In this document: piece by piece, positions 1 through 64,000 of the stretch | Layout of the letters: each line of letters begins with the position of its first letter | How positions within the stretch are numbered: the first letter of the stretch is position 1 | Assembly (NCBI GenBank): GCA_022651385.1 | Contig: JALCQR010000004.1 | Coordinates: 124,001-188,000 of the forward strand | Source: Clostridia bacterium | GTDB taxonomy: Bacteria; Bacillota; Clostridia; Lachnospirales; Anaerotignaceae | DNA length: 64,000 nucleotides | Direction: 5' to 3' | Notes under the pieces: generated by a model | Database searches by the model: none | What the model saw: the letters and a program-made list of their open reading frames with translations, nothing else | What the model was told of the DNA's origin: nothing | Program-made: the position numbers and the translations under genes

Positions 1-2
1 CA

Positions 3-995
3 GCCGACTCGGGAGAAAAAACAAAGCTGTATGTTGTAAACTGGAAGGACTATGGTTCTGATGATGCAGATTTTATTAAGTCTTTTGAGGCAGAAAACAA
101 CTGCGAGATAGTAAATACCTACATGTCGAGCGAGGAGGAACTTCTTACAAAGCTCAAAACATCAAAAGAGGGCGAAATAGATGTGTGTCTTCCAAACTGT
201 ACAATACTACCGGCGGCTATTAAAGGCGGGTATCTTGCAGAAATAGACACATCAAAACTTTCAAATTTTAATTCACTTTTTGACAGGTTTAAAAAACAGG
301 AAGAATGTTTAGGCGAAGACGGAAAGATGTATGCGGTTCCTTTTGTATGGGGCTCTACGGCAATTGCCTATAACACAGATGATATAAAAGAGGCTCCGAA
401 GTCAATGTCAATTCTTTTCGATAAACAGTATGCTGGCAAAATTGCATTCAGAGACGACTATAACGATGCTGTAATGGCAGCTGCAATTGTGCTTGGACAG
501 GATCCTAATGCTCCTTCAGACCTTGATGCAATCAAACAAAAACTTATTGAGCAAAAACCTCTTAACCGTACTTATTGGAAAACAGGCGATGAATTTTCAA
601 AACTTTTTGCTGGGAAACAGATTTCTGTAGGCCTTATGTGGTCCGGACAGGCAGCATCAATGAAACAGGAAGGCGAGCCTATTGCTTTTGTAGTTCCTGA
701 AGACGGCGGAATAGGCTGGGTAGACAACTGGGCAATAGCAAGCGGAAGCCAGCACAAAGATCTTGCATATAAATTTATTGATGCAATGATAGCAAAAGAT
801 TTTCAGTACAATTGGGCATCAAAGGGCGGCCCTGCTCCTGTAAACAAAGAAGCTGCAGATGAAATAGATCCTGAGTATGCTAAATCCGCAGGCATGGATG
901 AGGCTTCTTTAAACAGACTTTACTTTATGAAGTATCGTACAGATGACATTAAAAATGCTTGGAACGATCTTTGGACAGACGTAAAGGCACAGTAA
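3..995 (+). CDS. potD: Polyamine-type ABC transporter substrate-binding protein, 5' truncated
   Basis: The reading frame is open from position 3, so the start and signal peptide lie left of the window; 330 residues remain. The visible protein begins with KLYVVNWKDYGSDD, the usual opening of PotD/PotF-type periplasmic binding proteins just after the lipoprotein signal. It continues with YAVPFVWGSTAIAYNTD and ends in a FIDAMIAKDFQYNWASKGG segment typical of the family. The family binds spermidine or putrescine outside the membrane and delivers it to a PotABC permease. Those permease genes would be expected upstream, outside the window. The family assignment is secure; the exact ligand (spermidine, putrescine or another amine) is inferred. 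A terminator follows 38 bases after the stop. Confidence 0.88.
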   Translation, partial: ADSGEKTKLYVVNWKDYGSDDADFIKSFEAENNCEIVNTYMSSEEELLTKLKTSKEGEIDVCLPNCTILPAAIKGGYLAEIDTSKLSNFNSLFDRFKKQEECLGEDGKMYAVPFVWGSTAIAYNTDDIKEAPKSMSILFDKQYAGKIAFRDDYNDAVMAAAIVLGQDPNAPSDLDAIKQKLIEQKPLNRTYWKTGDEFSKLFAGKQISVGLMWSGQAASMKQEGEPIAFVVPEDGGIGWVDNWAIASGSQHKDLAYKFIDAMIAKDFQYNWASKGGPAPVNKEAADEIDPEYAKSAGMDEASLNRLYFMKYRTDDIKNAWNDLWTDVKAQ

Positions 996-1032
996 TTTTA
1001 AAATGCCTATATTTATAGGATAAAGTTATAAA

Positions 1033-1060
1033 GGTTGGCGTATTTTTAGCCAGCCTTTTT
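1033..1060 (+). terminator. Rho-independent terminator after potD-like gene
   Basis: The stem GGTTGGC (1033-1039) pairs with GCCAGCC (1049-1055) with one G-T pair, followed by five T. A second, weaker hairpin with an A/T-rich stem sits at 1102-1131. Confidence 0.8.
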
Positions 1061-1152
1061 ATAAAAACAAGTAAAAAAATTGCTATATTTTAATTGTTTT
1101 CAAAACGGGCTTTTAAATGAAGGCTCGTTTTAATTTGTAAACATTATTTTGT

Positions 1153-1181
1153 TTGAAAAATAATGACGTTTATGGTAAAAT
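1153..1181 (+). promoter_or_regulatory. Sigma-A promoter of the lipoprotein gene
   Basis: TTGAAA at 1153-1158 and TAAAAT at 1176-1181 are separated by exactly 17 bases. The in-frame TTG at 1153 is therefore part of the -35 element, not a start codon. Transcription would begin near 1188, ahead of the ATG at 1219. Confidence 0.65.
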
Positions 1182-1218
1182 AATTAAAAGAATTTTACTT
1201 TTTGGGGATGCTCTGTCT

Positions 1219-2550
1219 ATGATGAAAAAATTATGTGCAGTAATTATATTGTGTGTGGCTTTTTCGGGATGTTCATCATATGCTCCCGACAGTTCGGCTG
1301 CTACATTTTCTATTTCAAAACAGCAGCAGGATAAATATACAAATATTATTGAAGATACTTTAAATTCATTTTATTGGCATTATGACAGCTCAACACTTGC
1401 TTATTATGAGGGCAAAGTACCTGAAAAAACAGAACAAAACAATCAGATATACAAAGCAAGTGAGGACGACGGATTTAAAATGGATAAATACAGCGGCAAA
1501 GATGCGGTTGTATATACTGCAACATTGAATCACTACAATTCAGCGAAAGCTGGAATAGTATATTTTTACTTTGTCAAAAATGATATCGCAGCTCTTTTTT
1601 ATACTCCGGAAGCCAACAGAAATATACAGTGCAGCCTAAATGAGCGCAATATTTTTAAGGATGGCACAAAATTTAAAGCGTATGAATCTGATAAAAGTGA
1701 AGGTAAGTTTGGAAGCCAAAATATAAAAGTGCTGTCGGACGGTTTTTGTTCATACTACAAAGACAAAACTTCATCATATGTATTGTCTATAGCAGACGGA
1801 GCTTTAAATGTATATAGGTATAGCAAGGGGATTTTTTCACGTTACAGAAGCATATATATATCTCAATATGGCTTAAAACCTATCAGTGCAGCTTTTTTGA
1901 AAGACGGTAAAATAGCAGTGTTGACAGGAAATGAAGTTATAAATGAAAATGAGACTGAGGAAGGCTCGTCCCAGCGAATGGAATCAAAGAAAATAATGTT
2001 TTTTGACATGGATAACGGAAAAATGGGCGATGAAATAGAACTTACAGGTGATACTTACTCTTGTATTTCCGCATTTTCAAATGGATTTATAGTTTCGAAT
2101 GATAAAAATTTTGAAATTTATAAAGACAGCGGCGGTGTTTGGAGCAAAACGCAGGAATATTATGAAGAAATACAGGCTACTGATATTAAGGAAACCGATC
2201 TTGATAACAATGGTGCAAATGAGCTTGTGGCCACAGACGGAAAAGATTTATATATTTTTGAGGAAACTGACGACAATCTTAAATGTATTTGGCGTACAAA
2301 TATATCGGTAGACAGTTTCGACGGGTATATTTATCCGGCTGACCTTAATAATGACGGTGTAAAGGAAATATATATCTGTGACAATACAGGTACCGCAATA
2401 AGATATGTGCTTAATGAAAAGGGATTATTCTCTAAAAATAATGATATTAATTACAGTCAGAAAATTTTTGCCGCTGATTTTAATTGTGACGGGCGTGATG
2501 ACTATATACTTTCTGACGGTGAAAATACAATTTTGAATTTGAGTAAATGA
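1219..2550 (+). CDS. Lipoprotein with FG-GAP/EF-hand-like repeats, function unknown
   Basis: The product has 443 residues. It starts MMKKLCAVIILCVAFSGCSS, a lipoprotein signal peptide with a lipobox ending in Cys (FSGC). The first ATG at 1219 is chosen because a GGGG ribosome site lies about 11 bases upstream and a promoter precedes it. The C-terminal half contains Asp-rich repeats of the type DLDNNGANELVATD, DLNNDGVKEIYICD and DFNCDGRDDYILSD. These resemble FG-GAP/VCBS calcium-binding loops of beta-propellers. It is probably an extracellular, membrane-anchored propeller protein. Nothing in the sequence gives its ligand. tadA follows after one base, so the two are likely cotranscribed. Confidence 0.7.
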   Translation: MMKKLCAVIILCVAFSGCSSYAPDSSAATFSISKQQQDKYTNIIEDTLNSFYWHYDSSTLAYYEGKVPEKTEQNNQIYKASEDDGFKMDKYSGKDAVVYTATLNHYNSAKAGIVYFYFVKNDIAALFYTPEANRNIQCSLNERNIFKDGTKFKAYESDKSEGKFGSQNIKVLSDGFCSYYKDKTSSYVLSIADGALNVYRYSKGIFSRYRSIYISQYGLKPISAAFLKDGKIAVLTGNEVINENETEEGSSQRMESKKIMFFDMDNGKMGDEIELTGDTYSCISAFSNGFIVSNDKNFEIYKDSGGVWSKTQEYYEEIQATDIKETDLDNNGANELVATDGKDLYIFEETDDNLKCIWRTNISVDSFDGYIYPADLNNDGVKEIYICDNTGTAIRYVLNEKGLFSKNNDINYSQKIFAADFNCDGRDDYILSDGENTILNLSK

Positions 2551-2551
2551 T

Positions 2552-3013
2552 ATGGAAAATGATATTTTTTTTATGAATGAAGCTATAAAAGAAGCCTATA
2601 AGGCTCTTGAAATAAATGAAGTGCCGATTGGGGCTGTTATAGTGCATAACGGCGAAATAATCGGACGTGGATATAACAGAAGAAACAGTGAAAAGAATCC
2701 GCTTTATCATGCGGAAATAATAGCAATAAATGAAGCGGCTAAGGCAATCGGTGACTGGCGCATTGAAAACTGCACAATTTATGTAACTATAGAACCATGC
2801 CCAATGTGTGCCGGTGCTATAGTTCAGGCACGTATACCAAGAGTTGTTTTTGGAGCAAGAAACCGAAAAGCCGGATGCTGCGGCTCGGTAGTTAATATAC
2901 TGCAGCAGGATGGGCTCAACCACAGAGCAGAAATTACCGAAGGTGTGCTTAAAGATAAATGTTCCGCCTTGATGAGTGAGTTCTTTAAAAGATTCAGAAA
3001 ACAATCTGAATAA
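2552..3013 (+). CDS. tadA: tRNA-specific adenosine deaminase TadA
   Basis: TadA converts the wobble adenosine 34 of tRNA-Arg(ACG) to inosine in the cytoplasm. The 153-residue product has the full zinc deaminase signature: HAE with His53 as a zinc ligand and Glu55 as proton shuttle, then PCPMC with Cys83 and Cys86 as zinc ligands. The TadA-type C-terminal helix ends FFKRFRKQ. Length is normal for the family. The ATG lies one base after the lipoprotein stop, so translation is probably coupled. The position directly upstream of SRP RNA and dnaX matches the order common in Firmicutes. Cytidine or guanine deaminases share the fold, but the FGARNRKAGCCGS segment favours TadA. Confidence 0.95.
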   Translation: MENDIFFMNEAIKEAYKALEINEVPIGAVIVHNGEIIGRGYNRRNSEKNPLYHAEIIAINEAAKAIGDWRIENCTIYVTIEPCPMCAGAIVQARIPRVVFGARNRKAGCCGSVVNILQQDGLNHRAEITEGVLKDKCSALMSEFFKRFRKQSE

Positions 3014-3070
3014 AAATTATATTAAAGCGGGAATTTATAAATGTGTTTTATGATTTAAAAATTTATTCCA

Positions 3071-3099
3071 TTGACACAAATCTTTGTATATATTATAAT
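3071..3099 (+). promoter_or_regulatory. Consensus sigma-A promoter of SRP RNA
   Basis: TTGACA at 3071-3076 and TATAAT at 3094-3099 are both perfect consensus hexamers with a 17-base spacer. Transcription would start near 3106, giving a short 5' leader before the mature SRP RNA. This is the strongest promoter seen in the window, as expected for an abundant stable RNA. Confidence 0.9.
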
Positions 3100-3128
3100 C
3101 AATAGGTACGTAAATTACATTATATAAA

Positions 3129-3400
3129 ATTTCCGTGCTATCCGGGGCAGTAGCGGCGCCCTGTACTCACAATCCGCTATAGTGAGGGGGATGCTTGCCC
3201 CCGGCGTCTATTTCTATGGTCTGCCCTGTGAAAAGAACGTTGAAGGTTGAGTCTTGTGCAACATTAGCTTGTGAATCGTGTCAGATCCGGAAGGAAGCAG
3301 CACTAAGCAATAACTTTTGTGTGCCGCAAGGGCACTTGGCTGGAGTTTTGGAAACAGGTTAGCGCATGGGGAAAAACGTCAAAGGCAGGCGCACGGATTC
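3129..3400 (+). ncRNA. ffs: Signal recognition particle RNA, large Bacillus type
   Basis: The hallmark GTCAGATCCGGAAGGAAGCA near 3280-3300 is the conserved helix-8 loop that binds Ffh. The 5' part (TCCGTGCTATCCGGGGCAGTAGCGG, then CCTGTACTCACAATCCGCT) matches the Alu domain of the B. subtilis scRNA as I recall it. The 5' TCCGTGC pairs with GCGCACGGA at 3389-3398, closing the molecule at about 270 nt. The RNA scaffolds the particle that targets membrane and secreted proteins. The end points are estimated from this closing helix. A terminator follows at 3422. Confidence 0.95.
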
Positions 3401-3421
3401 TAAATATATAAACATAAAAAA

Positions 3422-3461
3422 GCACACTGTAAAAGATATATTTTACGTGTGCCGTTTTTTT
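3422..3461 (+). terminator. Terminator of SRP RNA
   Basis: GCACACTGTAAAA pairs with TTTTACGTGTGC with one T-G pair, followed by CG and seven T. It lies 19 bases before the dnaX start, so dnaX transcription needs readthrough or a promoter I did not identify. Confidence 0.85.
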
Positions 3462-3479
3462 GTAAAGAGGGAAAAAAGA

Positions 3480-5057
3480 ATGTATCAGGCGTTATACAGA
3501 AAATACCGCCCAGACACCTTTGACGGTGTTATAGGTCAGGACCATATTATAAAAACTCTAAAAAACGAGATACTTTCTGACATGGTTTCCCATGCTTATC
3601 TTTTCTGCGGCACAAGGGGAACAGGAAAGACCTCAACGGCAAAGATTTTTGCTAAGGCAATTAACTGCATGTCACCTGAAAACGGCGAGCCATGCGGAAA
3701 ATGCGAAATGTGCAAAGCAATGCAGGAAGGCAGAAGCGTAAATGTAATAGAGATAGATGCGGCATCAAACAACGGCGTTGAAAATATACGTGATATACGT
3801 GACGAGGTAAAATATCCGCCGGCAGAGGGAAAATATAAGGTCTATATAATAGACGAGGTGCATATGCTTTCTGCGGGTGCGTTTAATGCTTTGTTAAAGA
3901 CTCTTGAGGAGCCGCCGGCACATGTTGTGTTTATACTTGCAACAACGGACCCTCAAAAAGTTCCGGTTACCATACTTTCAAGATGTCAGAGATTTGATTT
4001 TAAACGTATATCGTCGGGACAAATAGCAGCTGCTCTTAAAAAATATATGAAACTCGAAGGCGCTAAGGCTGATGATGAGGCGCTTATGACTGTGGCAAGA
4101 CTTGCCGACGGTTCCATGCGTGACAGTCTTAGCATTCTGGATCAATGCCTTGCATTTTATAACGGCGAAAACATAACATCCGAAAAAGTATTAAAAATTT
4201 CGGGAACTGTTGACAGCACAGTGCTTTTTAAACTGGCGGACGGCATTATTTCAAAAAATGCCGCAAAATGTATGGATGTGATAGAAAACATTACATCCGA
4301 CGGACGTGATATAAAACAATTTACGTCTGATTTTATGGAACATCTCCGAAATTTGCTTGTGGCGCTGTCTGTCGATGAGCCTGAAACATTAATAGATATG
4401 TCTGATGAAAATATCGCAAAACTCAAAGAACAGGCAAAAAAACTGTCAAGCGATGAACTTATATACTTGATAAAAGTGTTTTCACAGCTGTCAAATGATA
4501 TGCGCTATGCTTCAAATCAGCGTATACTGCTTGAGGTTGAGATTATTAAGCTTTGTTCAAATACAGTTAAAAACGATACTGATTATATTGCAGCAAGACT
4601 TTCGGAGCTTGAGAGAAAAATAAAAAGCGGAGTTGTTTTATCACAGTCAGGCGAAAAAACAAAAAGCGAGAAAAAGAAAGTTACGCCAAAACCAAGACAA
4701 AAAGCTGTACCGGATGATATAAAGCAGGTAATCGGAGACTGGAAAAATATAGCTTCAAAGTTTGAGGAGCCTTCAACAAGGGCACTTCTTTTAAATACAA
4801 GTGCTGTGTATGAAGATGATGGCAGAATTACAATAGTCTGTGACGACGGTGCGATGGCGGACATTTTAAAAAACAAAATTGTTTTGATAAAAAACGTTCT
4901 TGAAAAAAAATATAAAAAGGCGTTTCAAATAAAAATAGCAAACAGAACAGAATATGAAGATTGGGAAAAGCTTATGGGCATTGCTGAAAGTGAGAATGAG
5001 GGAAACCAAGAAATAGAGCAGCTTCAAAGCAAATTTCCAGACGCGGATTTTGAATAA
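3480..5057 (+). CDS. dnaX: DNA polymerase III subunit gamma/tau
   Basis: DnaX is the clamp-loader ATPase of the replisome. The 525-residue product starts MYQALYRKYRPDTFDGVIGQ, the conserved DnaX N-terminus. It carries the Walker A GTRGTGKTS, a four-Cys zinc module (CMSPENGEPCGKCEMC), the Walker B DEVHML and the SRC motif ILSRCQRFDF. A Lys-rich linker and a short tau-like C-terminal domain follow. The open frame extends 38 codons further upstream, but that stretch lies over the SRP RNA 3' end and its terminator. The ATG at 3480 with GAGGG upstream is therefore the start. The gene heads a dnaX-ybaB-recR-thyA-folA series with short spacers, a standard Firmicutes replication/repair block. Confidence 0.96.
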   Translation: MYQALYRKYRPDTFDGVIGQDHIIKTLKNEILSDMVSHAYLFCGTRGTGKTSTAKIFAKAINCMSPENGEPCGKCEMCKAMQEGRSVNVIEIDAASNNGVENIRDIRDEVKYPPAEGKYKVYIIDEVHMLSAGAFNALLKTLEEPPAHVVFILATTDPQKVPVTILSRCQRFDFKRISSGQIAAALKKYMKLEGAKADDEALMTVARLADGSMRDSLSILDQCLAFYNGENITSEKVLKISGTVDSTVLFKLADGIISKNAAKCMDVIENITSDGRDIKQFTSDFMEHLRNLLVALSVDEPETLIDMSDENIAKLKEQAKKLSSDELIYLIKVFSQLSNDMRYASNQRILLEVEIIKLCSNTVKNDTDYIAARLSELERKIKSGVVLSQSGEKTKSEKKKVTPKPRQKAVPDDIKQVIGDWKNIASKFEEPSTRALLLNTSAVYEDDGRITIVCDDGAMADILKNKIVLIKNVLEKKYKKAFQIKIANRTEYEDWEKLMGIAESENEGNQEIEQLQSKFPDADFE

Positions 5058-5083
5058 TTAATGCTTAAGGAGGAATTTTTATT

Positions 5084-5422
5084 ATGGCAAAAGGCGGATT
5101 TAACGGCATGGGCGGAATGAACATGAACAACCTTATGAGACAGGCTCAGAAAATGCAGAAAAAAATGGAGGAAACACAGGCATCTCTTGCAGATAAAACT
5201 ATCGACATAACATCAGGCGGCGGAGCTGTTAAAATTACTATTACAGGAAAAAAAGAAATAAAATCTATAAAAATTAATCCTGAAGTTGTTGACCCTGAAG
5301 ATGTTGAAATGCTGGAGGACCTTGTTCTTTCTGCTGTAAACGAGGCCATAAGACAGGCCGATGAGCTTGCCAACAGTGAAATGGGCAAGATAACAGGCGG
5401 CGTTGGAAACGGCATGTTTTAA
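5084..5422 (+). CDS. YbaB/EbfC family nucleoid-associated protein
   Basis: The product has 112 residues. It starts with a Gly/Met/Asn-rich segment, then NLMRQAQKMQKKMEETQASL, the family's N-terminal helix. The ITSGGGAVKITITGKKEIKS beta region and INPEVVDPEDVEMLEDLV motif follow. The family forms a homodimer that binds DNA and is almost always encoded between dnaX and recR, as here. The ribosome site AAGGAGG lies upstream of the ATG. Its cellular role (nucleoid organisation, possible link to recombination) is known only broadly. Confidence 0.93.
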   Translation: MAKGGFNGMGGMNMNNLMRQAQKMQKKMEETQASLADKTIDITSGGGAVKITITGKKEIKSIKINPEVVDPEDVEMLEDLVLSAVNEAIRQADELANSEMGKITGGVGNGMF

Positions 5423-5446
5423 TAAACATACCGAAAGGAAAAAGAC

Positions 5447-6046
5447 ATGAACTTTTATGGAAATTATATCACGGACTTAATAGAAAAACTTGCAAGTCTT
5501 CCGGGAATAGGCAGAAAAAGTGCACAGAGGCTTGCTTTTTATATAATAAATATGCCAAGTGAAAAGGCTCAGGCGCTTTCACAGTCTATAATAAACGCCA
5601 AGGAAAATGTAAAGTATTGTTCGGTATGCTGCAATCTTACTGACAGCGATGTTTGCCCTATATGTGCCAATCCTAAGCGTGACCATAAGACAATAATGGT
5701 AGTAGAGGACCCGCGTGATATGGCGGCATATGAAAGAACAAAAGATTACAACGGTGTATACCACGTGCTTCACGGGGCAATATCACCTATGAACGGAATA
5801 GGGCCTTCAGATATAAAAATAAAAGAGCTTCTTAAAAGAATAGAAACAGATGAGCCGGAAGAAATAATAATTGCTACTAACCCAAATGTTGAAGGTGAGG
5901 CAACGGCTATGTATTTAAGCCGTCTTATAAAGCCGTTGAGTATAAAGGTAAGCCGTATTGCAAACGGCGTGCCTGTAGGCGGAGACCTTGAATATGTGGA
6001 CGAGGTTACACTTTCAAAAGCTCTTGAAGGCAGGAGAGAAATGTAA
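5447..6046 (+). CDS. recR: Recombination mediator protein RecR
   Basis: RecR acts with RecF and RecO to load RecA on SSB-coated gaps. The 199-residue product has the N-terminal helix-hairpin-helix ([19 protein letters not shown]) and a zinc finger ([16 protein letters not shown]). The Toprim domain begins [16 protein letters not shown], and the Walker-B-like tail region includes [12 protein letters not shown]. Length is typical. The stop codon directly abuts the thyA ATG with no spacer, and the thyA ribosome site AGGAGAG lies inside the last recR codons, so the two are translationally coupled. Confidence 0.97.
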
Positions 6047-6877
6047 ATGAGTATAGCTGACAATATTTTTATAGAAAACTGCAGTGATATATTGGAAAAT
6101 GGTTTTTCAACTGAGAATGAAAAAAACAGACCGCATTGGGAAGACGGCTCGGCGGCATTTACTATTAAAAAATTCGGTGTGGTAAACAGATATGACCTTT
6201 CTAAAGAGTTTCCTATACTTACACTTAGATATACAAACTGGAAAGCAGCCATAGATGAGATACTTTGGATATGGCAGAAAAAATCAAACAAAGTATCTGA
6301 TTTAAACAGCCACATATGGGATGAATGGAAAGGCGAAGACGGCACAATAGGCAAGGCTTACGGCTATCAGCTTGGTATTAAGCACCAATATAAAGAGGGA
6401 ATGTTTGACCAGGTAGACAGAGTACTTTACGACCTTAGAAACAATCCATACAGCAGAAGAATACTTACGAATATATATAATTTTAATGACCTTCACGAAA
6501 TGAATCTTTATCCGTGCGCCTACAGCATGACATTTAATGTTACCGGAAATAAACTTAATGCTATACTTAATCAGCGTTCGCAGGATACACTTACGGCAAA
6601 TAACTGGAATGTGGTTCAATATGCCGTTCTTATACATATGTTTGCTCAGGTAAGCGGACTTGAAGCCGGAGAATTTGTGCATGTTATAAGTGATATGCAC
6701 ATATATAACCGGCATGTGGATATGGTAAAAAAGCTGATTGGAAGGAAGCCGTATCCTGCTCCGAAATTCAGCATGAACAAAGAAATTAAAAATTTCTATG
6801 ATTTTACAGTTGATGATTTTAAGCTGGAAGGCTATGAATATGGCAAAAGTATTGGCAAAATACCTGTGGCAATTTGA
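6047..6877 (+). CDS. thyA: Thymidylate synthase ThyA
   Basis: ThyA methylates dUMP to dTMP with methylene-tetrahydrofolate. The 276-residue protein resembles the B. subtilis/phage phi3T branch: it shares WKAAIDEILWIWQKKSN, HIWDEWKGEDGTIGKAYGYQLG and the C-terminal KNFYDFTVDDFKLEGY. The catalytic Cys157 is in NLYPCAYS, where the more usual PCH context is replaced by PCA. Arg pairs of the phosphate site are present in NNPYSRRI and QRSQD. The classical folate product dihydrofolate is recycled by the DHFR encoded immediately downstream, and the two genes nearly touch. This makes a coherent dTMP module appended to the recR operon. Confidence 0.95.
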   Translation: MSIADNIFIENCSDILENGFSTENEKNRPHWEDGSAAFTIKKFGVVNRYDLSKEFPILTLRYTNWKAAIDEILWIWQKKSNKVSDLNSHIWDEWKGEDGTIGKAYGYQLGIKHQYKEGMFDQVDRVLYDLRNNPYSRRILTNIYNFNDLHEMNLYPCAYSMTFNVTGNKLNAILNQRSQDTLTANNWNVVQYAVLIHMFAQVSGLEAGEFVHVISDMHIYNRHVDMVKKLIGRKPYPAPKFSMNKEIKNFYDFTVDDFKLEGYEYGKSIGKIPVAI

Positions 6878-6888
6878 GGTGCATACAA

Positions 6889-7389
6889 ATGAACATGATA
6901 GTTGCAGTTGATGAAAAATGGGCAATTGGAAAAGACGGAGGTCTTCTTACTCCGCTCCCTGAAGATATGAAATTTTTTAGGAAAACAACAATGGACAGTG
7001 TTGTTATAATGGGCAGAAAAACACTGTTTTCGTTCCCCAATCATAAACCGCTTAAAAACAGAGTCAACATAATTATAACACGTACTCCGGAATTTAAATC
7101 TGAAGGTGCTGTTATTGTAAGGTCAATTGAGGAAGCCGCAGAAGAAGCAGAAAAATACAACAAAAATATATTTGTTATAGGCGGAGGAAGCGTTTACTGT
7201 CAGATGTTAAAATTTTGTGATACGGCTTATGTTACTAAAATAGAGAAAGTTTTTGATGGGGCGGACACGTTTATATATAACCTTGACAAAATGGATGAAT
7301 GGGAAATTGTTGAAAGCAGCGACATAAAGGAATATAATGGAACCAAATTTAAGTTTGTAACATATAAAAGAAGAAACAGAGGTGTATAA
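6889..7389 (+). CDS. folA: Dihydrofolate reductase
   Basis: DHFR reduces dihydrofolate to tetrahydrofolate with NADPH. The 166-residue form starting MNMIVAVDEKWAIGKDG is preferred because GAGGTG lies seven bases upstream of the ATG at 6889. An in-frame TTG at 6874 overlaps the thyA stop and lacks a ribosome site. Family motifs are the Met20-type loop (WAIGKDGGLLTPLPEDMKFF), VVIMGRKT for NADPH binding and IFVIGGGSVYCQML. Asp or Glu in the folate pocket is supplied by PEDMKFF. Placement after thyA fits its role of regenerating the cofactor consumed there. Confidence 0.94.
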   Translation: MNMIVAVDEKWAIGKDGGLLTPLPEDMKFFRKTTMDSVVIMGRKTLFSFPNHKPLKNRVNIIITRTPEFKSEGAVIVRSIEEAAEEAEKYNKNIFVIGGGSVYCQMLKFCDTAYVTKIEKVFDGADTFIYNLDKMDEWEIVESSDIKEYNGTKFKFVTYKRRNRGV

Positions 7390-7391
7390 AA

Positions 7392-7721
7392 ATGATACCA
7401 GCAAGTGTTGCTATACAGGTGCTTCCGCTTACACTTGATGATGCGGAAACAGTAAGAATTGTTGATAAAGTCATAGAATATATAGACTCAACAGGGCTTA
7501 AATATTTTGTATCACCTTTTGAGACTACAATTGAGGGTGATTACGACGAGCTTATGGAAACAGTTAAGCAGTGCAATCTTATTGCCATAAAAGCCGGAGC
7601 TCCGGGAGTAAGTACATATGTTAAGATTTTCTTTAACCCTACAGACGGTGTGCTTACAATCAACCAAAAAACAGACAAATATCTTGAAGTAGATACTAAA
7701 AACAAAGAAATGAATGAATAA
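7392..7721 (+). CDS. UPF0045/MTH1187-type thiamine-binding family protein
   Basis: The 109-residue protein begins MIPASVAIQVLPLT and contains the repeated beta-alpha-beta ferredoxin-like pattern of the UPF0045/YqgV/MTH1187 family, with SPFETTIEGDYDELM as the diagnostic segment. Members of this family and the related YkoF proteins bind thiamine or its pyrimidine precursor. Whether this one does is inference. It follows folA by two bases and is closed by a terminator six bases after the stop, so it is the last gene of the dnaX block. Confidence 0.8.
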   Translation: MIPASVAIQVLPLTLDDAETVRIVDKVIEYIDSTGLKYFVSPFETTIEGDYDELMETVKQCNLIAIKAGAPGVSTYVKIFFNPTDGVLTINQKTDKYLEVDTKNKEMNE

Positions 7722-7726
7722 TCAAG

Positions 7727-7754
7727 GGGGATGTTACTATGACATCCCTTTTTT
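7727..7754 (+). terminator. Terminator closing the dnaX-folA block
   Basis: GGGATGT (7728-7734) pairs with ACATCCC (7742-7748) around a seven-base loop, followed by six T. Confidence 0.88.
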
Positions 7755-7785
7755 CTTAATTTTGAAGTTACAAAGGAGATTTTTT

Positions 7786-8778
7786 ATGTACGAAAAAGTA
7801 AATTCAAATCCCGACATATATAATATTTTTGTGCCGCTTCCCAATAACCCATTAAAGAATTTAAACTGTTATGTGCTGAAAACACCTGAAAAAAGCCTTG
7901 TTATTGATACCGGATTTAATCGTGAGGAATGCAAAGAAGCTCTTTTAGGCGGCCTTAAAGAGCTGGGAATAGAGCAAGATAACATAGAGCTTTTTATAAC
8001 TCACCTTCATTCGGACCACTGCGGTCTTGTAAATAAGGTTGCAGGGCCTAACACTACAATTTATATGGGCAGAATAGATTATGAGTATATGTTGGAATAT
8101 GCAGATGGCGACCCATGGAAAAAAGAAGAAGAAACATATCTCAGAGAAGGCTTTCCGCCTGATGCCATAGAAGAACTCAGAACAACAAATCCAGCAAGGG
8201 CATATGCCCTTGATAAATTGTTCAAGGCTGTTTGTATGGATGACGGCGACGAAATAAAAATAGTAGGGGATTATACACTTAAATGTATACTTACATCAGG
8301 TCATACGCCGGGGCATATGTGTCTTTACATGGAAAAAGAGAAAATAATGTTTCTTGGTGACCATGTGCTTTTTGACATTACGCCTAACATAACATTTTGG
8401 ACAAGAAGCAGAAACTCGCTTCTTGATTATCTTAACAGTCTTGAAAAGATAAAAAAATATGATGTAAAACTGGCTCTGCCTGCTCACAGGACGAATAACG
8501 GCATTAATTTTTATGAGCGTATTGAGCAGATAGAAAAACATCATGATTTCAGATTAAATCAATGTATGGAGCTTATAAGTAAAAATCCGGGAATAAACGC
8601 ATATGACTTAGCCGGAAAAATGCGGTGGAAGATGAGAGGCAAAAGCTGGGTTGATTTTCCTATGCCGCAGAAATGGTTTGCGGTTGGAGAGACTATAGCG
8701 CATACGGATTATCTTTTTGAAAAGGGATTAATAGATAAAAAAATGGTAAATGGAATAAATAGATATGAAATAAAATAA
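7786..8778 (+). CDS. Metallo-beta-lactamase-fold hydrolase
   Basis: The product has 330 residues. The start at ATG 7786 is set by AAAGGAG eight bases upstream; the frame opens earlier, inside the preceding terminator. The metal motif THLHSDHCG (HxHxDH) is intact, with later ligands in SGHTPGHMC, FLGDHVLFD and LPAHR. This is a complete binuclear zinc or iron site. The C-terminal part (about 240-330) looks like a winged-helix addition found in the subgroup that includes eukaryotic LACTB2-like enzymes. Substrate unknown; the family includes thioesterases, lactonases and nucleases. It stands alone between a terminator and an inverted-repeat element. Confidence 0.85.
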   Translation: MYEKVNSNPDIYNIFVPLPNNPLKNLNCYVLKTPEKSLVIDTGFNREECKEALLGGLKELGIEQDNIELFITHLHSDHCGLVNKVAGPNTTIYMGRIDYEYMLEYADGDPWKKEEETYLREGFPPDAIEELRTTNPARAYALDKLFKAVCMDDGDEIKIVGDYTLKCILTSGHTPGHMCLYMEKEKIMFLGDHVLFDITPNITFWTRSRNSLLDYLNSLEKIKKYDVKLALPAHRTNNGINFYERIEQIEKHHDFRLNQCMELISKNPGINAYDLAGKMRWKMRGKSWVDFPMPQKWFAVGETIAHTDYLFEKGLIDKKMVNGINRYEIK

Positions 8779-8791
8779 TTATAATTGCCCA

Positions 8792-9086
8792 CGGATGAGT
8801 GCCGAAGGCTAATAAAGTTTAGGTCAAGCCTTTAAGTACCGCGAAGATGAGCGGACGCTGTAGGCGGATTTTGCTTGCAAAATTACTGACCATTAAGGTT
8901 TGCAGGAGTTTGGGGGCAGAGCCACCAAGGTCCTTGAATATTAAATAGAAAAAAACACGGTTTTGACAATACAATAGCCGTGTTTTTTATAATAAAAACC
9001 TCTAAAACCTTGGAGTTTCACCCCAAACCCTGACCGCCCTTTAAAAAGTGCGGCCGTAAACTTTATTAGCCTTCGGAGCTCATCCG
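8792..9086. repeat. 295-bp inverted-repeat element, MITE-like, non-coding
   Basis: Thirty-base arms at 8792-8821 and 9057-9086 are inverted copies with 28 of 30 identical (CGGATGAG, two mismatches, then 20 identical bases). Inner parts also match more loosely in inverted orientation: CAGGAGTTTGGGG..CCAAGG at about 8902-8932 against its counterpart at about 9010-9040. Smaller hairpins such as CCGC/GCGG (8839-8854) and ATTTTGC/GCAAAAT lie in the left arm. A strong two-way hairpin sits near the middle. No reading frame of note is present. It occupies almost the whole gap between two convergent genes. No second copy was seen in this window, so mobility is inferred only. Confidence 0.6.
8951..8987. 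terminator. Bidirectional terminator between hydrolase gene and purK
   Basis: AAAAACACGG (8951-8960) pairs with CCGTGTTTTT (8978-8987). Flanking A and T runs make it work in both directions, which suits the convergent genes on either side. It lies within the inverted-repeat element. Confidence 0.82.
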
Positions 9087-9102
9087 AGAGGCCAAGAAAA
9101 CT

Positions 9103-10263
9103 TTATTTTCCCATTATTTTTACGAAGCTCTTAGCAAGTGCGGCATTTTTTTCGGCTTCCTCAAGTGTTGCTGCCGTTGCTGTAAGATGTCCCATTTTTC
9201 TTTTCGGCTTGCTTATTTCCTTGCCGTAAATATGAAGTGTGACACCGGGTATTTTAAGTGCTTCGTCGGCGCCGTATACAACAGCCTTTCCGGTTGAGCC
9301 TTCTTCGCCAAGTATATTGCGCATTACAACAGGACGTATAAGAGACGGGTCACCTAAAGGAAGTCCGCTTACAGCTCTTATATGCTGCTCAAACTGGCTT
9401 GTGACGCAGGCCTCTATTGTATAATGCCCCGAATTATGCGGCCTTGGCGCTACCTCGTTTATTGCGACATTCCCATCTTTGTCAACAAACATCTCAACGC
9501 AGAACATTCCCACGCCTTCAAAAACTTCCATAACTTTTTTTGCAAGCTCCATTGCTCTTTTTGTTGTCGATTCCGATATGGCGGCAGGTACTTTTGTTTC
9601 ATCAAGTATATTATCATGATGTATATTTTCTGCAACAGGATATACTTTTATGTCTCCGTCTATTGCACGGCATGCCAAAACTGAAATTTCTTTTGTGAAA
9701 GGGAAAAACTTTTCAGCCATAAGCGGCAGTTTTCCGTTTCCCAAAGCGTTATAGCCGTTTTCACAGTCGTTTATGTCTTTTACAACATAATTTCCTTTCC
9801 CGTCATAGCCGCCTGTGCACGATTTTAAAAGCATTGGAAAGCCGTATTTTTTTCCGGCCTGTGCTATATCATCAGGACTTGATACAGACATAAATTCGGG
9901 AACAGGTATGTTATGTTTTAACAGCAGTGTCTTTTGAGTAAATTTGTTTTGTATAATCTCAAGGCTCGCCGCAGTGGGATATATTTTTTTGCCCTCGTTT
10001 TCAAGCTGCTTTAATACATGTGCATTTATATGCTCAAACTCATATGTTACAACATCGGATTCTTCGGCAAGCTCACGTATGGCGTCTTCATCATCAAAAT
10101 TGGCAATTATATGCTCATCAACTATACTGTGAGCAGGACAATGCAGTGTTGGATCAAGCACAATTATGTAAAAACCCATTTTTTTGGCTTCAAGTATCAT
10201 CATTTGGCCAAGCTGGCCGCCGCCTATTATTCCTATTTTCTTGTGTATATTTGGTTTTGTCAT
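9103..10263 (-). CDS. purK: 5-(carboxyamino)imidazole ribonucleotide synthase PurK
   Basis: PurK carboxylates AIR to N5-CAIR with ATP and bicarbonate in purine synthesis. The 386-residue ATP-grasp protein starts with the biotin-carboxylase-like N-domain (IGIIGGGQLGQMMILEAKKMG). ATP-grasp signatures FPMLLKSCTGGYDGKGN and EMFVDKDGNVAINEVAPRPHNSGHYTIEAC follow, the latter being diagnostic for PurK. The C-domain ends KPKRKMGHLTATA. Its ATG overlaps the stop of the upstream acyltransferase gene by ATGA, with GGAGGT as ribosome site. No purE is adjacent, which is unusual because purE and purK are often neighbours. Confidence 0.95.
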   Translation of the reverse strand: MTKPNIHKKIGIIGGGQLGQMMILEAKKMGFYIIVLDPTLHCPAHSIVDEHIIANFDDEDAIRELAEESDVVTYEFEHINAHVLKQLENEGKKIYPTAASLEIIQNKFTQKTLLLKHNIPVPEFMSVSSPDDIAQAGKKYGFPMLLKSCTGGYDGKGNYVVKDINDCENGYNALGNGKLPLMAEKFFPFTKEISVLACRAIDGDIKVYPVAENIHHDNILDETKVPAAISESTTKRAMELAKKVMEVFEGVGMFCVEMFVDKDGNVAINEVAPRPHNSGHYTIEACVTSQFEQHIRAVSGLPLGDPSLIRPVVMRNILGEEGSTGKAVVYGADEALKIPGVTLHIYGKEISKPKRKMGHLTATAATLEEAEKNAALAKSFVKIMGK

Positions 10264-11324
10264 ATTTTTTTACCTCCAGCAGATATTTTTAGCTTAATAC
10301 TTTTTTTAATCTTAACATAAAGTATACATAACGTTAATGTAATTATATAAACTGATACAAAACGTATAAAATAGCTTGTGCCTATATCCGTTATGTTATG
10401 TGCTTTAATAATTTCATTTACTATATTTATTATAAGACAATGCATAAGGAAAATATAGTAGCTTGCTGAGTTAATAGATTTTATAAGACGATTGTCTGAA
10501 AAACCTGTTTTAACAAGTTTTAAGGCTATATTATATATAAAGCTTATCACTGATACGCAGTAAAGTACATGTATATATTCAAGATATGGTATATTTTCAC
10601 CGTAAACAAATGATCTATAGCTTAAATATATATCAAATCCCGTGGCGCATATAAACATAAGAAGTTCTGAAAAATAGTATTTTTCTATATATAGTTTAAA
10701 TGTTTGATAGTATCGTCCGGCACAGCAGCCCGCTATCCAGTAAAATAGATATGTGGGAAATATTCTGTCAAAATACTGAAATTCAATCCCACAGCCAAGT
10801 GCTATTTTCGGCAAATACATTTTTGACAAAATCATTATTACAAAGCTTACAACAGCAAGTATATGCGCAGGTACTTTGTCAAGCAGTTTTATCCAAAGCG
10901 GCATAAGAATATAAAACTGGAAAATGGTGACTATAAAATAAAACGGGCTTACTATTGAGCCGTTAAGTACATATTTTATATAATCGCCGAAAGAAAAACT
11001 GAAATACCCTATATTACAAAAATAAACGTAATATACCATTACCCATATTAAATATGGTATAAGCACAACTCGTATCCTTTTTAAAATGAAACCTTTATAC
11101 GAGAATTTCGACATATCTTTTAAAAACAGCTTTAAGGCACTTAAAAATATAAAGCCCTGTACTGCAAATGCCGAAAGACGCCAAGGAATCATTATGCATA
11201 GATACTGTATGCTTGTTTTGTCGAGGGTTGTAACAGGGTCGCCTGATACATGTACAAATACTACTAAAATGCACATAAGAGTATTTATAAGAATTATTTC
11301 ATTTTTTTTCAAAGAATTATCCAT
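10260..11324 (-). CDS. Acyltransferase-3 family integral membrane protein
   Basis: The protein has 354 residues and about ten hydrophobic segments. The first helix carries the acyltransferase-3 histidine in VVFVHVSGD, and FLSALKLFLKD follows as in OafA/WecH-like O-acyltransferases. The start is the ATG whose last base is 11324, because AGGTG lies six bases upstream. An upstream GTG overlaps that ribosome site and is less likely. The family transfers acetyl or succinyl groups to surface glycans, antibiotics or other acceptors; the acceptor here is unknown. Overlap with purK suggests cotranscription but no shared pathway is apparent. A TATAAT-like box at about 11363 on this strand may be its promoter. 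Confidence 0.78.
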   Translation of the reverse strand: MDNSLKKNEIILINTLMCILVVFVHVSGDPVTTLDKTSIQYLCIMIPWRLSAFAVQGFIFLSALKLFLKDMSKFSYKGFILKRIRVVLIPYLIWVMVYYVYFCNIGYFSFSFGDYIKYVLNGSIVSPFYFIVTIFQFYILMPLWIKLLDKVPAHILAVVSFVIMILSKMYLPKIALGCGIEFQYFDRIFPTYLFYWIAGCCAGRYYQTFKLYIEKYYFSELLMFICATGFDIYLSYRSFVYGENIPYLEYIHVLYCVSVISFIYNIALKLVKTGFSDNRLIKSINSASYYIFLMHCLIINIVNEIIKAHNITDIGTSYFIRFVSVYIITLTLCILYVKIKKSIKLKISAGGKKI

Positions 11325-11546
11325 TTTTTTCACCTAAAATCAAAGAATTTATCATTGAATGATTATACCATAAATTTTTAAATTTCAAAGTTTTTTTATT
11401 TTAATTCCTTACTTATTTTGTTTTGTATAATAATAATTCAAATTTCTTATTAGTATATTTTTCTATGTGAGAATAATACAATTTTAAATAAAATACTTGA
11501 AATAATTGTTTTATTGGCTTTTTTGGATTGTTTCATTTAATATAAT

Positions 11547-11575
11547 TTGATTTAATTTATTGGGTGCTGTATAAT
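11547..11575 (+). promoter_or_regulatory. Sigma-A promoter of ftsK
   Basis: TTGATT at 11547-11552 and TATAAT at 11570-11575 with a 17-base spacer, 37 bases ahead of the preferred ftsK start. The rest of the 287-base gap between the divergent genes is AT-rich and shows nothing further. Confidence 0.7.
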
Positions 11576-11611
11576 ATTTAATTGGTATAAATGAACAGGG
11601 GTGGATTTAAA

Positions 11612-14515
11612 GTGGCACAAAACAAAAAAACTACCGGCAGTTCTTCTAAAAAAAATACAGCCAAAAGAAGCAGATCGGCTTCCAAAACCGCATCAGCGAA
11701 AAACAGCGGCAGTTCAAAAGTTGTGTACAATGAACGTTTTGGAGATTCTATATATGATGAAATACTTATGATTGTACTTATACTTATATCGGTAATAGTG
11801 CTTATAAGTCTTTTTACATCTGTTATGGGCGCATTTGGAGAAATTGTAAATGAATTTTTTAAGGGGCTTTTCGGAGTAAGCGCCTATCTTCTGCCAATAG
11901 TTGTAATTGCGTTTTGCGTATGGATGCTGGTTTCAAAAGATCAGAGTTTTGCGGCGGTTAAAGTTGTGGCTCTTATACTTTTTATATTGTCACTATCAAC
12001 TTTTTTTCAATTGGTTACGGAAGGATCTTCCGACAATTACAGCGATATGGCATTTGTTAAAAGAGTATCGTATTTTTACAAGGATGCCACAGGTCTTAAC
12101 GGCGGAATGTTCGGAGGCACGATTGCTTATGTGCTTTACAAAGTTTTAGGCTGGGGAAGCTATATAGTAGCTTTTGCTTCTATAATTATCTCAGTTATGC
12201 TTGGAACCGGAAAATCACTTGTTACGTTTTTAGGTGAGATAGGAGATTATTTCAGAGCCAGAAGAAAAGTTAAGGAATACGAAATAAAGGCAAGAGCCGA
12301 AAACATACGTGAAAAAGAAGAAAAAAGAGCTAAAAAACAAGAGCTTCAAGAAATGAAGCTGCGTAAAAAATATGAAGATTTATATAACGAGAAAAAACAG
12401 AAAAAGGGCAACTTTAATATTCTTATAAACGGTGAAGAAGGATATGAAACGGAAGAAGAAAAAGCTCAAACAGAGGGCCTTCCAGTTGTTGATGCCGTTG
12501 TGTTCAAAAATAATGATGAACCTGTAAAAGAAGAAAAAAACGAAGCTTATGATTTTTGCCGTGAAGTTCCTGATGAGGAAGAAATGAAAAACGGTGACAA
12601 ATTTATAGAAGTTTTAGGTACTGTTAAGGTTCCGGCAGGGAAAAAAGACAAAAACGATGCAAAAGATGACAGTATACTTTTTAACAATATTTTTGGAGTT
12701 GAAGATAACAAAGCTAAGAAAAAAGATACCGAAGAGGTTACAGACAAAAAAGGTGAGGATACCGAATCTAAAGCCGAGAATAATAAAACTGACGACTCTG
12801 AAAATACAGGTAATTCAAACGATACAAAAGTCGATGATAATGATTGCAAAAATGAAAGCAATGAAAAGATAAATATAGACGAAAATAATTCTGGCATAGA
12901 ATACGATGCCAAGGAAACAGACGACAATACAAAGGCAGATGTTATACCTAAAACAATAAGTTCTGATGAAAAGCCTAAAGCGAAAATTAAAGATGTTTCA
13001 GCCGGCAGTATCCAAAACGATACAAAAGCAAAAGTTTTGGAAAAACCGGAAGTTAAGGAAGAACCTAAAAAAGAATACATATTCCCGCCTTTAAGTCTTC
13101 TTGGAGATGAGCCGAAACAAAAAGGCGGAGAAACAAAAGCCGATATGATGACGAATGCCAAAAAGCTCGAAGACACTCTTTCAAGTTTCGGAGTTCAGGC
13201 AAAGGTTATACAAATTAATAAAGGACCTACTGTAACCAGATATGAGCTTCAGCCGAGTCAGGGAGTAAAGGTAAGCAAGATAGTAAATCTTTCAGACGAT
13301 ATCGCACTTAACCTTGCCGCTACAGGAATAAGAATTGAGGCTCCTATACCTGGAAAGGCTGCTGTGGGAATTGAAGTGCCCAATACGGAAACACAATCGG
13401 TTTACTTAAAAAGTGTAATAGAAAGCGATGTGTTTAAAAAAGCCAAATCTAAGCTTACTTTTGCTTTAGGCAAGGACATAGCCGGAAATGCCGTTGTTAC
13501 GGATATAGCCAAAATGCCGCATTTGCTTATTGCAGGAGCTACAGGCTCGGGAAAAAGTGTTTGCATTAACACTATTATAACCAGTATACTTTACAAAGCA
13601 AAGCCTGAGGAAGTAAAAATGCTTCTTGTTGACCCTAAAGTAGTCGAGCTAAGCGTATATAACGGAATACCGCATCTTATTATACCTGTTGTAACTGACC
13701 CCAAAAAGGCAGCCGGAGCATTAAATTGGGCTGTAAAGGAAATGCTTTCGAGGTATCAGTTGTTTGCCGACAGCCATGTACGAGACATAAAAGGCTATAA
13801 TAAGATGAAAAAGGAAAAAGGCGAAACAGATTTTATGCCTCAGATTGTAATAATAATTGATGAGCTTGCGGATTTGATGATGGCATCTCCGAGTGATGTG
13901 GAGGACGCAATATGCCGTCTGGCACAGCTTGCAAGAGCAGCCGGAATGCATCTAATAATTGCTACTCAAAGACCGTCGGTAGATGTAATTACCGGTGTTA
14001 TAAAGGCCAATATCCCATCAAGACTTGCTTTCGCCGTATCATCAGGAATTGACTCGAGAACAATACTTGATTCTACCGGAGCTGAAAAGCTTATAGGAAA
14101 AGGAGATATGCTTTTTTATCCCGTTGGTATGAATAAACCTGTTCGTATACAGGGAGCATTTGTTACAGATAAAGAAGTAGAAGACATTGTTGAGTTTATT
14201 AAAAACCAATATGAGACAAAATATGATTCGTCAATGATTGAAAATATAACAGGTTCTTCGGCGTCGGGAGCAGATGATGAAGATAAAGATGAATATTATG
14301 ATGATGCCGTTGACCTTGTTGTCGATAAAGAAAAAGCATCTGTGTCAATGCTTCAGAGACAATTTAGAATTGGATATAACCGTGCTGCGCGAATAGTGGA
14401 CGAAATGGAGCGCCATAACATAGTTGGGCCTGAAGAAGGCAGCAAACCGAGAAAAGTATTAATATCCAAAGATGAACTTGAACAAATTAGAAATCCGTTA
14501 CAGGATGATGAATAA
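11612..14515 (+). CDS. ftsK: FtsK/SpoIIIE DNA translocase
   Basis: This is a membrane-anchored hexameric motor that pumps chromosomal DNA through the division or sporulation septum. The GTG at 11612 is preferred, with AGGGGTGG eight bases upstream, giving 967 residues. An in-frame ATG at 11591 has no ribosome site. Order: basic Ser/Lys-rich N-tail, about four transmembrane helices (residues 50-200), a Lys/Glu-rich linker of about 300 residues, alpha/beta motor with Walker A GATGSGKS (642-649) and [12 protein letters not shown], then a winged-helix gamma domain ([20 protein letters not shown]) that reads KOPS/SRS orientation sites. The long acidic, low-complexity linker is larger than in B. 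subtilis SpoIIIE/SftA. rimO follows by 11 bases. Confidence 0.95.
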
Positions 14516-14526
14516 GGAGACAATAA

Positions 14527-15882
14527 ATGAGTGTTAAGGTAGCATTTGTGTCGTTGGGATGTGATAAAAACCTCGTAGACAGTGAAGTTATGCTTGGCAT
14601 ATGTCAAAAAAGGGGCTTTACTGTAATACAGGAAGAAGAAATGGCTGATGTTATTGTTGTAAATACCTGCTGTTTTATTCGGGACGCCCTTGAAGAAAGC
14701 ATACAGGCCATAATTGAAATGGGCAAAATGAAAGCAAACGGAAACTGCAAAGCACTTATTGTATGCGGATGTTTGGCTCAAAGATATGAAAAAGAAATTT
14801 TTAATGAAATGCCTGAGGTAGATGCTGTTTTAGGTACGTCTTCTTATGAGAAGATTGCCGAAGCAATAAAGTCGGTGCTTGCCGGCAAAAAGCAGGTTAA
14901 AAACATTGGCATACCCAAGGGTGCAATGGAAAATGAAGATAACAGCATCTCAAGGATAGTATCGACAGCAGGACATTTTGCCTATCTTAAAATAGCGGAA
15001 GGATGCGATAACAGATGTACGTATTGCATTATACCGTATTTAAGGGGAAAATATAGAAGCAGGCATATGGAAAGCCTTGTAAAAGAAGCCACTGTGCTTG
15101 CCGAAAAAGGTGTAAAAGAGCTTATACTTGTTGCACAGGATACAGCAATTTACGGCTGCGACCTTTACGGAAAAAGTATGCTTCATGAACTTCTTAAAAA
15201 ACTTGCCGCAATTGACGGCATTGAATGGATAAGAATATTATACGGATATCCTGAAAATATAACCGATGAGACAATTAAAGAGATGGCAGAGGAAAAAAAG
15301 ATAGTAAAATATCTTGATATGCCTATACAGCATGGGTGTGACAGTGTGCTTAAAAGAATGGGCAGACGCTCTACGGCAAATCTTATAAGAGAAAAGGTTC
15401 AAAAGTTAAGAACCGCTATGCCGGATATTACTTTAAGAACTACGGTTATAACTGGTTTCCCTCAGGAAACGGACGAAGAATTTTCAGAGCTTGTTTCGTT
15501 TGTTAAAGAGATGAAATTTGACAGGCTCGGTGCTTTTACTTACAGCTGTGAGGAAGGAACTCCGGCTGCCAAAATGTCAGGTCAGATTGACGAAGATATA
15601 AAAACAGAGCGTAAAAACATTATTATGGATGTACAAAAAAATATATCTGCCCAAAAATGCGAGACCTTTGTGGGAAGGAAACTCATAGTTATGGTTGAAG
15701 GCAGACTGCCTGAGGAGAATATATACTGTGCAAGAAGCTACAGGGATGCTCCGGATATAGACGGGCTTGTTTTTGTATCGTCGGATGAAGAACTTTTGAC
15801 AGGCGACTTTGTGAGAGTAAATATCACAAAGGCAGGCGATTATGATTTGTATGGAACTGCAGAATGCCGATTTGATTTATAA
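14527..15882 (+). CDS. rimO: Ribosomal protein S12 methylthiotransferase RimO
   Basis: RimO is a radical-SAM enzyme that methylthiolates an aspartate of ribosomal protein S12. The 451-residue protein has the N-terminal UPF0004 domain with the RimO-specific opening VSLGCDKNLVDSEVML. It has the three N-domain cysteines (GC, NTCCF, VCGCLAQR) for the second cluster, the radical-SAM CxxxCxxC as CDNRCTYCIIP, and a C-terminal TRAM domain. LGCDKN separates it from MiaB, which reads LGCQMN. Good AGGAGA ribosome site. It overlaps nothing but is in a tight run with ftsK and pgsA. Confidence 0.96.
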   Translation: MSVKVAFVSLGCDKNLVDSEVMLGICQKRGFTVIQEEEMADVIVVNTCCFIRDALEESIQAIIEMGKMKANGNCKALIVCGCLAQRYEKEIFNEMPEVDAVLGTSSYEKIAEAIKSVLAGKKQVKNIGIPKGAMENEDNSISRIVSTAGHFAYLKIAEGCDNRCTYCIIPYLRGKYRSRHMESLVKEATVLAEKGVKELILVAQDTAIYGCDLYGKSMLHELLKKLAAIDGIEWIRILYGYPENITDETIKEMAEEKKIVKYLDMPIQHGCDSVLKRMGRRSTANLIREKVQKLRTAMPDITLRTTVITGFPQETDEEFSELVSFVKEMKFDRLGAFTYSCEEGTPAAKMSGQIDEDIKTERKNIIMDVQKNISAQKCETFVGRKLIVMVEGRLPEENIYCARSYRDAPDIDGLVFVSSDEELLTGDFVRVNITKAGDYDLYGTAECRFDL

Positions 15883-15934
15883 AAATGGGGGATGTTGTAA
15901 ATCATGGAATATGGGAGAAGAAAGGTGGCTTATT

Positions 15935-16480
15935 ATGCAGATGAATTTGCCAAATAAACTTACTATGCTTAGGATGATAATGATACCTATTTTTATTATT
16001 GTTCTTTTAAGCGGGCTTGTGCCTACGCCATTAAATAGGTACATCGCCGTATTAATATTTATGGCAGCATCATTTACCGATTATCTTGACGGGCATATTG
16101 CAAGAAAATATAATCTTGTAACAAATTTAGGCAAATTTATGGACCCGCTTGCTGACAAACTCCTTGTTTCGTCGGCACTTATATCAATGGTTAGCTTAAA
16201 AGAAATTTCGGCTTGGATAGTAATAGTAATAATAAGCCGTGAATTTATAATAACAGGATTCAGGACAATCGCTGTTGAGGCAAATGTTGTGATTGCCGCA
16301 AGCTGGTGGGGAAAGATAAAAACCGTAAGCCAGATGGTTATGATAATTGTTGTGCTTCCTGGGGTTGGAAGCTATTCCGGAGCTATGCTTGGCGAAATCC
16401 TTATATATGCTTCATTAATTTTTACTGTTGTTTCGGGTGTTGATTATATTGTAAAGAACAGGAATGTACTTAAAGGCTGA
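15935..16480 (+). CDS. pgsA: CDP-diacylglycerol-glycerol-3-phosphate 3-phosphatidyltransferase
   Basis: PgsA commits CDP-diacylglycerol to phosphatidylglycerol synthesis in the membrane. The 181-residue form starting MQMNLPNKLTMLRM is chosen because AAAGGTGG lies six bases before the ATG at 15935. The frame extends upstream into rimO without a ribosome site. The CDP-alcohol phosphotransferase signature is complete: DYLDGHIARKYN, then G and two Asp in GKFMDPLADK. Four to six transmembrane helices are visible. The order pgsA-cinA-recA is classical for Firmicutes. Confidence 0.95.
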   Translation: MQMNLPNKLTMLRMIMIPIFIIVLLSGLVPTPLNRYIAVLIFMAASFTDYLDGHIARKYNLVTNLGKFMDPLADKLLVSSALISMVSLKEISAWIVIVIISREFIITGFRTIAVEANVVIAASWWGKIKTVSQMVMIIVVLPGVGSYSGAMLGEILIYASLIFTVVSGVDYIVKNRNVLKG

Positions 16481-16491
16481 GGTGATAGAAA

Positions 16492-17736
16492 ATGACATCT
16501 GAAATAGTGTCGGTCGGAACAGAACTATTGCTTGGTGATATTGTAAACAGTGACGCGCAGTTTATTTCAAGAAAGCTTGCAGACCTTGGAATAGATATTT
16601 ATTATCAGACTGTTGTGGGTGATAATCAGAATAGGCTTAAAAATTGTCTGAAAACAGCTTTTTCAAGGTCGGATATAGTTATTACAACAGGCGGCCTTGG
16701 ACCGACGGAAGATGACCTTACAAAAGAAACAGGATGTTCGGTTTTAGGCAAAAAACTTATAAATGACAGCCGTGCTCTTGAGGATATGAAAGAGTTTTTC
16801 AAAGTATCAGGAAGACAGATGAGCGAAAATAATTTAAAGCAGGCTCTTGTGCCCGAAGGCGGGAAAGTGCTGTATAACGAAAACGGAACAGCTCCGGGAA
16901 TAATAGCCGAGGAAAACGGGAAAATTCTTATAATGCTTCCTGGACCGCCAAATGAGCTTAAGCCTATGTTTGAAAAGTATGTAGTACCATTTTTAAAATC
17001 AAAGCAGGAATATATTTTGGTATCACGTCTTTTAAGAGTTGTAAAACTTGGTGAAAGCATGACGGAATATATGATAAGAGACCTGATAGATGCTCAAAGC
17101 AATCCTACTATAGCCACTTATGCCAAAGATTTTGAAGTAGTTGTTAAAGTTACGGCAAAAGCAAAAAACATAGATGAGGGAAACAAAATTATTGAGCCGG
17201 TTGCAAAAGAGATTAAAAAGCGTTTTGGACATGACCTTTATGCCGAGGGCGACACAAATATTATTGAGTATACGTGTAAAAAGCTTCTTGAGAAAAAAAT
17301 TACAGTGGCTGCCGCAGAAAGCTGCACCGGAGGAATGGTATCAAAATCATTTACAGATATGCCGGGAATATCAGAAATATTTATTGAGGGAGCCGTTACT
17401 TACTGCAATGACGCAAAAATGAGGCGTTTGGGAGTTAAAAAAGAAACTCTTGACAAGTTTACAGCCGTAAGCGCTCAAACTGCAGCTGAAATGGCTGAAG
17501 GAATTGCAAAAACCGCCGGAACAGATATAGGGCTTTCAACTACGGGTATTGCAGGTCCGGGAGGCGGAACAGCTGAAAAACCTGTAGGGCTTGTATACAT
17601 TGGCATATATATTAAGGGAAAAACTATTACAAAAGAACTGCATCTTAACGGAAATCGTGATAAAATAAGAAAAAGAGCTGTTAATTCGCTTTTTGACGCT
17701 TTAAGGCGCGAATTGGAAAAAGAAAACATTTTTTAA
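16492..17736 (+). CDS. cinA: CinA, nicotinamide-nucleotide amidase/ADP-ribose pyrophosphatase type
   Basis: The 414-residue protein has the N-terminal MoCF/COG1058 domain (EIVSVGTELLLGDIVNSDAQFISRKL in its first segments, with TTGGLGPTEDDLTKE) and the C-terminal PncC-like amidohydrolase domain (VAAAESCTGGMVSKSFTD and STTGIAGPGGG). The C-domain deamidates nicotinamide mononucleotide in NAD salvage; the N-domain is linked to ADP-ribose or NAD-derivative cleavage. In competent bacteria CinA also binds RecA. Adjacency to recA fits that older link, though competence here is not shown. Confidence 0.95.
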   Translation: MTSEIVSVGTELLLGDIVNSDAQFISRKLADLGIDIYYQTVVGDNQNRLKNCLKTAFSRSDIVITTGGLGPTEDDLTKETGCSVLGKKLINDSRALEDMKEFFKVSGRQMSENNLKQALVPEGGKVLYNENGTAPGIIAEENGKILIMLPGPPNELKPMFEKYVVPFLKSKQEYILVSRLLRVVKLGESMTEYMIRDLIDAQSNPTIATYAKDFEVVVKVTAKAKNIDEGNKIIEPVAKEIKKRFGHDLYAEGDTNIIEYTCKKLLEKKITVAAAESCTGGMVSKSFTDMPGISEIFIEGAVTYCNDAKMRRLGVKKETLDKFTAVSAQTAAEMAEGIAKTAGTDIGLSTTGIAGPGGGTAEKPVGLVYIGIYIKGKTITKELHLNGNRDKIRKRAVNSLFDALRRELEKENIF

Positions 17737-17764
17737 AAATCTTATGTTCTGTTTTATTTTACCA

Positions 17765-17793
17765 TTGACTTACGAACATAAGTGTTGTAAAAT
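17765..17793 (+). promoter_or_regulatory. recA promoter
   Basis: TTGACT at 17765-17770 and TAAAAT at 17788-17793 with a 17-base spacer. The first operator-like repeat (GAACATAAGTGTT) fills the spacer, so a bound repressor would block RNA polymerase directly. Confidence 0.75.
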
Positions 17794-17816
17794 AAGAACA
17801 TAAGTTTGTAAAATAA
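17774..17816 (+). promoter_or_regulatory. Tandem LexA-like operator repeats over the recA promoter
   Basis: Two direct repeats of about 22 bases start at 17774 and 17796, each beginning GAACATAAGT and ending GTAAAATAAG. GAAC-ATAA-GTTT in the second copy resembles the Gram-positive SOS box GAACnnnnGTTC with one mismatch; the first copy (GAAC-ATAA-GTGT) is weaker. An inverted copy CTTATGTTC lies upstream at 17741-17749. LexA control is inferred from resemblance and from recA being the target. lexA is not in the window. Confidence 0.55.
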
Positions 17817-17828
17817 GGAGATACGCAA

Positions 17829-19013
17829 ATGGCAGAAAAAAAGAGTTCTAAAAAAGATGTGGAACAGAAATTTGAGAGTAAAGAACAGGCCCTTGAATCG
17901 GCCATTGCTAATATAGAGAAAAAATTTGGCGAAGGTTCTGTAATGAAACTTGGCGACAATAATAAAAGATATGAGGTTGAAGTTACACCTACAGGCTGCC
18001 TTAGCCTTGATGTTGCACTGGGAGTTGGCGGCATACCTAAGGGAAGGATAATAGAAGTATTTGGTCCTGAGTCATCGGGTAAAACAACAATTGCTTTGCA
18101 TATGGCGGCTGAGGTTCAAAAAAGAGGCGGCGTAGCCGGATATATTGACGCCGAGCATGCTTTGGACCCTGTATATGCCAAAAATCTTGGTGTTGACGTA
18201 AACAACCTTTATATTTCACAGCCTAATGACGGTGAAGAAGCTCTTGAGATTGCCGAAATGATGGTCAGAAGCGGTGTTATAGATATAATAGTAGTGGATT
18301 CTGTTGCTGCTTTGGTTCCAAGGGCCGAAATAGAAGGCGAAATGGGTGATACTCATGTCGGCTTGCAGGCAAGACTTATGAGCCAAGCCCTTAGAAAGCT
18401 TACGGGAAGCATAGGCAAAACAAAATGCAGTGTTATATTTATAAATCAGCTGCGTGAGAAAATCGGTACCGTTTACGGGAATCCTGAAACGACAACAGGC
18501 GGACGTGCCCTTAAGTTTTACGCTTCTGTAAGAATAGATATAAGAAGAGCCGATTCAATTAAACAGGGCAGCGAAATAATTGGAAACAGAACAAGGGCCA
18601 AAATTGTTAAAAACAAAGTGGCTCCTCCGTTTAAAACTGCTGAGTTTGATATTATGTATGGCAAGGGTATTTCAAAAGAAGGAGATATACTTGATTTGGC
18701 AGCTGAGCTTGATATTGTACATAAAGGCGGGTCTTGGTATTCATACGGTGATACAAGTATTGGGCAAGGAAGAGAAAATGCTAAACAGTACCTTATTAAT
18801 AATCCTGATATCTGTACTGAAATTGAAAACGCTGTAAGAAATGAATATGGTCTTTCCGATGTAGCGGTAGTTTCGGGAAAACCTGATGTTTCACCTACGG
18901 GTGAAGTACCTGAAATGCCTGAGAATTCTGACGCTTCTGATGAAAAAAAAGAACTCAAGTGTGAAAATGAAGAAGTAGGGCCTGATGTTGACCAGATTTC
19001 TTTTGACGAATAA
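17829..19013 (+). CDS. recA: Recombinase RecA
   Basis: RecA forms filaments on single-stranded DNA, drives strand exchange and triggers LexA self-cleavage. The 394-residue protein has Walker A GPESSGKT (79-86), [19 protein letters not shown], the L1/L2 loop segment [20 protein letters not shown], and the KNKVAPPFK region. The C-terminal tail beyond residue 345 is acidic and longer than in E. coli RecA. The ribosome site AAGGAG lies ahead of the ATG and inside the second operator-like repeat. No rny gene follows, although it often does in Clostridia; recX follows instead. Confidence 0.98.
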
Positions 19014-19037
19014 TAAAAATTTTGAAAACAGCGTTTG

Positions 19038-19076
19038 AAAGCAATATTTTCGTTAAACAGGAGATATTGCTTTTTT
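19038..19076 (+). terminator. Terminator or attenuator between recA and recX
   Basis: AAAGCAATAT (19038-19047) pairs with ATATTGCTTT (19064-19073), with a T run to 19076. An outer AAAACAGC/GCTGTTGTTTT helix extends it. recX lies 22 bases downstream, so this may tune RecX relative to RecA. Confidence 0.75.
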
Positions 19077-19098
19077 GCTGTTGTTTTGGAGGAAATAG

Positions 19099-19713
19099 AT
19101 GATTGTTACAGACATAAAACCTCAGAAAAAATCAGACAGGTTTTCTGTTTTTATTGATGGAGAATATTCGTTTTCACTTATTAAAGAAGACCTGCTGTTC
19201 TTTAAAATAAAAAAAGATGAAGAAATATCAAAAAAAACATATGACTATATAATTGATACCGTTGTGTATATTAAAGCACAGGATGCGGCACTTAAATTTT
19301 TATCACATAAAATGCGCACGGAAAAAGAAATACGCCGCAAACTGAAAGAAAAAGAATACAGCGAAAATGTAATTGAAAAAGTAGTGGAGTTTTTGATTAA
19401 ATATAATTATATAAATGATTTTGAATATTGCCTTGCTTATATAAGGCAGTCGCAAAAATTAAAGCCTTTGGGAAGTATTGCAATAAAACAAAAACTTAGG
19501 TTTTACGGAGTTGATGACGGTACAATTGAAAAAGCGCTGAGCGAAAGTGATATTGATGAAACCGGACAGGCCTCACAGCTCCTTGATAAAAAGATGAGCA
19601 TTATGGATAACAGTATTGATGCGGCTAAAAAACGCAAATTACAGGATTTTCTATTAAGAAGAGGCTATTCTTATGATATAATAAGAACAGTGTTTAAAAA
19701 TAAAGGAATTTGA
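19099..19713 (+). CDS. recX: RecA regulator RecX
   Basis: RecX caps RecA filaments and limits recombination. The 204-residue protein shows three RecX three-helix repeats: KFLSHKMRTEKEIRRKLKEK, then FLIKYNYINDFEYCLAYIRQ, then KLQDFLLRRGYSYDIIRTVF. The N-terminal extension with ITDIKPQKKSDRFSVFIDGE is typical of Firmicutes. GGAGG precedes the ATG. The stop is followed after 13 bases by the TPR gene. The pair recA-recX separated by a hairpin is a known arrangement for producing less RecX than RecA. Confidence 0.92.
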   Translation: MIVTDIKPQKKSDRFSVFIDGEYSFSLIKEDLLFFKIKKDEEISKKTYDYIIDTVVYIKAQDAALKFLSHKMRTEKEIRRKLKEKEYSENVIEKVVEFLIKYNYINDFEYCLAYIRQSQKLKPLGSIAIKQKLRFYGVDDGTIEKALSESDIDETGQASQLLDKKMSIMDNSIDAAKKRKLQDFLLRRGYSYDIIRTVFKNKGI

Positions 19714-19726
19714 TTTGGAGGAACTA

Positions 19727-22420
19727 ATGGGTTATTACATTGGTGAAATAGTTAAACTAAGAAAAAGATTTTTCAAAGAATGCGAGGGGAAAGAATACAC
19801 AGATGCCCTGAAAACGGGAACCGGAATAATAAAACTTTATAAGGACAATAATTCGGCAAGCGGCCTTGAATATGCTAACGACCTTAATAATCTTGCTATA
19901 GTATATGATGATCTTATGTCTCATGAGAAAGCTGTTAAGATATATAAGGAAGTTGCTCAGATACGTGAAAATGAAGATTGTGAGGACTCTCTTTTATACG
20001 CAGATACATTAAGTAATATGGCTGTCGCTTTAAGCCTTGACGGAAAACATCAGGAGGCATACCAGTATCACAGAAAGGCTCTTAAGATACGTGAATCTCA
20101 GCTGGAAAATACTCACTGTGACTGTATAATGAGTCTTTATAATCTTGGAAGCGCATGTGAGGATCTTAAAAAGACAGACAGAGCTTTGACTTATTTTGAA
20201 ACTGCTATAAAACGTGCAAAAAATCAGCCGAAGCTTAAAAAATCCGATTATGCCGATATTATTTTGGGATATGCACGTGTGCTTACTGAAAAGGGAAGAT
20301 ATAAAAAAGCACTTGCTTTTTATACCAAGGCTTCTGAAATATTGAAAAAAGAAGAAGGTGAAAAGAATTTTTATTACCTTTCAACTCTTTTGGATACGGC
20401 TGTTTTATGTGAAAAAGCAAAGATATATAAAAAAGCCATACAATTCTATACACAGGCTATTAACGTGAGACGAAAACTTCTTGACAAAACTCACTTGGAT
20501 TATGTTACTAATATAAACGCTTTGGCATCAGTTCTTGCAAAAGACGGACAGTATGATGAATCAATAAAAAAACACAAAGAAGTTATAAACATAATAGAAA
20601 ACCTTATGGGACAGGATCATCCGTTTTATGCCGATGCCTTTAACAATTTGGCTGTGGATTATTTAAAGAAGAAAGATTACAGCAACGCTGTTGAATACGT
20701 GCAAAAGTCTCTGGATATTAAGGCAAAAGCAAGCGGCAAGGAAAGTGTTGGTTACTCGGTTTCTCTTGAAACAGCAGGTAAAATTTACATGGAGTCGGGA
20801 AATTACGACATTGCTGAAAAAAGTTTTTCTCAAAGCCTTGATATTAGAAAAAAACTTTCAGGCGGCAAGGACTTGTTATACATAGAAGCTCTTATGAATA
20901 TGGCAAGGCTGTATCGAAAAGAGAAAAAATACGGAATGTCGGCACAATATTATTATGATGCAATAAAGGTAAGAAAAGAGCTCGACAGTGAAGATAATAT
21001 AGGTCTTGCTGTAAACCTTCACGAACTTTCTCAAATGCTTATAGATGCCGGGAAAATTGAAGAAGCCGCAAAAATTGCCGAAAAATCTCTTGAGATACGC
21101 AAAAATGTATACGGCAAAAATCATCCGCGCTATGCAAGAGGAATGTATTATTTGTCACAAATATATATGAAATGCGGACGTATTGAAGAAGCTTTAAACC
21201 TTCTTATATCAGCTTTGGGTCTTCAAAATGAATATGTTGGCGAAAAATCGAATGACTATAAAGACACTCTTGATGAGATAATAGACGACGAACTTAAAGC
21301 TGCAGAGATTTACAGTGAAAAATCCAACATTGATATTGCTGTTGAACATTTTGAAACGGCTAAGCTTTACATAAATAAAAAAAATGAATATGATTATACT
21401 AAATTAAATGTGCGGTTTGCAAATCTGACAGCTAAAAGCGGACATATTGACGAAGCATTTAATATGCTTGACAATGCCGAAAAAGACATAATACAAAAAA
21501 ACGGAGAATGTTCAGGGGAATATACTGATTTTCTTATTGAAAAAGGCAAAGTTCTTATAACATCGGGAGATTTGAAAAAGGCTGAAAGCTGTCTTTTTAA
21601 ATGTATTGAGACAGATTATCTTCTTGGAAGCGACGTTCATAAGGATGAAATATTTGTTATACTTGGAAATGCGTATATAGCTGAGGAAGATATTAAAAAT
21701 GCCAGAAAATATTTTTCAAGTGTATCGAAAAATTCTAAAAACAAATGGTATCCAATTGCCCAGGAAGGCCTTAAATTATGCGATGAAAATGAAAAAGACA
21801 TTAAGCTAAATAATGTAATTGCTGTTAAGGAAGAGCTTGAAAAGAACAATAATACAGAAACAAAAGAGTATGCGGATACTGTTTGGCAGCTCGGAAAAGT
21901 ATGCGAAAGCTGTAAAAATGACGAAGATGCGGAAAAGCTTTACAATATAAGCATTGATAAGCGAAGAAGTATAAACGCTTTGGAGGACGATTTTGCAAAA
22001 AATCTAATACGCTTGGCGTCGGTGATGAAGAAAAACGGACATATTCAAGAGGCAGCTGGGATATTTGAAGAGGCGGCAGAGCATATTAAATCCGAAGAAG
22101 GCGAATGTGCTCAATATGCAAAGACATTGCTTAGAGCGGCTAAAGCAGAGGCCGATTGTTCAAATATAATGAAGGCTGAAAAACTGTTTGAGAAGGTGCG
22201 CAAAGTGATGCTGCATATTTTCGGTGAAAACGATGACTCATATTTAGCTGTTTGCTACGACATTACGGTTTTTTATATAAAATGCAGCAACAAAAGAAAA
22301 GCCGGAGTGATGTTTGAATATCTTATTGAAAAAATAGCCGAAAATGAAAACAGTATGTTTAGTGAGGATAAATATCAGCAAAAACTTAACAGACTTGCTG
22401 ATAAAATAAAGAAAATGTAA
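19727..22420 (+). CDS. Large TPR-repeat protein, function unknown
   Basis: The product has 897 residues and consists of tetratricopeptide repeats from end to end, with no signal peptide or membrane segment. Many repeats are of the 42-residue kinesin-light-chain type, for example HPFYADAFNNLAVDYLKKKD followed by YSNAVEYVQKSLDIK. The middle (about 520-720) is more divergent. The start is the ATG at 19727, with GGAGGA six bases upstream; an in-frame TTG at 19715 overlaps that ribosome site. TPR arrays are protein-binding scaffolds. No catalytic or DNA-binding domain is visible, so the role is unknown. It lies between recX and the rplU promoter and is probably cotranscribed with recX. Confidence 0.85.
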   Translation: MGYYIGEIVKLRKRFFKECEGKEYTDALKTGTGIIKLYKDNNSASGLEYANDLNNLAIVYDDLMSHEKAVKIYKEVAQIRENEDCEDSLLYADTLSNMAVALSLDGKHQEAYQYHRKALKIRESQLENTHCDCIMSLYNLGSACEDLKKTDRALTYFETAIKRAKNQPKLKKSDYADIILGYARVLTEKGRYKKALAFYTKASEILKKEEGEKNFYYLSTLLDTAVLCEKAKIYKKAIQFYTQAINVRRKLLDKTHLDYVTNINALASVLAKDGQYDESIKKHKEVINIIENLMGQDHPFYADAFNNLAVDYLKKKDYSNAVEYVQKSLDIKAKASGKESVGYSVSLETAGKIYMESGNYDIAEKSFSQSLDIRKKLSGGKDLLYIEALMNMARLYRKEKKYGMSAQYYYDAIKVRKELDSEDNIGLAVNLHELSQMLIDAGKIEEAAKIAEKSLEIRKNVYGKNHPRYARGMYYLSQIYMKCGRIEEALNLLISALGLQNEYVGEKSNDYKDTLDEIIDDELKAAEIYSEKSNIDIAVEHFETAKLYINKKNEYDYTKLNVRFANLTAKSGHIDEAFNMLDNAEKDIIQKNGECSGEYTDFLIEKGKVLITSGDLKKAESCLFKCIETDYLLGSDVHKDEIFVILGNAYIAEEDIKNARKYFSSVSKNSKNKWYPIAQEGLKLCDENEKDIKLNNVIAVKEELEKNNNTETKEYADTVWQLGKVCESCKNDEDAEKLYNISIDKRRSINALEDDFAKNLIRLASVMKKNGHIQEAAGIFEEAAEHIKSEEGECAQYAKTLLRAAKAEADCSNIMKAEKLFEKVRKVMLHIFGENDDSYLAVCYDITVFYIKCSNKRKAGVMFEYLIEKIAENENSMFSEDKYQQKLNRLADKIKKM

Positions 22421-22430
22421 TGTTTTTATA

Positions 22431-22459
22431 TTGACAAAGATGTATGTCTTTGGTAAACT
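22431..22459 (+). promoter_or_regulatory. rplU operon promoter
   Basis: TTGACA at 22431-22436 and TAAACT at 22454-22459 with a 17-base spacer. Transcription would start near 22466, leaving a leader of about 95 bases before rplU. Confidence 0.78.
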
Positions 22460-22465
22460 AAATAG

Positions 22466-22555
22466 GTGTGTTTACGGACACAAGACCGCACGGAGAGGTT
22501 TGAAACCGTGAAAAGGTCACGGTACCAAATTCGGCGAGTATCTTAATGAGGAGGT
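22466..22555 (+). promoter_or_regulatory. Probable L21 ribosomal-protein leader
   Basis: This structured leader sits directly upstream of rplU, where Firmicutes carry the L21 leader motif (Rfam family as I recall it). CACGG (22489-22493), CCGTG (22506-22510) and CACGG (22518-22522) can form two mutually exclusive hairpins. An outer GACC (22484-22487)/GGTC (22515-22518) helix supports the first. The known role is feedback control of L21 and L27 synthesis. The match is judged by position and structure only. Confidence 0.6.
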
Positions 22556-22561
22556 GTACTT

Positions 22562-22873
22562 GTGTACGCAATTATTGAAACTGGCGGCAAACAGTATAAA
22601 GTTGCCGAAGGCGATGTTATAAGTGTTGAAAAATTAGGTGTTGAAGCTGACAGTGAGTTTGTTTTTGATAAGGTCCTTGTATTGTCAAATGATAACGGAA
22701 TGAAAATCGGGGCTCCTTACGTTGAGGGTGCTAAAGTTTCAGCTACTGTTATGTGCGAAGGCAAAGGCAAAAAGGTTATTGTTTATAAATACAAACCTAA
22801 AAAATGCTTCCACAAAAAGAACGGACATAGACAGCCGTTTACAAAGCTTCAAATTAACTCTATCACTTGCTGA
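22562..22873 (+). CDS. rplU: 50S ribosomal protein L21
   Basis: The 103-residue protein starts at GTG with GAGGAGGT upstream. It has the L21 signature [17 protein letters not shown] and the C-terminal [19 protein letters not shown], with the KKC..KKxGHRQ motif diagnostic for the family. It is part of the large ribosomal subunit, contacting 23S rRNA. It heads the conserved rplU-prp-rpmA operon. The prp start lies 5 bases after its stop. Confidence 0.98.
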
Positions 22874-22878
22874 TTATT

Positions 22879-23226
22879 ATGATAAAGGTAAACATTTATC
22901 GCAACAGTGATTTTGTTATTAGCGGTTTTGAACTTTCCGGCCATGCTGGGTGTGGCGAGGAAGGCGAAGATATAATTTGCTCGGCTGTAAGCATCCTTGT
23001 TATTAATACTATTAATTCAATTGAAAAATTTACGAAAGTTAAGTTTGAAGTGGATGCAGACGAAGAAAAGGGCGGTTATATCAAGTTCGAAGCACCGCGG
23101 TTTAACCTTGGAGAAACAGACCACGATGCGGAGCTATTGCTTGAGGCAATGCTGCTCGGACTTAGGAATATAGAAAAAGAGTATAGTCAATATATGAAAA
23201 TATACGACAAAGGAGGTACAGTTTGA
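22879..23226 (+). CDS. prp: Ribosomal-processing cysteine protease Prp
   Basis: Prp removes the N-terminal extension of ribosomal protein L27 in Firmicutes and related bacteria. The 115-residue protein has the invariant His and Cys of the family in [18 protein letters not shown] (His22 and Cys34). The ATG at 22879 is chosen over a TTG at 22867 that overlaps the rplU stop. There is no clear ribosome site, which suggests coupling to rplU. The stop overlaps the rpmA start by one base (TGATG). Its substrate is encoded next door and retains the cleavage motif. Confidence 0.93.
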
Positions 23227-23531
23227 TGTTAAAGTTAAACCTTCAATTTTTTGCTCATAAAAAAGGAATGGGTTCTACAAAAAACGGCCGTGACTCTAAT
23301 TCAAAAAGACTTGGTGCAAAACGTGCAGACGGTCAGTTTGTTTTAGCCGGCAACATTCTTTATACACAGAGAGGAACAAAAATCCATCCGGGTACAAATG
23401 TTGGTATCGGTGGCAATGATTCTCTTTTTGCTTTAGTTGACGGAACTGTTAAGTACGAAAGATTAGGCAGAGACAAGAAGAAAGTTTCTGTTTATCCTAT
23501 CGAAGTAGCAGAAGAAGCAGCAGCAGAGTAA
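23226..23531 (+). CDS. rpmA: 50S ribosomal protein L27 with cleavable N-terminal extension
   Basis: The 101-residue protein begins [20 protein letters not shown]. The first ten residues match the extension that Prp cuts after FFA in S. aureus, leaving the mature HKKGMGST end near the peptidyl-transferase centre. The core [20 protein letters not shown] is diagnostic. AAAGGAGG lies upstream of the ATG at 23226. The preceding TTG in frame is not the start. A strong terminator follows the stop. Confidence 0.98.
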
Positions 23532-23543
23532 TTGGAAAATGCT

Positions 23544-23582
23544 TAAGGTTTCAAATGTGTTCATTTGAAACCTTATTTTTTT
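23544..23582 (+). terminator. Terminator of rplU-prp-rpmA
   Basis: A 14-base perfect stem (TAAGGTTTCAAATG with CATTTGAAACCTTA) around a TGTT loop, followed by seven T. Confidence 0.93.
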
Positions 23583-23673
23583 AAGTTTTATGGGTAATAT
23601 AAATTATGTTTTATAAGTGCCAAACGGTATTTATATTTACTTTATTATAAACCTATTTTTGAGGTGACAAAGC

Positions 23674-24951
23674 ATGTTTGTAGACAGAGTTAAAATCCAT
23701 ATTAAAGGCGGAAACGGCGGAAACGGTGTTGCTACATTTTTCCGTGCAAAGTATATAAGCCACGGCGGGCCTGACGGCGGAGACGGCGGACGCGGCGGCG
23801 ATATTATATTTGAGGGAAACGCCAGTATGTCAACACTTATGGATTTCAGATATAAAAGACATTTCAGTGCCGAGCCCGGCACAGACGGAAGCAAAAGAAA
23901 CTGTACAGGTGCAGACGGTCAGAGTGTTGTAATCAAGGTGCCTGTAGGCACAATTATAAGAGAAGCCGAAAGCGGTAGAATAATGGCCGATATTACAAAA
24001 GACGGCGAAAGAAAAACTATTATAAAAGGCGGCAGAGGCGGCAGAGGAAATCAGCATTTTGCTACTCCTACCAGACAGGCACCGAGGTATGCTGAAAGAG
24101 GGCAGCTGTCAAAAGAGTACGATGTTATTCTGGAGCTTAAACTAATAGCGGACGTAGGAATAATAGGTTTTCCAAATGTTGGGAAAAGCACTTTGCTTTC
24201 TATGGTTACAAATGCGAATCCAAAGATAGCAAACTATCATTTTACAACTCTTGCTCCAAATCTTGGCGTTGTAGAGCATAGAAAGGGAGCAAATTTTGTT
24301 ATGGCCGACATACCTGGGCTTGTAGAAGGCGCAAGCGAAGGAGTTGGTCTCGGACATGAGTTTTTAAGGCACGTTGAAAGAACAAAAGTTTTAATTCATG
24401 TTGTAGATGCGGCTGCTATTGAAGGAAAAGATCCGATTAATGATATAAAAAAGATAAATTCAGAATTAGAGGCATATAATCCGGAGCTTCTTAAAAGACC
24501 GCAGATTATTGCGGCAAACAAGATTGACATTCCCGAAGCAGCGGCAAACGTAAAGCGGCTCAAGGAATATTTTGAGCCTAAAGGTTATAAGGTTTTTCCT
24601 ATTTCGGCAGCAACTAATAAAGGTCTTGACGAGCTTATAGAAGCAACTGCAGAGATACTTAAAAATTATCCTGACGATATTGTATTTGAAGAAGATTTTG
24701 AAGAATACGATGAGCCGGAAATCGATTCAGCACCTTTTGAAATAGAAGTTGTTGACAATAACTATTATATAGTTACAGGTGTCGGAGTAGAAAAAATGAT
24801 AGGGTATACTAACATTGATACCGAAAAAGGATTTGCTTTCTTCCAGAAATACCTTAGAGAAAAGGGCATAATAGCTGCTCTTGAGGAAAAGGGTATAAAA
24901 GAAGGAGATACTGTAAAAATATATGACCTTGAGTTTGAATATTTTAAATAA
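23674..24951 (+). CDS. obg: GTPase Obg
   Basis: Obg is an essential GTPase tied to 50S assembly and stress or sporulation signalling. The 425-residue protein has the Gly-rich Obg fold (GGNGGNGVATFFRAKYISHG, then GGPDGGDGGRGGD), followed by the G domain with GFPNVGKST, DIPGLVEGA and NKID, and the OCT C-terminal domain (IEVVDNNYYIVTGVGVEKM) present in Gram-positive members. Length is standard. GAGGTGA precedes the ATG. It is followed 18 bases later by another ribosome-associated gene. Confidence 0.97.
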   Translation: MFVDRVKIHIKGGNGGNGVATFFRAKYISHGGPDGGDGGRGGDIIFEGNASMSTLMDFRYKRHFSAEPGTDGSKRNCTGADGQSVVIKVPVGTIIREAESGRIMADITKDGERKTIIKGGRGGRGNQHFATPTRQAPRYAERGQLSKEYDVILELKLIADVGIIGFPNVGKSTLLSMVTNANPKIANYHFTTLAPNLGVVEHRKGANFVMADIPGLVEGASEGVGLGHEFLRHVERTKVLIHVVDAAAIEGKDPINDIKKINSELEAYNPELLKRPQIIAANKIDIPEAAANVKRLKEYFEPKGYKVFPISAATNKGLDELIEATAEILKNYPDDIVFEEDFEEYDEPEIDSAPFEIEVVDNNYYIVTGVGVEKMIGYTNIDTEKGFAFFQKYLREKGIIAALEEKGIKEGDTVKIYDLEFEYFK

Positions 24952-24969
24952 CTAATAAAGGAGTATTTT

Positions 24970-25263
24970 ATGCTTACAAGTAAACAAAGAGCGTTTTTAA
25001 GAAGTATGGCAAATACAATTCCTTCAATATTTCATATTGGAAAAAGCGGCGTTACGCCGGAGCTTACGGAAAGTTTTGGTCAGGCTCTTGAAGCAAGGGA
25101 ACTTGTTAAAGCAAATGTCCTTGACAACAATTTGCTTGACGCAAGAAGTGTAGCTCAGACTATTGCAGACAGAACACATGCTGACATTGTGCAGGTAATC
25201 GGAAGCAGGTTTGTACTTTACAGAAAAGCAAAAAATCCTGTTATTGAATTACCCAAATTATAA
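24970..25263 (+). CDS. YhbY-type CRM-domain RNA-binding protein
   Basis: The 97-residue protein is a single CRM domain. MLTSKQRAFLRSMANTIPSI and FHIGKSGVTPELTESFGQAL contain the GxxG-like GKSG loop, and RSVAQTIADRTHADIVQVIG and SRFVLYRKAK follow. YhbY/YqeI homologues bind 50S precursors. Linkage to obg, common in Firmicutes, supports a role in ribosome assembly. AAAGGAG precedes the ATG. Two terminators follow, one for each strand. Confidence 0.93.
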   Translation: MLTSKQRAFLRSMANTIPSIFHIGKSGVTPELTESFGQALEARELVKANVLDNNLLDARSVAQTIADRTHADIVQVIGSRFVLYRKAKNPVIELPKL

Positions 25264-25277
25264 ATTCTAAACACTTT

Positions 25278-25323
25278 AAATAGTGTCTGTGTCTTAAATT
25301 TTAAGCACAGGCGCTATTTTTTT
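25278..25323 (+). terminator. Terminator of the obg-yhbY pair
   Basis: AAATAGTGTCTGTG pairs with CACAGGCGCTATTT (G-T tolerated), with an inner CTTAA/TTAAG helix, followed by seven T. Confidence 0.88.
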
Positions 25324-25334
25324 ATACAAATAAG

Positions 25335-25380
25335 TAAAAAACAAAAAACAGGGCAAAAACACTTAAAGTTCTTACCCTGT
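25335..25380 (-). terminator. Terminator of the membrane chemoreceptor gene
   Basis: On the minus strand ACAGGG and CCCTGT (25375-25380 and 25348-25353) form the stem, followed by a T-rich tract. It faces the terminator of the converging obg operon. Confidence 0.75.
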
Positions 25381-25412
25381 CTTATTTATGTTTTTATGTA
25401 TGATAAATTTAA

Positions 25413-27209
25413 TTATACATCTTTTTCATCTTTATCATTGATATTATCAATATCATCTATTGTTTCTGTATCTTCATCTGTTACATCTGTTATTGTATCA
25501 TCATTATCTAAACTGTCAGTTTCATCTTCGTTTCCTTTAAGTTTAAATTTAGATACCATAGATTTCAGCATATTGGCCTGAGCAGAAAGTTCCTCGCTCG
25601 AAGCTGCACTTTCTTCGGCAGTAGCGGAGTTAGTCTGTATAACGCTTGAAATTTGGTTAACACCGATATTAATCTGGTCGATAGATGTTGACTGAGCCTC
25701 GGATGATTCTGCTATTTTATCAACAAGCTGTGATACCGCATATGCTTTCTTTGATATTTGGTCAAGATATTTTCCGGTTTCAGAAACCATTTTATCTCCT
25801 TTATCAATGGCTTTAAGTGTTGTTTGTATAAGCTCGGTAGTATCTTTAGCAGCCATAGCGCTTTTATTTGCAAGATTTCTAACTTCATCAGCAACTACTG
25901 CAAACCCTTTTCCGGCTTCTCCGGCTCTTGCGGCCTCAACGGCAGCATTAAGTGAAAGAATATTTGTTTGGAAAGCTATATCATCTATAGTCTTAATAAT
26001 TTTTTGAATTTCACCTGATGTGCTGGCAATTTCATCCATTGATGAAACAAGCTTTTTCATCTGCTCATTTCCCTGCAATATCTGTTTTGTAGTGTCTTCC
26101 ATATTAACTTTAGCCTGTTTTGCACTGACTGAATTTTCTTTAACTCTTTCAGATACTTCAGTTATAGATGCAGCCAATTCCTCAGATGAACTTGCTTGCT
26201 CAGTTGCACCCTGAGACAATGCCTGAGCACTTGCAGATATCTGCTCAGAACCTGAAGCTACCTGGTCTGCCGAAATACTTATCTGTGAGAGATTATCACT
26301 GAGAGAATCTACAATTTGTTCCATTGAGTCTTTAATAGGAGCAAAGTCATTAATATATTCCTTATCACTGCTAACTGTCATATCACCTTTTGATATACGT
26401 CCCAAGACAGTACTCATATCTGTAATATAACCCTGAAGATTACTGATTAATGTACGTATGCTGTCCGACAGCATTCCAATCTCATCTTTTGAATTGTATT
26501 TAACTTCGGCATCCAATTTACCTTCGGAAAGAAGTTTTGCTGCTTCCTCAATTTCTTTTACAGGTTTGACTATACTTCCTATTATTGAAGTACAGAGAAC
26601 TACTGCTATCAATAATGAGATAACTGAACACAATGCTATAATTGTAATTGCTTTTGTTTCTGATGTTTTAATATTATCGGAATAGCTGTTACCAACGGTT
26701 TTGGCAGATTCGGCTAACTCGTTGGATAATTTATATACCTCCTCGGCAACAGGAGAATATCTTGAGTTATAAATATCAAGAGCGGTTTCATAATTGCCTT
26801 CGCCTATGTTAATAAAAATCTCTTGTCTTGCATCCTTCATTTTTGTTTTTCTTTGTATAATTTGACTGAGCCTGCTGCGGTTAACCTGCAAAGAAAGATT
26901 ATCTTTAAGATAAGCAATATCGCTATTGACATTATTATAAGCAGTATCCATATCTTTTTGATATTGCTGCAAGTTGCCTTTATTATCTTTAAGCAAAGCA
27001 GATGCAAGATCCTTTTCACTTGTCTGTATTGAATTCTGCAAGTCAAAGGTGTACTGGCATGACTTATATGGCCCGTTATAAAACCCCGTAAATGAATCTG
27101 ATATTGTGTTCATACCGTATACGATAGAAATTATAATTGAACCGAAACATAAAATTAAAACAACACAAAAAGTTAAAACAAGCTTTTTGCCGATGGATAA
27201 ATTTTTCAT
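25413..27209 (-). CDS. Methyl-accepting chemotaxis protein, membrane-bound
   Basis: This 598-residue transmembrane chemoreceptor starts at [10 protein letters not shown], with GGAGGAAG upstream; the frame opens 24 codons earlier without support. TM1 is about residues 8-31. An extracytoplasmic helical domain resembling 4HB_MCP covers about 35-185, TM2 is about 187-211, then HAMP ([20 protein letters not shown]), then a long signalling coiled coil. The tip is [35 protein letters not shown], which binds CheA/CheW. The C-terminus beyond residue 565 is a run of Asp/Glu/Thr. No CheR/CheB-docking pentapeptide is visible. The ligand is unknown. The gene stands alone, transcribed away from the flagellar operon. 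Confidence 0.93.
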
Positions 27210-28094
27210 ACGTCTTCCTCCATATTCCAATATTGTCATAAAAAATAAAATTGCGTATCTCTTTGTATATGGAGATAGCATAAAAACTTTGTTGATTTAT
27301 TGTAGTTCATGATAGTTAATTTTTTGTAACAAAAATTCTATCTAAATATCATAACTTAAAACATTAGCTTAAGTAAGTTACGCTAAAAGTTATAGTATAA
27401 ATATTCATGTCATAAATCAACGATTTTAAAATTAGACTTTATTTATAAGAGTAAAGCGGCTAATTAAAATACACATATTAAAAAGTTTGTGGGCATGCAT
27501 ATGTCGCTTTTCCTCGAATTTTGTAACTACATAAAAAATATCGACAAATTTGCTTCTACATTAAGAGTTTGTTTAAAAAAAAATAACTTTTAATAAGTAA
27601 GCACAAATTTTAATTCTAAAAAACCGATATTGGCAAAACGTAACAAAAAGAAAAAATAACCAAATAATTTAAAAAAAGATGTAACCTTTAAATAGATGAC
27701 GATTTTGCATAATTATAAGCATATTAAATGATATTTTAGAAAAATATATTTTTTTGTAGCCATGATATTTGAACTTATATATTAAAATATTTATAATTTA
27801 ATGCCGATTTTAGACAAACATTATGTATATTATTTACAATTATTGGTACAAATGTATATTCAATGATAATTATTACCAAAAATCGACAAATATCGATACT
27901 ACTATTGTATTATTTGTGATGTGAGTATATAATTAAAAAAAATTTGTGGGCTGCACTAATAAAACAAAAGCTAAATTTTTGTAAATCGTGGTATTAATTA
28001 ATGAATTTTAAGTTTACTCTTGTATAATAAAATTTTTGCAAAGAGGGTACCATTTGCCCGATTACATTATGTTCCAGTATGCTTTAAAAATAAA
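27210..28094. other. Long AT-rich intergenic region between two chemoreceptor genes
   Basis: About 885 bases with no credible gene on either strand. It contains a near-palindrome GCGTATCTC..GGAGATAGC at 27253-27279 close to the membrane receptor start, and a 23-base direct repeat (TTTGTGGGC core) at 27477-27499 and 27932-27954. Two copies of TCGACAAAT (about 27541 and 27883) and a candidate sigma-D promoter at 27783 are also present. I looked for cyclic-di-GMP riboswitch motifs and saw none. Confidence 0.6.
27783..27810 (+). promoter_or_regulatory. Candidate sigma-D (sigma-28) promoter for the CZB chemoreceptor
   Basis: TAAA at 27783-27786, a 16-base spacer and GCCGATTT at 27803-27810 resemble the flagellar sigma consensus TAAA-N15-GCCGATAA. 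The same N16 arrangement occurs before flagellin. The start codon is about 285 bases downstream, so the leader would be long. Confidence 0.45.
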
Positions 28095-29513
28095 ATGAAA
28101 GAAGATGATAAAGTGTTATTTTCAAAAAAAAATCAAGATAAGTATAGTGATAATGAGAACTTGACGAAGGCAGCAAAGGCTGTTAAAAATGCCAAAAATA
28201 ATGACAAAAATTCAACCAATATATTTAAGGGAATTTTTAATCTTGCCACAATGATTAGCGATTTCAGCATTAAATTATCTTTATATGGAAGTAAAATCAA
28301 GGATTCTTCAGATAATTTAAACACTATGTTTAATGGTGTATCTTCGGCATCAGAGGAAATCTCAACTTCGACAAACCAAATTGTCAATACTAATTCTGAT
28401 TTATATGTTGCTATGAACAGTATTTCGGATGATGTAAAGGCTCTAAATCAAAATACTGAGAAAAATAACGAGATTATTAAAAGTATAGAATCTGAAAATA
28501 ATGAAATGGTAGCCTTTTCAAATGACATGGATCAGAGTGTTCAGGATCTTTTAAACGTTATGAGCAAGGTAAATGAGTCTGTTAAGGTTATAAATAAAAT
28601 ATCCGATCAGACAAAACTTTTAGCTTTAAACGCGGCTATTGAAGCAGCAAGAGCCGGAGCAGCAGGAAGGGGTTTTTCTGTTGTTGCCGAAGAAATAAGA
28701 GCCTTGGCTGATTCGACGAAAAAACTTACTTCAAGTATTGATGACCTTATGGTTGATATGAATAAGGCCTCAAACAAGAGTCAGACAAGCGTTACCAAAA
28801 CATTGGATTCAATCAAAAAGATTGGCGAAAGCATTAAAACTGTTTCTGGAAGTATGGAAAAAAGCACCGATGCTACGGAAAACATAACTAATCGTATTTC
28901 AAAAGCGGCTGAGATGAGCAAAGGCATGAATGAATCACTGCAGGAATCATTTGCGGCTTTGGAGTCTGTAAACAATGATTTGCAGAATCTATCAATGTCA
29001 TCCGATGAACTTAAAAATATAAGTGGTTCTATAAATGAAATTTCAACGGTTATGAATTCAATTGAAGAAAATGTAAATAATCTTTCGATTACTTCAGGCA
29101 AAATGGTTGAAAACAAAGCTTCGGGATTTTCAAACGACGATTTTATTGAGACTATTGGAAATGCTATAAGCGCTCACAAAAAGTGGGTGTTAAGCGTTAA
29201 AAATATGGCCCAGTCTATGAGTGTAATTCCAATACAGACAAATGAGCATAAATGCGGATTTGGACATTTTTACTACTCTATTAAAGTATCATCCCAAAAA
29301 CTTGCCCCAATATGGGAAGGCATAGAGGGACTTCACCACGATTTACATAAAAAAGGAGCACTTGTAATTAGCTGTGTTGAAAAGAACGACAAAAAAGGAG
29401 CTTTAAATGCAGCAAATGAGGCTGAAAAGCTTTCAAAAATTATTATAGAGAAGTTTGAACTTATGATTAAAATAGCCAATGAAATGAGTAAATATAGAGA
29501 ATTGGTTTTCTGA
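28095..29513 (+). CDS. Soluble chemoreceptor with C-terminal CZB zinc-binding domain
   Basis: The 472-residue form starts [10 protein letters not shown]. The frame is open from 28020 but lacks a good start or ribosome site, so the start is uncertain. There is no transmembrane helix or HAMP, so it acts in the cytoplasm. The chemoreceptor tip [35 protein letters not shown] is at about 163-205. The C-terminal CZB domain has its zinc ligands: His361 (AHKKW), Cys387 (HKCGFGHF), and His414/415 and His418 (GLHHDLH). CZB domains bind zinc and, in studied receptors, sense hypochlorous acid or zinc through the Cys. A sensor of oxidants or metal is therefore likely but inferred. A hairpin lies after the stop. 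Confidence 0.88.
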
Positions 29514-29540
29514 GACAATAAAATGTTTAAGGCTTGAATT

Positions 29541-29566
29541 ATGTCCTGTAATTATAAACAGGACAT
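29541..29566 (+). terminator. Hairpin after CZB chemoreceptor, possible terminator
   Basis: ATGTCCTGT pairs perfectly with ACAGGACAT around an eight-base loop. Only AAATTTT follows, so termination would be weak. Confidence 0.45.
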
Positions 29567-29571
29567 AAATT

Positions 29572-29601
29572 TTGAACAACTTTTTTCTATTACAATAATA
29601 T
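29572..29601 (+). promoter_or_regulatory. Possible sigma-A promoter of hemerythrin-cheX
   Basis: TTGAAC (29572-29577) and TAATAT (29596-29601) with an 18-base spacer, 45 bases ahead of the hemerythrin start. Confidence 0.45.
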
Positions 29602-29645
29602 TTAAAGTAAAGCTTTTATTTATTTAACAGGAAAGAAGGATGAGC

Positions 29646-30074
29646 ATGCTTTGGAAAGACAAGTATGAACTTGGAGTACCTTTGATTGATAGACAACACA
29701 AAGAGTTATTTAAACGTGTTGAGGAGTTTATTGTAACTTTACGTTCAAGTGCCTCATGGGAGGATAAGCTGCAGCGTGTAGACGAAACACTTGAATTTAT
29801 GAAAGGATATGTTGTGGAACATTTCCATGACGAGGAAGAATATCAAAAAAAGATAGGCTATCCCGGATATAATGAGCATAGAAAAATACATGCTGATATG
29901 GTAAAGTATGTTGTTAATGCATCAAAGGAATATGAGCAGGGAAACCACAGCGAGGTATATATGCAGCAGTTAGCTGGGAAACTTCTTTCATGGCTTATTA
30001 ATCATGTTGCGGCAGAGGATCAGCGCATTGCAAAATATGCTATAGAGAAGGGAGTGGCCAACGATGAGCAATGA
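29646..30074 (+). CDS. Bacteriohemerythrin
   Basis: This 142-residue single-domain non-heme di-iron protein binds oxygen or related small molecules in the cytoplasm. All seven metal ligands are in register: His18, His59, Glu63, His78, His82, His120 and Asp125. The second ATG at 29646 is preferred because GAAGG lies six bases upstream and the family begins MxWxxxYxxGVxxID. The first ATG (29640) abuts the ribosome site. Its 3' end overlaps cheX by 11 bases, so the two proteins are made together. In an anaerobe, oxygen buffering or signalling to chemotaxis is plausible but unproven. Confidence 0.92.
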   Translation: MLWKDKYELGVPLIDRQHKELFKRVEEFIVTLRSSASWEDKLQRVDETLEFMKGYVVEHFHDEEEYQKKIGYPGYNEHRKIHADMVKYVVNASKEYEQGNHSEVYMQQLAGKLLSWLINHVAAEDQRIAKYAIEKGVANDEQ

Positions 30075-30516
30075 TATTTTTTCACCGTTTTTGGATGCAA
30101 CTCGTAGTGTATTTAAGCTTATGTTTGATATTTCGGATGTAAACGAGCTCCCGATTGAGAATTTTAAATTTAACGATGCTGTTATTATATGTATCGGCGT
30201 TACTGGTGATCTTGAGGGAAACATAGTATATAAGTTTCCTCGCAACACATCTTTAACTATGGTGAACATAATGAGCGGTATGGAAATAGAATCGGTTGAT
30301 GATTTTGTAACGTCGGCTATTTCTGAAATAGCAAATATTATTAGCGGAAATGTCGTAACTATGTTTACGGAAAAAAATGTTAAATGTGATATACTTCCAC
30401 CTGTACTTGGAAACACCGAAGATGACAAGACATATGCTTTAACTAATGATTTTTGCGTGTCAACCTCTATTGGCAAGGTTTGTATTGACATAAGGCTTAA
30501 TCAAAAAAACAAATAA
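30064..30516 (+). CDS. cheX: CheX-family chemotaxis phosphatase
   Basis: CheX dephosphorylates CheY-P to terminate the motor signal. The 150-residue protein carries the catalytic helix SEIANIISGNV with the ExxN pair. Its opening IFSPFLDATRSVFKLMFDI is like CheX. A single phosphatase helix distinguishes it from CheC, which has two; a CheC is encoded at 47143, so two CheY-P phosphatases are present. The start overlaps the hemerythrin gene. Confidence 0.85.
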   Translation: MSNDIFSPFLDATRSVFKLMFDISDVNELPIENFKFNDAVIICIGVTGDLEGNIVYKFPRNTSLTMVNIMSGMEIESVDDFVTSAISEIANIISGNVVTMFTEKNVKCDILPPVLGNTEDDKTYALTNDFCVSTSIGKVCIDIRLNQKNK

Positions 30517-30911
30517 GCAAAGAAATTTTAAGGCGTATCATTTTGTTAAGTAGATGGTATGCCTTATTGTGTCTTATTTTTAATATTGCACTATATTACA
30601 TTTTTTGGCTGTTTTATTACCACGTTTTAACATATATTTCACCAACTGAAAAATTGGGCGCTGTTTTTAAGATAAATTATTTTAAACACAGACTGACTCA
30701 TATTTAAGGCCTGAAAATATTAGGTCTAATATTGTCGAATTCTGTAAAGATTTGTTGAAATTTGGCTTGCGATGTGGTAATATTTACATATACTTAGTTC
30801 ACTTTTATGTGATTTGTGTGATTTTAATTATTTTGGTCAGAAAAAGAAAAATCTGAAATAACATTTAAAAAATGTGACTTTACATGAAAAAAAGAAGGAG
30901 GTGAAAAAAGA
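30517..30911. other. Upstream control region of the flagellar operon
   Basis: A 395-base gap without a gene. AAGGCGTA/TATGCCTT (about 30531-30556) is a hairpin that may end the cheX transcript. A perfect dyad AATATTA-GGTC-TAATATT lies at 30716-30733. A sigma-A promoter follows at 30755, then a leader of about 120 bases to fliK. Confidence 0.6.
30755..30783 (+). promoter_or_regulatory. Sigma-A promoter of the flagellar operon
   Basis: TTGAAA at 30755-30760 and TAATAT at 30778-30783 with a 17-base spacer. It would start transcripts near 30790. No comparable promoter was found again until after cheD, so this one probably drives fliK through cheD. Confidence 0.65.
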
Positions 30912-32198
30912 ATGAATGTTAGTGCTGTTCAAAGCAACGATATTAACACTAAAACTGCAAAAGTATCCACTGCAAAAAGCGATACTGATGGAAGCACAAA
31001 GTTTAAGGATCTTATCAAAAGCAAAACTACTAAAAAAACAGAAAATAATGATAAGACTTCTATAAACAAAAAACAGAAAAAGACTGCTTCTGCAAAAGAT
31101 GACTCAACTAAAGAAAACAATAAGACATCAAAATCTGAAGCAGCAGGCATGGATTTGAATAATGTCTGCTCTTTTATTGAGGTTTTGTCTAAAAACGGCG
31201 AGGTTTACAGTTTTAGCCAAGGAGCTGTGATGGCTAATAGCGGCAGTAATAACGGAGATTTAAAAACAAATGCTTTATCAAATACAGCTAATGCAACAGC
31301 TTTATCAAATGCAATGGCATCTGCAAACGCTGCAACGTCAAATGTAGTGGTATCTGCAAACGCTGCAACGGCAAATACAGCTTCTACAAACGTTACAACG
31401 GCAAATGCTCAAAATAATATAAATACTTTAGTTAAATCAGCAAAAGAAGTTAAAACCGAGACATCTGAAGGAAAAGGCAGTTCTATTAAGAATGTAACTA
31501 CCGCAGGCACTAAGATTAGTGAAAGCAAAGAAGAAACTTTGGTTGAACCTAAAAATGCGGAAAGCAGCAACACGTCTTTATCTTCATCAGATAATAAAAC
31601 TTCTTCAATTGGTGATAAAAAGCTGAATAGTAAAACCAACTTAACTGAAAAAAATAATTTGTCAAATGATAAAAGCAGCAATGTTGAAGTTTCAAAACCG
31701 CTGACTTTTAAACAAAATGAAGGGTTTATTACAATTAAGGTAGGCGAGCCTGTAACAACTAATACTTGGAAATCTGTATCTCAGGAAATAGGAAAAGCAA
31801 TTGTTGAAAGCGTAAAAAATGGCAAAATAGAGAAATTAAACATAACCCTGAATCCTAAAGAATTAGGAAAAATAAATGTTGAGTTTTCAGTTGATGATAA
31901 AAAGGTATTAGTAACACTTATTTGCAGCGATAACAATACAAAAACCCTTTTATCTGACAATATGAGTGCATTATCAAAAATTGTACAGTCCAATTTAGGA
32001 CATGAAACAGTTGTAAATGTTTATAGTGAGCAAAGCAGCGGACAGGAAAAAACAAGCGAGAACTTTGATGGGGGAGGAAACAACGGCCATTACAGGGATG
32101 ACTCTCAGCAAAATGGCAAACGTCGTAAGGAATCTGACTCGGATTTTATTCAGAAACTGCGTCTTGGAATATTGGATATGGACGACGTGAGAGTCTGA
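30912..32198 (+). CDS. fliK: Flagellar hook-length control protein FliK
   Basis: FliK is a secreted ruler that measures the hook and switches export specificity through FlhB. The 428-residue protein has a Ser/Thr/Lys/Asn-rich, low-complexity N-terminal two thirds. The conserved C-terminal Flg_hook domain is at about 285-375 (KLNITLNPKELGKINVEFSV is the signature). Residues 136-168 contain an imperfect 11-residue Ala/Asn/Thr repeat. GAAGGAGGTG is a strong ribosome site. It is the first gene of the operon here; flgB-fliJ, which normally precede it, are not in the window. Confidence 0.9.
   Translation: MNVSAVQSNDINTKTAKVSTAKSDTDGSTKFKDLIKSKTTKKTENNDKTSINKKQKKTASAKDDSTKENNKTSKSEAAGMDLNNVCSFIEVLSKNGEVYSFSQGAVMANSGSNNGDLKTNALSNTANATALSNAMASANAATSNVVVSANAATANTASTNVTTANAQNNINTLVKSAKEVKTETSEGKGSSIKNVTTAGTKISESKEETLVEPKNAESSNTSLSSSDNKTSSIGDKKLNSKTNLTEKNNLSNDKSSNVEVSKPLTFKQNEGFITIKVGEPVTTNTWKSVSQEIGKAIVESVKNGKIEKLNITLNPKELGKINVEFSVDDKKVLVTLICSDNNTKTLLSDNMSALSKIVQSNLGHETVVNVYSEQSSGQEKTSENFDGGGNNGHYRDDSQQNGKRRKESDSDFIQKLRLGILDMDDVRV
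31317..31415 (+). repeat. 33-bp tandem repeat inside fliK
   Basis: Three in-frame units at 31317, 31350 and 31383 share ATCTGCAAACGCTGCAACG, with the third unit diverged. They encode an Ala/Asn/Thr-rich stretch of the FliK ruler region, where repeat number could alter protein length. Confidence 0.75.
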
Positions 32199-32223
32199 CA
32201 TCAAGTAGACCGTAAATAAAACT

Positions 32224-32667
32224 ATGAGTGATATTTCTATTAATGGAGTTAATGCAAACTCTGCAGCTGCTGCTACCAGCACAACAAGCAAAAACACGCT
32301 TGATATGGATGACTTTTACAAGCTCATGGCTGCACAGCTTAAAAATCAGGATGTATCAAATCCAACTGATGAAAGCGATTTTATGAACCAAATGATGCAG
32401 ATGGCTGTTATTTCAGCTATAAATACATTTACTGATATTTCAAAAACATCTTATGCGGCATCTTTGGTTGGAAGAGACGTAACTATAGCCGATATAGGAA
32501 ATGACGGCAAGCCAAAGGAAGTATACGGCACAGTGACTGCCACCGGAGTTTATTCCGGAGAACAGGTAATATATGTAAACGACAATAGATATGCTCTTTC
32601 ACAAATAATGGCTATAGGTAAACTTCCGGATACTGACAGCAGTTCCAACAGCTCATCATCCGGTTAA
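32224..32667 (+). CDS. flgD: Flagellar hook assembly scaffold FlgD
   Basis: FlgD caps the growing hook and is not part of the finished organelle. The 147-residue protein has the family motif DMDDFYKLMAAQLKNQDVSNPTD and then DFMNQMMQMAVISAINTF. A short tail (GTVTATGVYSGEQVIYVNDN) follows. It is shorter than enterobacterial FlgD and lacks most of the Ig-like domain, as in other Firmicutes. No strong ribosome site is visible; the start lies 25 bases after the fliK stop. Confidence 0.92.
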   Translation: MSDISINGVNANSAAAATSTTSKNTLDMDDFYKLMAAQLKNQDVSNPTDESDFMNQMMQMAVISAINTFTDISKTSYAASLVGRDVTIADIGNDGKPKEVYGTVTATGVYSGEQVIYVNDNRYALSQIMAIGKLPDTDSSSNSSSSG

Positions 32668-32707
32668 AGCGGTTAAATAAATTTACATATCGAAAGGGGC
32701 GTGTAGG

Positions 32708-33100
32708 ATGGTAGAGAAAACGCAATTCGGCGTTGGTAATGTAAATTACAATTCAAAAACTTCCGCAAACCCTGTTAAGAATTATAGCAATCAGGATTTA
32801 AGATTTAGAGCTGTTTTTGATAAACAGCTTATAAGGAACAAAGACAATGAACTGCAAATTTCAAAGCATGCAAAAGAAAGAATAGCTCAGCGCGGAATAA
32901 CTGTTGATAAGGATATGATTAATTCGCTTAATAACGCTGCGGATATGGCGAGAAAAAAAGGCGCCAAAGATATTGTTATGATTGGAAAAGACGCCGCTTT
33001 TATTGTTAATATTCCTAACAGTGTGATTGTAACAGCAGTTTCATCGTCGGAATTAAAAGATAATATTTTTACTAATATTGACAGTGCTGTTTTAATATAG
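32708..33100 (+). CDS. TIGR02530-type flagellar operon protein
   Basis: The 130-residue protein belongs to the small family found between flgD and flgE in Firmicutes. The diagnostic stretch is LQISKHAKERIAQRGITVDK, followed by MINSLNNAADMARKKGAKDI. The function of the family is not established. It has no signal peptide or membrane helix. GAAAGGGGCG lies ahead of the ATG. The position between flgD and flgE matches its usual context. Confidence 0.88.
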   Translation: MVEKTQFGVGNVNYNSKTSANPVKNYSNQDLRFRAVFDKQLIRNKDNELQISKHAKERIAQRGITVDKDMINSLNNAADMARKKGAKDIVMIGKDAAFIVNIPNSVIVTAVSSSELKDNIFTNIDSAVLI

Positions 33101-33176
33101 CCGGACCTTTTAAGGGGGCTATCATAATTTGTCTGATTGGCAATTATGAGCAGCATTTTGAGAGGAGAATAATACT

Positions 33177-34094
33177 ATGGCAAGATCTTTGTTTTCAGGT
33201 GTATCAGGCATGAGGGCTCACCAGGACAAAATGGATGTAATAGCAAATAATATAGCCAATATGAACACATATGGTTATAAATCAGGAAGAGTTACATTTA
33301 AAGAGTCGCTTTATCAAACAACCAAAGCTTCAAGCAATGGCACCGATACATACGGAGGCACAAACCCTTCTCAGGTTGGATATGGTTCACAGGTTGGTAC
33401 TGTTGATCTTATGTATTCAACGGGAGCTTATTCGCCTACTGACAGTTCAACGGACTGTATGATTGATGGAAATGGATTTTTTGTACTTGGTGCAAAAGGC
33501 GGCAAAGTTGAAGTGGACAGCGATCCTTCTGTTACGTCGAAGCATATGGAAAGCACAGTTTTATCAAGAGTCGGCAATTTTGAAATAGACGGAGACGGAT
33601 ATCTGGTTGACGGAGGCGGAAACGTTGTATATGGGTATCCAGACCCAAAAGATACAAGCTATATACAGCCGCTTGTAGTTCCTTATGTTGATTCTTCAGG
33701 AAACAAAGTCGCTGCCGGCACATCCGGTGCATCGCCTATGAAGCTTAACAGCATTTCAATAAGCTCATCAGGAGAGCTTACAGGTACAGACAGCAACGGA
33801 AAGGTTGTTACGGTCGGAGCAATTGCTGTAGCCAATGTACCAAACCCTAACGCTCTTGAAAAAACAGAGGGGCCTTATTATACAATCAGAGAAAATACCG
33901 GAGATGTAGAGCCTCAGATACCAGGGGAAGGTACAACGGGAAAACTTATATCAAATGGATTGGAAATGTCAAACGTTGACCTTGCAAAAGAGTTTTCAGA
34001 GATGATTACTACTGAGAGAGGATTTCAGGCAAATTCAAAAATTATTACTGTTTCAGATGAAATGCTGGAAGATCTTGTTAATCTTAAGAGATAA
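33177..34094 (+). CDS. flgE: Flagellar hook protein FlgE
   Basis: FlgE is the subunit of the universal-joint hook. The 305-residue protein starts MARSLFSGVSGMRAHQDKMD with the rod/hook N-motif VIANNIANMNTYGYKS. The C-terminal helix LEMSNVDLAKEFSEMITTER, then GFQANSKIITVSDEMLEDLV, is that of the hook D0 domain. It is shorter than enterobacterial FlgE, as is common in Firmicutes, so it carries few outer domains. Position after flgD and the TIGR02530 gene supports hook rather than distal rod. GAGAGGAG precedes the ATG. Confidence 0.92.
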   Translation: MARSLFSGVSGMRAHQDKMDVIANNIANMNTYGYKSGRVTFKESLYQTTKASSNGTDTYGGTNPSQVGYGSQVGTVDLMYSTGAYSPTDSSTDCMIDGNGFFVLGAKGGKVEVDSDPSVTSKHMESTVLSRVGNFEIDGDGYLVDGGGNVVYGYPDPKDTSYIQPLVVPYVDSSGNKVAAGTSGASPMKLNSISISSSGELTGTDSNGKVVTVGAIAVANVPNPNALEKTEGPYYTIRENTGDVEPQIPGEGTTGKLISNGLEMSNVDLAKEFSEMITTERGFQANSKIITVSDEMLEDLVNLKR

Positions 34095-34140
34095 AGGTTT
34101 AAATGGGTAGGGGTTAAAAAAATATCCAGCAAATGTGGAT

Positions 34141-34165
34141 AAACCACGGCCACTGCGGCTGTGGT
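34141..34165 (+). other. Hairpin between flgE and flbD
   Basis: AACCAC and GTGGTT flank an inner GCC/GGC helix at 34141-34165. Only a weak T tract follows (TACTGTTTT), so it may attenuate or process the operon transcript rather than end it. Confidence 0.45.
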
Positions 34166-34293
34166 TTACTGTTTTAAATCATTCATTAATACAAGTTTTT
34201 AGATGGCATCGGTTAAATTTAACTTAGCGGCATTGATTTAAAAACAACAGTTAATTGTATAACCATATGAATTATAAAAGGAGAAAACCGGGT

Positions 34294-34518
34294 ATGATAA
34301 AAGTTACTAAGCTTAATGGAGAAAAGTTTGTAATCAATTGCAGCCAGATAATATCTATAGAGTCGATTCCTGAGTCAAAGGTGATACTTCATAATGGTAC
34401 TTTCTATATTGTTAAGGAAACGCCGGACGAGATTATAAACATGGTTATAGAATATTATTCAAAAATAGAGTCTTTACACGACCATACGTTAGTTGTGAAA
34501 AAAGTGAATAAGTTTTAA
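34294..34518 (+). CDS. flbD: FlbD/SwrD-family flagellar protein
   Basis: The 74-residue protein starts MIKVTKLNGEKFVINCSQII, with SIESIPESKVILHNGTFYIV following, which is the full signature of the FlbD/SwrD family. In B. subtilis SwrD raises flagellar motor power by promoting stator function. Its position directly before motA-motB matches that role. The ATG at 34294 with AAAGGAG ten bases upstream is chosen over in-frame ATGs at 34255 and 34267. Confidence 0.9.
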   Translation: MIKVTKLNGEKFVINCSQIISIESIPESKVILHNGTFYIVKETPDEIINMVIEYYSKIESLHDHTLVVKKVNKF

Positions 34519-34546
34519 CAAGTTTTAGCGGTTTTGGAGGCGTATT

Positions 34547-35347
34547 ATGGATTTTACAACAATAGTTGGTATTGTAGCTGGGGTGGCTCTTGTTACTATA
34601 GGTATAGGATTTGGTAACCTTGGGAACTTTTTTGAAATCGGAAGTGTTTTTATAGTTTTTGGTGGTACTTTTGCTGCTCTTGTTGCCAGCTATCCCGTGA
34701 GGGTTTTGAAACAATTGCCAAAACAATTTAAAATTGTTATGAGAAAAAATCAGTATAATCCAATGGAGTATATTGACCAGCTGCAGGAGTTTGCTCTTAT
34801 TGCACGTAAAAATGGACTGCTTGCTCTTGAAGATAAGGCAAATGAAATGAAGGACCCGTTTTTTAAAGAAGGACTTATGCTTATTGTTGATGCTACAGGT
34901 CCTGAAAAAGTAAAAGAAATATTGGAAAACGACTTGGGTTATATAGAGGAAAGACATAATGAGATAATTGAATTTTATGAAAAAGGCGCGAGCTATGCGC
35001 CGGCATTTGGAATGATAGGAACATTAATTGGTCTTGTAAATATGCTTATGTCAATGAATCTTGAAGAAGGGGCAGGAAATCTAAGCTCAAATATGGGTAC
35101 TGCTCTTATTACTACATTTTATGGGACAATGCTGGCAAATTTAGTGTTTCTTCCGTTAGCAAAAAAACTTCAGGCAAGAAGCGACGAGGAGCTTTTATGC
35201 AGAAGAATAATTATTGATGGTATTTTAGCTATTCAGGCAGGAGAAAACCCTACATTTTTAAGGGAAACTTTAGTATCGTTTCTTCCGCACTATGAAAGAA
35301 AAATCAAGGGAAAGAAAAATGCTGAACAAACTGAAAAAGAAAAATAA
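34547..35347 (+). CDS. motA: Flagellar motor stator MotA
   Basis: MotA forms the stator channel with MotB and converts ion flow to torque. The 266-residue protein has four membrane helices: two near the N-terminus (TTIVGIVAGVALVTIGIGFG and SVFIVFGGTFAALVASYP) and two after the cytoplasmic domain (YAPAFGMIGTLIGLVNMLMS and GTALITTFYGTMLANLVFLP). The cytoplasmic loop carries the charged residues that contact FliG. TTGGAGGC precedes the ATG. Confidence 0.95.
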   Translation: MDFTTIVGIVAGVALVTIGIGFGNLGNFFEIGSVFIVFGGTFAALVASYPVRVLKQLPKQFKIVMRKNQYNPMEYIDQLQEFALIARKNGLLALEDKANEMKDPFFKEGLMLIVDATGPEKVKEILENDLGYIEERHNEIIEFYEKGASYAPAFGMIGTLIGLVNMLMSMNLEEGAGNLSSNMGTALITTFYGTMLANLVFLPLAKKLQARSDEELLCRRIIIDGILAIQAGENPTFLRETLVSFLPHYERKIKGKKNAEQTEKEK

Positions 35348-35438
35348 TTTAAAATCGCACTTAGATTTTTGAATATAATGAATATAATATTGTAATTTAT
35401 TAAAAATTTATATATTTTTTATAATTACGGAGATTGCT

Positions 35439-36260
35439 ATGAAAAAAAAGAAACGAAAATCATCTACAGGTGAATGGCTTAATACGTATAGCGATATGGT
35501 TACATTACTTTTGTGCTTCTTTGTTTTAATGTACTCAATATCGTCTGTTGACAGTGCAAAATGGAAAATTATTGTGCAGAGCTTTAATCCATCACAGGGT
35601 GAATTAAGTCAAGTTGTTGATAATCTCAAACAAAATAACGGAGGTTATGCCGTGGACGGTGGTCTCGACGGCGGTGCTAAAGATATAGATAAAGCTGATA
35701 ATTTTGATGATAAAGATATTGAAAAAGCTCAAGATTTCGATGATATATATTATAAATTGTCAAAGTATGTCCAGTCTGAGGGGTTGGATTCAGAAGTATC
35801 AATATCAAAAGGTGACGGTTTTACTTTTATAACATTCAGAGATAAGGTGTTTTTTGACGGCAACAGCTATAAATTAAAAGACGAAGGCAAAAAAATTTTG
35901 GATCAGTTATGCTACGCAATATCGGATGTTAGCAAATCAATAGGTGAAATTCAAGTTTTAGGTCATACATCTCAGGCAAGTCCTGATGTGCCAAATGATG
36001 TTGAAAGTGATAGATTTTTGTCTTCAGACAGGGCTACGGAAGTTTTGGTATATATTCAGGAGAAGAATATAATAGATCCGTCAAAATTGATTTCAACTGG
36101 CTTTGGTCAGTTTAGACCGATAGCATCTTTTGATACTTGGGAAGACAGAGCTAAAAACAGACGTGTGGAAATTCTTATAACCAAAAGCAATCAGGTTGTA
36201 AAGAGTTTGGACAATTACTATAAAGAAGTTTATGGTATTGAAACAAACAATAATAATTAA
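35439..36260 (+). CDS. motB: Flagellar motor stator MotB
   Basis: MotB anchors the stator to peptidoglycan. The 273-residue protein has one N-terminal membrane helix with the ion-binding Asp19 (NTYSDMVTLLLCFFVLMYSI). A flexible acidic linker with a repeat of KDIDKADNFDDKDIEKAQDF type follows at about 85-105. The OmpA/MotB peptidoglycan-binding domain (GHTSQASP, FLSSDRATEVLVYI, STGFGQFRP, NRRVEILI) is at about 130-255. Whether protons or sodium are used cannot be read safely from the helix. It is separated from motA by 91 bases. Confidence 0.94.
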   Translation: MKKKKRKSSTGEWLNTYSDMVTLLLCFFVLMYSISSVDSAKWKIIVQSFNPSQGELSQVVDNLKQNNGGYAVDGGLDGGAKDIDKADNFDDKDIEKAQDFDDIYYKLSKYVQSEGLDSEVSISKGDGFTFITFRDKVFFDGNSYKLKDEGKKILDQLCYAISDVSKSIGEIQVLGHTSQASPDVPNDVESDRFLSSDRATEVLVYIQEKNIIDPSKLISTGFGQFRPIASFDTWEDRAKNRRVEILITKSNQVVKSLDNYYKEVYGIETNNNN

Positions 36261-36432
36261 ATTGTGAAAAATATTAATAAAATTAATTTTTGATTTTATT
36301 TAATTTTTAATATTATTAATTTGGCTCAACGCAAAAACAAAATCAATATACAGGTTTTTGTTTCGCAAGTCCAAAAAGGATTATGGGTTTCCTCAAAAAC
36401 CTAAATACACTGTGCTGGGGGTGAAACTGTAA
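36261..36432. other. motB-fliM spacer with structured leader, no fliL
   Basis: The first half is very AT-rich and self-complementary (AATATTAATAAAAT against ATTTTATTTAATTTTTAATA). A hairpin AGGTTTTTG (36352-36360)/CAAAAACCT (36394-36402) lies before fliM. fliL is usually encoded between motB and fliM, but no reading frame for it is present. Confidence 0.55.
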
Positions 36433-37434
36433 ATGCCAGAGGTATTGAGTCAGAGCCAAATAGACGCATTGCTTGCTTCTGTAATGGGCGGCGATGATGT
36501 TGAAAAAGAATCACTCGATCTTGATGATAAAGAAAAGAATTATAGAAAATATGATTTTTATAGTCCGAAGAAATTTACCAAGGACAAGCTCAATATTTTA
36601 AGAAATGCTTATGAAAACTATTGCAGAATAGTATCATCAAGGATAAACAGCCTTCTTAGGGTAACAAGTGAGGTTTCTCTGGTTACGGTTGAAGAAGAAC
36701 GGTACTATGAATTTAGTAACGCTTTGTCTGACAATGATGCGTTAACTTTAATTAATGTAAGCATGCCGGGAGCGGAAGTGGGAGAAAATATTTTTATGCA
36801 TATAACCACACCGCTTGTATTAAGCATGATAGACCGTATGCTTGGCGGTTCTGGGGAAGACAACGTTAATGTACCGTCATCATATGTATACACCGACATA
36901 GACCTTAGGCTTTATGAAAACATAGCAAGATATATTGTTGGGGTTATGAAAGATGGGTGGTCTAATTACATTGATATGGATTTTAAGATATCAAAGCTTG
37001 AGACGCCTCATGGATTGCTGCAAGAAATAGGGATGGACGAAACAGTCGTTATTGTTGTAATAGAAGCGGTAATAAATAAAGTTGCCGGGAAAATTACTAT
37101 CTGTATTCCCAGTACCTTACTTACAAACATGTTTTCCATTGTGGAAAGCAAATCAGCTTCACATGGAAGACAAGCTGGCGGAGAAGATAAAACGTCTCAA
37201 GAGATTTTTAGTTCTATTGAAGACTCTTCTTTGGAAGTTACCGCTAAAGTCGGCGATGCCACGGTATTATTAAAGGATATTTATGATCTTAAAGAGGGCG
37301 ACATCATTAATATGAATAAGCCTAAAAATTCTGATGTAGATGTTTATGTAGAGGATAATCCATGGTTTAAGGGAAAACTTGGTGTGCAAAACAAAAACAT
37401 TGCCGTAAGGATAAGCGATGTAATTAAAAACTAG
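36433..37434 (+). CDS. fliM: Flagellar motor switch protein FliM
   Basis: FliM is the CheY-P-binding middle layer of the switch complex. The 333-residue protein starts with the CheY-docking peptide LSQSQIDALL at residues 5-14, then a CheC-like middle domain (LRVTSEVSLVTVEEERYYEF, GGSGED). The C-terminal SpoA/FliN-like domain ends the protein (VTAKVGDATVLLKDIYDLKE). GGGGGTGA lies about ten bases upstream of the ATG. It is followed by fliY, the usual Gram-positive order. Confidence 0.95.
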   Translation: MPEVLSQSQIDALLASVMGGDDVEKESLDLDDKEKNYRKYDFYSPKKFTKDKLNILRNAYENYCRIVSSRINSLLRVTSEVSLVTVEEERYYEFSNALSDNDALTLINVSMPGAEVGENIFMHITTPLVLSMIDRMLGGSGEDNVNVPSSYVYTDIDLRLYENIARYIVGVMKDGWSNYIDMDFKISKLETPHGLLQEIGMDETVVIVVIEAVINKVAGKITICIPSTLLTNMFSIVESKSASHGRQAGGEDKTSQEIFSSIEDSSLEVTAKVGDATVLLKDIYDLKEGDIINMNKPKNSDVDVYVEDNPWFKGKLGVQNKNIAVRISDVIKN

Positions 37435-37463
37435 AGAGTATCATAAAGGGGAGAATTTATTAT

Positions 37464-38993
37464 ATGGAGTCAGAGATTTTTAGCTCTTTAGAGATAGATG
37501 CCATAGGTGAAATTCTTAACATAAGCCTTGGAGCATCGGCTACGGCAGTCTCTACACTACTTAACAGAAGAGTCGATATTACCATTCCTACGGTGGTAGT
37601 TTCAAACAAGCAAGATTTTGAATTTTCCTATATGGAACCGGCTGTTGGGGTTGAAATTGTTTATTTGTCTGGATTAAGCGGAAAAAACATAATGCTTTTA
37701 AAGCAGCATGATGTTAAAGTTATTGTTGAGATTCTTATGGGAACTGAAATTCCAGATGATGAGTTTGAGCTTAACGACCTTAATTTAAGTGCGGTTCGTG
37801 AAGTAATGAATCAGATGATGGGTGCTTCTTCAACGGCTTTGTCGGAATTTTTGGGAGAAGCTGTCAATATATCTACTCCTACGTCATATGAAATTAACAC
37901 AATGGAAGAGTTTAAAGAAAAATACCTTTCAGATGAGAAAATGGTTGTTGTAAGATTTTCATTAAAAATAGAAGACGCTATTGAAAGCGAATTCCTTAAT
38001 ATAATGACAATTGATTTGGCTAAAAAACTTTTAGCATGCATAGGTGTTGGAAGTAATGATACCAACAACACAAATAGTACGCCTAATGAGGTACATAAAG
38101 ACAACCAAACAGACAACAATAAGCCTTCACAACCTCAAAGCAATAATGAGGGGAAACTTTCACAAGAAGAAATAGAAAAATTAATGGCAGGAAATCAAGA
38201 AAATGAGCAGACAAGTGAGCCGGAAAAACCTCCTGAGACAGAGCCTTCAAACCCAGGCAAAATGCTTTCACAGGAGGAAATAGAAAAACTAATGTCAGGA
38301 GCTCAAGGCAATGAGCAGGCAAACGAGCCGGAAAAACCTCCTGAAACAAAGTCTTCAGACTCAGGCAAAATGCTTTCACAGGAGGAAATAGAAAAACTAA
38401 TGGCAGGAGCTCAAGAAAATGAGCAGACAAGCGAACCTGAAAAGCCTCCTGAAACAAAGCCTTCGGAGCCGTCTAACTCTAACAGGAAACTTTCACAAGA
38501 GGAAATAGAAAAACTTATAAACGCAGGTCCTGCTTCCGTAGGAAATGAAAATATGACTAATGTGCCGAAAGAAAATAACAAGGCACAGCCTAATGCGGTT
38601 GGAGATATTAACAGAAATGCTACACCGCAGGCCACAAGTGAACAGCCAAGGCAGCATGTAAATGAAAAGCGTGAGCCTAATATTATAAACGTTAAGCCAA
38701 ACAGAAACGATGAGATTCAAGAGGCAGTAGAACAGGGAGAGGAAAAACCAGAAAATCTGGACCTTATTATGGATGTGCCTTTGGAAATATCGGTTGAAAT
38801 TGGCCGTACTAAAAAGTGCGTAAAGGAAATACTTGAATACGGACAAGGTTCTCTTGTTGTTTTGGACAAGCTGGCAGGTGATCAGGTGGATGTTTATGTA
38901 AACGGTCAATGTATAGCCAAAGGCGATGTGGTGGTTGTTGATGATTGTTTTGGAGTACGTATAACAGAAGTTTTAAAGAAAGCTAAATTATAA
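37464..38993 (+). CDS. fliY: Flagellar motor switch phosphatase FliY with repeated CheY-docking-like peptide
   Basis: FliY combines a CheC-type CheY-P phosphatase (about 1-205) with a C-terminal FliN/SpoA switch domain (about 430-509). The phosphatase helices retain ExxxN/Q-like patterns in EIDAIGEILNISLGASATAV and LSAVREVMNQMMGASSTALS. The 225-residue linker is unusual: it holds four copies of LSQEEIEKL at residues 232, 268, 304 and 343, separated by Pro/Glu/Asn-rich spacers such as SEPEKPPET. This peptide resembles the single N-terminal CheY-P docking segment of FliM and FliY. The N-terminus itself lacks it. FliY is about 130 residues longer than B. subtilis FliY, the difference being this linker. 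Confidence 0.93.
   Translation: MESEIFSSLEIDAIGEILNISLGASATAVSTLLNRRVDITIPTVVVSNKQDFEFSYMEPAVGVEIVYLSGLSGKNIMLLKQHDVKVIVEILMGTEIPDDEFELNDLNLSAVREVMNQMMGASSTALSEFLGEAVNISTPTSYEINTMEEFKEKYLSDEKMVVVRFSLKIEDAIESEFLNIMTIDLAKKLLACIGVGSNDTNNTNSTPNEVHKDNQTDNNKPSQPQSNNEGKLSQEEIEKLMAGNQENEQTSEPEKPPETEPSNPGKMLSQEEIEKLMSGAQGNEQANEPEKPPETKSSDSGKMLSQEEIEKLMAGAQENEQTSEPEKPPETKPSEPSNSNRKLSQEEIEKLINAGPASVGNENMTNVPKENNKAQPNAVGDINRNATPQATSEQPRQHVNEKREPNIINVKPNRNDEIQEAVEQGEEKPENLDLIMDVPLEISVEIGRTKKCVKEILEYGQGSLVVLDKLAGDQVDVYVNGQCIAKGDVVVVDDCFGVRITEVLKKAKL
38157..38516 (+). repeat. In-frame repeat array in fliY linker, period 108-117 bp
   Basis: Units encoding LSQEEIEKL begin at 38157, 38265, 38373 and 38490, so the periods are 108, 108 and 117 bases, all multiples of three. 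The middle spacers are also similar in DNA (GAGCCGGAAAAACCTCCTGA type), which points to recent tandem duplication. Confidence 0.9.
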
Positions 38994-39024
38994 AACAATT
39001 AAAACGATGGAAAGGATGTTTCAA

Positions 39025-39384
39025 ATGTCTAAAATACTTTTGGTTGATGATGCTTCTTTCATGAGAATGATGATTAAGGATGCTCTTATGAAAAACGGCT
39101 ACAGCGATTTATATGAGGCGTCTGACGGAGTGGAGGCTGTTTCTAAATATTCAGAAATAAAGCCTGATTTAGTTATTATGGATATAACAATGCCTAATAT
39201 GGATGGACTTGATGCTTTGAAAGCAATTAAAAAAATTGATCCGAATGCTAACGTTGTTATGTGCTCGGCCATGGGACAGGAAGCAATGGTTATAGACGCA
39301 ATAAAATCAGGAGCAAGAGACTTTATAGTAAAACCGTTTAAACCTGAGAGAATATTAAAAACAGTTTCATCAGTTTTGGGGTAA
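39025..39384 (+). CDS. cheY: Chemotaxis response regulator CheY
   Basis: CheY, when phosphorylated, binds FliM/FliY and sets motor direction. The 119-residue receiver domain has the acidic pair in LLVDDASFMR, the phospho-acceptor Asp in LVIMDITMPNMDG, the Ser/Thr switch in VVMCSAMGQEA and the Lys in FIVKPFKPE. The ATG at 39025 follows GAAAGGATG by about eight bases and starts MSKILLVDD; an upstream in-frame ATG at 39007 adds six residues that do not fit the family. It lies between fliY and fliO, the standard Gram-positive position. Confidence 0.94.
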   Translation: MSKILLVDDASFMRMMIKDALMKNGYSDLYEASDGVEAVSKYSEIKPDLVIMDITMPNMDGLDALKAIKKIDPNANVVMCSAMGQEAMVIDAIKSGARDFIVKPFKPERILKTVSSVLG

Positions 39385-39401
39385 TCAAAAAGTAGCTGGG
39401 A

Positions 39402-39761
39402 GTGATTTCGATTATAAAAGATATTTTACCGTTGGTTTTTACACTATTTGCGGTTATTCTTATTTTATACCTTAGTTACGTTTTTACAAAGTTTATTGGA
39501 AAAAGGTCTATAAAATACGGCGGCTCCAGCAATATGAAAATTGTGGACAGGCTTTCAATTACACAAGACAAATCAATTGTGATTTTGAAGGCAGGCGGAA
39601 AATTTTATTTATTAGCTGTTTCTCCGTCAGATATTAAGCTAATAACGGAATTGGAGGAATTTGACGAAAACAGTTTAGCGGTCATTAATGATAGCAACAT
39701 TCAGGGAAATCTTGACTTTAAAAGCATTTTAAATCAAATTTTTCCAACCAGAAAAAAATAG
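39402..39761 (+). CDS. fliO: Flagellar biosynthesis protein FliO
   Basis: FliO aids assembly of the FliPQR export gate. The protein has about 119 residues: one membrane helix (ILPLVFTLFAVILILYLSYV), then a small cytoplasmic domain with MKIVDRLSITQDKSIVILKA, the FliO/FliZ signature. The start is uncertain. The GTG at 39402 overlaps the only ribosome-site-like GGGAG. A rare ATT start at 39411 or another non-standard start cannot be excluded. Position between cheY and fliP is conserved. Confidence 0.85.
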   Translation: MISIIKDILPLVFTLFAVILILYLSYVFTKFIGKRSIKYGGSSNMKIVDRLSITQDKSIVILKAGGKFYLLAVSPSDIKLITELEEFDENSLAVINDSNIQGNLDFKSILNQIFPTRKK

Positions 39762-39817
39762 AAATATTTTTGCTATGTGCTTGTTTTGTTGAGAGATAAT
39801 TTGAGAGGTATTTTATT

Positions 39818-40474
39818 ATGAATGGTGCTTTAATTAATATAAACGGTAACGGAATGCAGACGCTTAACATTATTTTTTTGCTGACATTTTTGTCACTTCT
39901 GCCTTCCATTATCATTATGATGACATCTTTTACAAGAATAATAATAGTTTTATCTTTTTTAAGGAACGCTCTTGGACTTCAGCAAACTCCACCAAACAAT
40001 GTTTTAGTAGGAATAGCTCTTTTTCTTACTTTGTTTATTATGTCACCTGTTATTGACAACATAAACCAAAATGCATACATACCTTATAAAAACGAACAGA
40101 TAACGGCAGAAGAAGCCATAGAAAAAGCATCGGTGCCTATGAAAGAGTTCATGCTTAAACAGACAGAGACCGATACTTTAGACATGTTTATGCAGTATGC
40201 AGGAGAAGAAAAAACTGACGATTACAGCAAAGTACCTATGAGGGTTGTTATACCATCTTTTATAACAAGCGAGCTTAAAAGAGCCTTTTTAATAGGTTTC
40301 CTTTTATATCTTCCTTTCTTGCTTATAGATATAATTGTTTCAAGCACTCTTATGTCAATGGGAATGATAATGCTGCCTCCGGCTATGATTTCATTGCCGT
40401 TTAAGATTCTGCTGTTTATAACCGTTAACGGCTGGCAATTGCTGTTTTCAACTTTAATAAAGGGCTTCAATTAA
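39818..40474 (+). CDS. fliP: Flagellar export gate protein FliP
   Basis: FliP is the pentameric core of the type III export gate. The 218-residue protein has four hydrophobic helices and the family blocks TSFTRIIIVLSFLRNALGLQ, QTPPNNVLVGIALFLTLFIM and SMGMIMLPPAMISLPFKILL. Its N-terminus (MNGALININGNGMQ) is short and has no cleavable signal peptide, unlike enterobacterial FliP. GAGAGGTA precedes the ATG. Confidence 0.96.
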   Translation: MNGALININGNGMQTLNIIFLLTFLSLLPSIIIMMTSFTRIIIVLSFLRNALGLQQTPPNNVLVGIALFLTLFIMSPVIDNINQNAYIPYKNEQITAEEAIEKASVPMKEFMLKQTETDTLDMFMQYAGEEKTDDYSKVPMRVVIPSFITSELKRAFLIGFLLYLPFLLIDIIVSSTLMSMGMIMLPPAMISLPFKILLFITVNGWQLLFSTLIKGFN

Positions 40475-40493
40475 TTTATGGGAGAATAAATTT

Positions 40494-40751
40494 ATGACTA
40501 ATTCACAAGTTTTGGCAATAATGCAAAAAGCCATAATGGTAGCTATTAAAATTGGAGGCCCCATATTAATTTTAAGCATGGCATTAGGCGTTATAATATC
40601 TATTATACAGGCTGCAACACAAATACATGAACAGACTGTAACCTTTGTTCCAAAGCTTATACTTATTGCAATTATCTGTGTTGTTTTTGGGGCGTGGATG
40701 CTGGAAACACTTCAGGATTTTTTATATGATGTATTTAAGCTTATGCTCTGA
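40494..40751 (+). CDS. fliQ: Flagellar export gate protein FliQ
   Basis: The 85-residue membrane protein has two hydrophobic helices and the FliQ signature GGPILILSMALGVIISIIQA followed by ATQIHEQTVTFVPKL. Four copies join FliP and FliR in the gate. GGAGAATA precedes the ATG. fliR follows after 101 bases, a rather long gap with two GGTATATA repeats. Confidence 0.95.
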   Translation: MTNSQVLAIMQKAIMVAIKIGGPILILSMALGVIISIIQAATQIHEQTVTFVPKLILIAIICVVFGAWMLETLQDFLYDVFKLML

Positions 40752-40852
40752 TTCTTAAAATCTTAAGTGTTTTATAACCGGTATATAGGTATATATTAAA
40801 ACTGAATTAAAAAATTTGACTTGTTACATAAATTTTGGAGGACCGGCGGTAT

Positions 40853-41620
40853 ATGGATCTTTACAAAACTGATTTTGTTTTATTCTCATTTATACTTATG
40901 AGAATGTCTGGGTTTATTTTTCTAAACCCTATATTCGGAAGAAAAAATGTACCTAATATTGTAAAAACAGGTCTTGTAATGGCTCTTACAATAATAGTTT
41001 ATACAGCGTCAGGCAACGAAAAAGTAGTGATTTCAGGTATCTTTGAGTATGGAGTGCTTCTTGTAAAGGAGTTTGCAGCCGGTTATGCCATTGGTTTTGT
41101 AGTCAGCTTATTCTCATATGTAATAATTTCAGCCGGCGAGATGATAGATATGCAGATGGGTATGTCTATGTCTAAAGTGTTTGATGCACAGACTAATTCA
41201 TCTATATCACTTAGCTCTACGTATTACAACATACTGTATATGCTTTTGTTTTTTGTGGCGGATGCACATTTGGCACTTATAAATATTTTGATTAACTCAA
41301 GCAAGGTAATGCCATATGGTCAGATTGCTCTTGGTCAGAATTTATCAAAGGGCATTTTGGAAATTTTCACTTTGTGCTCGGTTTTAGCCGTCAAAATGGC
41401 ATTTCCGATAATAGCCATAGAGCTTTTATGTGCTATAGGAATGGGCATATTAATGAGAGCAATACCGCAGGTAAACGTATTTGTAGTAGATATTCAGCTG
41501 AAAATATTTGTTGGGCTGTTTTTAATTGCTTTTACGTTTCTGCCAATATCGAATTTTTTAAACAATATGATAACAACTATGCTTGAGAGTATAAAAAATA
41601 TAATGAGTCTTATGGGTTAG
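40853..41620 (+). CDS. fliR: Flagellar export gate protein FliR
   Basis: The 255-residue protein has about six membrane helices. The family blocks are FLNPIFGRKNVPNIVKTGLV, EFAAGYAIGFVVSLFSYVII with SAGEMIDMQMGMSMSKVFDA, and RAIPQVNVFVVDIQLKIFVG. The ATG at 40853 is preferred over a TTG at 40835 that is part of the GGAGG ribosome-site region; spacing to that site is long (about 12). FliR completes the FliPQR gate with FlhB downstream. Confidence 0.94.
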   Translation: MDLYKTDFVLFSFILMRMSGFIFLNPIFGRKNVPNIVKTGLVMALTIIVYTASGNEKVVISGIFEYGVLLVKEFAAGYAIGFVVSLFSYVIISAGEMIDMQMGMSMSKVFDAQTNSSISLSSTYYNILYMLLFFVADAHLALINILINSSKVMPYGQIALGQNLSKGILEIFTLCSVLAVKMAFPIIAIELLCAIGMGILMRAIPQVNVFVVDIQLKIFVGLFLIAFTFLPISNFLNNMITTMLESIKNIMSLMG

Positions 41621-41668
41621 TCTTTTAAAAAGTATTATACACTTTTAAATTATAAAGGGTGATGATTT

Positions 41669-42733
41669 TTGGCTGATGATTCAAAGACTGAAAAAGCCAC
41701 TCCCAAACGTAGGCAGGATGAACGTAAAAAGGGCAATGTGGTAGTAAGCAAGGATATTATTGCAATAATGTCGCTTATCGGTTCATTTTTCACATTAAAG
41801 TTGCTGGGACCAAAAATGGTAAGCAATGCAGAAATGTTTATGTATAGGTATTTCAATTATGCCGAAAGCAAGTCTGCGCTTTCTGAAAGCTTTTTATTAG
41901 ACATAACAAAAGATTTTGTATATGAATTCTGCATTATAGCAATGCCTGTCATATTAGTTTCAGTAGGCCTTGCTGTTATAGCCACAATAGCGCAGACGAA
42001 ACCTATTTTTGTACTGGAAAGCCTTAAGCCGAAATTCAGCAGAATAAATCCGATACAGGGCATTAAAAATTTATTTTCACTAAGAAGCTTATTTGATGTT
42101 ATTAAGGGAATTATTAAAATTTCTATAATAATAGCGGTCTTATACAATTTTATAACGAAAAGCTTAGCGGAAATTTCAAGAACTATTAATATGGATGTTG
42201 TGCAATCATGCTCTGTTTTATTCAGCCTTATTATGAGCCTTGCTTTAAAAATATGTCTTGCTTTTGTAGCTATATCTGTTTTTGACTATTTCTTCCAATG
42301 GTGGGAATATGAAAGACAAATTAGAATGTCTAAACAAGAACTTAAAGAGGAATATAAAGATCTTGAGGGTGATCCTCAGGTAAAAGGCAGAATAAGAGAC
42401 ATACAGCGTAAAATGGCTATGTCAAGAATGATGCAGGCTGTGCCAAAAGCAGATGTGGTTATAAAAAACCCAACGCACTTTGCTGTTGCCTTAAAATATG
42501 ATTTAAATAAGGATAATGCTCCTATACTTTTGGCAAAAGGTCAGGATGAGCTTGCTCTTAGAATAATACATGAGGCGGAGATTAATAATGTGTACGTTTT
42601 GGAAAACAGGCCTTTGGCAAGGGCAATATATGCCACAACGGACATTAATCAGGAGATACCTCAGGAGTTTTACGGAACAGTGGCGGAAATTCTTGTATAT
42701 GTATACAAGATTAAAAATAAAAAGTTAATATAA
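41669..42733 (+). CDS. flhB: Flagellar export switch protein FlhB
   Basis: FlhB sets export specificity by self-cleavage. The 354-residue protein starts at TTG with AAAGGGTGATG upstream and opens ADDSKTEKATPKRRQDERKK, the family N-terminus. It has four membrane helices and the autocleavage site NPTH at residues 267-270 (VVIKNPTHFAVALKYD). It responds to FliK, encoded at the head of this operon. flhA follows immediately. Confidence 0.96.
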   Translation: MADDSKTEKATPKRRQDERKKGNVVVSKDIIAIMSLIGSFFTLKLLGPKMVSNAEMFMYRYFNYAESKSALSESFLLDITKDFVYEFCIIAMPVILVSVGLAVIATIAQTKPIFVLESLKPKFSRINPIQGIKNLFSLRSLFDVIKGIIKISIIIAVLYNFITKSLAEISRTINMDVVQSCSVLFSLIMSLALKICLAFVAISVFDYFFQWWEYERQIRMSKQELKEEYKDLEGDPQVKGRIRDIQRKMAMSRMMQAVPKADVVIKNPTHFAVALKYDLNKDNAPILLAKGQDELALRIIHEAEINNVYVLENRPLARAIYATTDINQEIPQEFYGTVAEILVYVYKIKNKKLI

Positions 42734-42751
42734 ATTGAAATGGTGTGGGCT

Positions 42752-44809
42752 ATGAAACGTTTTTTTAGGAATTCGATTTCCTTATTTGTAATTTTAATTA
42801 TATTGCTGTTGATAATACCTTTAAGCCCTTTTTTGCTTGATATTTTATTTGTATTTAATATATCTATTTCGCTTATAATTTTGCTTATAACCATGAATAT
42901 AAAAGAGCCGCTGGAGTTCTCAATTTTTCCTTCCCTGCTGCTTATTACAACGCTTTTCAGGCTTGGATTAAATGTATCATCAACAAGACTTATTCTTACA
43001 AGGCAAGGTTCAGCGGGACAAGTTATAAAGGCTTTCGGAAGTTTTGTACTTCAGGGAAACGTTATTGTAGGAACTATTATATTCTTAATTATAGTTCTTG
43101 TACAGTTTATAGTAATAACAAAAGGAGCTGAACGTGTGGCTGAAGTTGCTGCCCGTTTTACCCTTGATGCTATGCCGGGAAAGCAGATGGCTATAGACGC
43201 CGACTTGAATTCCGGCCTTATAAATGAACAGGAAGCCAGAGTAAGAAGATATAAAATACAAAAAGAAGCCGACTTTTACGGAGCTATGGATGGTGCCACC
43301 AAAATTGTCAAAGGCGATGCCGTTATGTCATTGATTATTACTACTATAAACTTTGTGGCAGGTGTTATAATAGGTTCTGTTCAGTCCGGCATGAGTTTTT
43401 CAGAGGTTTTGCAGGTATACTCTATTGCTACAATTGGTGACGGACTTGTATCACAGATACCAGCGCTTCTTATATCAACTGCAACAGGCATGATAGTTAC
43501 CCGTTCGGTTTCAGAGGGAAGCTTAAATACTGATGTGGCAAGACAGTTCTTAGCTCAGCCTCAGGCTATTCTTATGGGCGGCAGCATTGTAGCAGCTCTT
43601 ATTGTTGTTCCGGGTACTCCTAAAATTCCGCTTATTGTAGTATCGGCATTGCTTCTTTCACTCGGCGGAAATGTAAAGAAAAACATGAAAGAAAGCGTTG
43701 CAAAAAAACAGGTTAAGACTGAAGCTAAAGCTGCTGAAAAGCCGGCAAGCGAAGAAGATTATTACAAAGACGTAAACAATATTTACTCACTTATAAACGT
43801 TGAGCCTATAGAAATGGAGTTTGGCTACAGCCTTATACCGTTGGTTGATGAATCAAGCGGAGGCAAGCTTATAAACAGAATTGTAATTTTCAGAAGAAAA
43901 TATGCTCAGGATATGGGATTTGTAATTCCATCTATACGAATACGTGACAGTGCTTCGCTAAACCCTAACCAATATGTGATAAAGATTAAGGGTGAGGTTG
44001 TGGCAACAGGCGAAATTCTTGTGGATTATTATCTTGCCCTTGAGCCTTCAGAGCCTTCCGGTGATATAGACGGAATAGAAACTATTGAGCCGGCCTACGG
44101 AATACCAAGTAAATGGATACTTCCTGAAAATAAAGAGCTTGCCGAGTTATATGGTTATACCGTAATAGATCCACTTTCGGTTATGGTTACGCATCTGTCG
44201 GAAACGGTTTCGTCCCATGCTTATGAACTTCTATCAAGAACAGAAATTATGCACCTTATTGACAACGTTAAGAAAAGCTCACCGGAAATTGTTGAGGAAG
44301 CATTCCCTAATATCATATCGTACAGCAATTTCCAGAAGATTATATCAAATCTTTTAAAAGAAGGCGTTCCTATAAAGGATATGGTTACCATTATAGAAAC
44401 AATTGTGGACTCATCCTCCGCTGGAAAGGATATTGATACTATAACGGAAAATATAAGAGTTGCCCTTAAGAGAACTATTACAAGAAAGTTCTGTGAGGAC
44501 GGACAGATGAAAGTTATAACATTGGATGCTGAGCTTGAGAAGGTTATTATATCAAGCATGTCTAAAAGCGAACAGGGCGTTTATCTTTCGTTAAGTCCTG
44601 ATGTTCTGCAAAAGATTTTGAATCAGCTTTCGGATAACATTAAAAAGTTCAATGATATTTCGCACAGGCCTATTATTTTAACAAGTCACGTGATAAGAGT
44701 TTATTTTTATAGATTAATTGAGCAGTTTTATCCGAATGTAAGCGTTATTTCTTTTAATGAAATAGCAAATAACGTACAGATTCAATCTATAGGCAATATA
44801 AAAATTTAA
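42752..44809 (+). CDS. flhA: Flagellar export apparatus protein FlhA
   Basis: FlhA forms the nonameric export ring and docks chaperone-substrate complexes. The 685-residue protein has about eight membrane helices. The FHIPEP-type segment includes DLNSGLINEQEARVRRYKIQ and EADFYGAMDGATKIVKGDAV. The cytoplasmic ring domain follows. The ATG at 42752 is chosen because the membrane region starts MKRFFRNSISLFV; an upstream ATG at 42740 adds four residues and has no ribosome site either. flhF and flhG, which normally come next, are absent. Confidence 0.94.
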   Translation: MKRFFRNSISLFVILIILLLIIPLSPFLLDILFVFNISISLIILLITMNIKEPLEFSIFPSLLLITTLFRLGLNVSSTRLILTRQGSAGQVIKAFGSFVLQGNVIVGTIIFLIIVLVQFIVITKGAERVAEVAARFTLDAMPGKQMAIDADLNSGLINEQEARVRRYKIQKEADFYGAMDGATKIVKGDAVMSLIITTINFVAGVIIGSVQSGMSFSEVLQVYSIATIGDGLVSQIPALLISTATGMIVTRSVSEGSLNTDVARQFLAQPQAILMGGSIVAALIVVPGTPKIPLIVVSALLLSLGGNVKKNMKESVAKKQVKTEAKAAEKPASEEDYYKDVNNIYSLINVEPIEMEFGYSLIPLVDESSGGKLINRIVIFRRKYAQDMGFVIPSIRIRDSASLNPNQYVIKIKGEVVATGEILVDYYLALEPSEPSGDIDGIETIEPAYGIPSKWILPENKELAELYGYTVIDPLSVMVTHLSETVSSHAYELLSRTEIMHLIDNVKKSSPEIVEEAFPNIISYSNFQKIISNLLKEGVPIKDMVTIIETIVDSSSAGKDIDTITENIRVALKRTITRKFCEDGQMKVITLDAELEKVIISSMSKSEQGVYLSLSPDVLQKILNQLSDNIKKFNDISHRPIILTSHVIRVYFYRLIEQFYPNVSVISFNEIANNVQIQSIGNIKI

Positions 44810-44833
44810 CACATGGGGGAGGGGTAGAAAAGT

Positions 44834-45607
44834 ATGAAGCTAAAAGAAAAATTATGTGATATGACAAGTGAGGAGCTGTTTATTGAATACAAGACTACCC
44901 ACAACTTGAAAGTAAGAAATGAGCTTGTGTTAAGATATATACATATAGTTAAAAACATAGCCATTCAGATGCGCGGTGTGTATAATGATTTGACTCAAAT
45001 TGACGATATAGTAAATGAAGGTGTAATAGTTCTTATGAACGCGATTGACAAGTTTGACATAAATAAGAACATAAAGTTTGAGAGTTTTATTTCTAAAAGA
45101 ATACGCGGACTTGTAATTGACATTGCGCGAAAGAATGACTGGGTGCCAAGAAGTATAAGAAAAGCCGCAAAAAGTGTGGACAAGGCGGCAAATGATCTTT
45201 TTATAAAGTTTGGAAGAATGCCGACCGATGATGAAATGGCTGATTATATGAATATGCCTATTGAAAAGTACAGAAAAGTGTTGGGTGACACCAATCTTAT
45301 GAATGTTTTGTCCTTTGAGATACTTCTTGATGGCGCTGAAAACGGTTTGCCGGGCAATCAGGTTATGAGCTCTAATCTGGAAAGTATGCCGGAACATTAT
45401 CTGGATACTGAGGAGTTAAAGATGGAAATGAGGGCCGGATTTAATAATTTAAGAGATAAAGAAAAACTTGTCATATCTCTTCATTATGTTCAGGGCCTTA
45501 ACATGAAGGAAATAGCAGGGGTTTTGGGTGTAAGTGAGCCAAGGATATCTCAGCTGCACTCTAACGCTTTAAGAAAGCTAAGGATATATTTACAAGGAAG
45601 GATTTAG
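44834..45607 (+). CDS. sigD: Flagellar sigma factor SigD (sigma-28)
   Basis: SigD directs RNA polymerase to late flagellar and chemotaxis promoters. The 257-residue protein has region 2 (NELVLRYIHIVKNIAIQM, then DLTQIDDIVNEGVIVLMNAI), region 3 (RKAAKSVDKAANDLFIKFGR) and region 4 with the helix-turn-helix MKEIAGVLGVSEPRISQLHS. Lack of region 1 is normal for this group. Promoters of its type are proposed at 27783 and 57672. An anti-sigma FlgM gene is not in the window and may lie beyond flgK. Confidence 0.95.
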   Translation: MKLKEKLCDMTSEELFIEYKTTHNLKVRNELVLRYIHIVKNIAIQMRGVYNDLTQIDDIVNEGVIVLMNAIDKFDINKNIKFESFISKRIRGLVIDIARKNDWVPRSIRKAAKSVDKAANDLFIKFGRMPTDDEMADYMNMPIEKYRKVLGDTNLMNVLSFEILLDGAENGLPGNQVMSSNLESMPEHYLDTEELKMEMRAGFNNLRDKEKLVISLHYVQGLNMKEIAGVLGVSEPRISQLHSNALRKLRIYLQGRI

Positions 45608-45624
45608 ACAAGGAGGGTATAAAT

Positions 45625-46374
45625 ATGTTTCAAGGGATGTACACATTGTCTTCAAGTATGATTACCCAAAACAGACAGATGGATGTTATAAGCAACAATT
45701 TGGCCAATGTATCAACACCGGGATATAAATCGGATTCTCTTGTGTCTGGGACATTTAAAGATGAACTGCTATTAAGAACATCAAACAATATGTCGGGAGC
45801 AATAGGCGGTTCGCTGGGTACATTATCATTGGCAACTATACCTTATAGAACATATACGGATTTTTCCGGCGGTTCTATTGACGAAACAGATAAAAATCTT
45901 GACTTTGCCATACAGGGTGACGGATTTTTTAAGATAAGAGGACAAAATGGTGATGTTTATACAAGAAACGGCTCATTTATAATTGATAATGACGGATACC
46001 TTTCCCTTCAAGGGGTAGGGCGGGTTGTTGGAGATAACGGTCCTATTCATTTGACTACAGATAATTTTAATGTAAAAAGCGACGGTACTATAACAGATAA
46101 AAACGGAAAAGAAATTGCGAAATTAAGTGTTTTTACATTTGATAATTTGGACACCTTTACAAAAGTAGGGGAAAATGCTTTCTCAACCACAGCACAGTCA
46201 AAAAAGGCTGATACCAATATTTTATGGAAATATGTTGAGACATCAAATGTTGATCCGACAACCGAAATGACAAATATGCTTGCAAGCCAGCGTGAAATTC
46301 AGAGTGCTGCTCAGGTTTTAAAAATGTATGATGAACTTATGGGCAAGGCTACTACAGAAATAGGAAGAGTTTGA
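45625..46374 (+). CDS. flgF: Flagellar rod protein, FlgF/FlhO type
   Basis: The 249-residue protein has the rod/hook N-motif QMDVISNNLANVSTPGYKSD and the C-terminal helix VDPTTEMTNMLASQREIQSA. A beta core contains LDFAIQGDGFFKIRGQNGDV. It is one of two paralogous proximal or distal rod subunits encoded in tandem. In B. subtilis the equivalent pair is flhO-flhP. Which is proximal and which distal is inferred by order. GGAGGGTA precedes the ATG. Confidence 0.85.
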   Translation: MFQGMYTLSSSMITQNRQMDVISNNLANVSTPGYKSDSLVSGTFKDELLLRTSNNMSGAIGGSLGTLSLATIPYRTYTDFSGGSIDETDKNLDFAIQGDGFFKIRGQNGDVYTRNGSFIIDNDGYLSLQGVGRVVGDNGPIHLTTDNFNVKSDGTITDKNGKEIAKLSVFTFDNLDTFTKVGENAFSTTAQSKKADTNILWKYVETSNVDPTTEMTNMLASQREIQSAAQVLKMYDELMGKATTEIGRV

Positions 46375-46399
46375 TTAATGAAAGGGATGATTTTAAGTT

Positions 46400-47107
46400 A
46401 TGTATATGTCGTTTTACACTGCAGCGGCGGGGGCGTCTGCTCAACAGTCAAAGCTTGATGTTGTGGCTAACAATATAGCCAATATAAACACACGTGGATA
46501 TAAATCTAAAACGTCGTCTTTTTCAGATTTGGTTTATAGTAATCTAAGTGGTGCTCAGGGACAAAATGCCAGTTTAAAAATAGGAAGCGGTGCCAAGATT
46601 GAAAAAACGGGAACTGTGTTTTCTCATGGAAGTATAGACAATACAGATTCCAAGTTTGACTTATCAATTGATGGCAGAGGGTTCTTTGCATTACAAAATC
46701 CGGAAACAAAAGAGGTTGTATACACAGCTAACGGAAATTTTATTATGTCGAGAAAGGGCAATAAATTCTATTTGGCATCAAAGGACGGTTATTTAGTGCT
46801 TGGGAAAAACGGAAAGCCAATGGAGATTACAGGCCAAGAGAATAAGCTTGAGCCGGCGGTTTATGATTTTCCTGTGGAAGATGGATTTATAAGCGCAGGA
46901 GATACAAATTTTATTCCGACAGCTAAAAACGGAAAGCCGTTTTTGACCGACACAAATGTAAGACAAAATAGTCTCGAGTGTTCAAATGTTGATTTTTCCA
47001 AAGAAATATCAAAGGTTGTAGAAGCTGAAAGAGCTTATCAGTATTCACTCAAAATGGTTGAAACGTCAGACGAAATTCAAAGCCTTATCAACACCTTAAG
47101 ATCGTAA
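46400..47107 (+). CDS. flgG: Flagellar rod protein, FlgG/FlhP type
   Basis: The 235-residue protein is a paralogue of the preceding gene, with KLDVVANNIANINTRGYKSK, FDLSIDGRGFFALQNPETKE and the C-terminal LECSNVDFSKEISKVVEAER. It is probably the second rod subunit, linking rod to hook. It shares the same N- and C-terminal helices that coil together in the filament core. The FlgG/FlhP call rests on order. Confidence 0.83.
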   Translation: MYMSFYTAAAGASAQQSKLDVVANNIANINTRGYKSKTSSFSDLVYSNLSGAQGQNASLKIGSGAKIEKTGTVFSHGSIDNTDSKFDLSIDGRGFFALQNPETKEVVYTANGNFIMSRKGNKFYLASKDGYLVLGKNGKPMEITGQENKLEPAVYDFPVEDGFISAGDTNFIPTAKNGKPFLTDTNVRQNSLECSNVDFSKEISKVVEAERAYQYSLKMVETSDEIQSLINTLRS

Positions 47108-47142
47108 TTGTATTTATTATCACCTTTAAAAGGAGAGAATAT

Positions 47143-47775
47143 ATGAAAAAGCGAATTGATAATTATGAGGAAATAAACGGCTATGCCATGGACATGTTTA
47201 AGGAAATAGGCAGTATTGGAACCGGAAACGCCGCTACTGCGCTTTCAGGAACACTTTCATCTAAAATATCCATGTCACTTCCTGAAGTGGATATAATGGA
47301 TTATGATCAAGCTATTGATTTCCTCGGCGGACCTGAAAAAGTTATAGCTGCCGTTCTTGTTCATATGACCGGACAATTCAGCGGGATTATGCTCTATTTA
47401 CTTGATTTTGATTTTATGAATTTTGTGCTGGAAAAGCTTAATCTTAAAAAGATAAACAGTTATGATGACATAGATGAAATGAGCAAGTCGGCTATTTGCG
47501 AAGTAAGCAATATTATTATTTCCTCGTATGCTAATGCCATTTCGCAGTTAAGCGGAATATCAATAAACCTTTCAGTGCCGGCAATAGCTTTAAATATGCT
47601 TGGCGGAATAATGTCTGTGCCTATGATTGAGTATGGATATGTTACTGATAAAATTATGATGGTAGGCGGAAAGCTGATGTATTCAAATGAGGAGATGACG
47701 AGCAATTTGCTCATGCTGCCGGACATAAAGTCTTTAAACTTTTTATTTAAAAAGCTGGGGGTTTTCTATGAGTAA
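47143..47775 (+). CDS. cheC: CheY-P phosphatase CheC
   Basis: CheC removes phosphate from CheY-P and is activated by CheD. The 210-residue protein has both phosphatase helices: MFKEIGSIGTGNAATALSGT and ICEVSNIIISSYANAISQLS, each with the Glu and Asn of the ExxN active site. Length is normal. The 3' end overlaps cheD by 8 bases, so CheC and CheD are made together, matching their known complex. Confidence 0.92.
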   Translation: MKKRIDNYEEINGYAMDMFKEIGSIGTGNAATALSGTLSSKISMSLPEVDIMDYDQAIDFLGGPEKVIAAVLVHMTGQFSGIMLYLLDFDFMNFVLEKLNLKKINSYDDIDEMSKSAICEVSNIIISSYANAISQLSGISINLSVPAIALNMLGGIMSVPMIEYGYVTDKIMMVGGKLMYSNEEMTSNLLMLPDIKSLNFLFKKLGVFYE

Positions 47776-48253
47776 AATGATAACGGTAGGCATAGCCGAT
47801 ATGAAGTTTACCAGAAATGAAGGAGTTTTAATTACATATGCTCTTGGTTCATGTGTTGGTGTATGTTTGTACGATCCTATTATTAAACTTGCGGCTATGG
47901 TACATGTTATGTTGCCGTCAAGACTTGAGGGCTCAAGTGACAAAAATATATATAAATATGCCAATACCGGCATACCCAGCACACTTAAGAAAATGGAAGT
48001 TTTTGGCGCAGTAAGAAATCGTGTAACAGCAAAGATTGCCGGAGGCGCAAAGATGTTTGAAATTTTAGGTAATAACAGTCTTGGCAATATAGGAATGAGA
48101 AACGTTGAAAGCGTAAAACAGGTTTTAAAATCCGAGGGAATACCTATAATTAAAGAGGATGTAGGCGGAAATTATGCGAGAACTCTTCTTTTTGACAGCA
48201 GCAACGGCAATGGAATAATAAGGCTGTGCGGAAGAAAAGAAATTCCTTTTTAG
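47768..48253 (+). CDS. cheD: Chemoreceptor glutamine deamidase CheD
   Basis: CheD deamidates glutamines of chemoreceptors and binds CheC. The 161-residue protein has the catalytic triad in order: Thr23, Cys29 (ALGSCVGVCLYD) and His46 (AAMVHVMLP), followed by KIAGGAKMFEI. It is the last gene before a strong hairpin and cheV. The receptors at 25413 and 28095 are possible substrates. Confidence 0.95.
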   Translation: MSKMITVGIADMKFTRNEGVLITYALGSCVGVCLYDPIIKLAAMVHVMLPSRLEGSSDKNIYKYANTGIPSTLKKMEVFGAVRNRVTAKIAGGAKMFEILGNNSLGNIGMRNVESVKQVLKSEGIPIIKEDVGGNYARTLLFDSSNGNGIIRLCGRKEIPF

Positions 48254-48274
48254 GATTGTTAAAATCTCTGTCTT

Positions 48275-48344
48275 TCTTTGGAAGTCAGTTAAAATTGTGA
48301 TATGTCTTTTAAGCACATATGGAATTTTAACTGGTTTTCAAAGA
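48275..48344 (+). other. 70-nt near-perfect hairpin between cheD and cheV
   Basis: The arms TCTTTG..CAGTTAAAATT and AATTTTAACTG..CAAAGA pair along about 30 positions, with small internal mismatches and an inner ATATGT/ACATAT helix around a CTTTTAAGC loop. No T run follows, so it does not look like an ordinary terminator. An RNase III-type processing site or a stabilising 3' end is possible. Confidence 0.65.
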
Positions 48345-48416
48345 GTTTATAAAAAGTTTAAATTATAACGCTTTTATATTTAATATAATCCACAATTTTG
48401 AGGGGGAGAGGTGTAT

Positions 48417-49394
48417 ATGATTAACAAAGATAAAAAAAATGGAGAGATTCTTCTTGAATCAGGAACAAACGAGATTGAAATAATGGTATTTAAAATTAAC
48501 GGCAATCTTTTTGGCATAAATGTGGCTAAAGTAAAAGAAATTATGATGTCAGCACAGGTAACGCCAATTCCATTGACACATCCTGCTATTGAGGGTGTGT
48601 TTAAACCAAGAGGCGTTGTAATAACGGTTTTTGATTTGCCTAAATATCTTTACGGCGACGATGCTGTACATACTGAAAAGGATATTTTTATAATTACTAA
48701 TTTCAATAAAATTCTTATAGCTTTCAGAGTTACAAGTGTTGAAGGAATATTCAGACTTTCATGGGAAGACATACAAAAACCGGATAAGACAATTGGCGGC
48801 AAAGAGGGCATGGCTACTGGTATAACTCAAATTAAAGACGGCATTGTAACTATTCTTGATTTTGAAAAAATAGTATCTGAAGTTGCTCCTTCGGCAAGCA
48901 TAAAGATAGACGATATAAATAAATTCGGACATAGACAAGCTAATAACTCGCCTATTGTAATAGTGGAAGATTCCATAATGCTTTCAAAAATAATTATTGA
49001 ATGTCTTACACGAGCCGGATTTACAAACATAAATAAGTTTGACAACGGCAAAGAAGCTTGGAACTATCTTGAGACAATTAAGAAAAAAGAAGAAAACATT
49101 GAAAAGAAAGTTTCATTAGTAATAACAGATATAGAAATGCCTATTATGGATGGATACAAACTTACAAAGCTTATAAAAGATGATGAAAAATTAAAAGAAA
49201 TACCGGTTATTATTTTCTCGTCAATGATAAATGATGAGATATACGCAAAAGGCAAGAGCATCGGTGCCGATGAGCAGGTAAGCAAACCTGATATAGGCAA
49301 TCTTGTTGGTGTTATTGATTATCTGCTTGATAAAAAGTCAAAGTCAAAATCGGAATCTGAACCTGAAAAAGAGGAAGAAACAAAAAGCAAATAA
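48417..49394 (+). CDS. cheV: Chemotaxis coupling protein CheV
   Basis: CheV couples receptors to CheA through a CheW-like domain and adapts through its own receiver domain. The 325-residue protein has the CheW part at about 20-155 (VFKINGNLFGINVAKVKEIM, with VTPIPLTHPAIEGVFKPRGV). The receiver part is at about 180-310, with phospho-Asp in LVITDIEMPIMDG and Lys in EQVSKPDIGN. The C-terminus is a short Lys/Glu/Ser tail. The ATG at 48417 follows GGGGGAGAGG; an in-frame GTG at 48411 overlaps that site. Probably separately expressed after the hairpin. Confidence 0.93.
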   Translation: MINKDKKNGEILLESGTNEIEIMVFKINGNLFGINVAKVKEIMMSAQVTPIPLTHPAIEGVFKPRGVVITVFDLPKYLYGDDAVHTEKDIFIITNFNKILIAFRVTSVEGIFRLSWEDIQKPDKTIGGKEGMATGITQIKDGIVTILDFEKIVSEVAPSASIKIDDINKFGHRQANNSPIVIVEDSIMLSKIIIECLTRAGFTNINKFDNGKEAWNYLETIKKKEENIEKKVSLVITDIEMPIMDGYKLTKLIKDDEKLKEIPVIIFSSMINDEIYAKGKSIGADEQVSKPDIGNLVGVIDYLLDKKSKSKSESEPEKEEETKSK

Positions 49395-49450
49395 TGGCTT
49401 ATCCAAGTTGAAATTAATTACTTTACAGTGAAAGGTGGCACTATAAGTAC

Positions 49451-50683
49451 ATGAATAAGTATGTTGTACGTCAACCGATTAAGGATAAGAATAATAACAT
49501 TGTTGCTTATGAAATAATGTATGAAGTCGACAAAATGGATATCTTTAATCAAGTTGAGGATTTTCAGGCTGCGGATACAATATCCGACTTTTTTATGCAA
49601 AATACATCTATGATTTCTGGAAACAATATTGTATTTATAACATTTACTCCAAACCTGCTATTTAAAAATATGCCGAAAGTTTTTGAAAGTGATAAATTAG
49701 TTATACAAATAGAGGACAATGTTGTAATTCACCCATTATCAAACAATTTGATAACAAAATACAGAAAAGAAGGCTATAAAGTAGCAGCAAATAATTTTCA
49801 GTTTAACCCAAAGTATTTTGCTATAATAGACTCTATAGATTACATAAAAATAGACTTTAAAAATATTGAACATAGTTCAATAGATAATCTTGTAAGCATG
49901 GCTAAAGGCTTTAATAAAAAATGTGTTGCGACTGGTGTTGACTCAAAGGAAATATATGACTACGCTCTTTCAAAAAATGTGGATTATTTCCAAGGAGTTT
50001 ATGTTTCGGAAATTGCAAAAACGCATATGCGAAAAACTGAATTTATACAAGGAAACTTTTTCAGGCTTGTTGTCGAAGTTACAAAAGCCGAGCCTGATTT
50101 AGAACAGATTGAGCAGATTATATCGAGAGATGCAAGCTTGTCCTACATGATTTTAAAAGTTGTAAACTCGCCGTATTTTGCCTTAAAAAACAGAGCCACA
50201 ACAATAAAGCAGGCTCTTACGCTTTTAGGTTTAGTACAGCTTAAAAGGTGGGTTTATCTTTTGAGCTTTAAAAACGGTGACAGCAAGGAAGCCGAAGAAG
50301 TACTTAAAATATCGTTCTTAAGAGCTAATTTTTGCGCCGAGCTTGTGAAATACATAAAAGATTTCCCTATTAACTTAAATGAGGCCTACACTATGGGTAT
50401 GTTCTCAACTCTGGATGTACTTATAGATGCACCTTTAAGTGAACTGCTTGACGAAATATATGTGTCCGACGAGGTAAAAGGAGCACTTTTAAATCATGAG
50501 GGCAAATGCGGAATGCTTTATGATCTTGTTTTGAGCTATGAAAAAGCCGATTGGAATAATTTAAAGTCTTATGCAGATGAGCTTGGCATACCGAGAAATG
50601 TCATAGCTCAGGTATATTTTGACTGTGTTGAAGAAGTTAACAACATATGGAACAATGCTTTTAAAGTTTTGAAAGATAAATAA
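49451..50683 (+). CDS. EAL-HDOD protein with degenerate EAL domain
   Basis: The 410-residue protein resembles B. subtilis YuxH and similar EAL-HDOD signalling proteins. The N-terminal EAL-like domain (about 1-200) has YEIMYE where the EAL motif belongs and ATGVDS where a catalytic Glu is expected (usually AEGVE). It is therefore probably not an active cyclic-di-GMP phosphodiesterase. The HDOD domain follows (IISRDASLSYMILKVVNSPY, with TTIKQALTLLGLVQLKRWVY). HDOD domains are regulatory and lack the HD metal site. Association with chemotaxis genes suggests a motility regulator, by inference. AAAGGTGG lies 12 bases upstream of the ATG. Confidence 0.85.
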   Translation: MNKYVVRQPIKDKNNNIVAYEIMYEVDKMDIFNQVEDFQAADTISDFFMQNTSMISGNNIVFITFTPNLLFKNMPKVFESDKLVIQIEDNVVIHPLSNNLITKYRKEGYKVAANNFQFNPKYFAIIDSIDYIKIDFKNIEHSSIDNLVSMAKGFNKKCVATGVDSKEIYDYALSKNVDYFQGVYVSEIAKTHMRKTEFIQGNFFRLVVEVTKAEPDLEQIEQIISRDASLSYMILKVVNSPYFALKNRATTIKQALTLLGLVQLKRWVYLLSFKNGDSKEAEEVLKISFLRANFCAELVKYIKDFPINLNEAYTMGMFSTLDVLIDAPLSELLDEIYVSDEVKGALLNHEGKCGMLYDLVLSYEKADWNNLKSYADELGIPRNVIAQVYFDCVEEVNNIWNNAFKVLKDK

Positions 50684-50725
50684 AAATATCCCCATGAGAT
50701 AAAAAGTCTTATGGGGTATTTTATT

Positions 50726-51733
50726 TTAATGATGAGGATTGTTTTTTACTACGCTACAGGCCCGTGATAACTGTGCTGTTACAGCACCTTTATACTGGCT
50801 GCTGAAAAAATTTAATAACGGTGAAACGTATGAACTGTCTACAACGATATATTTTGCCGGAAGTCCGTTTAAGGCCAGAGCCATTACGTCTACTTTGCAT
50901 CTTGGACACGTGCATACATCGAATAGTTTAAGAAACTCGTCAATTCTGCTTTTTACTATTTCCTCAAACACATTTACATATTGATATTCAATGCCGTTAT
51001 TGTTTGATTCTTGAGAGCTGATTTCAGCCGAGGTTTCAGGAGCTTTTTTTGTATCGTTTTCAGCTGAGGTCTCAGGAGCCTTTTTTGTGTCGTTTTCGGC
51101 TGTATTGGAACTTTCCGCTGCATTTTCAACTTTTTTTGTATCATCTTCAGCTTGTTTTTCATCCATATTTTCAGCTACATGTTTAAGAACGTTTTCAAAA
51201 GAACTTTTTGAAGCACTTTCAGAATCTGTTACAGAACTTTCTGTATTGCTTTCAGTTTGACTTTTTAAAATTTCAGCAGTGTCTTTAACTGTATCATTGC
51301 TTTCAGCTGAGTTATAATCAGTATTTTCGTTTTCATCAGTATTTTCGGAGCTTTCAGATATTGTTTCATTTTGAGCTACATCATTATCTGAAACAGCATC
51401 GGATAAAGACTCTGCATCCACAGTATCCAACTCATCGGCATTAAACTCTATGCCAGTATCATTTTGATTGGTCAGAATGTCCGATAGTGTGTCTTGTTTT
51501 GTACTATTTAGGCTTGCATTTATATCTCCATCATCAGCTATTTCGGAAAGCCTTTCCTTTACTTTCTCGGAAACTTTGTTATCTTTTGCTATGTCTACGT
51601 CTATAAAAGATAAATCATTTGTTATATCACTTTCGTTTGGCTCGATTTCTAAATCGTCATCTAATTTATGCTCCTCCTTGGATTTTGATATTAGCTTAAG
51701 AACATGGGCTGTTTTGTTTGTTTTTCGTGACAT
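50726..51733 (-). CDS. ComFB-domain protein with long acidic N-terminal region
   Basis: The 335-residue protein has two parts. Residues 1-240 are very acidic and rich in Ser, Thr and Asn, probably disordered, with a tandem repeat of NDTKKAPETSAE. The C-terminal 95 residues are a ComFB-like domain: NVFEEIVKSRIDEFLKLFDV, then CTCPRCKVDVMALALNGLPAKYIV, with three Cys of a likely metal site. ComFB was named in the competence operon. From memory, some members bind cyclic dinucleotides, which would fit a motility locus. It lies 80 bases downstream of a parA-like gene on the same strand, with AGAGGT before its ATG. Confidence 0.75.
   Translation of the reverse strand: MSRKTNKTAHVLKLISKSKEEHKLDDDLEIEPNESDITNDLSFIDVDIAKDNKVSEKVKERLSEIADDGDINASLNSTKQDTLSDILTNQNDTGIEFNADELDTVDAESLSDAVSDNDVAQNETISESSENTDENENTDYNSAESNDTVKDTAEILKSQTESNTESSVTDSESASKSSFENVLKHVAENMDEKQAEDDTKKVENAAESSNTAENDTKKAPETSAENDTKKAPETSAEISSQESNNNGIEYQYVNVFEEIVKSRIDEFLKLFDVCTCPRCKVDVMALALNGLPAKYIVVDSSYVSPLLNFFSSQYKGAVTAQLSRACSVVKNNPHH
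51024..51095 (-). repeat. 36-bp tandem repeat in the acidic region of the ComFB-domain gene
   Basis: Two adjacent units at 51024-51059 and 51060-51095 differ at about four positions and keep the frame, encoding the repeated NDTKKAPETSAE peptide. Confidence 0.8.
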
Positions 51734-51813
51734 TATATTACCTCTTTTTACGTTTCTTGTTGAATTTTATGTAAAATATCTTTTAATTATACTTTCAAAT
51801 AAAAATAATATGA

Positions 51814-52593
51814 TTACGTATTGCTTTTTTTAGCCCTACAGCGAACAAGTACATCCTCTATAAAATTTATATAATCGGCAGTTGGTTTTGAGCTTGGTGC
51901 GTGAAGCAAAACCGATTCTCCATGTGCCGGTGACTCGGCAACTACAACACTTGCTCTTATTTTAGACGGAAAAACAGAGGTATCAAGCTGTTTTGCTATT
52001 TCGTTTGCAAGTTCTTCAACTTCTTTTGTTAGTTTTGTTCTGCGGTTATATTTTGTAAGCAAAATTCCCATTACGTCGAGATTTGTGTTATAAAACTTTT
52101 TGACTGTTTGTACGGTTTCTTTAAGCTGGCTTACACCCAAAAGACTTAGTATTTCAGGAACCATCGGTATAATAAGAAAATTAGAGCAAACATATGCGTT
52201 TACTGTCAGTATGTTAAGTGACGGCGGAGTATCTATTATTATAAAATCATAGTCGTTTTTAATGACATCAAGGTTTTCTTTTAATAGAAACTCACGGCCT
52301 GAACGGTTAAATTCTAATTCCGCTCCGCTTAACAAAATATTAGACGGTATAATATCTCCAAACTCGGTTTTGTGTATGGCATCTTTTATTGAGGCTTTGC
52401 CTTTTAAAACATCGTATATTGTTACAACATTTTCAACATCAAGGCCCATAGAAAATCCAAGATTGCCCTGAGGATCCATATCTATACCAAGAACTCTATA
52501 GTTTTGCAGTGAAAGTCCTGTCAGCAGAGCACATGTTGAAGTGGTTTTTCCTACACCTCCCTTTTGGTTTGTAAATGTAATTACTAAAGACAC
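51814..52593 (-). CDS. ParA/Soj-family ATPase
   Basis: The 259-residue protein is a deviant-Walker ATPase: TNQKGGVGKTTSTCALLTGL, then DMDPQGNLGF and IIIDTPPSLNILTVNA. It belongs to the Soj/ParA group rather than to FlhG or MinD, because it lacks their C-terminal amphipathic helix and has the Soj-type NQKGGVGKTT start. The GTG whose first base is 52593 is preferred, with GGGGTG eight bases upstream; an earlier GTG overlaps that site. No ParB or parS is adjacent. The next gene on this strand is the ComFB-domain gene. A role in positioning cell-surface or signalling machinery is possible. Confidence 0.88.
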   Translation of the reverse strand: MSLVITFTNQKGGVGKTTSTCALLTGLSLQNYRVLGIDMDPQGNLGFSMGLDVENVVTIYDVLKGKASIKDAIHKTEFGDIIPSNILLSGAELEFNRSGREFLLKENLDVIKNDYDFIIIDTPPSLNILTVNAYVCSNFLIIPMVPEILSLLGVSQLKETVQTVKKFYNTNLDVMGILLTKYNRRTKLTKEVEELANEIAKQLDTSVFPSKIRASVVVAESPAHGESVLLHAPSSKPTADYINFIEDVLVRCRAKKSNT

Positions 52594-52736
52594 AAGTATC
52601 ACACCCCATATATAAATTATTTGATTTTGCTATTAATAAAAGTATACTATAGGTCGAAAAATAAGTATATAGGGTATTATTGAAAACTGATTATTTTTAT
52701 ATGCAATACTTTAAATTTTAACAAAGGAGGGCTATT

Positions 52737-55202
52737 ATGGATATAAGCAGTTTATCTTCTGCTTCAAGCAGTAGCACAAGCAGTATTTTTGGGAGCACGA
52801 GTAAAGGTATAGGCGGTCTTGCCAGTGGCCTTGATACCGATTCACTTATTGATGCCATGACTTCAAATATACGCTCAAAAATAGCTAAGCAAAAGCAAAG
52901 CAAACAAATACTTGAGTGGAAAATGGATGCCTATCGCTCTGTAAGTACAAAATTGATTGATTTTGAGAATAATTATACCTCTTATGCATCCAGCACTAAC
53001 TTATACAGTGAAAATTTCTTTTCCCGTAATGTAATAACGGCTTCTGGTGACAACAGCAAATATGTCACTGTTTCGGGTACAGCTTCAAGCTCAACAGTTC
53101 TTGCCTTAAGCGGTGTTACTCAGCTTGCAAAAGACGCAAGTTTTACAACAAGCGATCCGCTTTCGGATAACTATATACAAACAGGTGCAATTTCTTATGG
53201 AGATATGGAAGAAAGCACTATAACAGGCGAAAAGCTGAAAATACAGCATGGCGACCAAACTTACTACGTTGCTATACCTGAAAAAGATGGTGGCGGAGTA
53301 TACACCAGTGTTTCAGAAGTCGCAGACGCAATTAATTCTGCTCTTAGTAAAACTGATCTTACAGGAGACGTAAGTGACAAGCTTAGTAGTGTTCTTACTG
53401 TTAGTGCCGACGGAGACAAGCTTAAATTTACTAATATGGATATGTCTGGAAATGACGTAAAGATAACAGGAGGGGATACAAATCTCCTTACAACGCTTGG
53501 ATTAAAAACTGACACTGATACGATTGTTGGCAAAAGCATAACCGGTTCTTTAGACGGCGTAGCAGATATTAATACGGATGATTTATCGAAAACTACTACT
53601 TTTGCTGAGAGGCTTAGCGGAAAGGCAGTAATGTTTACTTATAACGGCACTTCAAAAACAATTAAATTTGATGATACGGACAGACTTACAGAGTCTGATT
53701 TTAAAAACTATCTTCAAGACGAGCTTAACAGCAGTTTTGGAAATGGAAGAATAACTGTAACAGACAGTAACGGGGGCTTGAAATTAGAGACCACAACGCC
53801 GGATGGTGCGGCGGATACAACTTCTGTTTTAAAGATGTCAAGCAGCTCGACTGGACTGTTTGGAAGCTACGGTGTTTTCGGAATAGAATCAGGAACTTCC
53901 AACAAGGTGAATCTTGATGTGGCCCTTGAGTCATCTGGATTAAAGGGTGCGGATAATGTGTCCCTTACTGACGGAGAAAATGTTATAAGAATAAACGGCA
54001 AGGATGTAAAATTTACTTACGAAGCAGGCAAGACTACAATGGCCGACATAATGGAAGCAATTAATAACTCAGATGCAGATGTCAAGATTTCTTATATGGA
54101 AAACAGCGATAAATTCTCGGTTGCTTCTACTCAACAGGGAGCATCTGGAGACGTAACTTTTGGAGACGAATCCACAGGCGAACTTAATGACTTAGAAAAA
54201 TTGCTTTTTGGGAAAAAAGACGAAAACGGCGATATATTGTCATCAAGCAATGAGTTAAACGGAACAAAGGTTAACGGACAAGATGCCAAAATAATGGTTG
54301 ATTTCGACGGAGAAGGCGGAGCTGACCCTGTAGAAGTTACAAGGTCAAGCAACAGTTTTACTCTTGACGGATTAAACATATCTGTAAGCGGCTGTTTTGG
54401 ATATGACAGCGACGGTAACAAAATTGACGGCTCGGACGTAACATTTGACGCTTCGGTAGACGCTGACTCAATAGTAAGCGCTGTAAAAAGTATGATAGAT
54501 GATTACAATGAAATTGTAGCAGGCACCAATACGGCGGTTAACGAAAAAAGAAATTATGATTATGCGCCTCTTACCGATGAACAAGAAAAGGGTATGAGTG
54601 ATAGCGAAATAACGGCATGGAATAAAAAGGCCCAAGCCGGCATGCTTTTTGGGAACAGCGATATGGTAGACCTGACAAATGACCTTAGATATGCATTTCT
54701 TGACACAAGAACAGACGGACTGACTTTTTCAGACATTGGAATAAGTGTTTCTTCTGATTATTCTGATAACGGTAAAATTACTCTTGATGAGTCGAAGCTA
54801 AGGTCAGTGCTTGAGTCAAATCCGGAAGATGTTCAGAAATTGTTTACATCTTCTTCAAATGACAGCAATTACACAAGCTCGTCAGGTTCAACGTCAAGCC
54901 TTACCACAGGCGGAGCTATGACACGTTTAAGGTCAGTAATGGAAAAATATGCTTCAACTACAGGCGCTACTAAAGGAATACTTGTTGAGGAAGCAGGCAA
55001 TGCGGCATCAGCTACGTCAATGCTTTCTAACAACCTTCAAAAGCAGGTTGATGATATAGACGACAATGTATCAGACCTTAACGATAAGCTTACATCGGAT
55101 CAGGCAAGGTATCAGTCAAAATTTACCGAGCTTGAGCAAGTTGTACAAAAAATGAATACGCAGAGCAGTTATCTTAGCAACATGTTTAGTAGCGGCTCTT
55201 AA
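52737..55202 (+). CDS. fliD: Flagellar filament cap protein FliD
   Basis: FliD caps the filament and guides flagellin folding. The 821-residue protein starts with a Ser-rich tail, then IGGLASGLDTDSLIDAMTSN, the FliD N-domain. It ends in a long helix with QKQVDDIDDNVSDLNDKLTS and RYQSKFTELEQVVQKMNTQS. It is longer than the usual 450-500 residues because of extra beta-rich insertions in the middle (about 150-530). Such insertions form the outward-facing part and vary between strains. AAAGGAGG precedes the ATG. No clear promoter was found in the 143-base gap to parA. Confidence 0.93.
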   Translation: MDISSLSSASSSSTSSIFGSTSKGIGGLASGLDTDSLIDAMTSNIRSKIAKQKQSKQILEWKMDAYRSVSTKLIDFENNYTSYASSTNLYSENFFSRNVITASGDNSKYVTVSGTASSSTVLALSGVTQLAKDASFTTSDPLSDNYIQTGAISYGDMEESTITGEKLKIQHGDQTYYVAIPEKDGGGVYTSVSEVADAINSALSKTDLTGDVSDKLSSVLTVSADGDKLKFTNMDMSGNDVKITGGDTNLLTTLGLKTDTDTIVGKSITGSLDGVADINTDDLSKTTTFAERLSGKAVMFTYNGTSKTIKFDDTDRLTESDFKNYLQDELNSSFGNGRITVTDSNGGLKLETTTPDGAADTTSVLKMSSSSTGLFGSYGVFGIESGTSNKVNLDVALESSGLKGADNVSLTDGENVIRINGKDVKFTYEAGKTTMADIMEAINNSDADVKISYMENSDKFSVASTQQGASGDVTFGDESTGELNDLEKLLFGKKDENGDILSSSNELNGTKVNGQDAKIMVDFDGEGGADPVEVTRSSNSFTLDGLNISVSGCFGYDSDGNKIDGSDVTFDASVDADSIVSAVKSMIDDYNEIVAGTNTAVNEKRNYDYAPLTDEQEKGMSDSEITAWNKKAQAGMLFGNSDMVDLTNDLRYAFLDTRTDGLTFSDIGISVSSDYSDNGKITLDESKLRSVLESNPEDVQKLFTSSSNDSNYTSSSGSTSSLTTGGAMTRLRSVMEKYASTTGATKGILVEEAGNAASATSMLSNNLQKQVDDIDDNVSDLNDKLTSDQARYQSKFTELEQVVQKMNTQSSYLSNMFSSGS

Positions 55203-55226
55203 TGTTGGAAAGGCCGGCGATTAGCA

Positions 55227-55610
55227 ATGAACGGTTATGGATATCAGCAGTATAAGCAGCAGTGTATTAATACAATGACGCAGAGTGAGCTGTTGATTAC
55301 TTTATTTGATGAAGCTATAAAAAGACTTGGAATGGCTGAAATGGCTTTGAAGAACAATAAAATGGAAAATTTTGACAAGTCTGTAGACAGAACTTCGGAG
55401 ATAATAAGATATCTTAATAAAACTCTTAACAAGTCATATTCAATAAGCGCTGAAATTTCAAGAATGTATGACTTTTTTCTATATGAATTGGCCAGAATTA
55501 AAGCTGGAAGGAATATAAAAGTTATAAATGAAATTAAACCAATGATAATGGACTTAAGAAACACATTTAAGGAAGCTGACCGTATTTCTCATAAGGCTGT
55601 AAAAAGCTAA
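55227..55610 (+). CDS. fliS: Flagellin chaperone FliS
   Basis: The 127-residue all-helical protein binds flagellin C-termini before export. The signature GYQQYKQQCINTMTQSELLI, followed by LFDEAIKRLGMAEMALKNN, is intact. It also limits FliW availability by exchanging partners with flagellin in B. subtilis, linking it to the fliW-csrA genes downstream. It lies 25 bases after fliD, the usual order. Confidence 0.95.
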   Translation: MNGYGYQQYKQQCINTMTQSELLITLFDEAIKRLGMAEMALKNNKMENFDKSVDRTSEIIRYLNKTLNKSYSISAEISRMYDFFLYELARIKAGRNIKVINEIKPMIMDLRNTFKEADRISHKAVKS

Positions 55611-55628
55611 TTGTAAGGAGAGGGTGCA

Positions 55629-56024
55629 ATGGATTCAGATTTAATGGGCATAGCATTAAACCTTCAAAAAAAGTATACAAAGTTTAATGAAATATATAAC
55701 CTTACAAAACAAATTGAGGAATCTTTATATAGGGACGACATGTATTCCTTAAGGCTAATTGTAAATATGCGTACAACTGCCATACTTGAACTTGAAAAAA
55801 TTGAGTATAACAGAAAGGATTTAATAAATGCTTTGCCTGATGATAAAAAGAATATTGTAAATGAATTAATGAGCGAAAATGCCAAGGACAGTGATACTTG
55901 TTCTGATATCGGCAAAAAGATAAATAATATCTACAGACAGACAAGAAAAGTAATGGAAAAAACTGTTCTTTTAGACAAAGCAGTAAATAAAAAATTAAAT
56001 ACAAAAAGCAAAATTAAATACTGA
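55629..56024 (+). CDS. Small helical protein, probable FliT-like chaperone
   Basis: The 131-residue protein follows fliS by 18 bases, with AAGGAGAGGG upstream. It is all helical with charged residues (YNLTKQIEESLYRDDMYSLR, then LINALPDDKKNIVNELMSEN) and resembles FliT/FlgN-type export chaperones in size and pattern. I cannot recognise a family motif with certainty. The position after fliD-fliS is where fliT sits in many genomes, so a FliD chaperone is the leading guess. A two-way hairpin follows. Confidence 0.6.
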   Translation: MDSDLMGIALNLQKKYTKFNEIYNLTKQIEESLYRDDMYSLRLIVNMRTTAILELEKIEYNRKDLINALPDDKKNIVNELMSENAKDSDTCSDIGKKINNIYRQTRKVMEKTVLLDKAVNKKLNTKSKIKY

Positions 56025-56034
56025 TAAAAACTAT

Positions 56035-56069
56035 AAAAGCGTAGAACAATATATTTGTTCTACGCTTTT
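56035..56069. terminator. Two-way terminator hairpin after fliT-like gene
   Basis: A 15-base perfect stem AAAAGCGTAGAACAA with its complement around a five-base loop. It overlaps the last codons of the minus-strand peptidase gene. T runs are short on both sides. Confidence 0.7.
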
Positions 56070-56890
56070 GGATTGCTTATAGACCAAAAAGGCCCGCCAT
56101 AATTGGCCGAATATTTTGCCTCTTTTAAAATAATATCTATGTCCCATGGCGTTTTGCTGTTTTCTATGCTTTTCGGGTCGGCTATAAGAACCTTTGAGTC
56201 TTTTGTTATACCTCTCAGTATTATAAAATGTCCGTCAGTTGTAAAGGTTCCCTTATTCATAAGAACTACAATAATATTGCCTTTTGAGACATTATCAATT
56301 ATATCCTGTTTTGATGGCTTTTCAAGGCTTTTGCAATCAAGACCATGCTTTTCTGCACCCTTTGGTATAATCGAGTGATAAGAGCCGTTATTATAGCTAA
56401 AATGACCGTTGTCGTACGCCCACTTTGCAGCATCAACAGGTGTTACTGTTTTGTCTGTAAGAGACGACAAAACCATTGCCAATACAGTAGGGCCGCATCC
56501 ATATACACCTATGGTATTGTCTGCTCCGTAAATTGCGTTTTTCCAGCGGTTGTCCGTTTGAGAATAATAAACAATTTGTGATGTGTCAGATTTAAGCACA
56601 ACATTATCCTCATTTTCGCTGTTATCTGTTTTATCAGGCGTTTCTTTTGCTTCGGCAACTTTTGCAATAGTTTTATCAGGCTTTTTAAGTGATGCAATCT
56701 CTGAATCAATTTTTTGCTTAACAACAACAGCAATCTTTTGTGAGCTCTCCTTTGTGTTTTTAACAAAGTAATCTATATCAGGAGGGGTTATGTTATTAGC
56801 AAAAAGATATAAAAACACAATAAAACTGATAAGCGTTACCATAAATATCATATTAAATATTTTTTTAAATACTTCTTTCATACTATCCAA
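56060..56890 (-). CDS. Membrane-anchored C39-type papain-fold peptidase
   Basis: The 276-residue protein has an N-terminal membrane anchor (residues 10-30, IFNMIFMVTLISFIVFLYLF), a Lys/Glu/Asp-rich stalk to about 105, and a peptidase_C39_2-like domain. The active-site set is visible: Gln111 (YSQTDNRW), Cys132 (YGCGPTVLAMV), His221 (DGHFIILRG) and Asp238 (IADPK). The catalytic part would lie outside the membrane. Substrates of this family include peptidoglycan-linked or secreted peptides; the true substrate is unknown. Its start overlaps the FtsE-like gene by 13 bases, so the two are probably one functional unit. Confidence 0.82.
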   Translation of the reverse strand: MDSMKEVFKKIFNMIFMVTLISFIVFLYLFANNITPPDIDYFVKNTKESSQKIAVVVKQKIDSEIASLKKPDKTIAKVAEAKETPDKTDNSENEDNVVLKSDTSQIVYYSQTDNRWKNAIYGADNTIGVYGCGPTVLAMVLSSLTDKTVTPVDAAKWAYDNGHFSYNNGSYHSIIPKGAEKHGLDCKSLEKPSKQDIIDNVSKGNIIVVLMNKGTFTTDGHFIILRGITKDSKVLIADPKSIENSKTPWDIDIILKEAKYSANYGGPFWSISNPKA

Positions 56891-57564
56891 CCATATTTTC
56901 CTTTTTTTACATCTCCAAGTACTTTACCGTTGTTTAATGTTATAACTCTTTTTTTCATAATGTCGACGAATTTTTTGGCATGTGTAGCAATTATTACTGT
57001 AATGCCAAGCCTGTTTATGTCGTTAAACAAACACATTATGTCCCATGCCGTTTCATAGTCAAGACTTGCCGTCGGCTCATCGGCTATAATTATTTTAGGA
57101 TTATTAACAACAGCGCGTGCTATAAGTATCCTCAACCTTTCACCTTCAGACATATTTGAAGGGTATTCATTGATTTTTTTGTTCATTCCCACAAGCCCGA
57201 GGGCACGCGGAATGGAATCTTTGATTTTTTTTGACGGCTGCTGAGCCGCAAGCATAGCCAGTTCTAAATTTTCATAAACAGTTTTCTGCTCCATAAGAGA
57301 TATGTTTTTGTCTATTATCCCCAAAAGACGCCTGTAGTATGGCAGCTCTTTTCTGCCAATTTTATTTAATGAAAGATTGTAGACAAAAATATCTCCGCTT
57401 GTTGGACTAAGCTCTTTTGTTAAAAGTTTAAGCAAAGTGCTTTTTCCGGAGCCGCTTTTTCCTACAATAAAAACAAACTCGCCGTCATTAACGTAAAATG
57501 AGGCGTTTTCAACCCCTATAGAGTTATTAACGTAAGTTTTGGATACATTTTTAAGCTCAATCAA
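56878..57564 (-). CDS. FtsE-like ABC ATPase without FtsX
   Basis: The 228-residue protein starts at TTG (last base 57564), with AGAGGT seven bases upstream; an earlier in-frame TTG lacks a ribosome site. It resembles FtsE (MIELKNVSKTYVNNSIGVEN). Walker A is GKSGSGKST at 35-43, and Walker B is PKIIIADEPTASLDYETAWD. The ABC signature is NMSEGERLRI, with Ser-Glu-Gly replacing the usual Ser-Gly-Gly. The H-loop is ATHAK. FtsX, its normal membrane partner, is not adjacent; the next gene is a membrane-anchored peptidase instead. In Firmicutes FtsEX activates a cell-wall hydrolase, so a related role is plausible but unproven. Confidence 0.78.
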   Translation of the reverse strand: MIELKNVSKTYVNNSIGVENASFYVNDGEFVFIVGKSGSGKSTLLKLLTKELSPTSGDIFVYNLSLNKIGRKELPYYRRLLGIIDKNISLMEQKTVYENLELAMLAAQQPSKKIKDSIPRALGLVGMNKKINEYPSNMSEGERLRILIARAVVNNPKIIIADEPTASLDYETAWDIMCLFNDINRLGITVIIATHAKKFVDIMKKRVITLNNGKVLGDVKKGKYGWIV

Positions 57565-57617
57565 TGTTAATACCTCTTTATAATAAGACAATGTTTTACA
57601 AATTTCCCCTACTTAAC

Positions 57618-57646
57618 AGTATAACATTTAAAACAAAAATTGTATA
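57618..57646 (-). promoter_or_regulatory. Extended -10 promoter of the FtsE-like/peptidase pair
   Basis: On the minus strand TGTTATACT gives an extended -10 (TATACT, bases 57618-57623). TATACA stands 17 bases upstream as a partial -35. It diverges from the flagellin promoter. Confidence 0.5.
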
Positions 57647-57671
57647 CACTGATATACAACTATAAAAAATT

Positions 57672-57699
57672 TAAAAAATATTTTTATTTTTGGCGATTT
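57672..57699 (+). promoter_or_regulatory. Sigma-D (sigma-28) promoter of flagellin
   Basis: TAAA at 57672-57675, a 16-base spacer and GGCGATTT at 57692-57699 fit the flagellar sigma consensus, and the gene is its classical target. Transcripts would start near 57707, giving a leader of about 119 bases. A second CCGATTT at 57725 lacks a matching -35. Confidence 0.65.
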
Positions 57700-57785
57700 A
57701 TGTATTATTTTTTATGCTTTTAATCCGATTTATTATATGTAAAGGAAATGATTACCTAGGGTCATTTACTGTTATCTTAAAAGTT

Positions 57786-57819
57786 GGGAAAAGGATTTCC
57801 CTTTTAATTACAAGGAGGT
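57786..57819 (+). promoter_or_regulatory. Two CsrA-type binding sites in the flagellin leader
   Basis: GGGAAA (57786-57791) and TTTCCC (57796-57801) form a hairpin presenting AGGA in the loop. ACAAGGAGGT (57810-57819) matches the CsrA consensus ACAnGGAnGT at every defined position and is also the ribosome site. This is the layout of the B. subtilis hag leader, where CsrA blocks translation and FliW relieves it. Confidence 0.7.
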
Positions 57820-57825
57820 AAGATT

Positions 57826-59352
57826 ATGGTTATTCAACATAATATTGCGGCTTTAAACGCAAACAGACAATTATCAATAAACAACAACGCAGTAAGCAAG
57901 AGCCTTGAGAAACTTTCTTCAGGCTACAGAATAAACAGCGCAGCAGATGACGCTGCAGGCCTTGCAATTTCTGAAAAAATGAAATCTCAGATAACAGGTC
58001 TTGAAACAGCATCAGACAACGCTGAAGACGGTGTTTCATTAATCCAGACAGGCGAGGGTGCTTTAACAGAAGTTCACTCAATGTTAAACCGTATGGTTGA
58101 GCTTGCTACACAGTCAGCCAACGGTACATACGGAACTGAAGAAAGAAGCAAACTTCAGGATGAGGTTACAAACCTTAAAGACGAAATAGACAGAATTTCC
58201 GATAGCACAAACTTCAACGGAATCAATCTTCTTGACGGTTCTCTTGGAAGCGGTACATCAGGTGCTTCAAAAACACTTGCTACTACTGGCACTCTTAACA
58301 CAACTGGTAAACTTAATAGTTTTGATGTATCTGTTTCAGGAAACGAGGGTATTACAGTAAACTTTCAAACTGCAGACGCTAGTGGTACTTCTGGAGTCAC
58401 AGCAGCTTGGAGTGCTACAACTTTAACATTTACTTTAGATATTTCAGACGGAGATAAGGTTAGTCAGTCAGATATTGACAATGCTTTAAAAACTGCAAGT
58501 GGTGCTCCTGGCATAGCTGATGGATTAAAAGTTACTATTGGTTCAGATATTACTACTGTTAGTGGCAGTGATAGCGTAGAAGATACTACAGGTGAATCAT
58601 TAATAACTGCAAAAGCTGCAAAAGCAACTGGAACAGTATCAGATTTAACAAATACAGCTGGCGAAAGTACTGATTTAGTGGTTACTGCTGATAAGGCTGG
58701 ATCGGATTTAAATGGTAAAACAATTCAATTTGTAACTGGCGGCGGTACATATGGAGTTACAGATGATGGAAGCGGAAATGTTACAGTTACATTAGGTACT
58801 GGAGATTATTCAGCTAGTGATATCAATAGTTTATTAAGTGAAGCTGACACGGGAAGGTCAGTAGCATTTAGCGGCAAAATGTCAGCTGCTGCTCTTACAA
58901 CTGCTACATCAACTCCTTTAGCTATTGATAACGGTGCTGGTCTTGCATCAGGCGGCGGACTTAAGCTTCAAGTAGGCGACACAGATGCTGCATACAATAA
59001 GATTGAGGTTGGCTGTGACTCAATGGATTCAACTTCTCTTGGATTGGATGGTATTGATATCTCACAACAGGATACAGCAGGAGACGCAATTGATGTAATA
59101 AATAGTGCTATTGAGAAGGTTTCAACATCAAGAGGCAACTTTGGTGCTTTACAGAACAGACTTGAGCATACAATCAACAACCTCAGCACAACAACAGAGA
59201 ATTTAACTTCTGCTGAGAGTAATATCCGTGACGTTGATATGGCAGGCGAAATGATGGAGTTTACAAAGGACAGTATCCTTACACAGGCTTCTCAGGCTAT
59301 GCTCGCTCAGGCAAATCAGCTTCCACAGGGCGTTCTTCAGTTATTACAGTAA
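57826..59352 (+). CDS. hag: Flagellin
   Basis: Flagellin is the filament subunit. The 508-residue protein has conserved terminal helical domains: MVIQHNIAALNANRQLSINN and KSLEKLSSGYRINSAADDAA at the start, SNIRDVDMAGEMMEFTKDSI and LAQANQLPQGVLQLLQ at the end. The middle (about 145-400) is a variable Thr/Gly/Ser-rich surface domain. Codon use shifts there: leucine is mostly TTA, and Thr/Gly/Ser more often end in T, whereas the ends prefer CTT and ACA. This suggests a separate origin for the middle. Export uses FliS. Expression is probably set by SigD and CsrA. A probable methylase gene follows. Confidence 0.97.
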   Translation: MVIQHNIAALNANRQLSINNNAVSKSLEKLSSGYRINSAADDAAGLAISEKMKSQITGLETASDNAEDGVSLIQTGEGALTEVHSMLNRMVELATQSANGTYGTEERSKLQDEVTNLKDEIDRISDSTNFNGINLLDGSLGSGTSGASKTLATTGTLNTTGKLNSFDVSVSGNEGITVNFQTADASGTSGVTAAWSATTLTFTLDISDGDKVSQSDIDNALKTASGAPGIADGLKVTIGSDITTVSGSDSVEDTTGESLITAKAAKATGTVSDLTNTAGESTDLVVTADKAGSDLNGKTIQFVTGGGTYGVTDDGSGNVTVTLGTGDYSASDINSLLSEADTGRSVAFSGKMSAAALTTATSTPLAIDNGAGLASGGGLKLQVGDTDAAYNKIEVGCDSMDSTSLGLDGIDISQQDTAGDAIDVINSAIEKVSTSRGNFGALQNRLEHTINNLSTTTENLTSAESNIRDVDMAGEMMEFTKDSILTQASQAMLAQANQLPQGVLQLLQ

Positions 59353-59386
59353 ATTTAATAAATTTAAAGCAATATTACGTAAAAGC

Positions 59387-59410
59387 AAAAAGGGCCGTAA
59401 GGCTCTTTTT
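59387..59410 (+). terminator. Flagellin terminator
   Basis: AAAAAGGGCC and GGCTCTTTTT form a ten-base stem (one G-T pair) with a GTAA tetraloop and a T run. It lies 34 bases after the stop. Confidence 0.9.
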
Positions 59411-59445
59411 GTGTATAATACAGAAAATGCTTAGGAGAAAAATTT

Positions 59446-60723
59446 ATGGATAAAAAATATTCTGCTTTAAAGCTCAATATATTTGATAAGTTTAAATGCA
59501 AAGGCGGTACGTGTGTACAGACTTGCTGCAGCGGCTGGAGAATAGATATTAACTTAAACGAGTATGAAAAAATTGCTGAAAGAAACAGGTTTGGAAAAAG
59601 TTTAGACAGTTTTTTTACGGATTTTGAGATTGCAGGTAAAAAGAAAAAAATTATTGCACTTAATAAAGACGGAAGCTGTCCGTTTTTAGACAATAATAAA
59701 CTTTGTGCGCTACAGTTAAAATGCGGAGAGGAATTTCTGCCTAAAACATGTAGAATTTTTCCGAGAATAACTTTAATGTGCGGCGATGTGTTTGAAAAAA
59801 CGCTTTCTACAGGATGTGAGGAAGTTGTGCGCCTTCTTTTAGATGAAAAAGACGGGCTTGCTCTGGAGGAAGAAAAGAGTATTTCACGCGGTAAAGTTTT
59901 TAAATACATTAATGGTTTGGCATTTAATATAAATGAAAACGCTATAAAGGATAGGCCGGCGCTTTCTTGTTGGTTTGATATACAGTTCTTAGGATTAAGT
60001 ATTTTAATGGACAGAAGCTACACTATTGAGCAGAGAATGCTTTTGCTTGGAATGGCTATGATACACATTGACGAGTTTGAGAAAAAAGGCAGAACTATTG
60101 AAATACCGACTTATATAAATGCGTTTTTGGAAAACGTATGCGGCGGCAAACTAAAAGAGCAGCTTTCGGGTTTTACTAAAAATGAGGATTTAAAAGTTAA
60201 AACGGTTATTTCTCAGGCAGCCATATTATTTTATTACGGAGAAAGAGAATCAGATATTTTCGATTACATTGAAAAAAAGCTTGAGATTGAAAAAGTCAAC
60301 ATAAGCAATGTAAATAAAGGAACAGGAGAAAACGAAAAGGTTTATTGCAGTTTTTCTATTAATCCGGAATACAATAAAGAAACATACAATAAGTGCGAAG
60401 AGTTTTACAAAAATTTTATTAAAGATAAAGAATACTTCTTTGAGAATTTTATGGTGGCAAATTATTTGTTTTTATATATACCGTTTAAGAACAGAAAATT
60501 ATCAATATTTGATAACTATAGAATGTTTGCAGCTCTTTTTACTACATTTAAGTTTTGCATTGCCACATATATGGATAATACCAAAACAACAGATGACCTT
60601 ATTTATTTAACTGTTGCAGTATCAAGAACATTAGTACACAACAACAGACTAACGGAAAGAGCAAACGAAATTTTAAATGCGGCAGATGTCAAAACATTGG
60701 CACAATTAGCAATACTGCTATAA
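59446..60723 (+). CDS. fliB: Flagellin lysine-N-methylase FliB
   Basis: FliB methylates surface lysines of flagellin with SAM in enterobacteria. The 425-residue protein has the family's Cys-rich opening: FKCKGGTCVQTCCSGWRIDI, then DGSCPFLDNNKLCALQLKCG and LPKTCRIFPRI. Such clusters suggest an iron-sulfur or metal site. It sits directly behind the flagellin gene and terminator, which supports flagellin as substrate. It is probably transcribed separately; a TATAAT box at 59414-59419 lies in the gap but lacks a clear -35. TAGGAGA precedes the ATG. Confidence 0.88.
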   Translation: MDKKYSALKLNIFDKFKCKGGTCVQTCCSGWRIDINLNEYEKIAERNRFGKSLDSFFTDFEIAGKKKKIIALNKDGSCPFLDNNKLCALQLKCGEEFLPKTCRIFPRITLMCGDVFEKTLSTGCEEVVRLLLDEKDGLALEEEKSISRGKVFKYINGLAFNINENAIKDRPALSCWFDIQFLGLSILMDRSYTIEQRMLLLGMAMIHIDEFEKKGRTIEIPTYINAFLENVCGGKLKEQLSGFTKNEDLKVKTVISQAAILFYYGERESDIFDYIEKKLEIEKVNISNVNKGTGENEKVYCSFSINPEYNKETYNKCEEFYKNFIKDKEYFFENFMVANYLFLYIPFKNRKLSIFDNYRMFAALFTTFKFCIATYMDNTKTTDDLIYLTVAVSRTLVHNNRLTERANEILNAADVKTLAQLAILL

Positions 60724-60729
60724 AAAAAT

Positions 60730-60762
60730 GGGTATTTGTAAACTTTACATATACCCGTTTTT
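60730..60762. terminator. Two-way terminator between fliB and csrA
   Basis: GGGTAT (60730-60735) and ATACCC (60751-60756) with an inner TGTA/TACA helix. A runs on the left and T runs on the right let it serve both converging genes. Confidence 0.8.
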
Positions 60763-60769
60763 GCTGTTT

Positions 60770-60994
60770 TTATTTTTTGAATATATCTTTTAAAAGGGCA
60801 ATAGCATTGCTCGATGATTTAAGTGCTTCTTCATTGCTTATTTCAGCAAATTTTAACTCTTCACGTATAATTTTAATGTCTTTTGGGGCATCAATTGAAA
60901 TTTTAACTTTATCTGATGATATATCCTGAATCGTGATTTTTATTTCATCGCCTATAAATATGGACTGACCAATTTTTCTTTGAAGTATTAACAT
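60770..60994 (-). CDS. csrA: Carbon storage regulator CsrA
   Basis: CsrA is an RNA-binding dimer that represses translation at GGA sites. The 74-residue protein starts MLILQRKIGQSIFIGDEIKI and has IDAPKDIKIIREEL, carrying the RNA-contact Arg. The start lies one base after the fliW stop, and its ribosome site AAGGAGG lies within the end of fliW. Two CsrA-type sites in the flagellin leader identify the probable main target. The C-terminal extension is somewhat longer than in E. coli CsrA, as usual in Firmicutes. Confidence 0.96.
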   Translation of the reverse strand: MLILQRKIGQSIFIGDEIKITIQDISSDKVKISIDAPKDIKIIREELKFAEISNEEALKSSSNAIALLKDIFKK

Positions 60995-60995
60995 T

Positions 60996-61439
60996 TTAGG
61001 CCTCCTTATTTATAAACTTTGAAAATGGATACTTAAACGGATAAGAGCTGTCTTCCAGTATAATTTGCTTTGCAAGCCTCGTATCTTGATTAACAATTAT
61101 TGGGCACTTAAGGTTGGCTGTGCATTTCAAAACAGTATCGTTTACTACACAAATATTATAAACCAATACATTGCTCGCATTAGATATTTCAAGCTGTCTG
61201 CAGTCATCGTCAGGCACATCAACGTTATAGTCTTTAATGAAATAATATGGATTAATCACTACAAAGGCTATATTTTTTTCATCTAAGCTCTGAAGGCATA
61301 AAAGGGAACTATTTTCATTATCGAATCTAATTAATAAATACTTTTTATAATTGTCAAATCCAAAAAGCCCGTCTTTGAAGAATATAACCTCATCATCCGT
61401 ATATTGGATATTTGAAAAATATTTAGTTTCAATTTCCAT
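60996..61439 (-). CDS. fliW: Flagellar assembly factor FliW
   Basis: FliW binds CsrA and flagellin in turn, so that flagellin translation follows export. The 147-residue protein has the family blocks VIFFKDGLFGFDNYKKYLLI, VVINPYYFIKDYNVDVPDDD and ANLKCPIIVNQDTRLAKQII. Length is normal. It directly precedes csrA and follows the YviE-like gene, the same order as in B. subtilis (flgK-flgL-yviE-fliW-csrA). Confidence 0.96.
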   Translation of the reverse strand: MEIETKYFSNIQYTDDEVIFFKDGLFGFDNYKKYLLIRFDNENSSLLCLQSLDEKNIAFVVINPYYFIKDYNVDVPDDDCRQLEISNASNVLVYNICVVNDTVLKCTANLKCPIIVNQDTRLAKQIILEDSSYPFKYPFSKFINKEA

Positions 61440-61462
61440 TCATTGAACACCTCATTTAATTT

Positions 61463-62071
61463 TTAAGCCATAGTATCTATATTTGACTCATATCCCGGTT
61501 CGGAACTTGGCGGAATATAAATAGGATTGCCTAAGTACTCAATTACAATATCAGGCTCCTGAGTGATTGAGATTTCTATATTTCCCGGTATAAACTCAAA
61601 ATTACCGTTTTGTACTTTCCAATCAAAATTAAGCTTCTCCAGCTCATATTTTATATTCAATTCCGGCTTGGACCAGTTAAGCTCAGGCTCTGAGGTTGGA
61701 ATAAATTTAATATTAACATTTGTGTTTACATCCATTTGAGATGCGGCAATTTCTCCTATTACATCCTGACCAATTTTGGCATTTAAAAATAACTGGCCGT
61801 CCTTGGCATAAGCGGCGGTTGCCTCATAGGCTGCAAGCTTACCTTTTTCAGCTGCATTTTTAATACTTGTTCTTGCAGTTGGGTTAACAGAATTAAAACA
61901 TTCAAATGAGTCTATGTCAAGCTTTATAGGATCACTTTTTATTTTCAATCCACCGTTATTATCCTTCGATATTTGTAGCTTAGTGTTTTCGCTTCTATAC
62001 TCAAGTTTTGCATTGTTTATTTTCATCTCAAACTGTATTGGTGTAGTTGTTATTTGCAGTAATTGCTCCAA
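61463..62071 (-). CDS. YviE/DUF6470-family protein
   Basis: The 202-residue form starts at TTG (last base 62071), with GGAAGGAGG upstream, giving MEQLLQITTTPIQFEMKINN. The sequence matches the DUF6470/YviE family in order and pattern: NPTARTSIKNAAEKGKLAAY, then AYAKDGQLFLNAKIGQDVIG. Its function is unknown. It is consistently encoded between flgL and fliW. The C-terminus is Pro-rich (IYIPPSSEPGY). Confidence 0.85.
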   Translation of the reverse strand: MEQLLQITTTPIQFEMKINNAKLEYRSENTKLQISKDNNGGLKIKSDPIKLDIDSFECFNSVNPTARTSIKNAAEKGKLAAYEATAAYAKDGQLFLNAKIGQDVIGEIAASQMDVNTNVNIKFIPTSEPELNWSKPELNIKYELEKLNFDWKVQNGNFEFIPGNIEISITQEPDIVIEYLGNPIYIPPSSEPGYESNIDTMA

Positions 62072-62110
62072 CTGAGGTCCTCCTTCCAGCCATAAGTACA
62101 ATAAATACTT

Positions 62111-63112
62111 TTAATTCATAAAATCAATCAATGACGGGGTGATTATGCTTGTACCGACTTTAAGCGCTGCATTATATGCAAACTGCGCCCATGCAAAATT
62201 TGTAATTGCTTCTGCAGTATCTACATTTTCTACTGAATCTATTTTATTATTTAACGTAAGTTTATTATCCTCAAGTCTGCTTTGGGTTTTTTCCAAAAAC
62301 TTACTTTGAGTTCCCAAACCGGTTAAAACATCCAAAAGTTGATTTTTAGAAGAATCAAACTGCTTTGTTAAGCCTTGCATTTTACTTTCATCAATGGTTG
62401 GCTTTTCAAGTTCATCTGCAATATTGCCTAAAAGATTAACTAAGTTTTTATCAACACCGTCATCATTAGTTCCGTAACCAAGTACATTAAGAGCTGAAAA
62501 TGCTGTGTTTAATGTACTGTTATTAACAAGATTACCGGAACCATCATAGCTTAAACCAAAGCCAAGATCCACATTTATTTTAGCATCTGCAGCTTTTTGA
62601 AGATTAGCCTGCACAGCTGCATCGGTGCTGCTGACATCCTGACTGCAATACAAAAGCTTATTGTCGTCTGAAAGCTCATATGACGCAGTTGACGTATTTT
62701 GACCGCCTAATATAAACGTGTCACCGATTTTTGCATTTGCGCTAAGTACAAGAGACTCCTGCATGCTTCTGAGGCTTGTGGCAATTGATTTACGAGCCTC
62801 AATGCTTGTTGAACCATTTATACCTTTAGTTATGAGGCCGCTTGCCTCTTGCACTGTGGTATTCATTTCCAGGACGCTGCTCTCAACAGCCTGAAAACGA
62901 GACTCGGCTGTTTTGGTATTATCTATGTAATCTGTATTATCAAGATATTGTGTCCTTAAAGTGAAAGCCGTTGACGCAGATCCGGGATCATCAGATGCCT
63001 TATTAAAATTTCTGCCTGTCAATACTTTTTCACGTGCACTGGTAAGATTATTGTTTGCCTTGGACAGGTTTGACTGATAATTTTTTATGACCTGATTTGT
63101 TGTAATTCTCAT
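62111..63112 (-). CDS. flgL: Hook-filament junction protein FlgL
   Basis: FlgL is the second junction protein between hook and filament. The 333-residue protein has the flagellin-like start MRITTNQVIKNYQSNLSKAN with LTSAREKVLTGRNFNKASDD, and an end (AEAITNFAWAQFAYNAALKV) like flagellin D0. Length is normal. AGGAGTTGAG precedes the ATG. It follows flgK by 21 bases. Confidence 0.94.
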   Translation of the reverse strand: MRITTNQVIKNYQSNLSKANNNLTSAREKVLTGRNFNKASDDPGSASTAFTLRTQYLDNTDYIDNTKTAESRFQAVESSVLEMNTTVQEASGLITKGINGSTSIEARKSIATSLRSMQESLVLSANAKIGDTFILGGQNTSTASYELSDDNKLLYCSQDVSSTDAAVQANLQKAADAKINVDLGFGLSYDGSGNLVNNSTLNTAFSALNVLGYGTNDDGVDKNLVNLLGNIADELEKPTIDESKMQGLTKQFDSSKNQLLDVLTGLGTQSKFLEKTQSRLEDNKLTLNNKIDSVENVDTAEAITNFAWAQFAYNAALKVGTSIITPSLIDFMN

Positions 63113-63133
63113 TGTAAACTCAACTCCTATTTA

Positions 63134-64000
63134 TTATCGTCCTACAACTCCCATTTTATTTATTAGCGTATCCATTGCCTCATCCAATGTTGTCATAAGT
63201 CTTGCGGCTGCAGAATAGGATTTTTGGTATTTCATTAAATTTACACATTCATCATCCAAAGATACTCCGGAGATGCTATCTTTTTTATCAGAAATATTAC
63301 TAGCTACCGCTACATGGCTTTGCAAAGTTTGTTTTGTAGACTTTGCGTCAATGCCAAGAGTTGTATTTAATGTAGAATAAAATTCAGTAAAAGATCCTGT
63401 AAATACAGTTTTATCATTAGACGGATTAGAGTCAGGGGAATAAACAAAGCTTTGGTCATCCTTAAGTGCGTTAATCATTTTCATTATTACATCGTTTGCT
63501 CCTGATGAATCCGGATCGGTCGAAGTAGTAGTTGTTAAGCCGTAATCATCTTTGGACCATCCGGATGCTAAAGTGATATTTGCAGCAGTAATAGTAGTAC
63601 TGCCGTCCGACGTGCTGAATAAATTATGAAGATCCGCATCTGGCGTACCGGCCGGAAGAGTAGAATTATTAAGGTCATTAAAAGTTTTTGCAAATTTTGA
63701 TGCCAAAAGATCAAGCATTTTTTCATAATAGCCTATACCACGTGTAGAATTATCGTCACTGTCGAACACACCTGAACAATTAAGCATTTCTAATGAACCC
63801 TTTATAGAACCTGATGAAAGCTCATCATATATATCTGTTCCTATATCGTTTCCGGATAAATCCTTGATAGGGTCACCGTTGCTGTCAACTACATTAAGCT
63901 TGGTTGTACCATCCGGAATTTTAAATGTATTATGATCGTTGCCGTTTACAAGATTTATAGTGTTGTTATTGCCTACGAGATCTATTTTCAGGTTATCCAC
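63134..64000 (-). CDS. flgK: Hook-associated protein FlgK, 3' part only
   Basis: FlgK is the first hook-filament junction protein. The last 288 residues are present; the start lies beyond the right edge. The C-terminal helix (SGVSLDDECVNLMKYQKSYS, then AAARLMTTLDEAMDTLINKM) is the FlgK signature. The upstream part has MLDLLASKFAKTFNDLNNST, also typical. It heads the flgK-flgL-yviE-fliW-csrA operon, whose promoter, with any flgM or flgN, is outside the window. Confidence 0.93.
   Translation of the reverse strand: MDNLKIDLVGNNNTINLVNGNDHNTFKIPDGTTKLNVVDSNGDPIKDLSGNDIGTDIYDELSSGSIKGSLEMLNCSGVFDSDDNSTRGIGYYEKMLDLLASKFAKTFNDLNNSTLPAGTPDADLHNLFSTSDGSTTITAANITLASGWSKDDYGLTTTTSTDPDSSGANDVIMKMINALKDDQSFVYSPDSNPSNDKTVFTGSFTEFYSTLNTTLGIDAKSTKQTLQSHVAVASNISDKKDSISGVSLDDECVNLMKYQKSYSAAARLMTTLDEAMDTLINKMGVVGR

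Follow-up and report, generated by a model that had tools for sequence, protein, structure and literature searches.

The DNA analysed here, called the window in what follows, is a stretch of 64,000 nucleotides from a Clostridia bacterium. It contains a flagellar operon in which fliY adjoins fliM, at the place where fliN otherwise sits (Table 1). The FliY protein begins straight at its CheC domain, and a linker rich in Pro, Glu and Asn (residues ~200-430) is located between this domain and the SpoA domain. Four times in the linker the peptide LSQEEIEKL is found, with a spacing of 108, 108 and 117 bases. These copies had been pointed out in an earlier sequence-only reading, whose residue numbers and periods we reproduced exactly; its further statements, that FliM has a peptide of its own and that the FliY N-terminus has none, could both be read in the sequence as well.

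Table 1. Features of fliY and of the neighbouring genes, with positions in the window
Feature	Position	Strand	Evidence
fliM, switch protein	36433..37434	+	Pfam FliM and FliMN_C
FliM docking peptide LSQSQIDALL, residues 5-14	36445..36474	+	sequence; matching peptide in nearly all relatives
fliY, 509 aa: CheC-type phosphatase, then a disordered linker bearing the four peptides, then SpoA (FliN-like)	37464..38993	+	Pfam, AlphaFold
FliY segment matching CheC	37464..38048	+	Pfam CheC; match to T. maritima FliY core 4hyn; AlphaFold pLDDT about 94
First ExxN active-site motif, E16, N19	37509..37520	+	invariant, 40 relatives
Second ExxN active-site motif, E113, N116	37800..37811	+	invariant, 40 relatives
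Tandem array, 108-bp unit, 2.9 copies	38157..38464	+	TRF score 483
Linker peptide copy 1, LSQEEIEKLM, residues 232-241	38157..38186	+	sequence; predicted helix 234-241
Linker peptide copy 2, LSQEEIEKLM, residues 268-277	38265..38294	+	sequence; predicted helix 270-278
Linker peptide copy 3, LSQEEIEKLM, residues 304-313	38373..38402	+	sequence; predicted helix 306-313
Linker peptide copy 4, LSQEEIEKLI, residues 343-352	38490..38519	+	sequence; non-helical in model, pLDDT <50
SpoA / FliMN_C domain of FliY, residues 434-504	38763..38975	+	Pfam PF01052
cheY, presumed ligand, directly 3' of fliY	39007..39384	+	Pfam Response_reg
24-bp junction flhA / motility sigma factor; flhF and flhG absent	44810..44833	+	site of both genes in relatives such as G219

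The marks of a FliY protein are two [DS]xxxExxN sites within a CheC-like domain and, C-terminal to it, a SpoA domain. This layout was found here, with Pfam matching CheC twice and FliMN_C once. The closest solved domains are those of Thermotoga maritima, 4hyn for the core and 1o6a/1yab for the C-domain. Both ExxN sites are kept in every FliY compared, and no association was seen between loss of the peptide and loss of phosphatase residues. Apart from FliM and FliY the genome encodes no SpoA protein, and a separate FliN is missing, so that FliY takes the place of FliN. No EIDALL-type peptide of the B. subtilis kind is present at the N-terminus; membership in FliY nevertheless stands, because this peptide is not universal among FliY proteins. 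Compared with B. subtilis FliY, the window protein shares the domain order, both phosphatase sites, the kind of docking peptide and the position of the gene beside fliM and cheY, but B. subtilis has a single N-terminal peptide together with FlhF/FlhG, while the window has four linker copies and neither FlhF nor FlhG. Just 5' of the SpoA domain lies a short conserved element, IINVKP (38682-38699), and at this place relatives have IINV[KQ]P or VxPVQF elements.

The likeness of the linker copies to the docking peptides of FliM and FliY, also noted in the sequence-only reading, agrees with the published LSQxEIDALL peptide (PMC6700473, PMC7595845). Length, helix-forming pattern and the conserved L-S-Q, I and L positions are those of the FliM N-terminal peptide; the latter, however, is single and terminal, whereas the linker copies are internal, repeated and of the form EIEKL[LM]. 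The linker shows the amphipathic-helix pattern LSQxEI[DEN]xL[LM] of EIDALL-type docking peptides, with helices predicted at copies 1-3. A degenerate DNA pattern for the peptide has four sites only in the 2.6-Mb genome, all of them in the FliY linker, and the reversed pattern, used as a control, gave 0 matches in the whole genome; shuffling the linker 200,000 times likewise produced 0 motif matches against the 4 observed. According to TRF, the FliY array far outscores any other tandem array in the window. Within the peptide the four copies differ only synonymously, except at the last residue (M/I). In a search of solved structures the peptide by itself had no significant homologue, and the myosin light chain matches obtained with the 23-aa repeat were discarded as chance (best E 0.7).

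In the AlphaFold model, computed with 40 relatives, the CheC domain is confident and the linker disordered; short helices coincide exactly with copies 1-3, and the SpoA domain is poorly modelled (pLDDT mostly under 75). The model supports the Pro/Glu-rich tether of the sequence-only reading as a disordered linker, and suggests a tether beside the phosphatase that carries short linear motifs. It might be argued that the peptides are instead structural staples, binding within the C-ring to FliM, FliG or FliY's own domains, as they sit between two C-ring domains and as their consensus departs from EIDALL. We consider this improbable: the predicted helices are isolated and are not confidently docked on either FliY domain (in a single-chain model, which is blind to FliM and FliG contacts), and the spacing among relatives, 18-43 residues, is looser than a fixed staple would allow.

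The distribution of the linker copies was followed in three sets of FliY proteins, namely the family of the window organism, named genome records and a sample across the phylum for which only the CheC domain served as query; the named-record set is biased, since its search pattern is in part the peptide itself. All 26 family genomes having FliY carry linker copies (1-4), with one copy in nine, two in five (one truncated), three in nine and four in three. Most genomes of the wider clade have them too, in numbers of 1-5, the first copy lying near residue 225. Altogether about 90 related FliY proteins have 1-5 linker copies, and the genera include Anaerotignum, Lacrimispora, Hungatella, Oscillibacter, Intestinimonas, Flavonifractor, Butyricicoccus and Anaerovorax, among others. 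The sequence-only reading had implied that four copies are a peculiarity of this protein; from these counts it is evident that they are not, linker copies, 1-5 in number, being general in this FliY lineage. Concerning the remaining Bacillota of the sample, a single LSQEEIDALL-type peptide lies N-terminal to the CheC domain (N-type). The two kinds of peptide differ systematically: where the N-terminal EIDALL has Asp-Ala, the linker consensus LSQEEIEKL[LM] has Glu-Lys. The linker itself has a median of ~74 residues in N-type FliY versus 180-220 where it carries 2-4 copies.

Exceptions to this division are few. Two N-type proteins (L187, L202) have the N-terminal peptide plus one linker copy, the other N-type linkers being without copies, and variant N-terminal peptides of the form LSxxEIxxL occur in L145, L146 and L150. 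In two further N-type proteins (L149, L257) the N-terminal EIDALL peptide is present twice, hence peptide duplication also occurred outside the linker-type lineage. A recognisable peptide is missing from six relatives. Five of these (L123-L127) belong with the linker-type FliY proteins on the tree; another case is G649. Since cheY is nearby in at least L123, L125 and L127, the peptide is dispensable in places. The FliY of L127 has a very long Pro/Gln/Met repeat linker made of QPMQQP units and no docking peptide.

A FliY tree was built by a quick method from the CheC and SpoA domains, leaving out the linker (171 rows, SH-aLRT support only). A single branch, with full support, separates N-terminal-type FliY from linker-type FliY together with those without a peptide, and at least 30 changes of copy number are needed within the linker type. 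A single deep branch accompanied by so many changes indicates an old relocation and a restless copy number. Both types are found within the order of the window organism, where family f2 is mostly N-type and genus g343 has linker copies; g379, by identity, clusters with the linker-type clade. This co-occurrence suggests that whole flagellar clusters may have moved horizontally.

The same division separates genomes with and without FlhF and FlhG. The FlhF profile TIGR03499 was searched in 146 genomes: none of the 38 of the linker-type clade, the window genome included, had a match above cut-off, whereas FlhF was found in 108 of 108 outside it, 105 over the cut-off, two with a specific match that fell short of it (G546, G532), and one (G219) as a divergent ORF immediately 5' of flhG, read by eye. 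Among these 108, the peptide was read in all of 52, while 42 of the other 56 were called N-type by FliY identity alone. Clear FlhG was likewise missing from all 28 linker-type-clade genomes searched for it, again including that of the window (best score 142 bits, i.e. MinD level), and reached 233-451 bits in 45 of 46 genomes outside the clade, the exception being G319, where FlhG is broken at a contig edge. Flagellar operons without FlhFG thus appear to be a lineage trait. In these sequences the loss of the N-terminal peptide in this clade coincides perfectly with the lack of FlhFG, but this is a correlation rather than proof of cause, because essentially a single deep event in the FliY tree underlies it.

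This absence bears on the partner of the linker peptides. Work on Bacillus and Geobacillus has shown that FlhG binding requires the N-terminal 36 residues of FliY and that these residues suffice for it (PMC12327844); the N-terminal peptide falls within this stretch. One could therefore suppose that the linker peptides bind an assembly factor in the same manner, and serve assembly of the C-ring rather than signalling. We regard this as very improbable, because just MinD-level matches are left in the clade genomes searched; the window protein lacks the N-terminal peptide, and its genome lacks FlhF/FlhG. With the genes missing from the clade genomes searched, FlhG was rejected as the present partner and cannot explain the persistence of the linker copies.

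To compare adjacent copies codon by codon we used 81 genes with two or more of them. The ratio pN/pS was 0.096 in the ten peptide codons (bootstrap 95% 0.077-0.118) and 0.536 in the flanking codons (0.488-0.579); it should be noted, however, that this contrast is partly built in, since copies were selected by a pattern, which lowers pN inside the motif. Copies diverge at synonymous sites (pS 0.46) and in the spacers, not in the peptide. Q3 and I6 are almost invariant and position 8 (K/R/A/Q) is the loosest; positions 4 and 7, open or loose in the pattern, are also conserved between copies, and a Gly at +11, outside the pattern, is kept too (pN 0.075).

These values are relevant to the possibility that one copy is functional and the extra ones are neutral tandem duplicates in a disordered linker tolerant of length. 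The lability of the copy number on the tree and the nine of 26 family members for which a single copy suffices speak for it, as does the DNA unit of the array, 87% alike between copies (TRF), which points to recent duplication. Neutral spares would nevertheless be expected to diverge, and a peptide pN/pS of about 0.10 despite the synonymous divergence is not what they would show, though part of this conservation is due to ascertainment by the pattern; moreover two or more copies are kept in 17 of the 26 genomes of the family and in most of those in the wider clade. On balance we find this explanation rather unlikely, although for the copies beyond the first a neutral excess remains a real alternative.

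Concerning the presumed ligand, for 89 of the 93 linker-type rows the locus as fetched includes cheY, and the closest solved relative of the window CheY is that of T. maritima (including 4iga). Positions of the central groove are alike in CheY of the linker-type and N-type clades, while several at the rim differ. Between N-type and linker-type CheY (39025-39381 in the window) the rim of the docking face changes, in E. coli numbering, at 92 (Q to E), 112 (Q to K), 119 (A to T) and 122 (K to T/S/G), and two relatives with EEIQAML peptides again show Q92/A119. Position 5 of the FliM peptide changes from E to Q in the linker-type clade, and is confounded with clade like the CheY rim changes. Co-evolution of CheY with the linker peptide was not counted as evidence, because clade differences of equal strength are found elsewhere in CheY and the two clades are separate.

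CheY-P is known to bind the LSQxEIDALL peptide of FliM and of B. subtilis FliY (PMC7595845; PMC6700473), and the N-terminal FliY region that binds FlhG also binds CheY-P (PMC7595845). As the N-terminal peptide has gone along with its FlhG partner, the relocated copies most likely serve CheY-P. Considering all this, we think it probable that the linker peptides are relocated and amplified CheY-P-docking peptides, forming a multivalent capture tether near the FliY phosphatase. The capture of CheY-P at this site, as imagined in the sequence-only reading, gains plausibility from the two intact ExxN sites. Missing from that reading is that CheY is not the sole known partner of the N-terminal FliY stretch, FlhG being another.

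According to this proposal, the ordinary single N-terminal peptide of FliY would have been relocated to the linker and multiplied to 1-5 tandem copies. Docked to the alpha4-beta5-alpha5 face of CheY-P, each linker copy (LSQEEIEKLMAG) would adopt the form of a short helix. As a multivalent tether at the C-ring, the array would capture CheY-P and pass it to the two ExxN sites, either in its own FliY or in a neighbouring one; for switching, CheY-P would still be read by the single N-terminal peptide of FliM. What the analysis shows is the sequence with its distribution and conservation, the coincidence with the lack of FlhF/FlhG, and a disordered linker with predicted helices at the motifs; binding of CheY by the linker peptides, the hand-over and any gain from more copies are inferred. 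In other species FliN is present at about three per FliM (PMC6946799); if FliY replaces it at a similar ratio, four copies could bring the docking sites in FliY to about a dozen for each one in FliM. More tentatively, and with rather less confidence than in the docking itself, it is conceivable that loss of FlhF/FlhG freed the peptide from the N-terminus, and that it was rebuilt as an antenna, tuned by copy number, which captures and hydrolyses CheY-P. Were this so, FliY would hold several times more docking sites than FliM, and copy number would set the gain.

A comparable arrangement is that of CheZ, in which a helix that docks CheY is held on a flexible tether close to the site of CheY-P dephosphorylation. 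The resemblance is functional only, with no sequence relation, and in the window the peptide is tandem and the phosphatase of CheC type and built into the C-ring. T. maritima FliY is reported not to prefer activated CheY (PMC7355467) and, unlike in the window protein, a repeated linker peptide is not reported for it. We found no earlier description of linker-borne or repeated FliY docking peptides in the openly readable literature. Descriptions of FliY place the CheY-P-binding peptide at the N-terminus, and as FlhG uses the same stretch, the two roles have hitherto been hard to separate. Bacteria of the linker type separate them, having no FlhF/FlhG, no N-terminal peptide and linker copies instead; they offer natural material for asking how CheY-P capture, hydrolysis and switching depend on how many docking sites the motor carries. 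The group also stands out as a flagellar lineage without FlhFG among organisms of Lachnospirales and Oscillospirales type.

Elsewhere in the window, a stand-alone CheC (47143-47775) has ExxS rather than ExxN in its first phosphatase helix (FKEIGSIG), the second (CEVSN) being intact. Two other coding tandem repeats were also observed: one of 36 bp (51022-51102), in an acidic ORF (50726-51733, minus strand) beside a ParA-like gene, and one of 33 bp (35678-35745), in an ORF (35439-36260) that follows a MotA-like gene.

Follow-up and report, generated by a model that had tools for sequence, protein, structure and literature searches.

A conserved ParA–ComFB gene pair as a candidate positioning module in one lineage of clostridial flagellar clusters

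A gene for a Soj-type ParA ATPase, followed by a gene for a long protein that ends in a ComFB domain (ComFB-long), was found in the flagellar cluster of a Clostridia bacterium, and this gene pair is conserved across Clostridia. Judged from sequence comparison, the two proteins very probably act as partners, and a spatial role in the motility apparatus appears likely. It is also reasonably probable that the pair constitutes a ParA–adaptor positioning module that serves a single lineage of flagellar clusters in Clostridia.

We analysed a window of 64,000 nucleotides, meaning the whole stretch of DNA under study, from a host genome of 2.61 Mb and 99.9% completeness. The pair and the region that separates it from fliD are located in the window as follows.

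51814 to 52602, minus strand: parA, Soj-type ParA/MinD-family ATPase, given as the longest frame (Pfam AAA_31, E 3.4e-51).
50726 to 51733, minus strand: gene for the ComFB-long adaptor of 335 aa (PF10719 over the cut-off).
52603 to 52736, no strand assigned: stretch between the divergent genes parA and fliD, holding a conserved promoter element of sigma-D type that reads toward fliD (core in 63 of 78 regions).

The parA product is 262 aa long from the GTG at 52602 and 259 aa from the GTG at 52593; the latter, implied by the end coordinate of the initial annotation, is the better start, matching the family consensus MSxIITLTNQKGG. The comFB-long gene lies 80 nt downstream on the same strand and encodes the sole ComFB protein of the host genome. 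From the sequence of the window, the initial annotation had described a ParA without ParB that diverges, together with its partner, from fliD in a flagellar cluster lacking flhF and flhG. All of this was borne out. The fliD gene starts at 52737 on the plus strand, opposite to the pair, and no ParB gene lies beside the pair in the window. The flhA gene (42740–44809) is followed directly by fliA (44834), with no flhF or flhG between them, and a profile search of the host genome found no FlhF over the cut-off.

Within the intergenic region we found a conserved element of about 43 nt, kept across families, with the consensus ACTATTAttTAAAGTATACTATATGcCGATAAATAAGTAtAGA when read toward fliD. In 63 of the 78 regions compared, no fewer than 16 of the 19 positions of its core were matched, where the best of 1560 shuffles reached 15. 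It contains a GCCGATAA-type sigma-D −10 toward fliD, and it reads TATACT on the parA strand. In one genome (G264) parA and comFB are in line between flgG and fliD. Together, this arrangement and the promoter element suggest that the pair is linked to flagellar expression.

The ParA protein has all the residues expected of an active ATPase of its class. The deviant Walker A motif (KGGVGKT, with the signature lysine), Walker A' and the Walker B aspartate are all present, and K14, G15, G16, G18, K19 and T20, as well as D41, D43 and D124, are invariant in 28 orthologues (262-aa numbering). R216, likewise invariant in these orthologues, may contact DNA. A phmmer search of the PDB placed ParA/Soj proteins nearest (1e-33 to 1e-44), with MinD at 1e-19 or weaker, in agreement with the Soj-type assignment made initially. 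The protein is not the chromosomal Soj, as the host genome has a separate one on another contig with an adjoining ParB (GKGLDALF). Nor is it FlhG, given its nearest structures and the 21–38 bits that FlhG proteins score on the pair-ParA profile. The other ParA/MinD-type matches over the cut-off in the host genome were that Soj and two proteins that we named from sequence and neighbours, a MinD and a CpaE/TadZ-like protein of 417 aa. In the class-level search, 13 loci matched the pair-ParA profile at 239–270 bits. Of the five inspected, three (L196, L198 and L201) were Soj adjoining ParB, one match adjoined a Lys-rich protein (L191) and one a 116-aa protein (L203).

The partner is far more variable, with a mean column identity of 23% against 67% for ParA in the 28-sequence alignments. 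Four parts can be distinguished in it.

51674 to 51733, minus strand: N-terminal basic peptide, residues 1–20, MSRKTNKTAHVLKLISKSKE, proposed to bind ParA and activate its ATPase, on the grounds of its invariance and its absence in ParA-less family genomes.
50987 to 51673, minus strand: acidic linker, residues 21–249, predicted to be disordered from its charge and a pLDDT mostly below 50; the helix of the next line lies inside it.
51533 to 51583, minus strand: second conserved predicted helix, residues 51–67, a candidate cargo-binding motif from the model and its conservation.
50729 to 50986, minus strand: ComFB domain, residues 250–335, with CTCPRC and invariant dimer-interface residues (pLDDT above 90 in most blocks; Foldseek).

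The peptide carries a charge of +6/−1 and follows the consensus MxKK[ST][SN]KT[AS]HV[LM]xL[IL], in which M1, K7, T8, H10, V11 and L14 are invariant among the 28 sequences. The initial annotation had noted an acidic, repeat-bearing region ahead of a C-terminal ComFB domain, and both were recovered. Residues 21–249 hold 18 K/R against 63 D/E, and a short repeat, NDTKKAPETSAE, occurs there in two near copies. The linker was net acidic in 108 of 108 rows (the 28 aligned sequences plus 80 named loci described below, some genes being counted twice), with a length, roughly measured, of 93–465 aa and a median of 186. In an AlphaFold model built with the 28 sequences, the partner was confidently modelled only from about residue 250 onward; the part before this was mostly disordered, with short helices at 8–16 and 51–67. 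The second helix had pLDDT blocks of 72 and 64, and its I58 and L62 are at least 90% conserved among the 28 sequences.

The only Pfam domain found in the partner was PF10719 at residues 253–333 (E 2.1e-17; score 63.4 bits, cut-off 25), so that it has no ParB domains. Foldseek matched the ComFB part to 4wai, B. subtilis ComFB, at E 3.0e-5 and to 8hja, the Synechocystis CdgR bound to c-di-GMP, at E 2.5e-3. Ten positions of the domain are invariant among the 28 sequences: N254, C274, C276, C279, D282, L288, K294, Y295, P333 and H335. ComFB proteins are described as dimers, with N4, E7, D33 and Y46 at the interface of the B. subtilis protein (PMC4381287). Reading the alignment by eye, we found their counterparts in N254, D282 and Y295, all invariant, and in E257, at least 90% conserved (28 sequences). 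With regard to a four-Cys zinc site, three cysteines (C274, C276 and C279) are invariant; no counterpart of C88 was seen in the alignment, and H335 is a candidate fourth zinc ligand.

The conservation of the pair was examined at several taxonomic levels. In the window's family, ComFB was present in 26 of 58 genomes, exactly those 26 that have FlhA. ParA lay directly upstream in 22 of the 26; three (G029, G031 and G032) had no ParA within the fetched 16–20 kb around ComFB, and in one (G038) the contig end cuts the locus. Across the order, 106 of 294 genomes had ComFB, mostly small ComFBs outside the family. Neighbourhoods outside the family were checked in 40 regions, which covered every ComFB frame of at least 180 aa and part of the short ones. 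Eleven genomes had such a long frame, seven with an adjacent ParA and the motif KT[AS]HV and four with neither.

A search of genome_contigs (all species) for KT[AE]HV[LM][NGK]L[IL] gave 229 matches, of which 162 encode relatives of the partner. Among the best 80 of these 162, which we call the named loci, the peptide was accompanied by ParA as the next gene upstream in 80 of 80, at a distance of −60 to +400 nt in 78 and with overlapping longest frames in the other two. Because these loci were picked by the peptide, they test whether the peptide implies ParA and not the reverse. Their titles include Anaerotignum, Lacrimispora, Clostridium, Dorea, Mediterraneibacter, Pseudoflavonifractor, Pygmaiobacter and Acutalibacter, and the adaptor ranges from about 200 to 580 aa across them. 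A chance neighbourhood of the two genes is ruled out by their adjacency in all 80. With this, and with the 22 of 26 family genomes, the pair is conserved across Clostridia, so that the want of conservation which the initial annotation named as a refutation was not found.

The flagellar neighbourhood is also steady. A divergent fliD lay beside parA in 77 of the 80 named loci and was not found in the remaining three. On the other side of the pair, most family loci carry cheV, cheD and cheC, and ParA/MinD ATPases that serve chemotaxis arrays are described (PMC10241942). The module could thus position chemoreceptor arrays and not flagella, in the manner of PpfA–TlpT and ParC–ParP, its place in the cluster being due to cheC, cheD and cheV. 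We consider this unlikely, as adjacency to fliD is steadier than adjacency to che genes: several loci (L144, L153, L160 and L175 among them) have no che genes beside the pair in the fetched stretch and yet keep fliD. The partner, moreover, has no CheW-like or array-integration domain in Pfam.

Some other features of these loci were recorded. In the window, an EAL-HDOD protein is encoded at 49451–50683, whose EAL match covers profile positions 117–235 of 236 only, so that the N-terminal EAL half appears to be missing; an EAL-HDOD gene flanks the pair in many named loci. At window positions 56060–57591 lie genes for an ABC ATPase of 237 aa and for a secreted protein of 276 aa that resembles a peptidase (C39-like by eye); in most pair loci both are conserved close to fliD-fliS-fliC. 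In two family genomes a further ComFB of 88 aa stands alone at 3–6 kb from the pair (L039:8088-8351 and L061:12291-12554). Long ComFBs with an N-terminus that looks receiver-like by eye, and with no ParA nearby, occur at L067:6898-7557 and L072:7625-8320, and L077 has two ComFB domains within one frame.

The N-terminal peptide was found to follow ParA and not the ComFB domain. The motif KT[AES]HV[LM] is present in all 22 family pairs and in seven of seven others. The ComFB proteins of the three ParA-less family genomes keep the ComFB domain, as well as a stretch similar to helix 51–67 (VSEIIKEKL-like), and the motif is absent; their starts are MSAQNND, MSAQKNN and MSTKKNN, the third being preceded by a further in-frame stretch. 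In their genus, two other genomes have both ParA and the motif. As the three genomes are close relatives, this co-loss counts as a single event. The converse case is G523, where a pair ParA is followed by a partner that starts with MARSTKTKHVMDLV and has no recognisable ComFB. When compared with the ComFB-long profile, only residues 1–16 of this partner aligned (E 0.001, probability 22%), and our impression by eye that it might be a degenerate ComFB was thus unsupported. These two observations, a single loss in one direction and a single genome in the other, indicate that the peptide goes together with ParA, whereas the ComFB domain goes with another element. ParA/MinD partners are described as generally interacting through a positively charged, disordered N-terminus (PMC10241942). 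The peptide is therefore likely to be a ParA-binding motif, and by its sequence the partner appears to have the architecture of a ParA adaptor. Against the positioning module proposed below counts the setting of the G523 pair ParA, which has no flagellar genes within 30 kb except for a weak FliA-like match. The pair-type ParA (367 bits) whose peptide-bearing partner lacks a recognisable ComFB, away from flagellar genes, is recorded at L206:7914-9317.

Three genomes retain ComFB in the absence of ParA, which shows that the domain also does something by itself. Cyanobacterial ComFB homologues are described as cyclic-dinucleotide receptors (PMC12313861, PMC13075795); the Synechocystis protein Slr1970 binds both c-di-AMP and c-di-GMP, and a KD of 2.6 uM for c-di-AMP, with c-di-GMP also bound, is given for cyanobacterial ComFB (PMC12313861). 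This agrees with the statement in the initial annotation that ComFB proteins are reported to bind cyclic dinucleotides. A regulatory switch in place of a positioning system can be built on these facts, in which ComFB senses c-di-AMP or c-di-GMP, ParA is a partner or a sequestration platform, and flagellar output or expression is tuned. The cyanobacterial receptors, the element shared by the divergent promoters and the persistence of ComFB without ParA would all suit such a switch. It is nevertheless improbable, as ParA is a canonical Soj-type ATPase whose catalytic residues are all invariant, and an N-terminal peptide of this kind usually indicates that the ATPase cycles together with a partner.

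FlhF and FlhG are described as a conserved switch for the number and place of flagella, and the question of regulated versus random flagellation without them is raised for enterobacteria (PMC12826062). No FlhF was found in the 58 family genomes (E 1e-35; top candidates scored). In the order, with the seven best first-look candidates per genome scored for FlhF, FlhA was present in 187 of 294 genomes and FlhF in 157. Of the 30 FlhA-positive genomes without FlhF, 21 are from the family; seven belong to another family and carry the pair; the last two, G085 and G168, also lack ComFB, and their FlhA match is split in the former and partial in the latter. None of the 26 pair genomes (19 + 7) in the order has FlhF, and among those examined, no peptide-bearing ComFB was found in the 157 FlhF genomes. 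Right after FlhF, a ParA-like frame (FlhG) was seen in 27 of 29 loci scanned, and an unscored frame in the other two. In the class, FlhA exceeded the cut-off in 122 of 303 genomes and FlhF in 111; these counts leave out the FlhA match of G540 (19 bits, below the cut-off) and include G368, which has FlhF without FlhA. Twelve flagellates had no FlhF, five with pair ParA (378–469 bits) and seven without. In these seven (L208–L214), flhA is followed directly by fliA. Flanks of about 20 kb were searched for a hidden pair in six of the FlhF-less, pair-less genomes, the search leaving out G315, which is on a 4-kb contig, and neither a peptide protein nor a pair ParA was found in them.

An FlhA tree (80 rows, quick search, LG+G4) placed these distributions in context. 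A branch with support 98 separated all 32 FlhF rows from every pair row; the 38 pair rows and two ComFB-only rows grouped together with support 100. Between them are G523 and the rows with neither FlhF nor the pair, the latter as outgroups or neighbours, and one family (f5) has members on each side. The tree thus indicates that the pair marks one lineage of flagellar clusters, which moved between families and with which the pair stayed. For this reason the exclusion of 26 to 157 between pair and FlhF, including its Fisher values, is not independent evidence, and the idea that the pair replaced FlhF many times independently had to be toned down. The cluster probably lacked FlhF before it acquired the pair, so that a functional replacement is possible. 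The single lineage, with the seven FlhF-less flagellates that have no pair ParA, makes the replacement of FlhF–FlhG a weaker idea than the raw counts would suggest.

Movement of the cluster between families as a block would also suit a passive leftover, in which the flagellar cluster, being mobile, simply carries along a ParA of plasmid type and a ComFB gene unrelated to it. Conservation largely refutes this, and we regard it as very improbable indeed. ParA retains 72 invariant positions among 28 sequences at 48–77% identity to the window protein, the peptide hardly changes while the length of the linker ranges between 93 and 465 aa, and the two genes stay adjacent in each of the best 80 of 162 loci.

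We favour a ParA–adaptor positioning module. The initial annotation had suggested a module of this kind with a nucleotide-sensing cargo adaptor, a proposal that the comparisons support in part. Its starting points, read from the sequences, are the pair, its synteny, the intact ATPase motifs, the peptide with its co-loss with ParA, and the ComFB fold. By analogy with other Soj-type ParAs, the ATP-bound ParA dimer would load on the nucleoid. The partner peptide would dock on this dimer and stimulate ATP hydrolysis, as the N-terminal peptide of ParB does, and hydrolysis would release the nucleoid-bound ParA. The long acidic linker may serve as a flexible tether, and the ComFB domain would dimerise the partner, presenting two peptides together. 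Cargo may be held by helix 51–67 or by the ComFB domain, and would most likely be a component of the flagellar basal body or of the chemosensory apparatus. The domain could also bind a cyclic dinucleotide, with a change in cargo binding or in the tether. By analogy with known ComFB receptors, we put forward such nucleotide gating only tentatively. More speculative still is the proposal that the adaptor is a second-messenger receptor, in which a cyclic dinucleotide on ComFB switches the coupling of nucleoid-riding ParA to flagellar or chemosensory cargo.

The docking step was compared with that of M. xanthus ParA, in which Y81, E82, D110 and E117 are described as a pocket that takes the central arginine of the ParB peptide (PMC12462528). 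Aligned through 8ray_B, taken as that M. xanthus ParA from its residue numbering, the pocket maps to Y63, D64, L91 and E97 of the pair ParA (262-aa numbering). Among the 28 orthologues, E97 never varies and the conservation of Y63 is at least 90%; L91, one of the four positions, is non-acidic, which counts against a ParB-like docking model.

Several known systems share parts of this design. With ParABS (Soj–Spo0J) the pair has in common the Soj-type fold and ATPase residues, a short basic N-terminal partner peptide ending in a hydrophobic L-I pair, and a dimeric partner, as would be expected here from ComFB. The pair differs in being flagellar, in coexisting with a separate Soj–ParB in the genome, and in its partner, which ends in ComFB in place of ParB domains; its peptide is NKTAHVLNLI and not GLGKGLxALI (ParB starts GKGLDALI or GKGLGALL in L196, L198 and L201). 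FlhG (FleN, YlxH, MinD2) with FlhF likewise involves a ParA/MinD-superfamily ATPase in a flagellar cluster, and spatial or numerical control is likely to be common to both. FlhG, however, stands after FlhF and next to flhA, and scores low on the pair-ParA profile in relatives, whereas the pair ParA is Soj-type and stands next to fliD in a genome without FlhF. ParC–ParP of Vibrio and PpfA–TlpT of Rhodobacter both combine a ParA-like ATPase with a dedicated adaptor in a motility locus (PMC10241942), but the adaptor of the pair is a ComFB protein in which Pfam finds no chemoreceptor or CheW-like part. With the ComFB/CdgR receptors the adaptor shares the domain and fold (4wai, 8hja), the CxCxxC motif and the dimer residues (PMC4381287). 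Those receptors are small and stand-alone, whereas here ComFB ends an adaptor of some 200–580 aa linked to ParA, and the window ComFB scores 33 bits against the 120-bit cut-off of the NCBIfam equivalog for B. subtilis ComFB. Judged by titles, in a search whose scope excluded most subscription papers and all preprints, no published account of a ParA–ComFB pair was found. ParA positioning with a dedicated adaptor is already known; as far as we have seen, the ComFB adaptor and the flagellar setting are new.

These results indicate that a clostridial lineage without FlhF, comprising Anaerotignum, Lacrimispora, other Lachnospiraceae and Oscillospiraceae, has a different ParA-family module in its flagellar cluster. 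With cultured species and short motifs at hand, the module is directly testable. In the adaptor of this module, a probable ParA-activating peptide is combined with a domain of the cyclic-dinucleotide-receptor type, which would link second messengers directly to spatial organisation. If the receptor proposal is true, the state of the cell would set the site or number of flagella in Clostridia that have neither FlhF nor FlhG.
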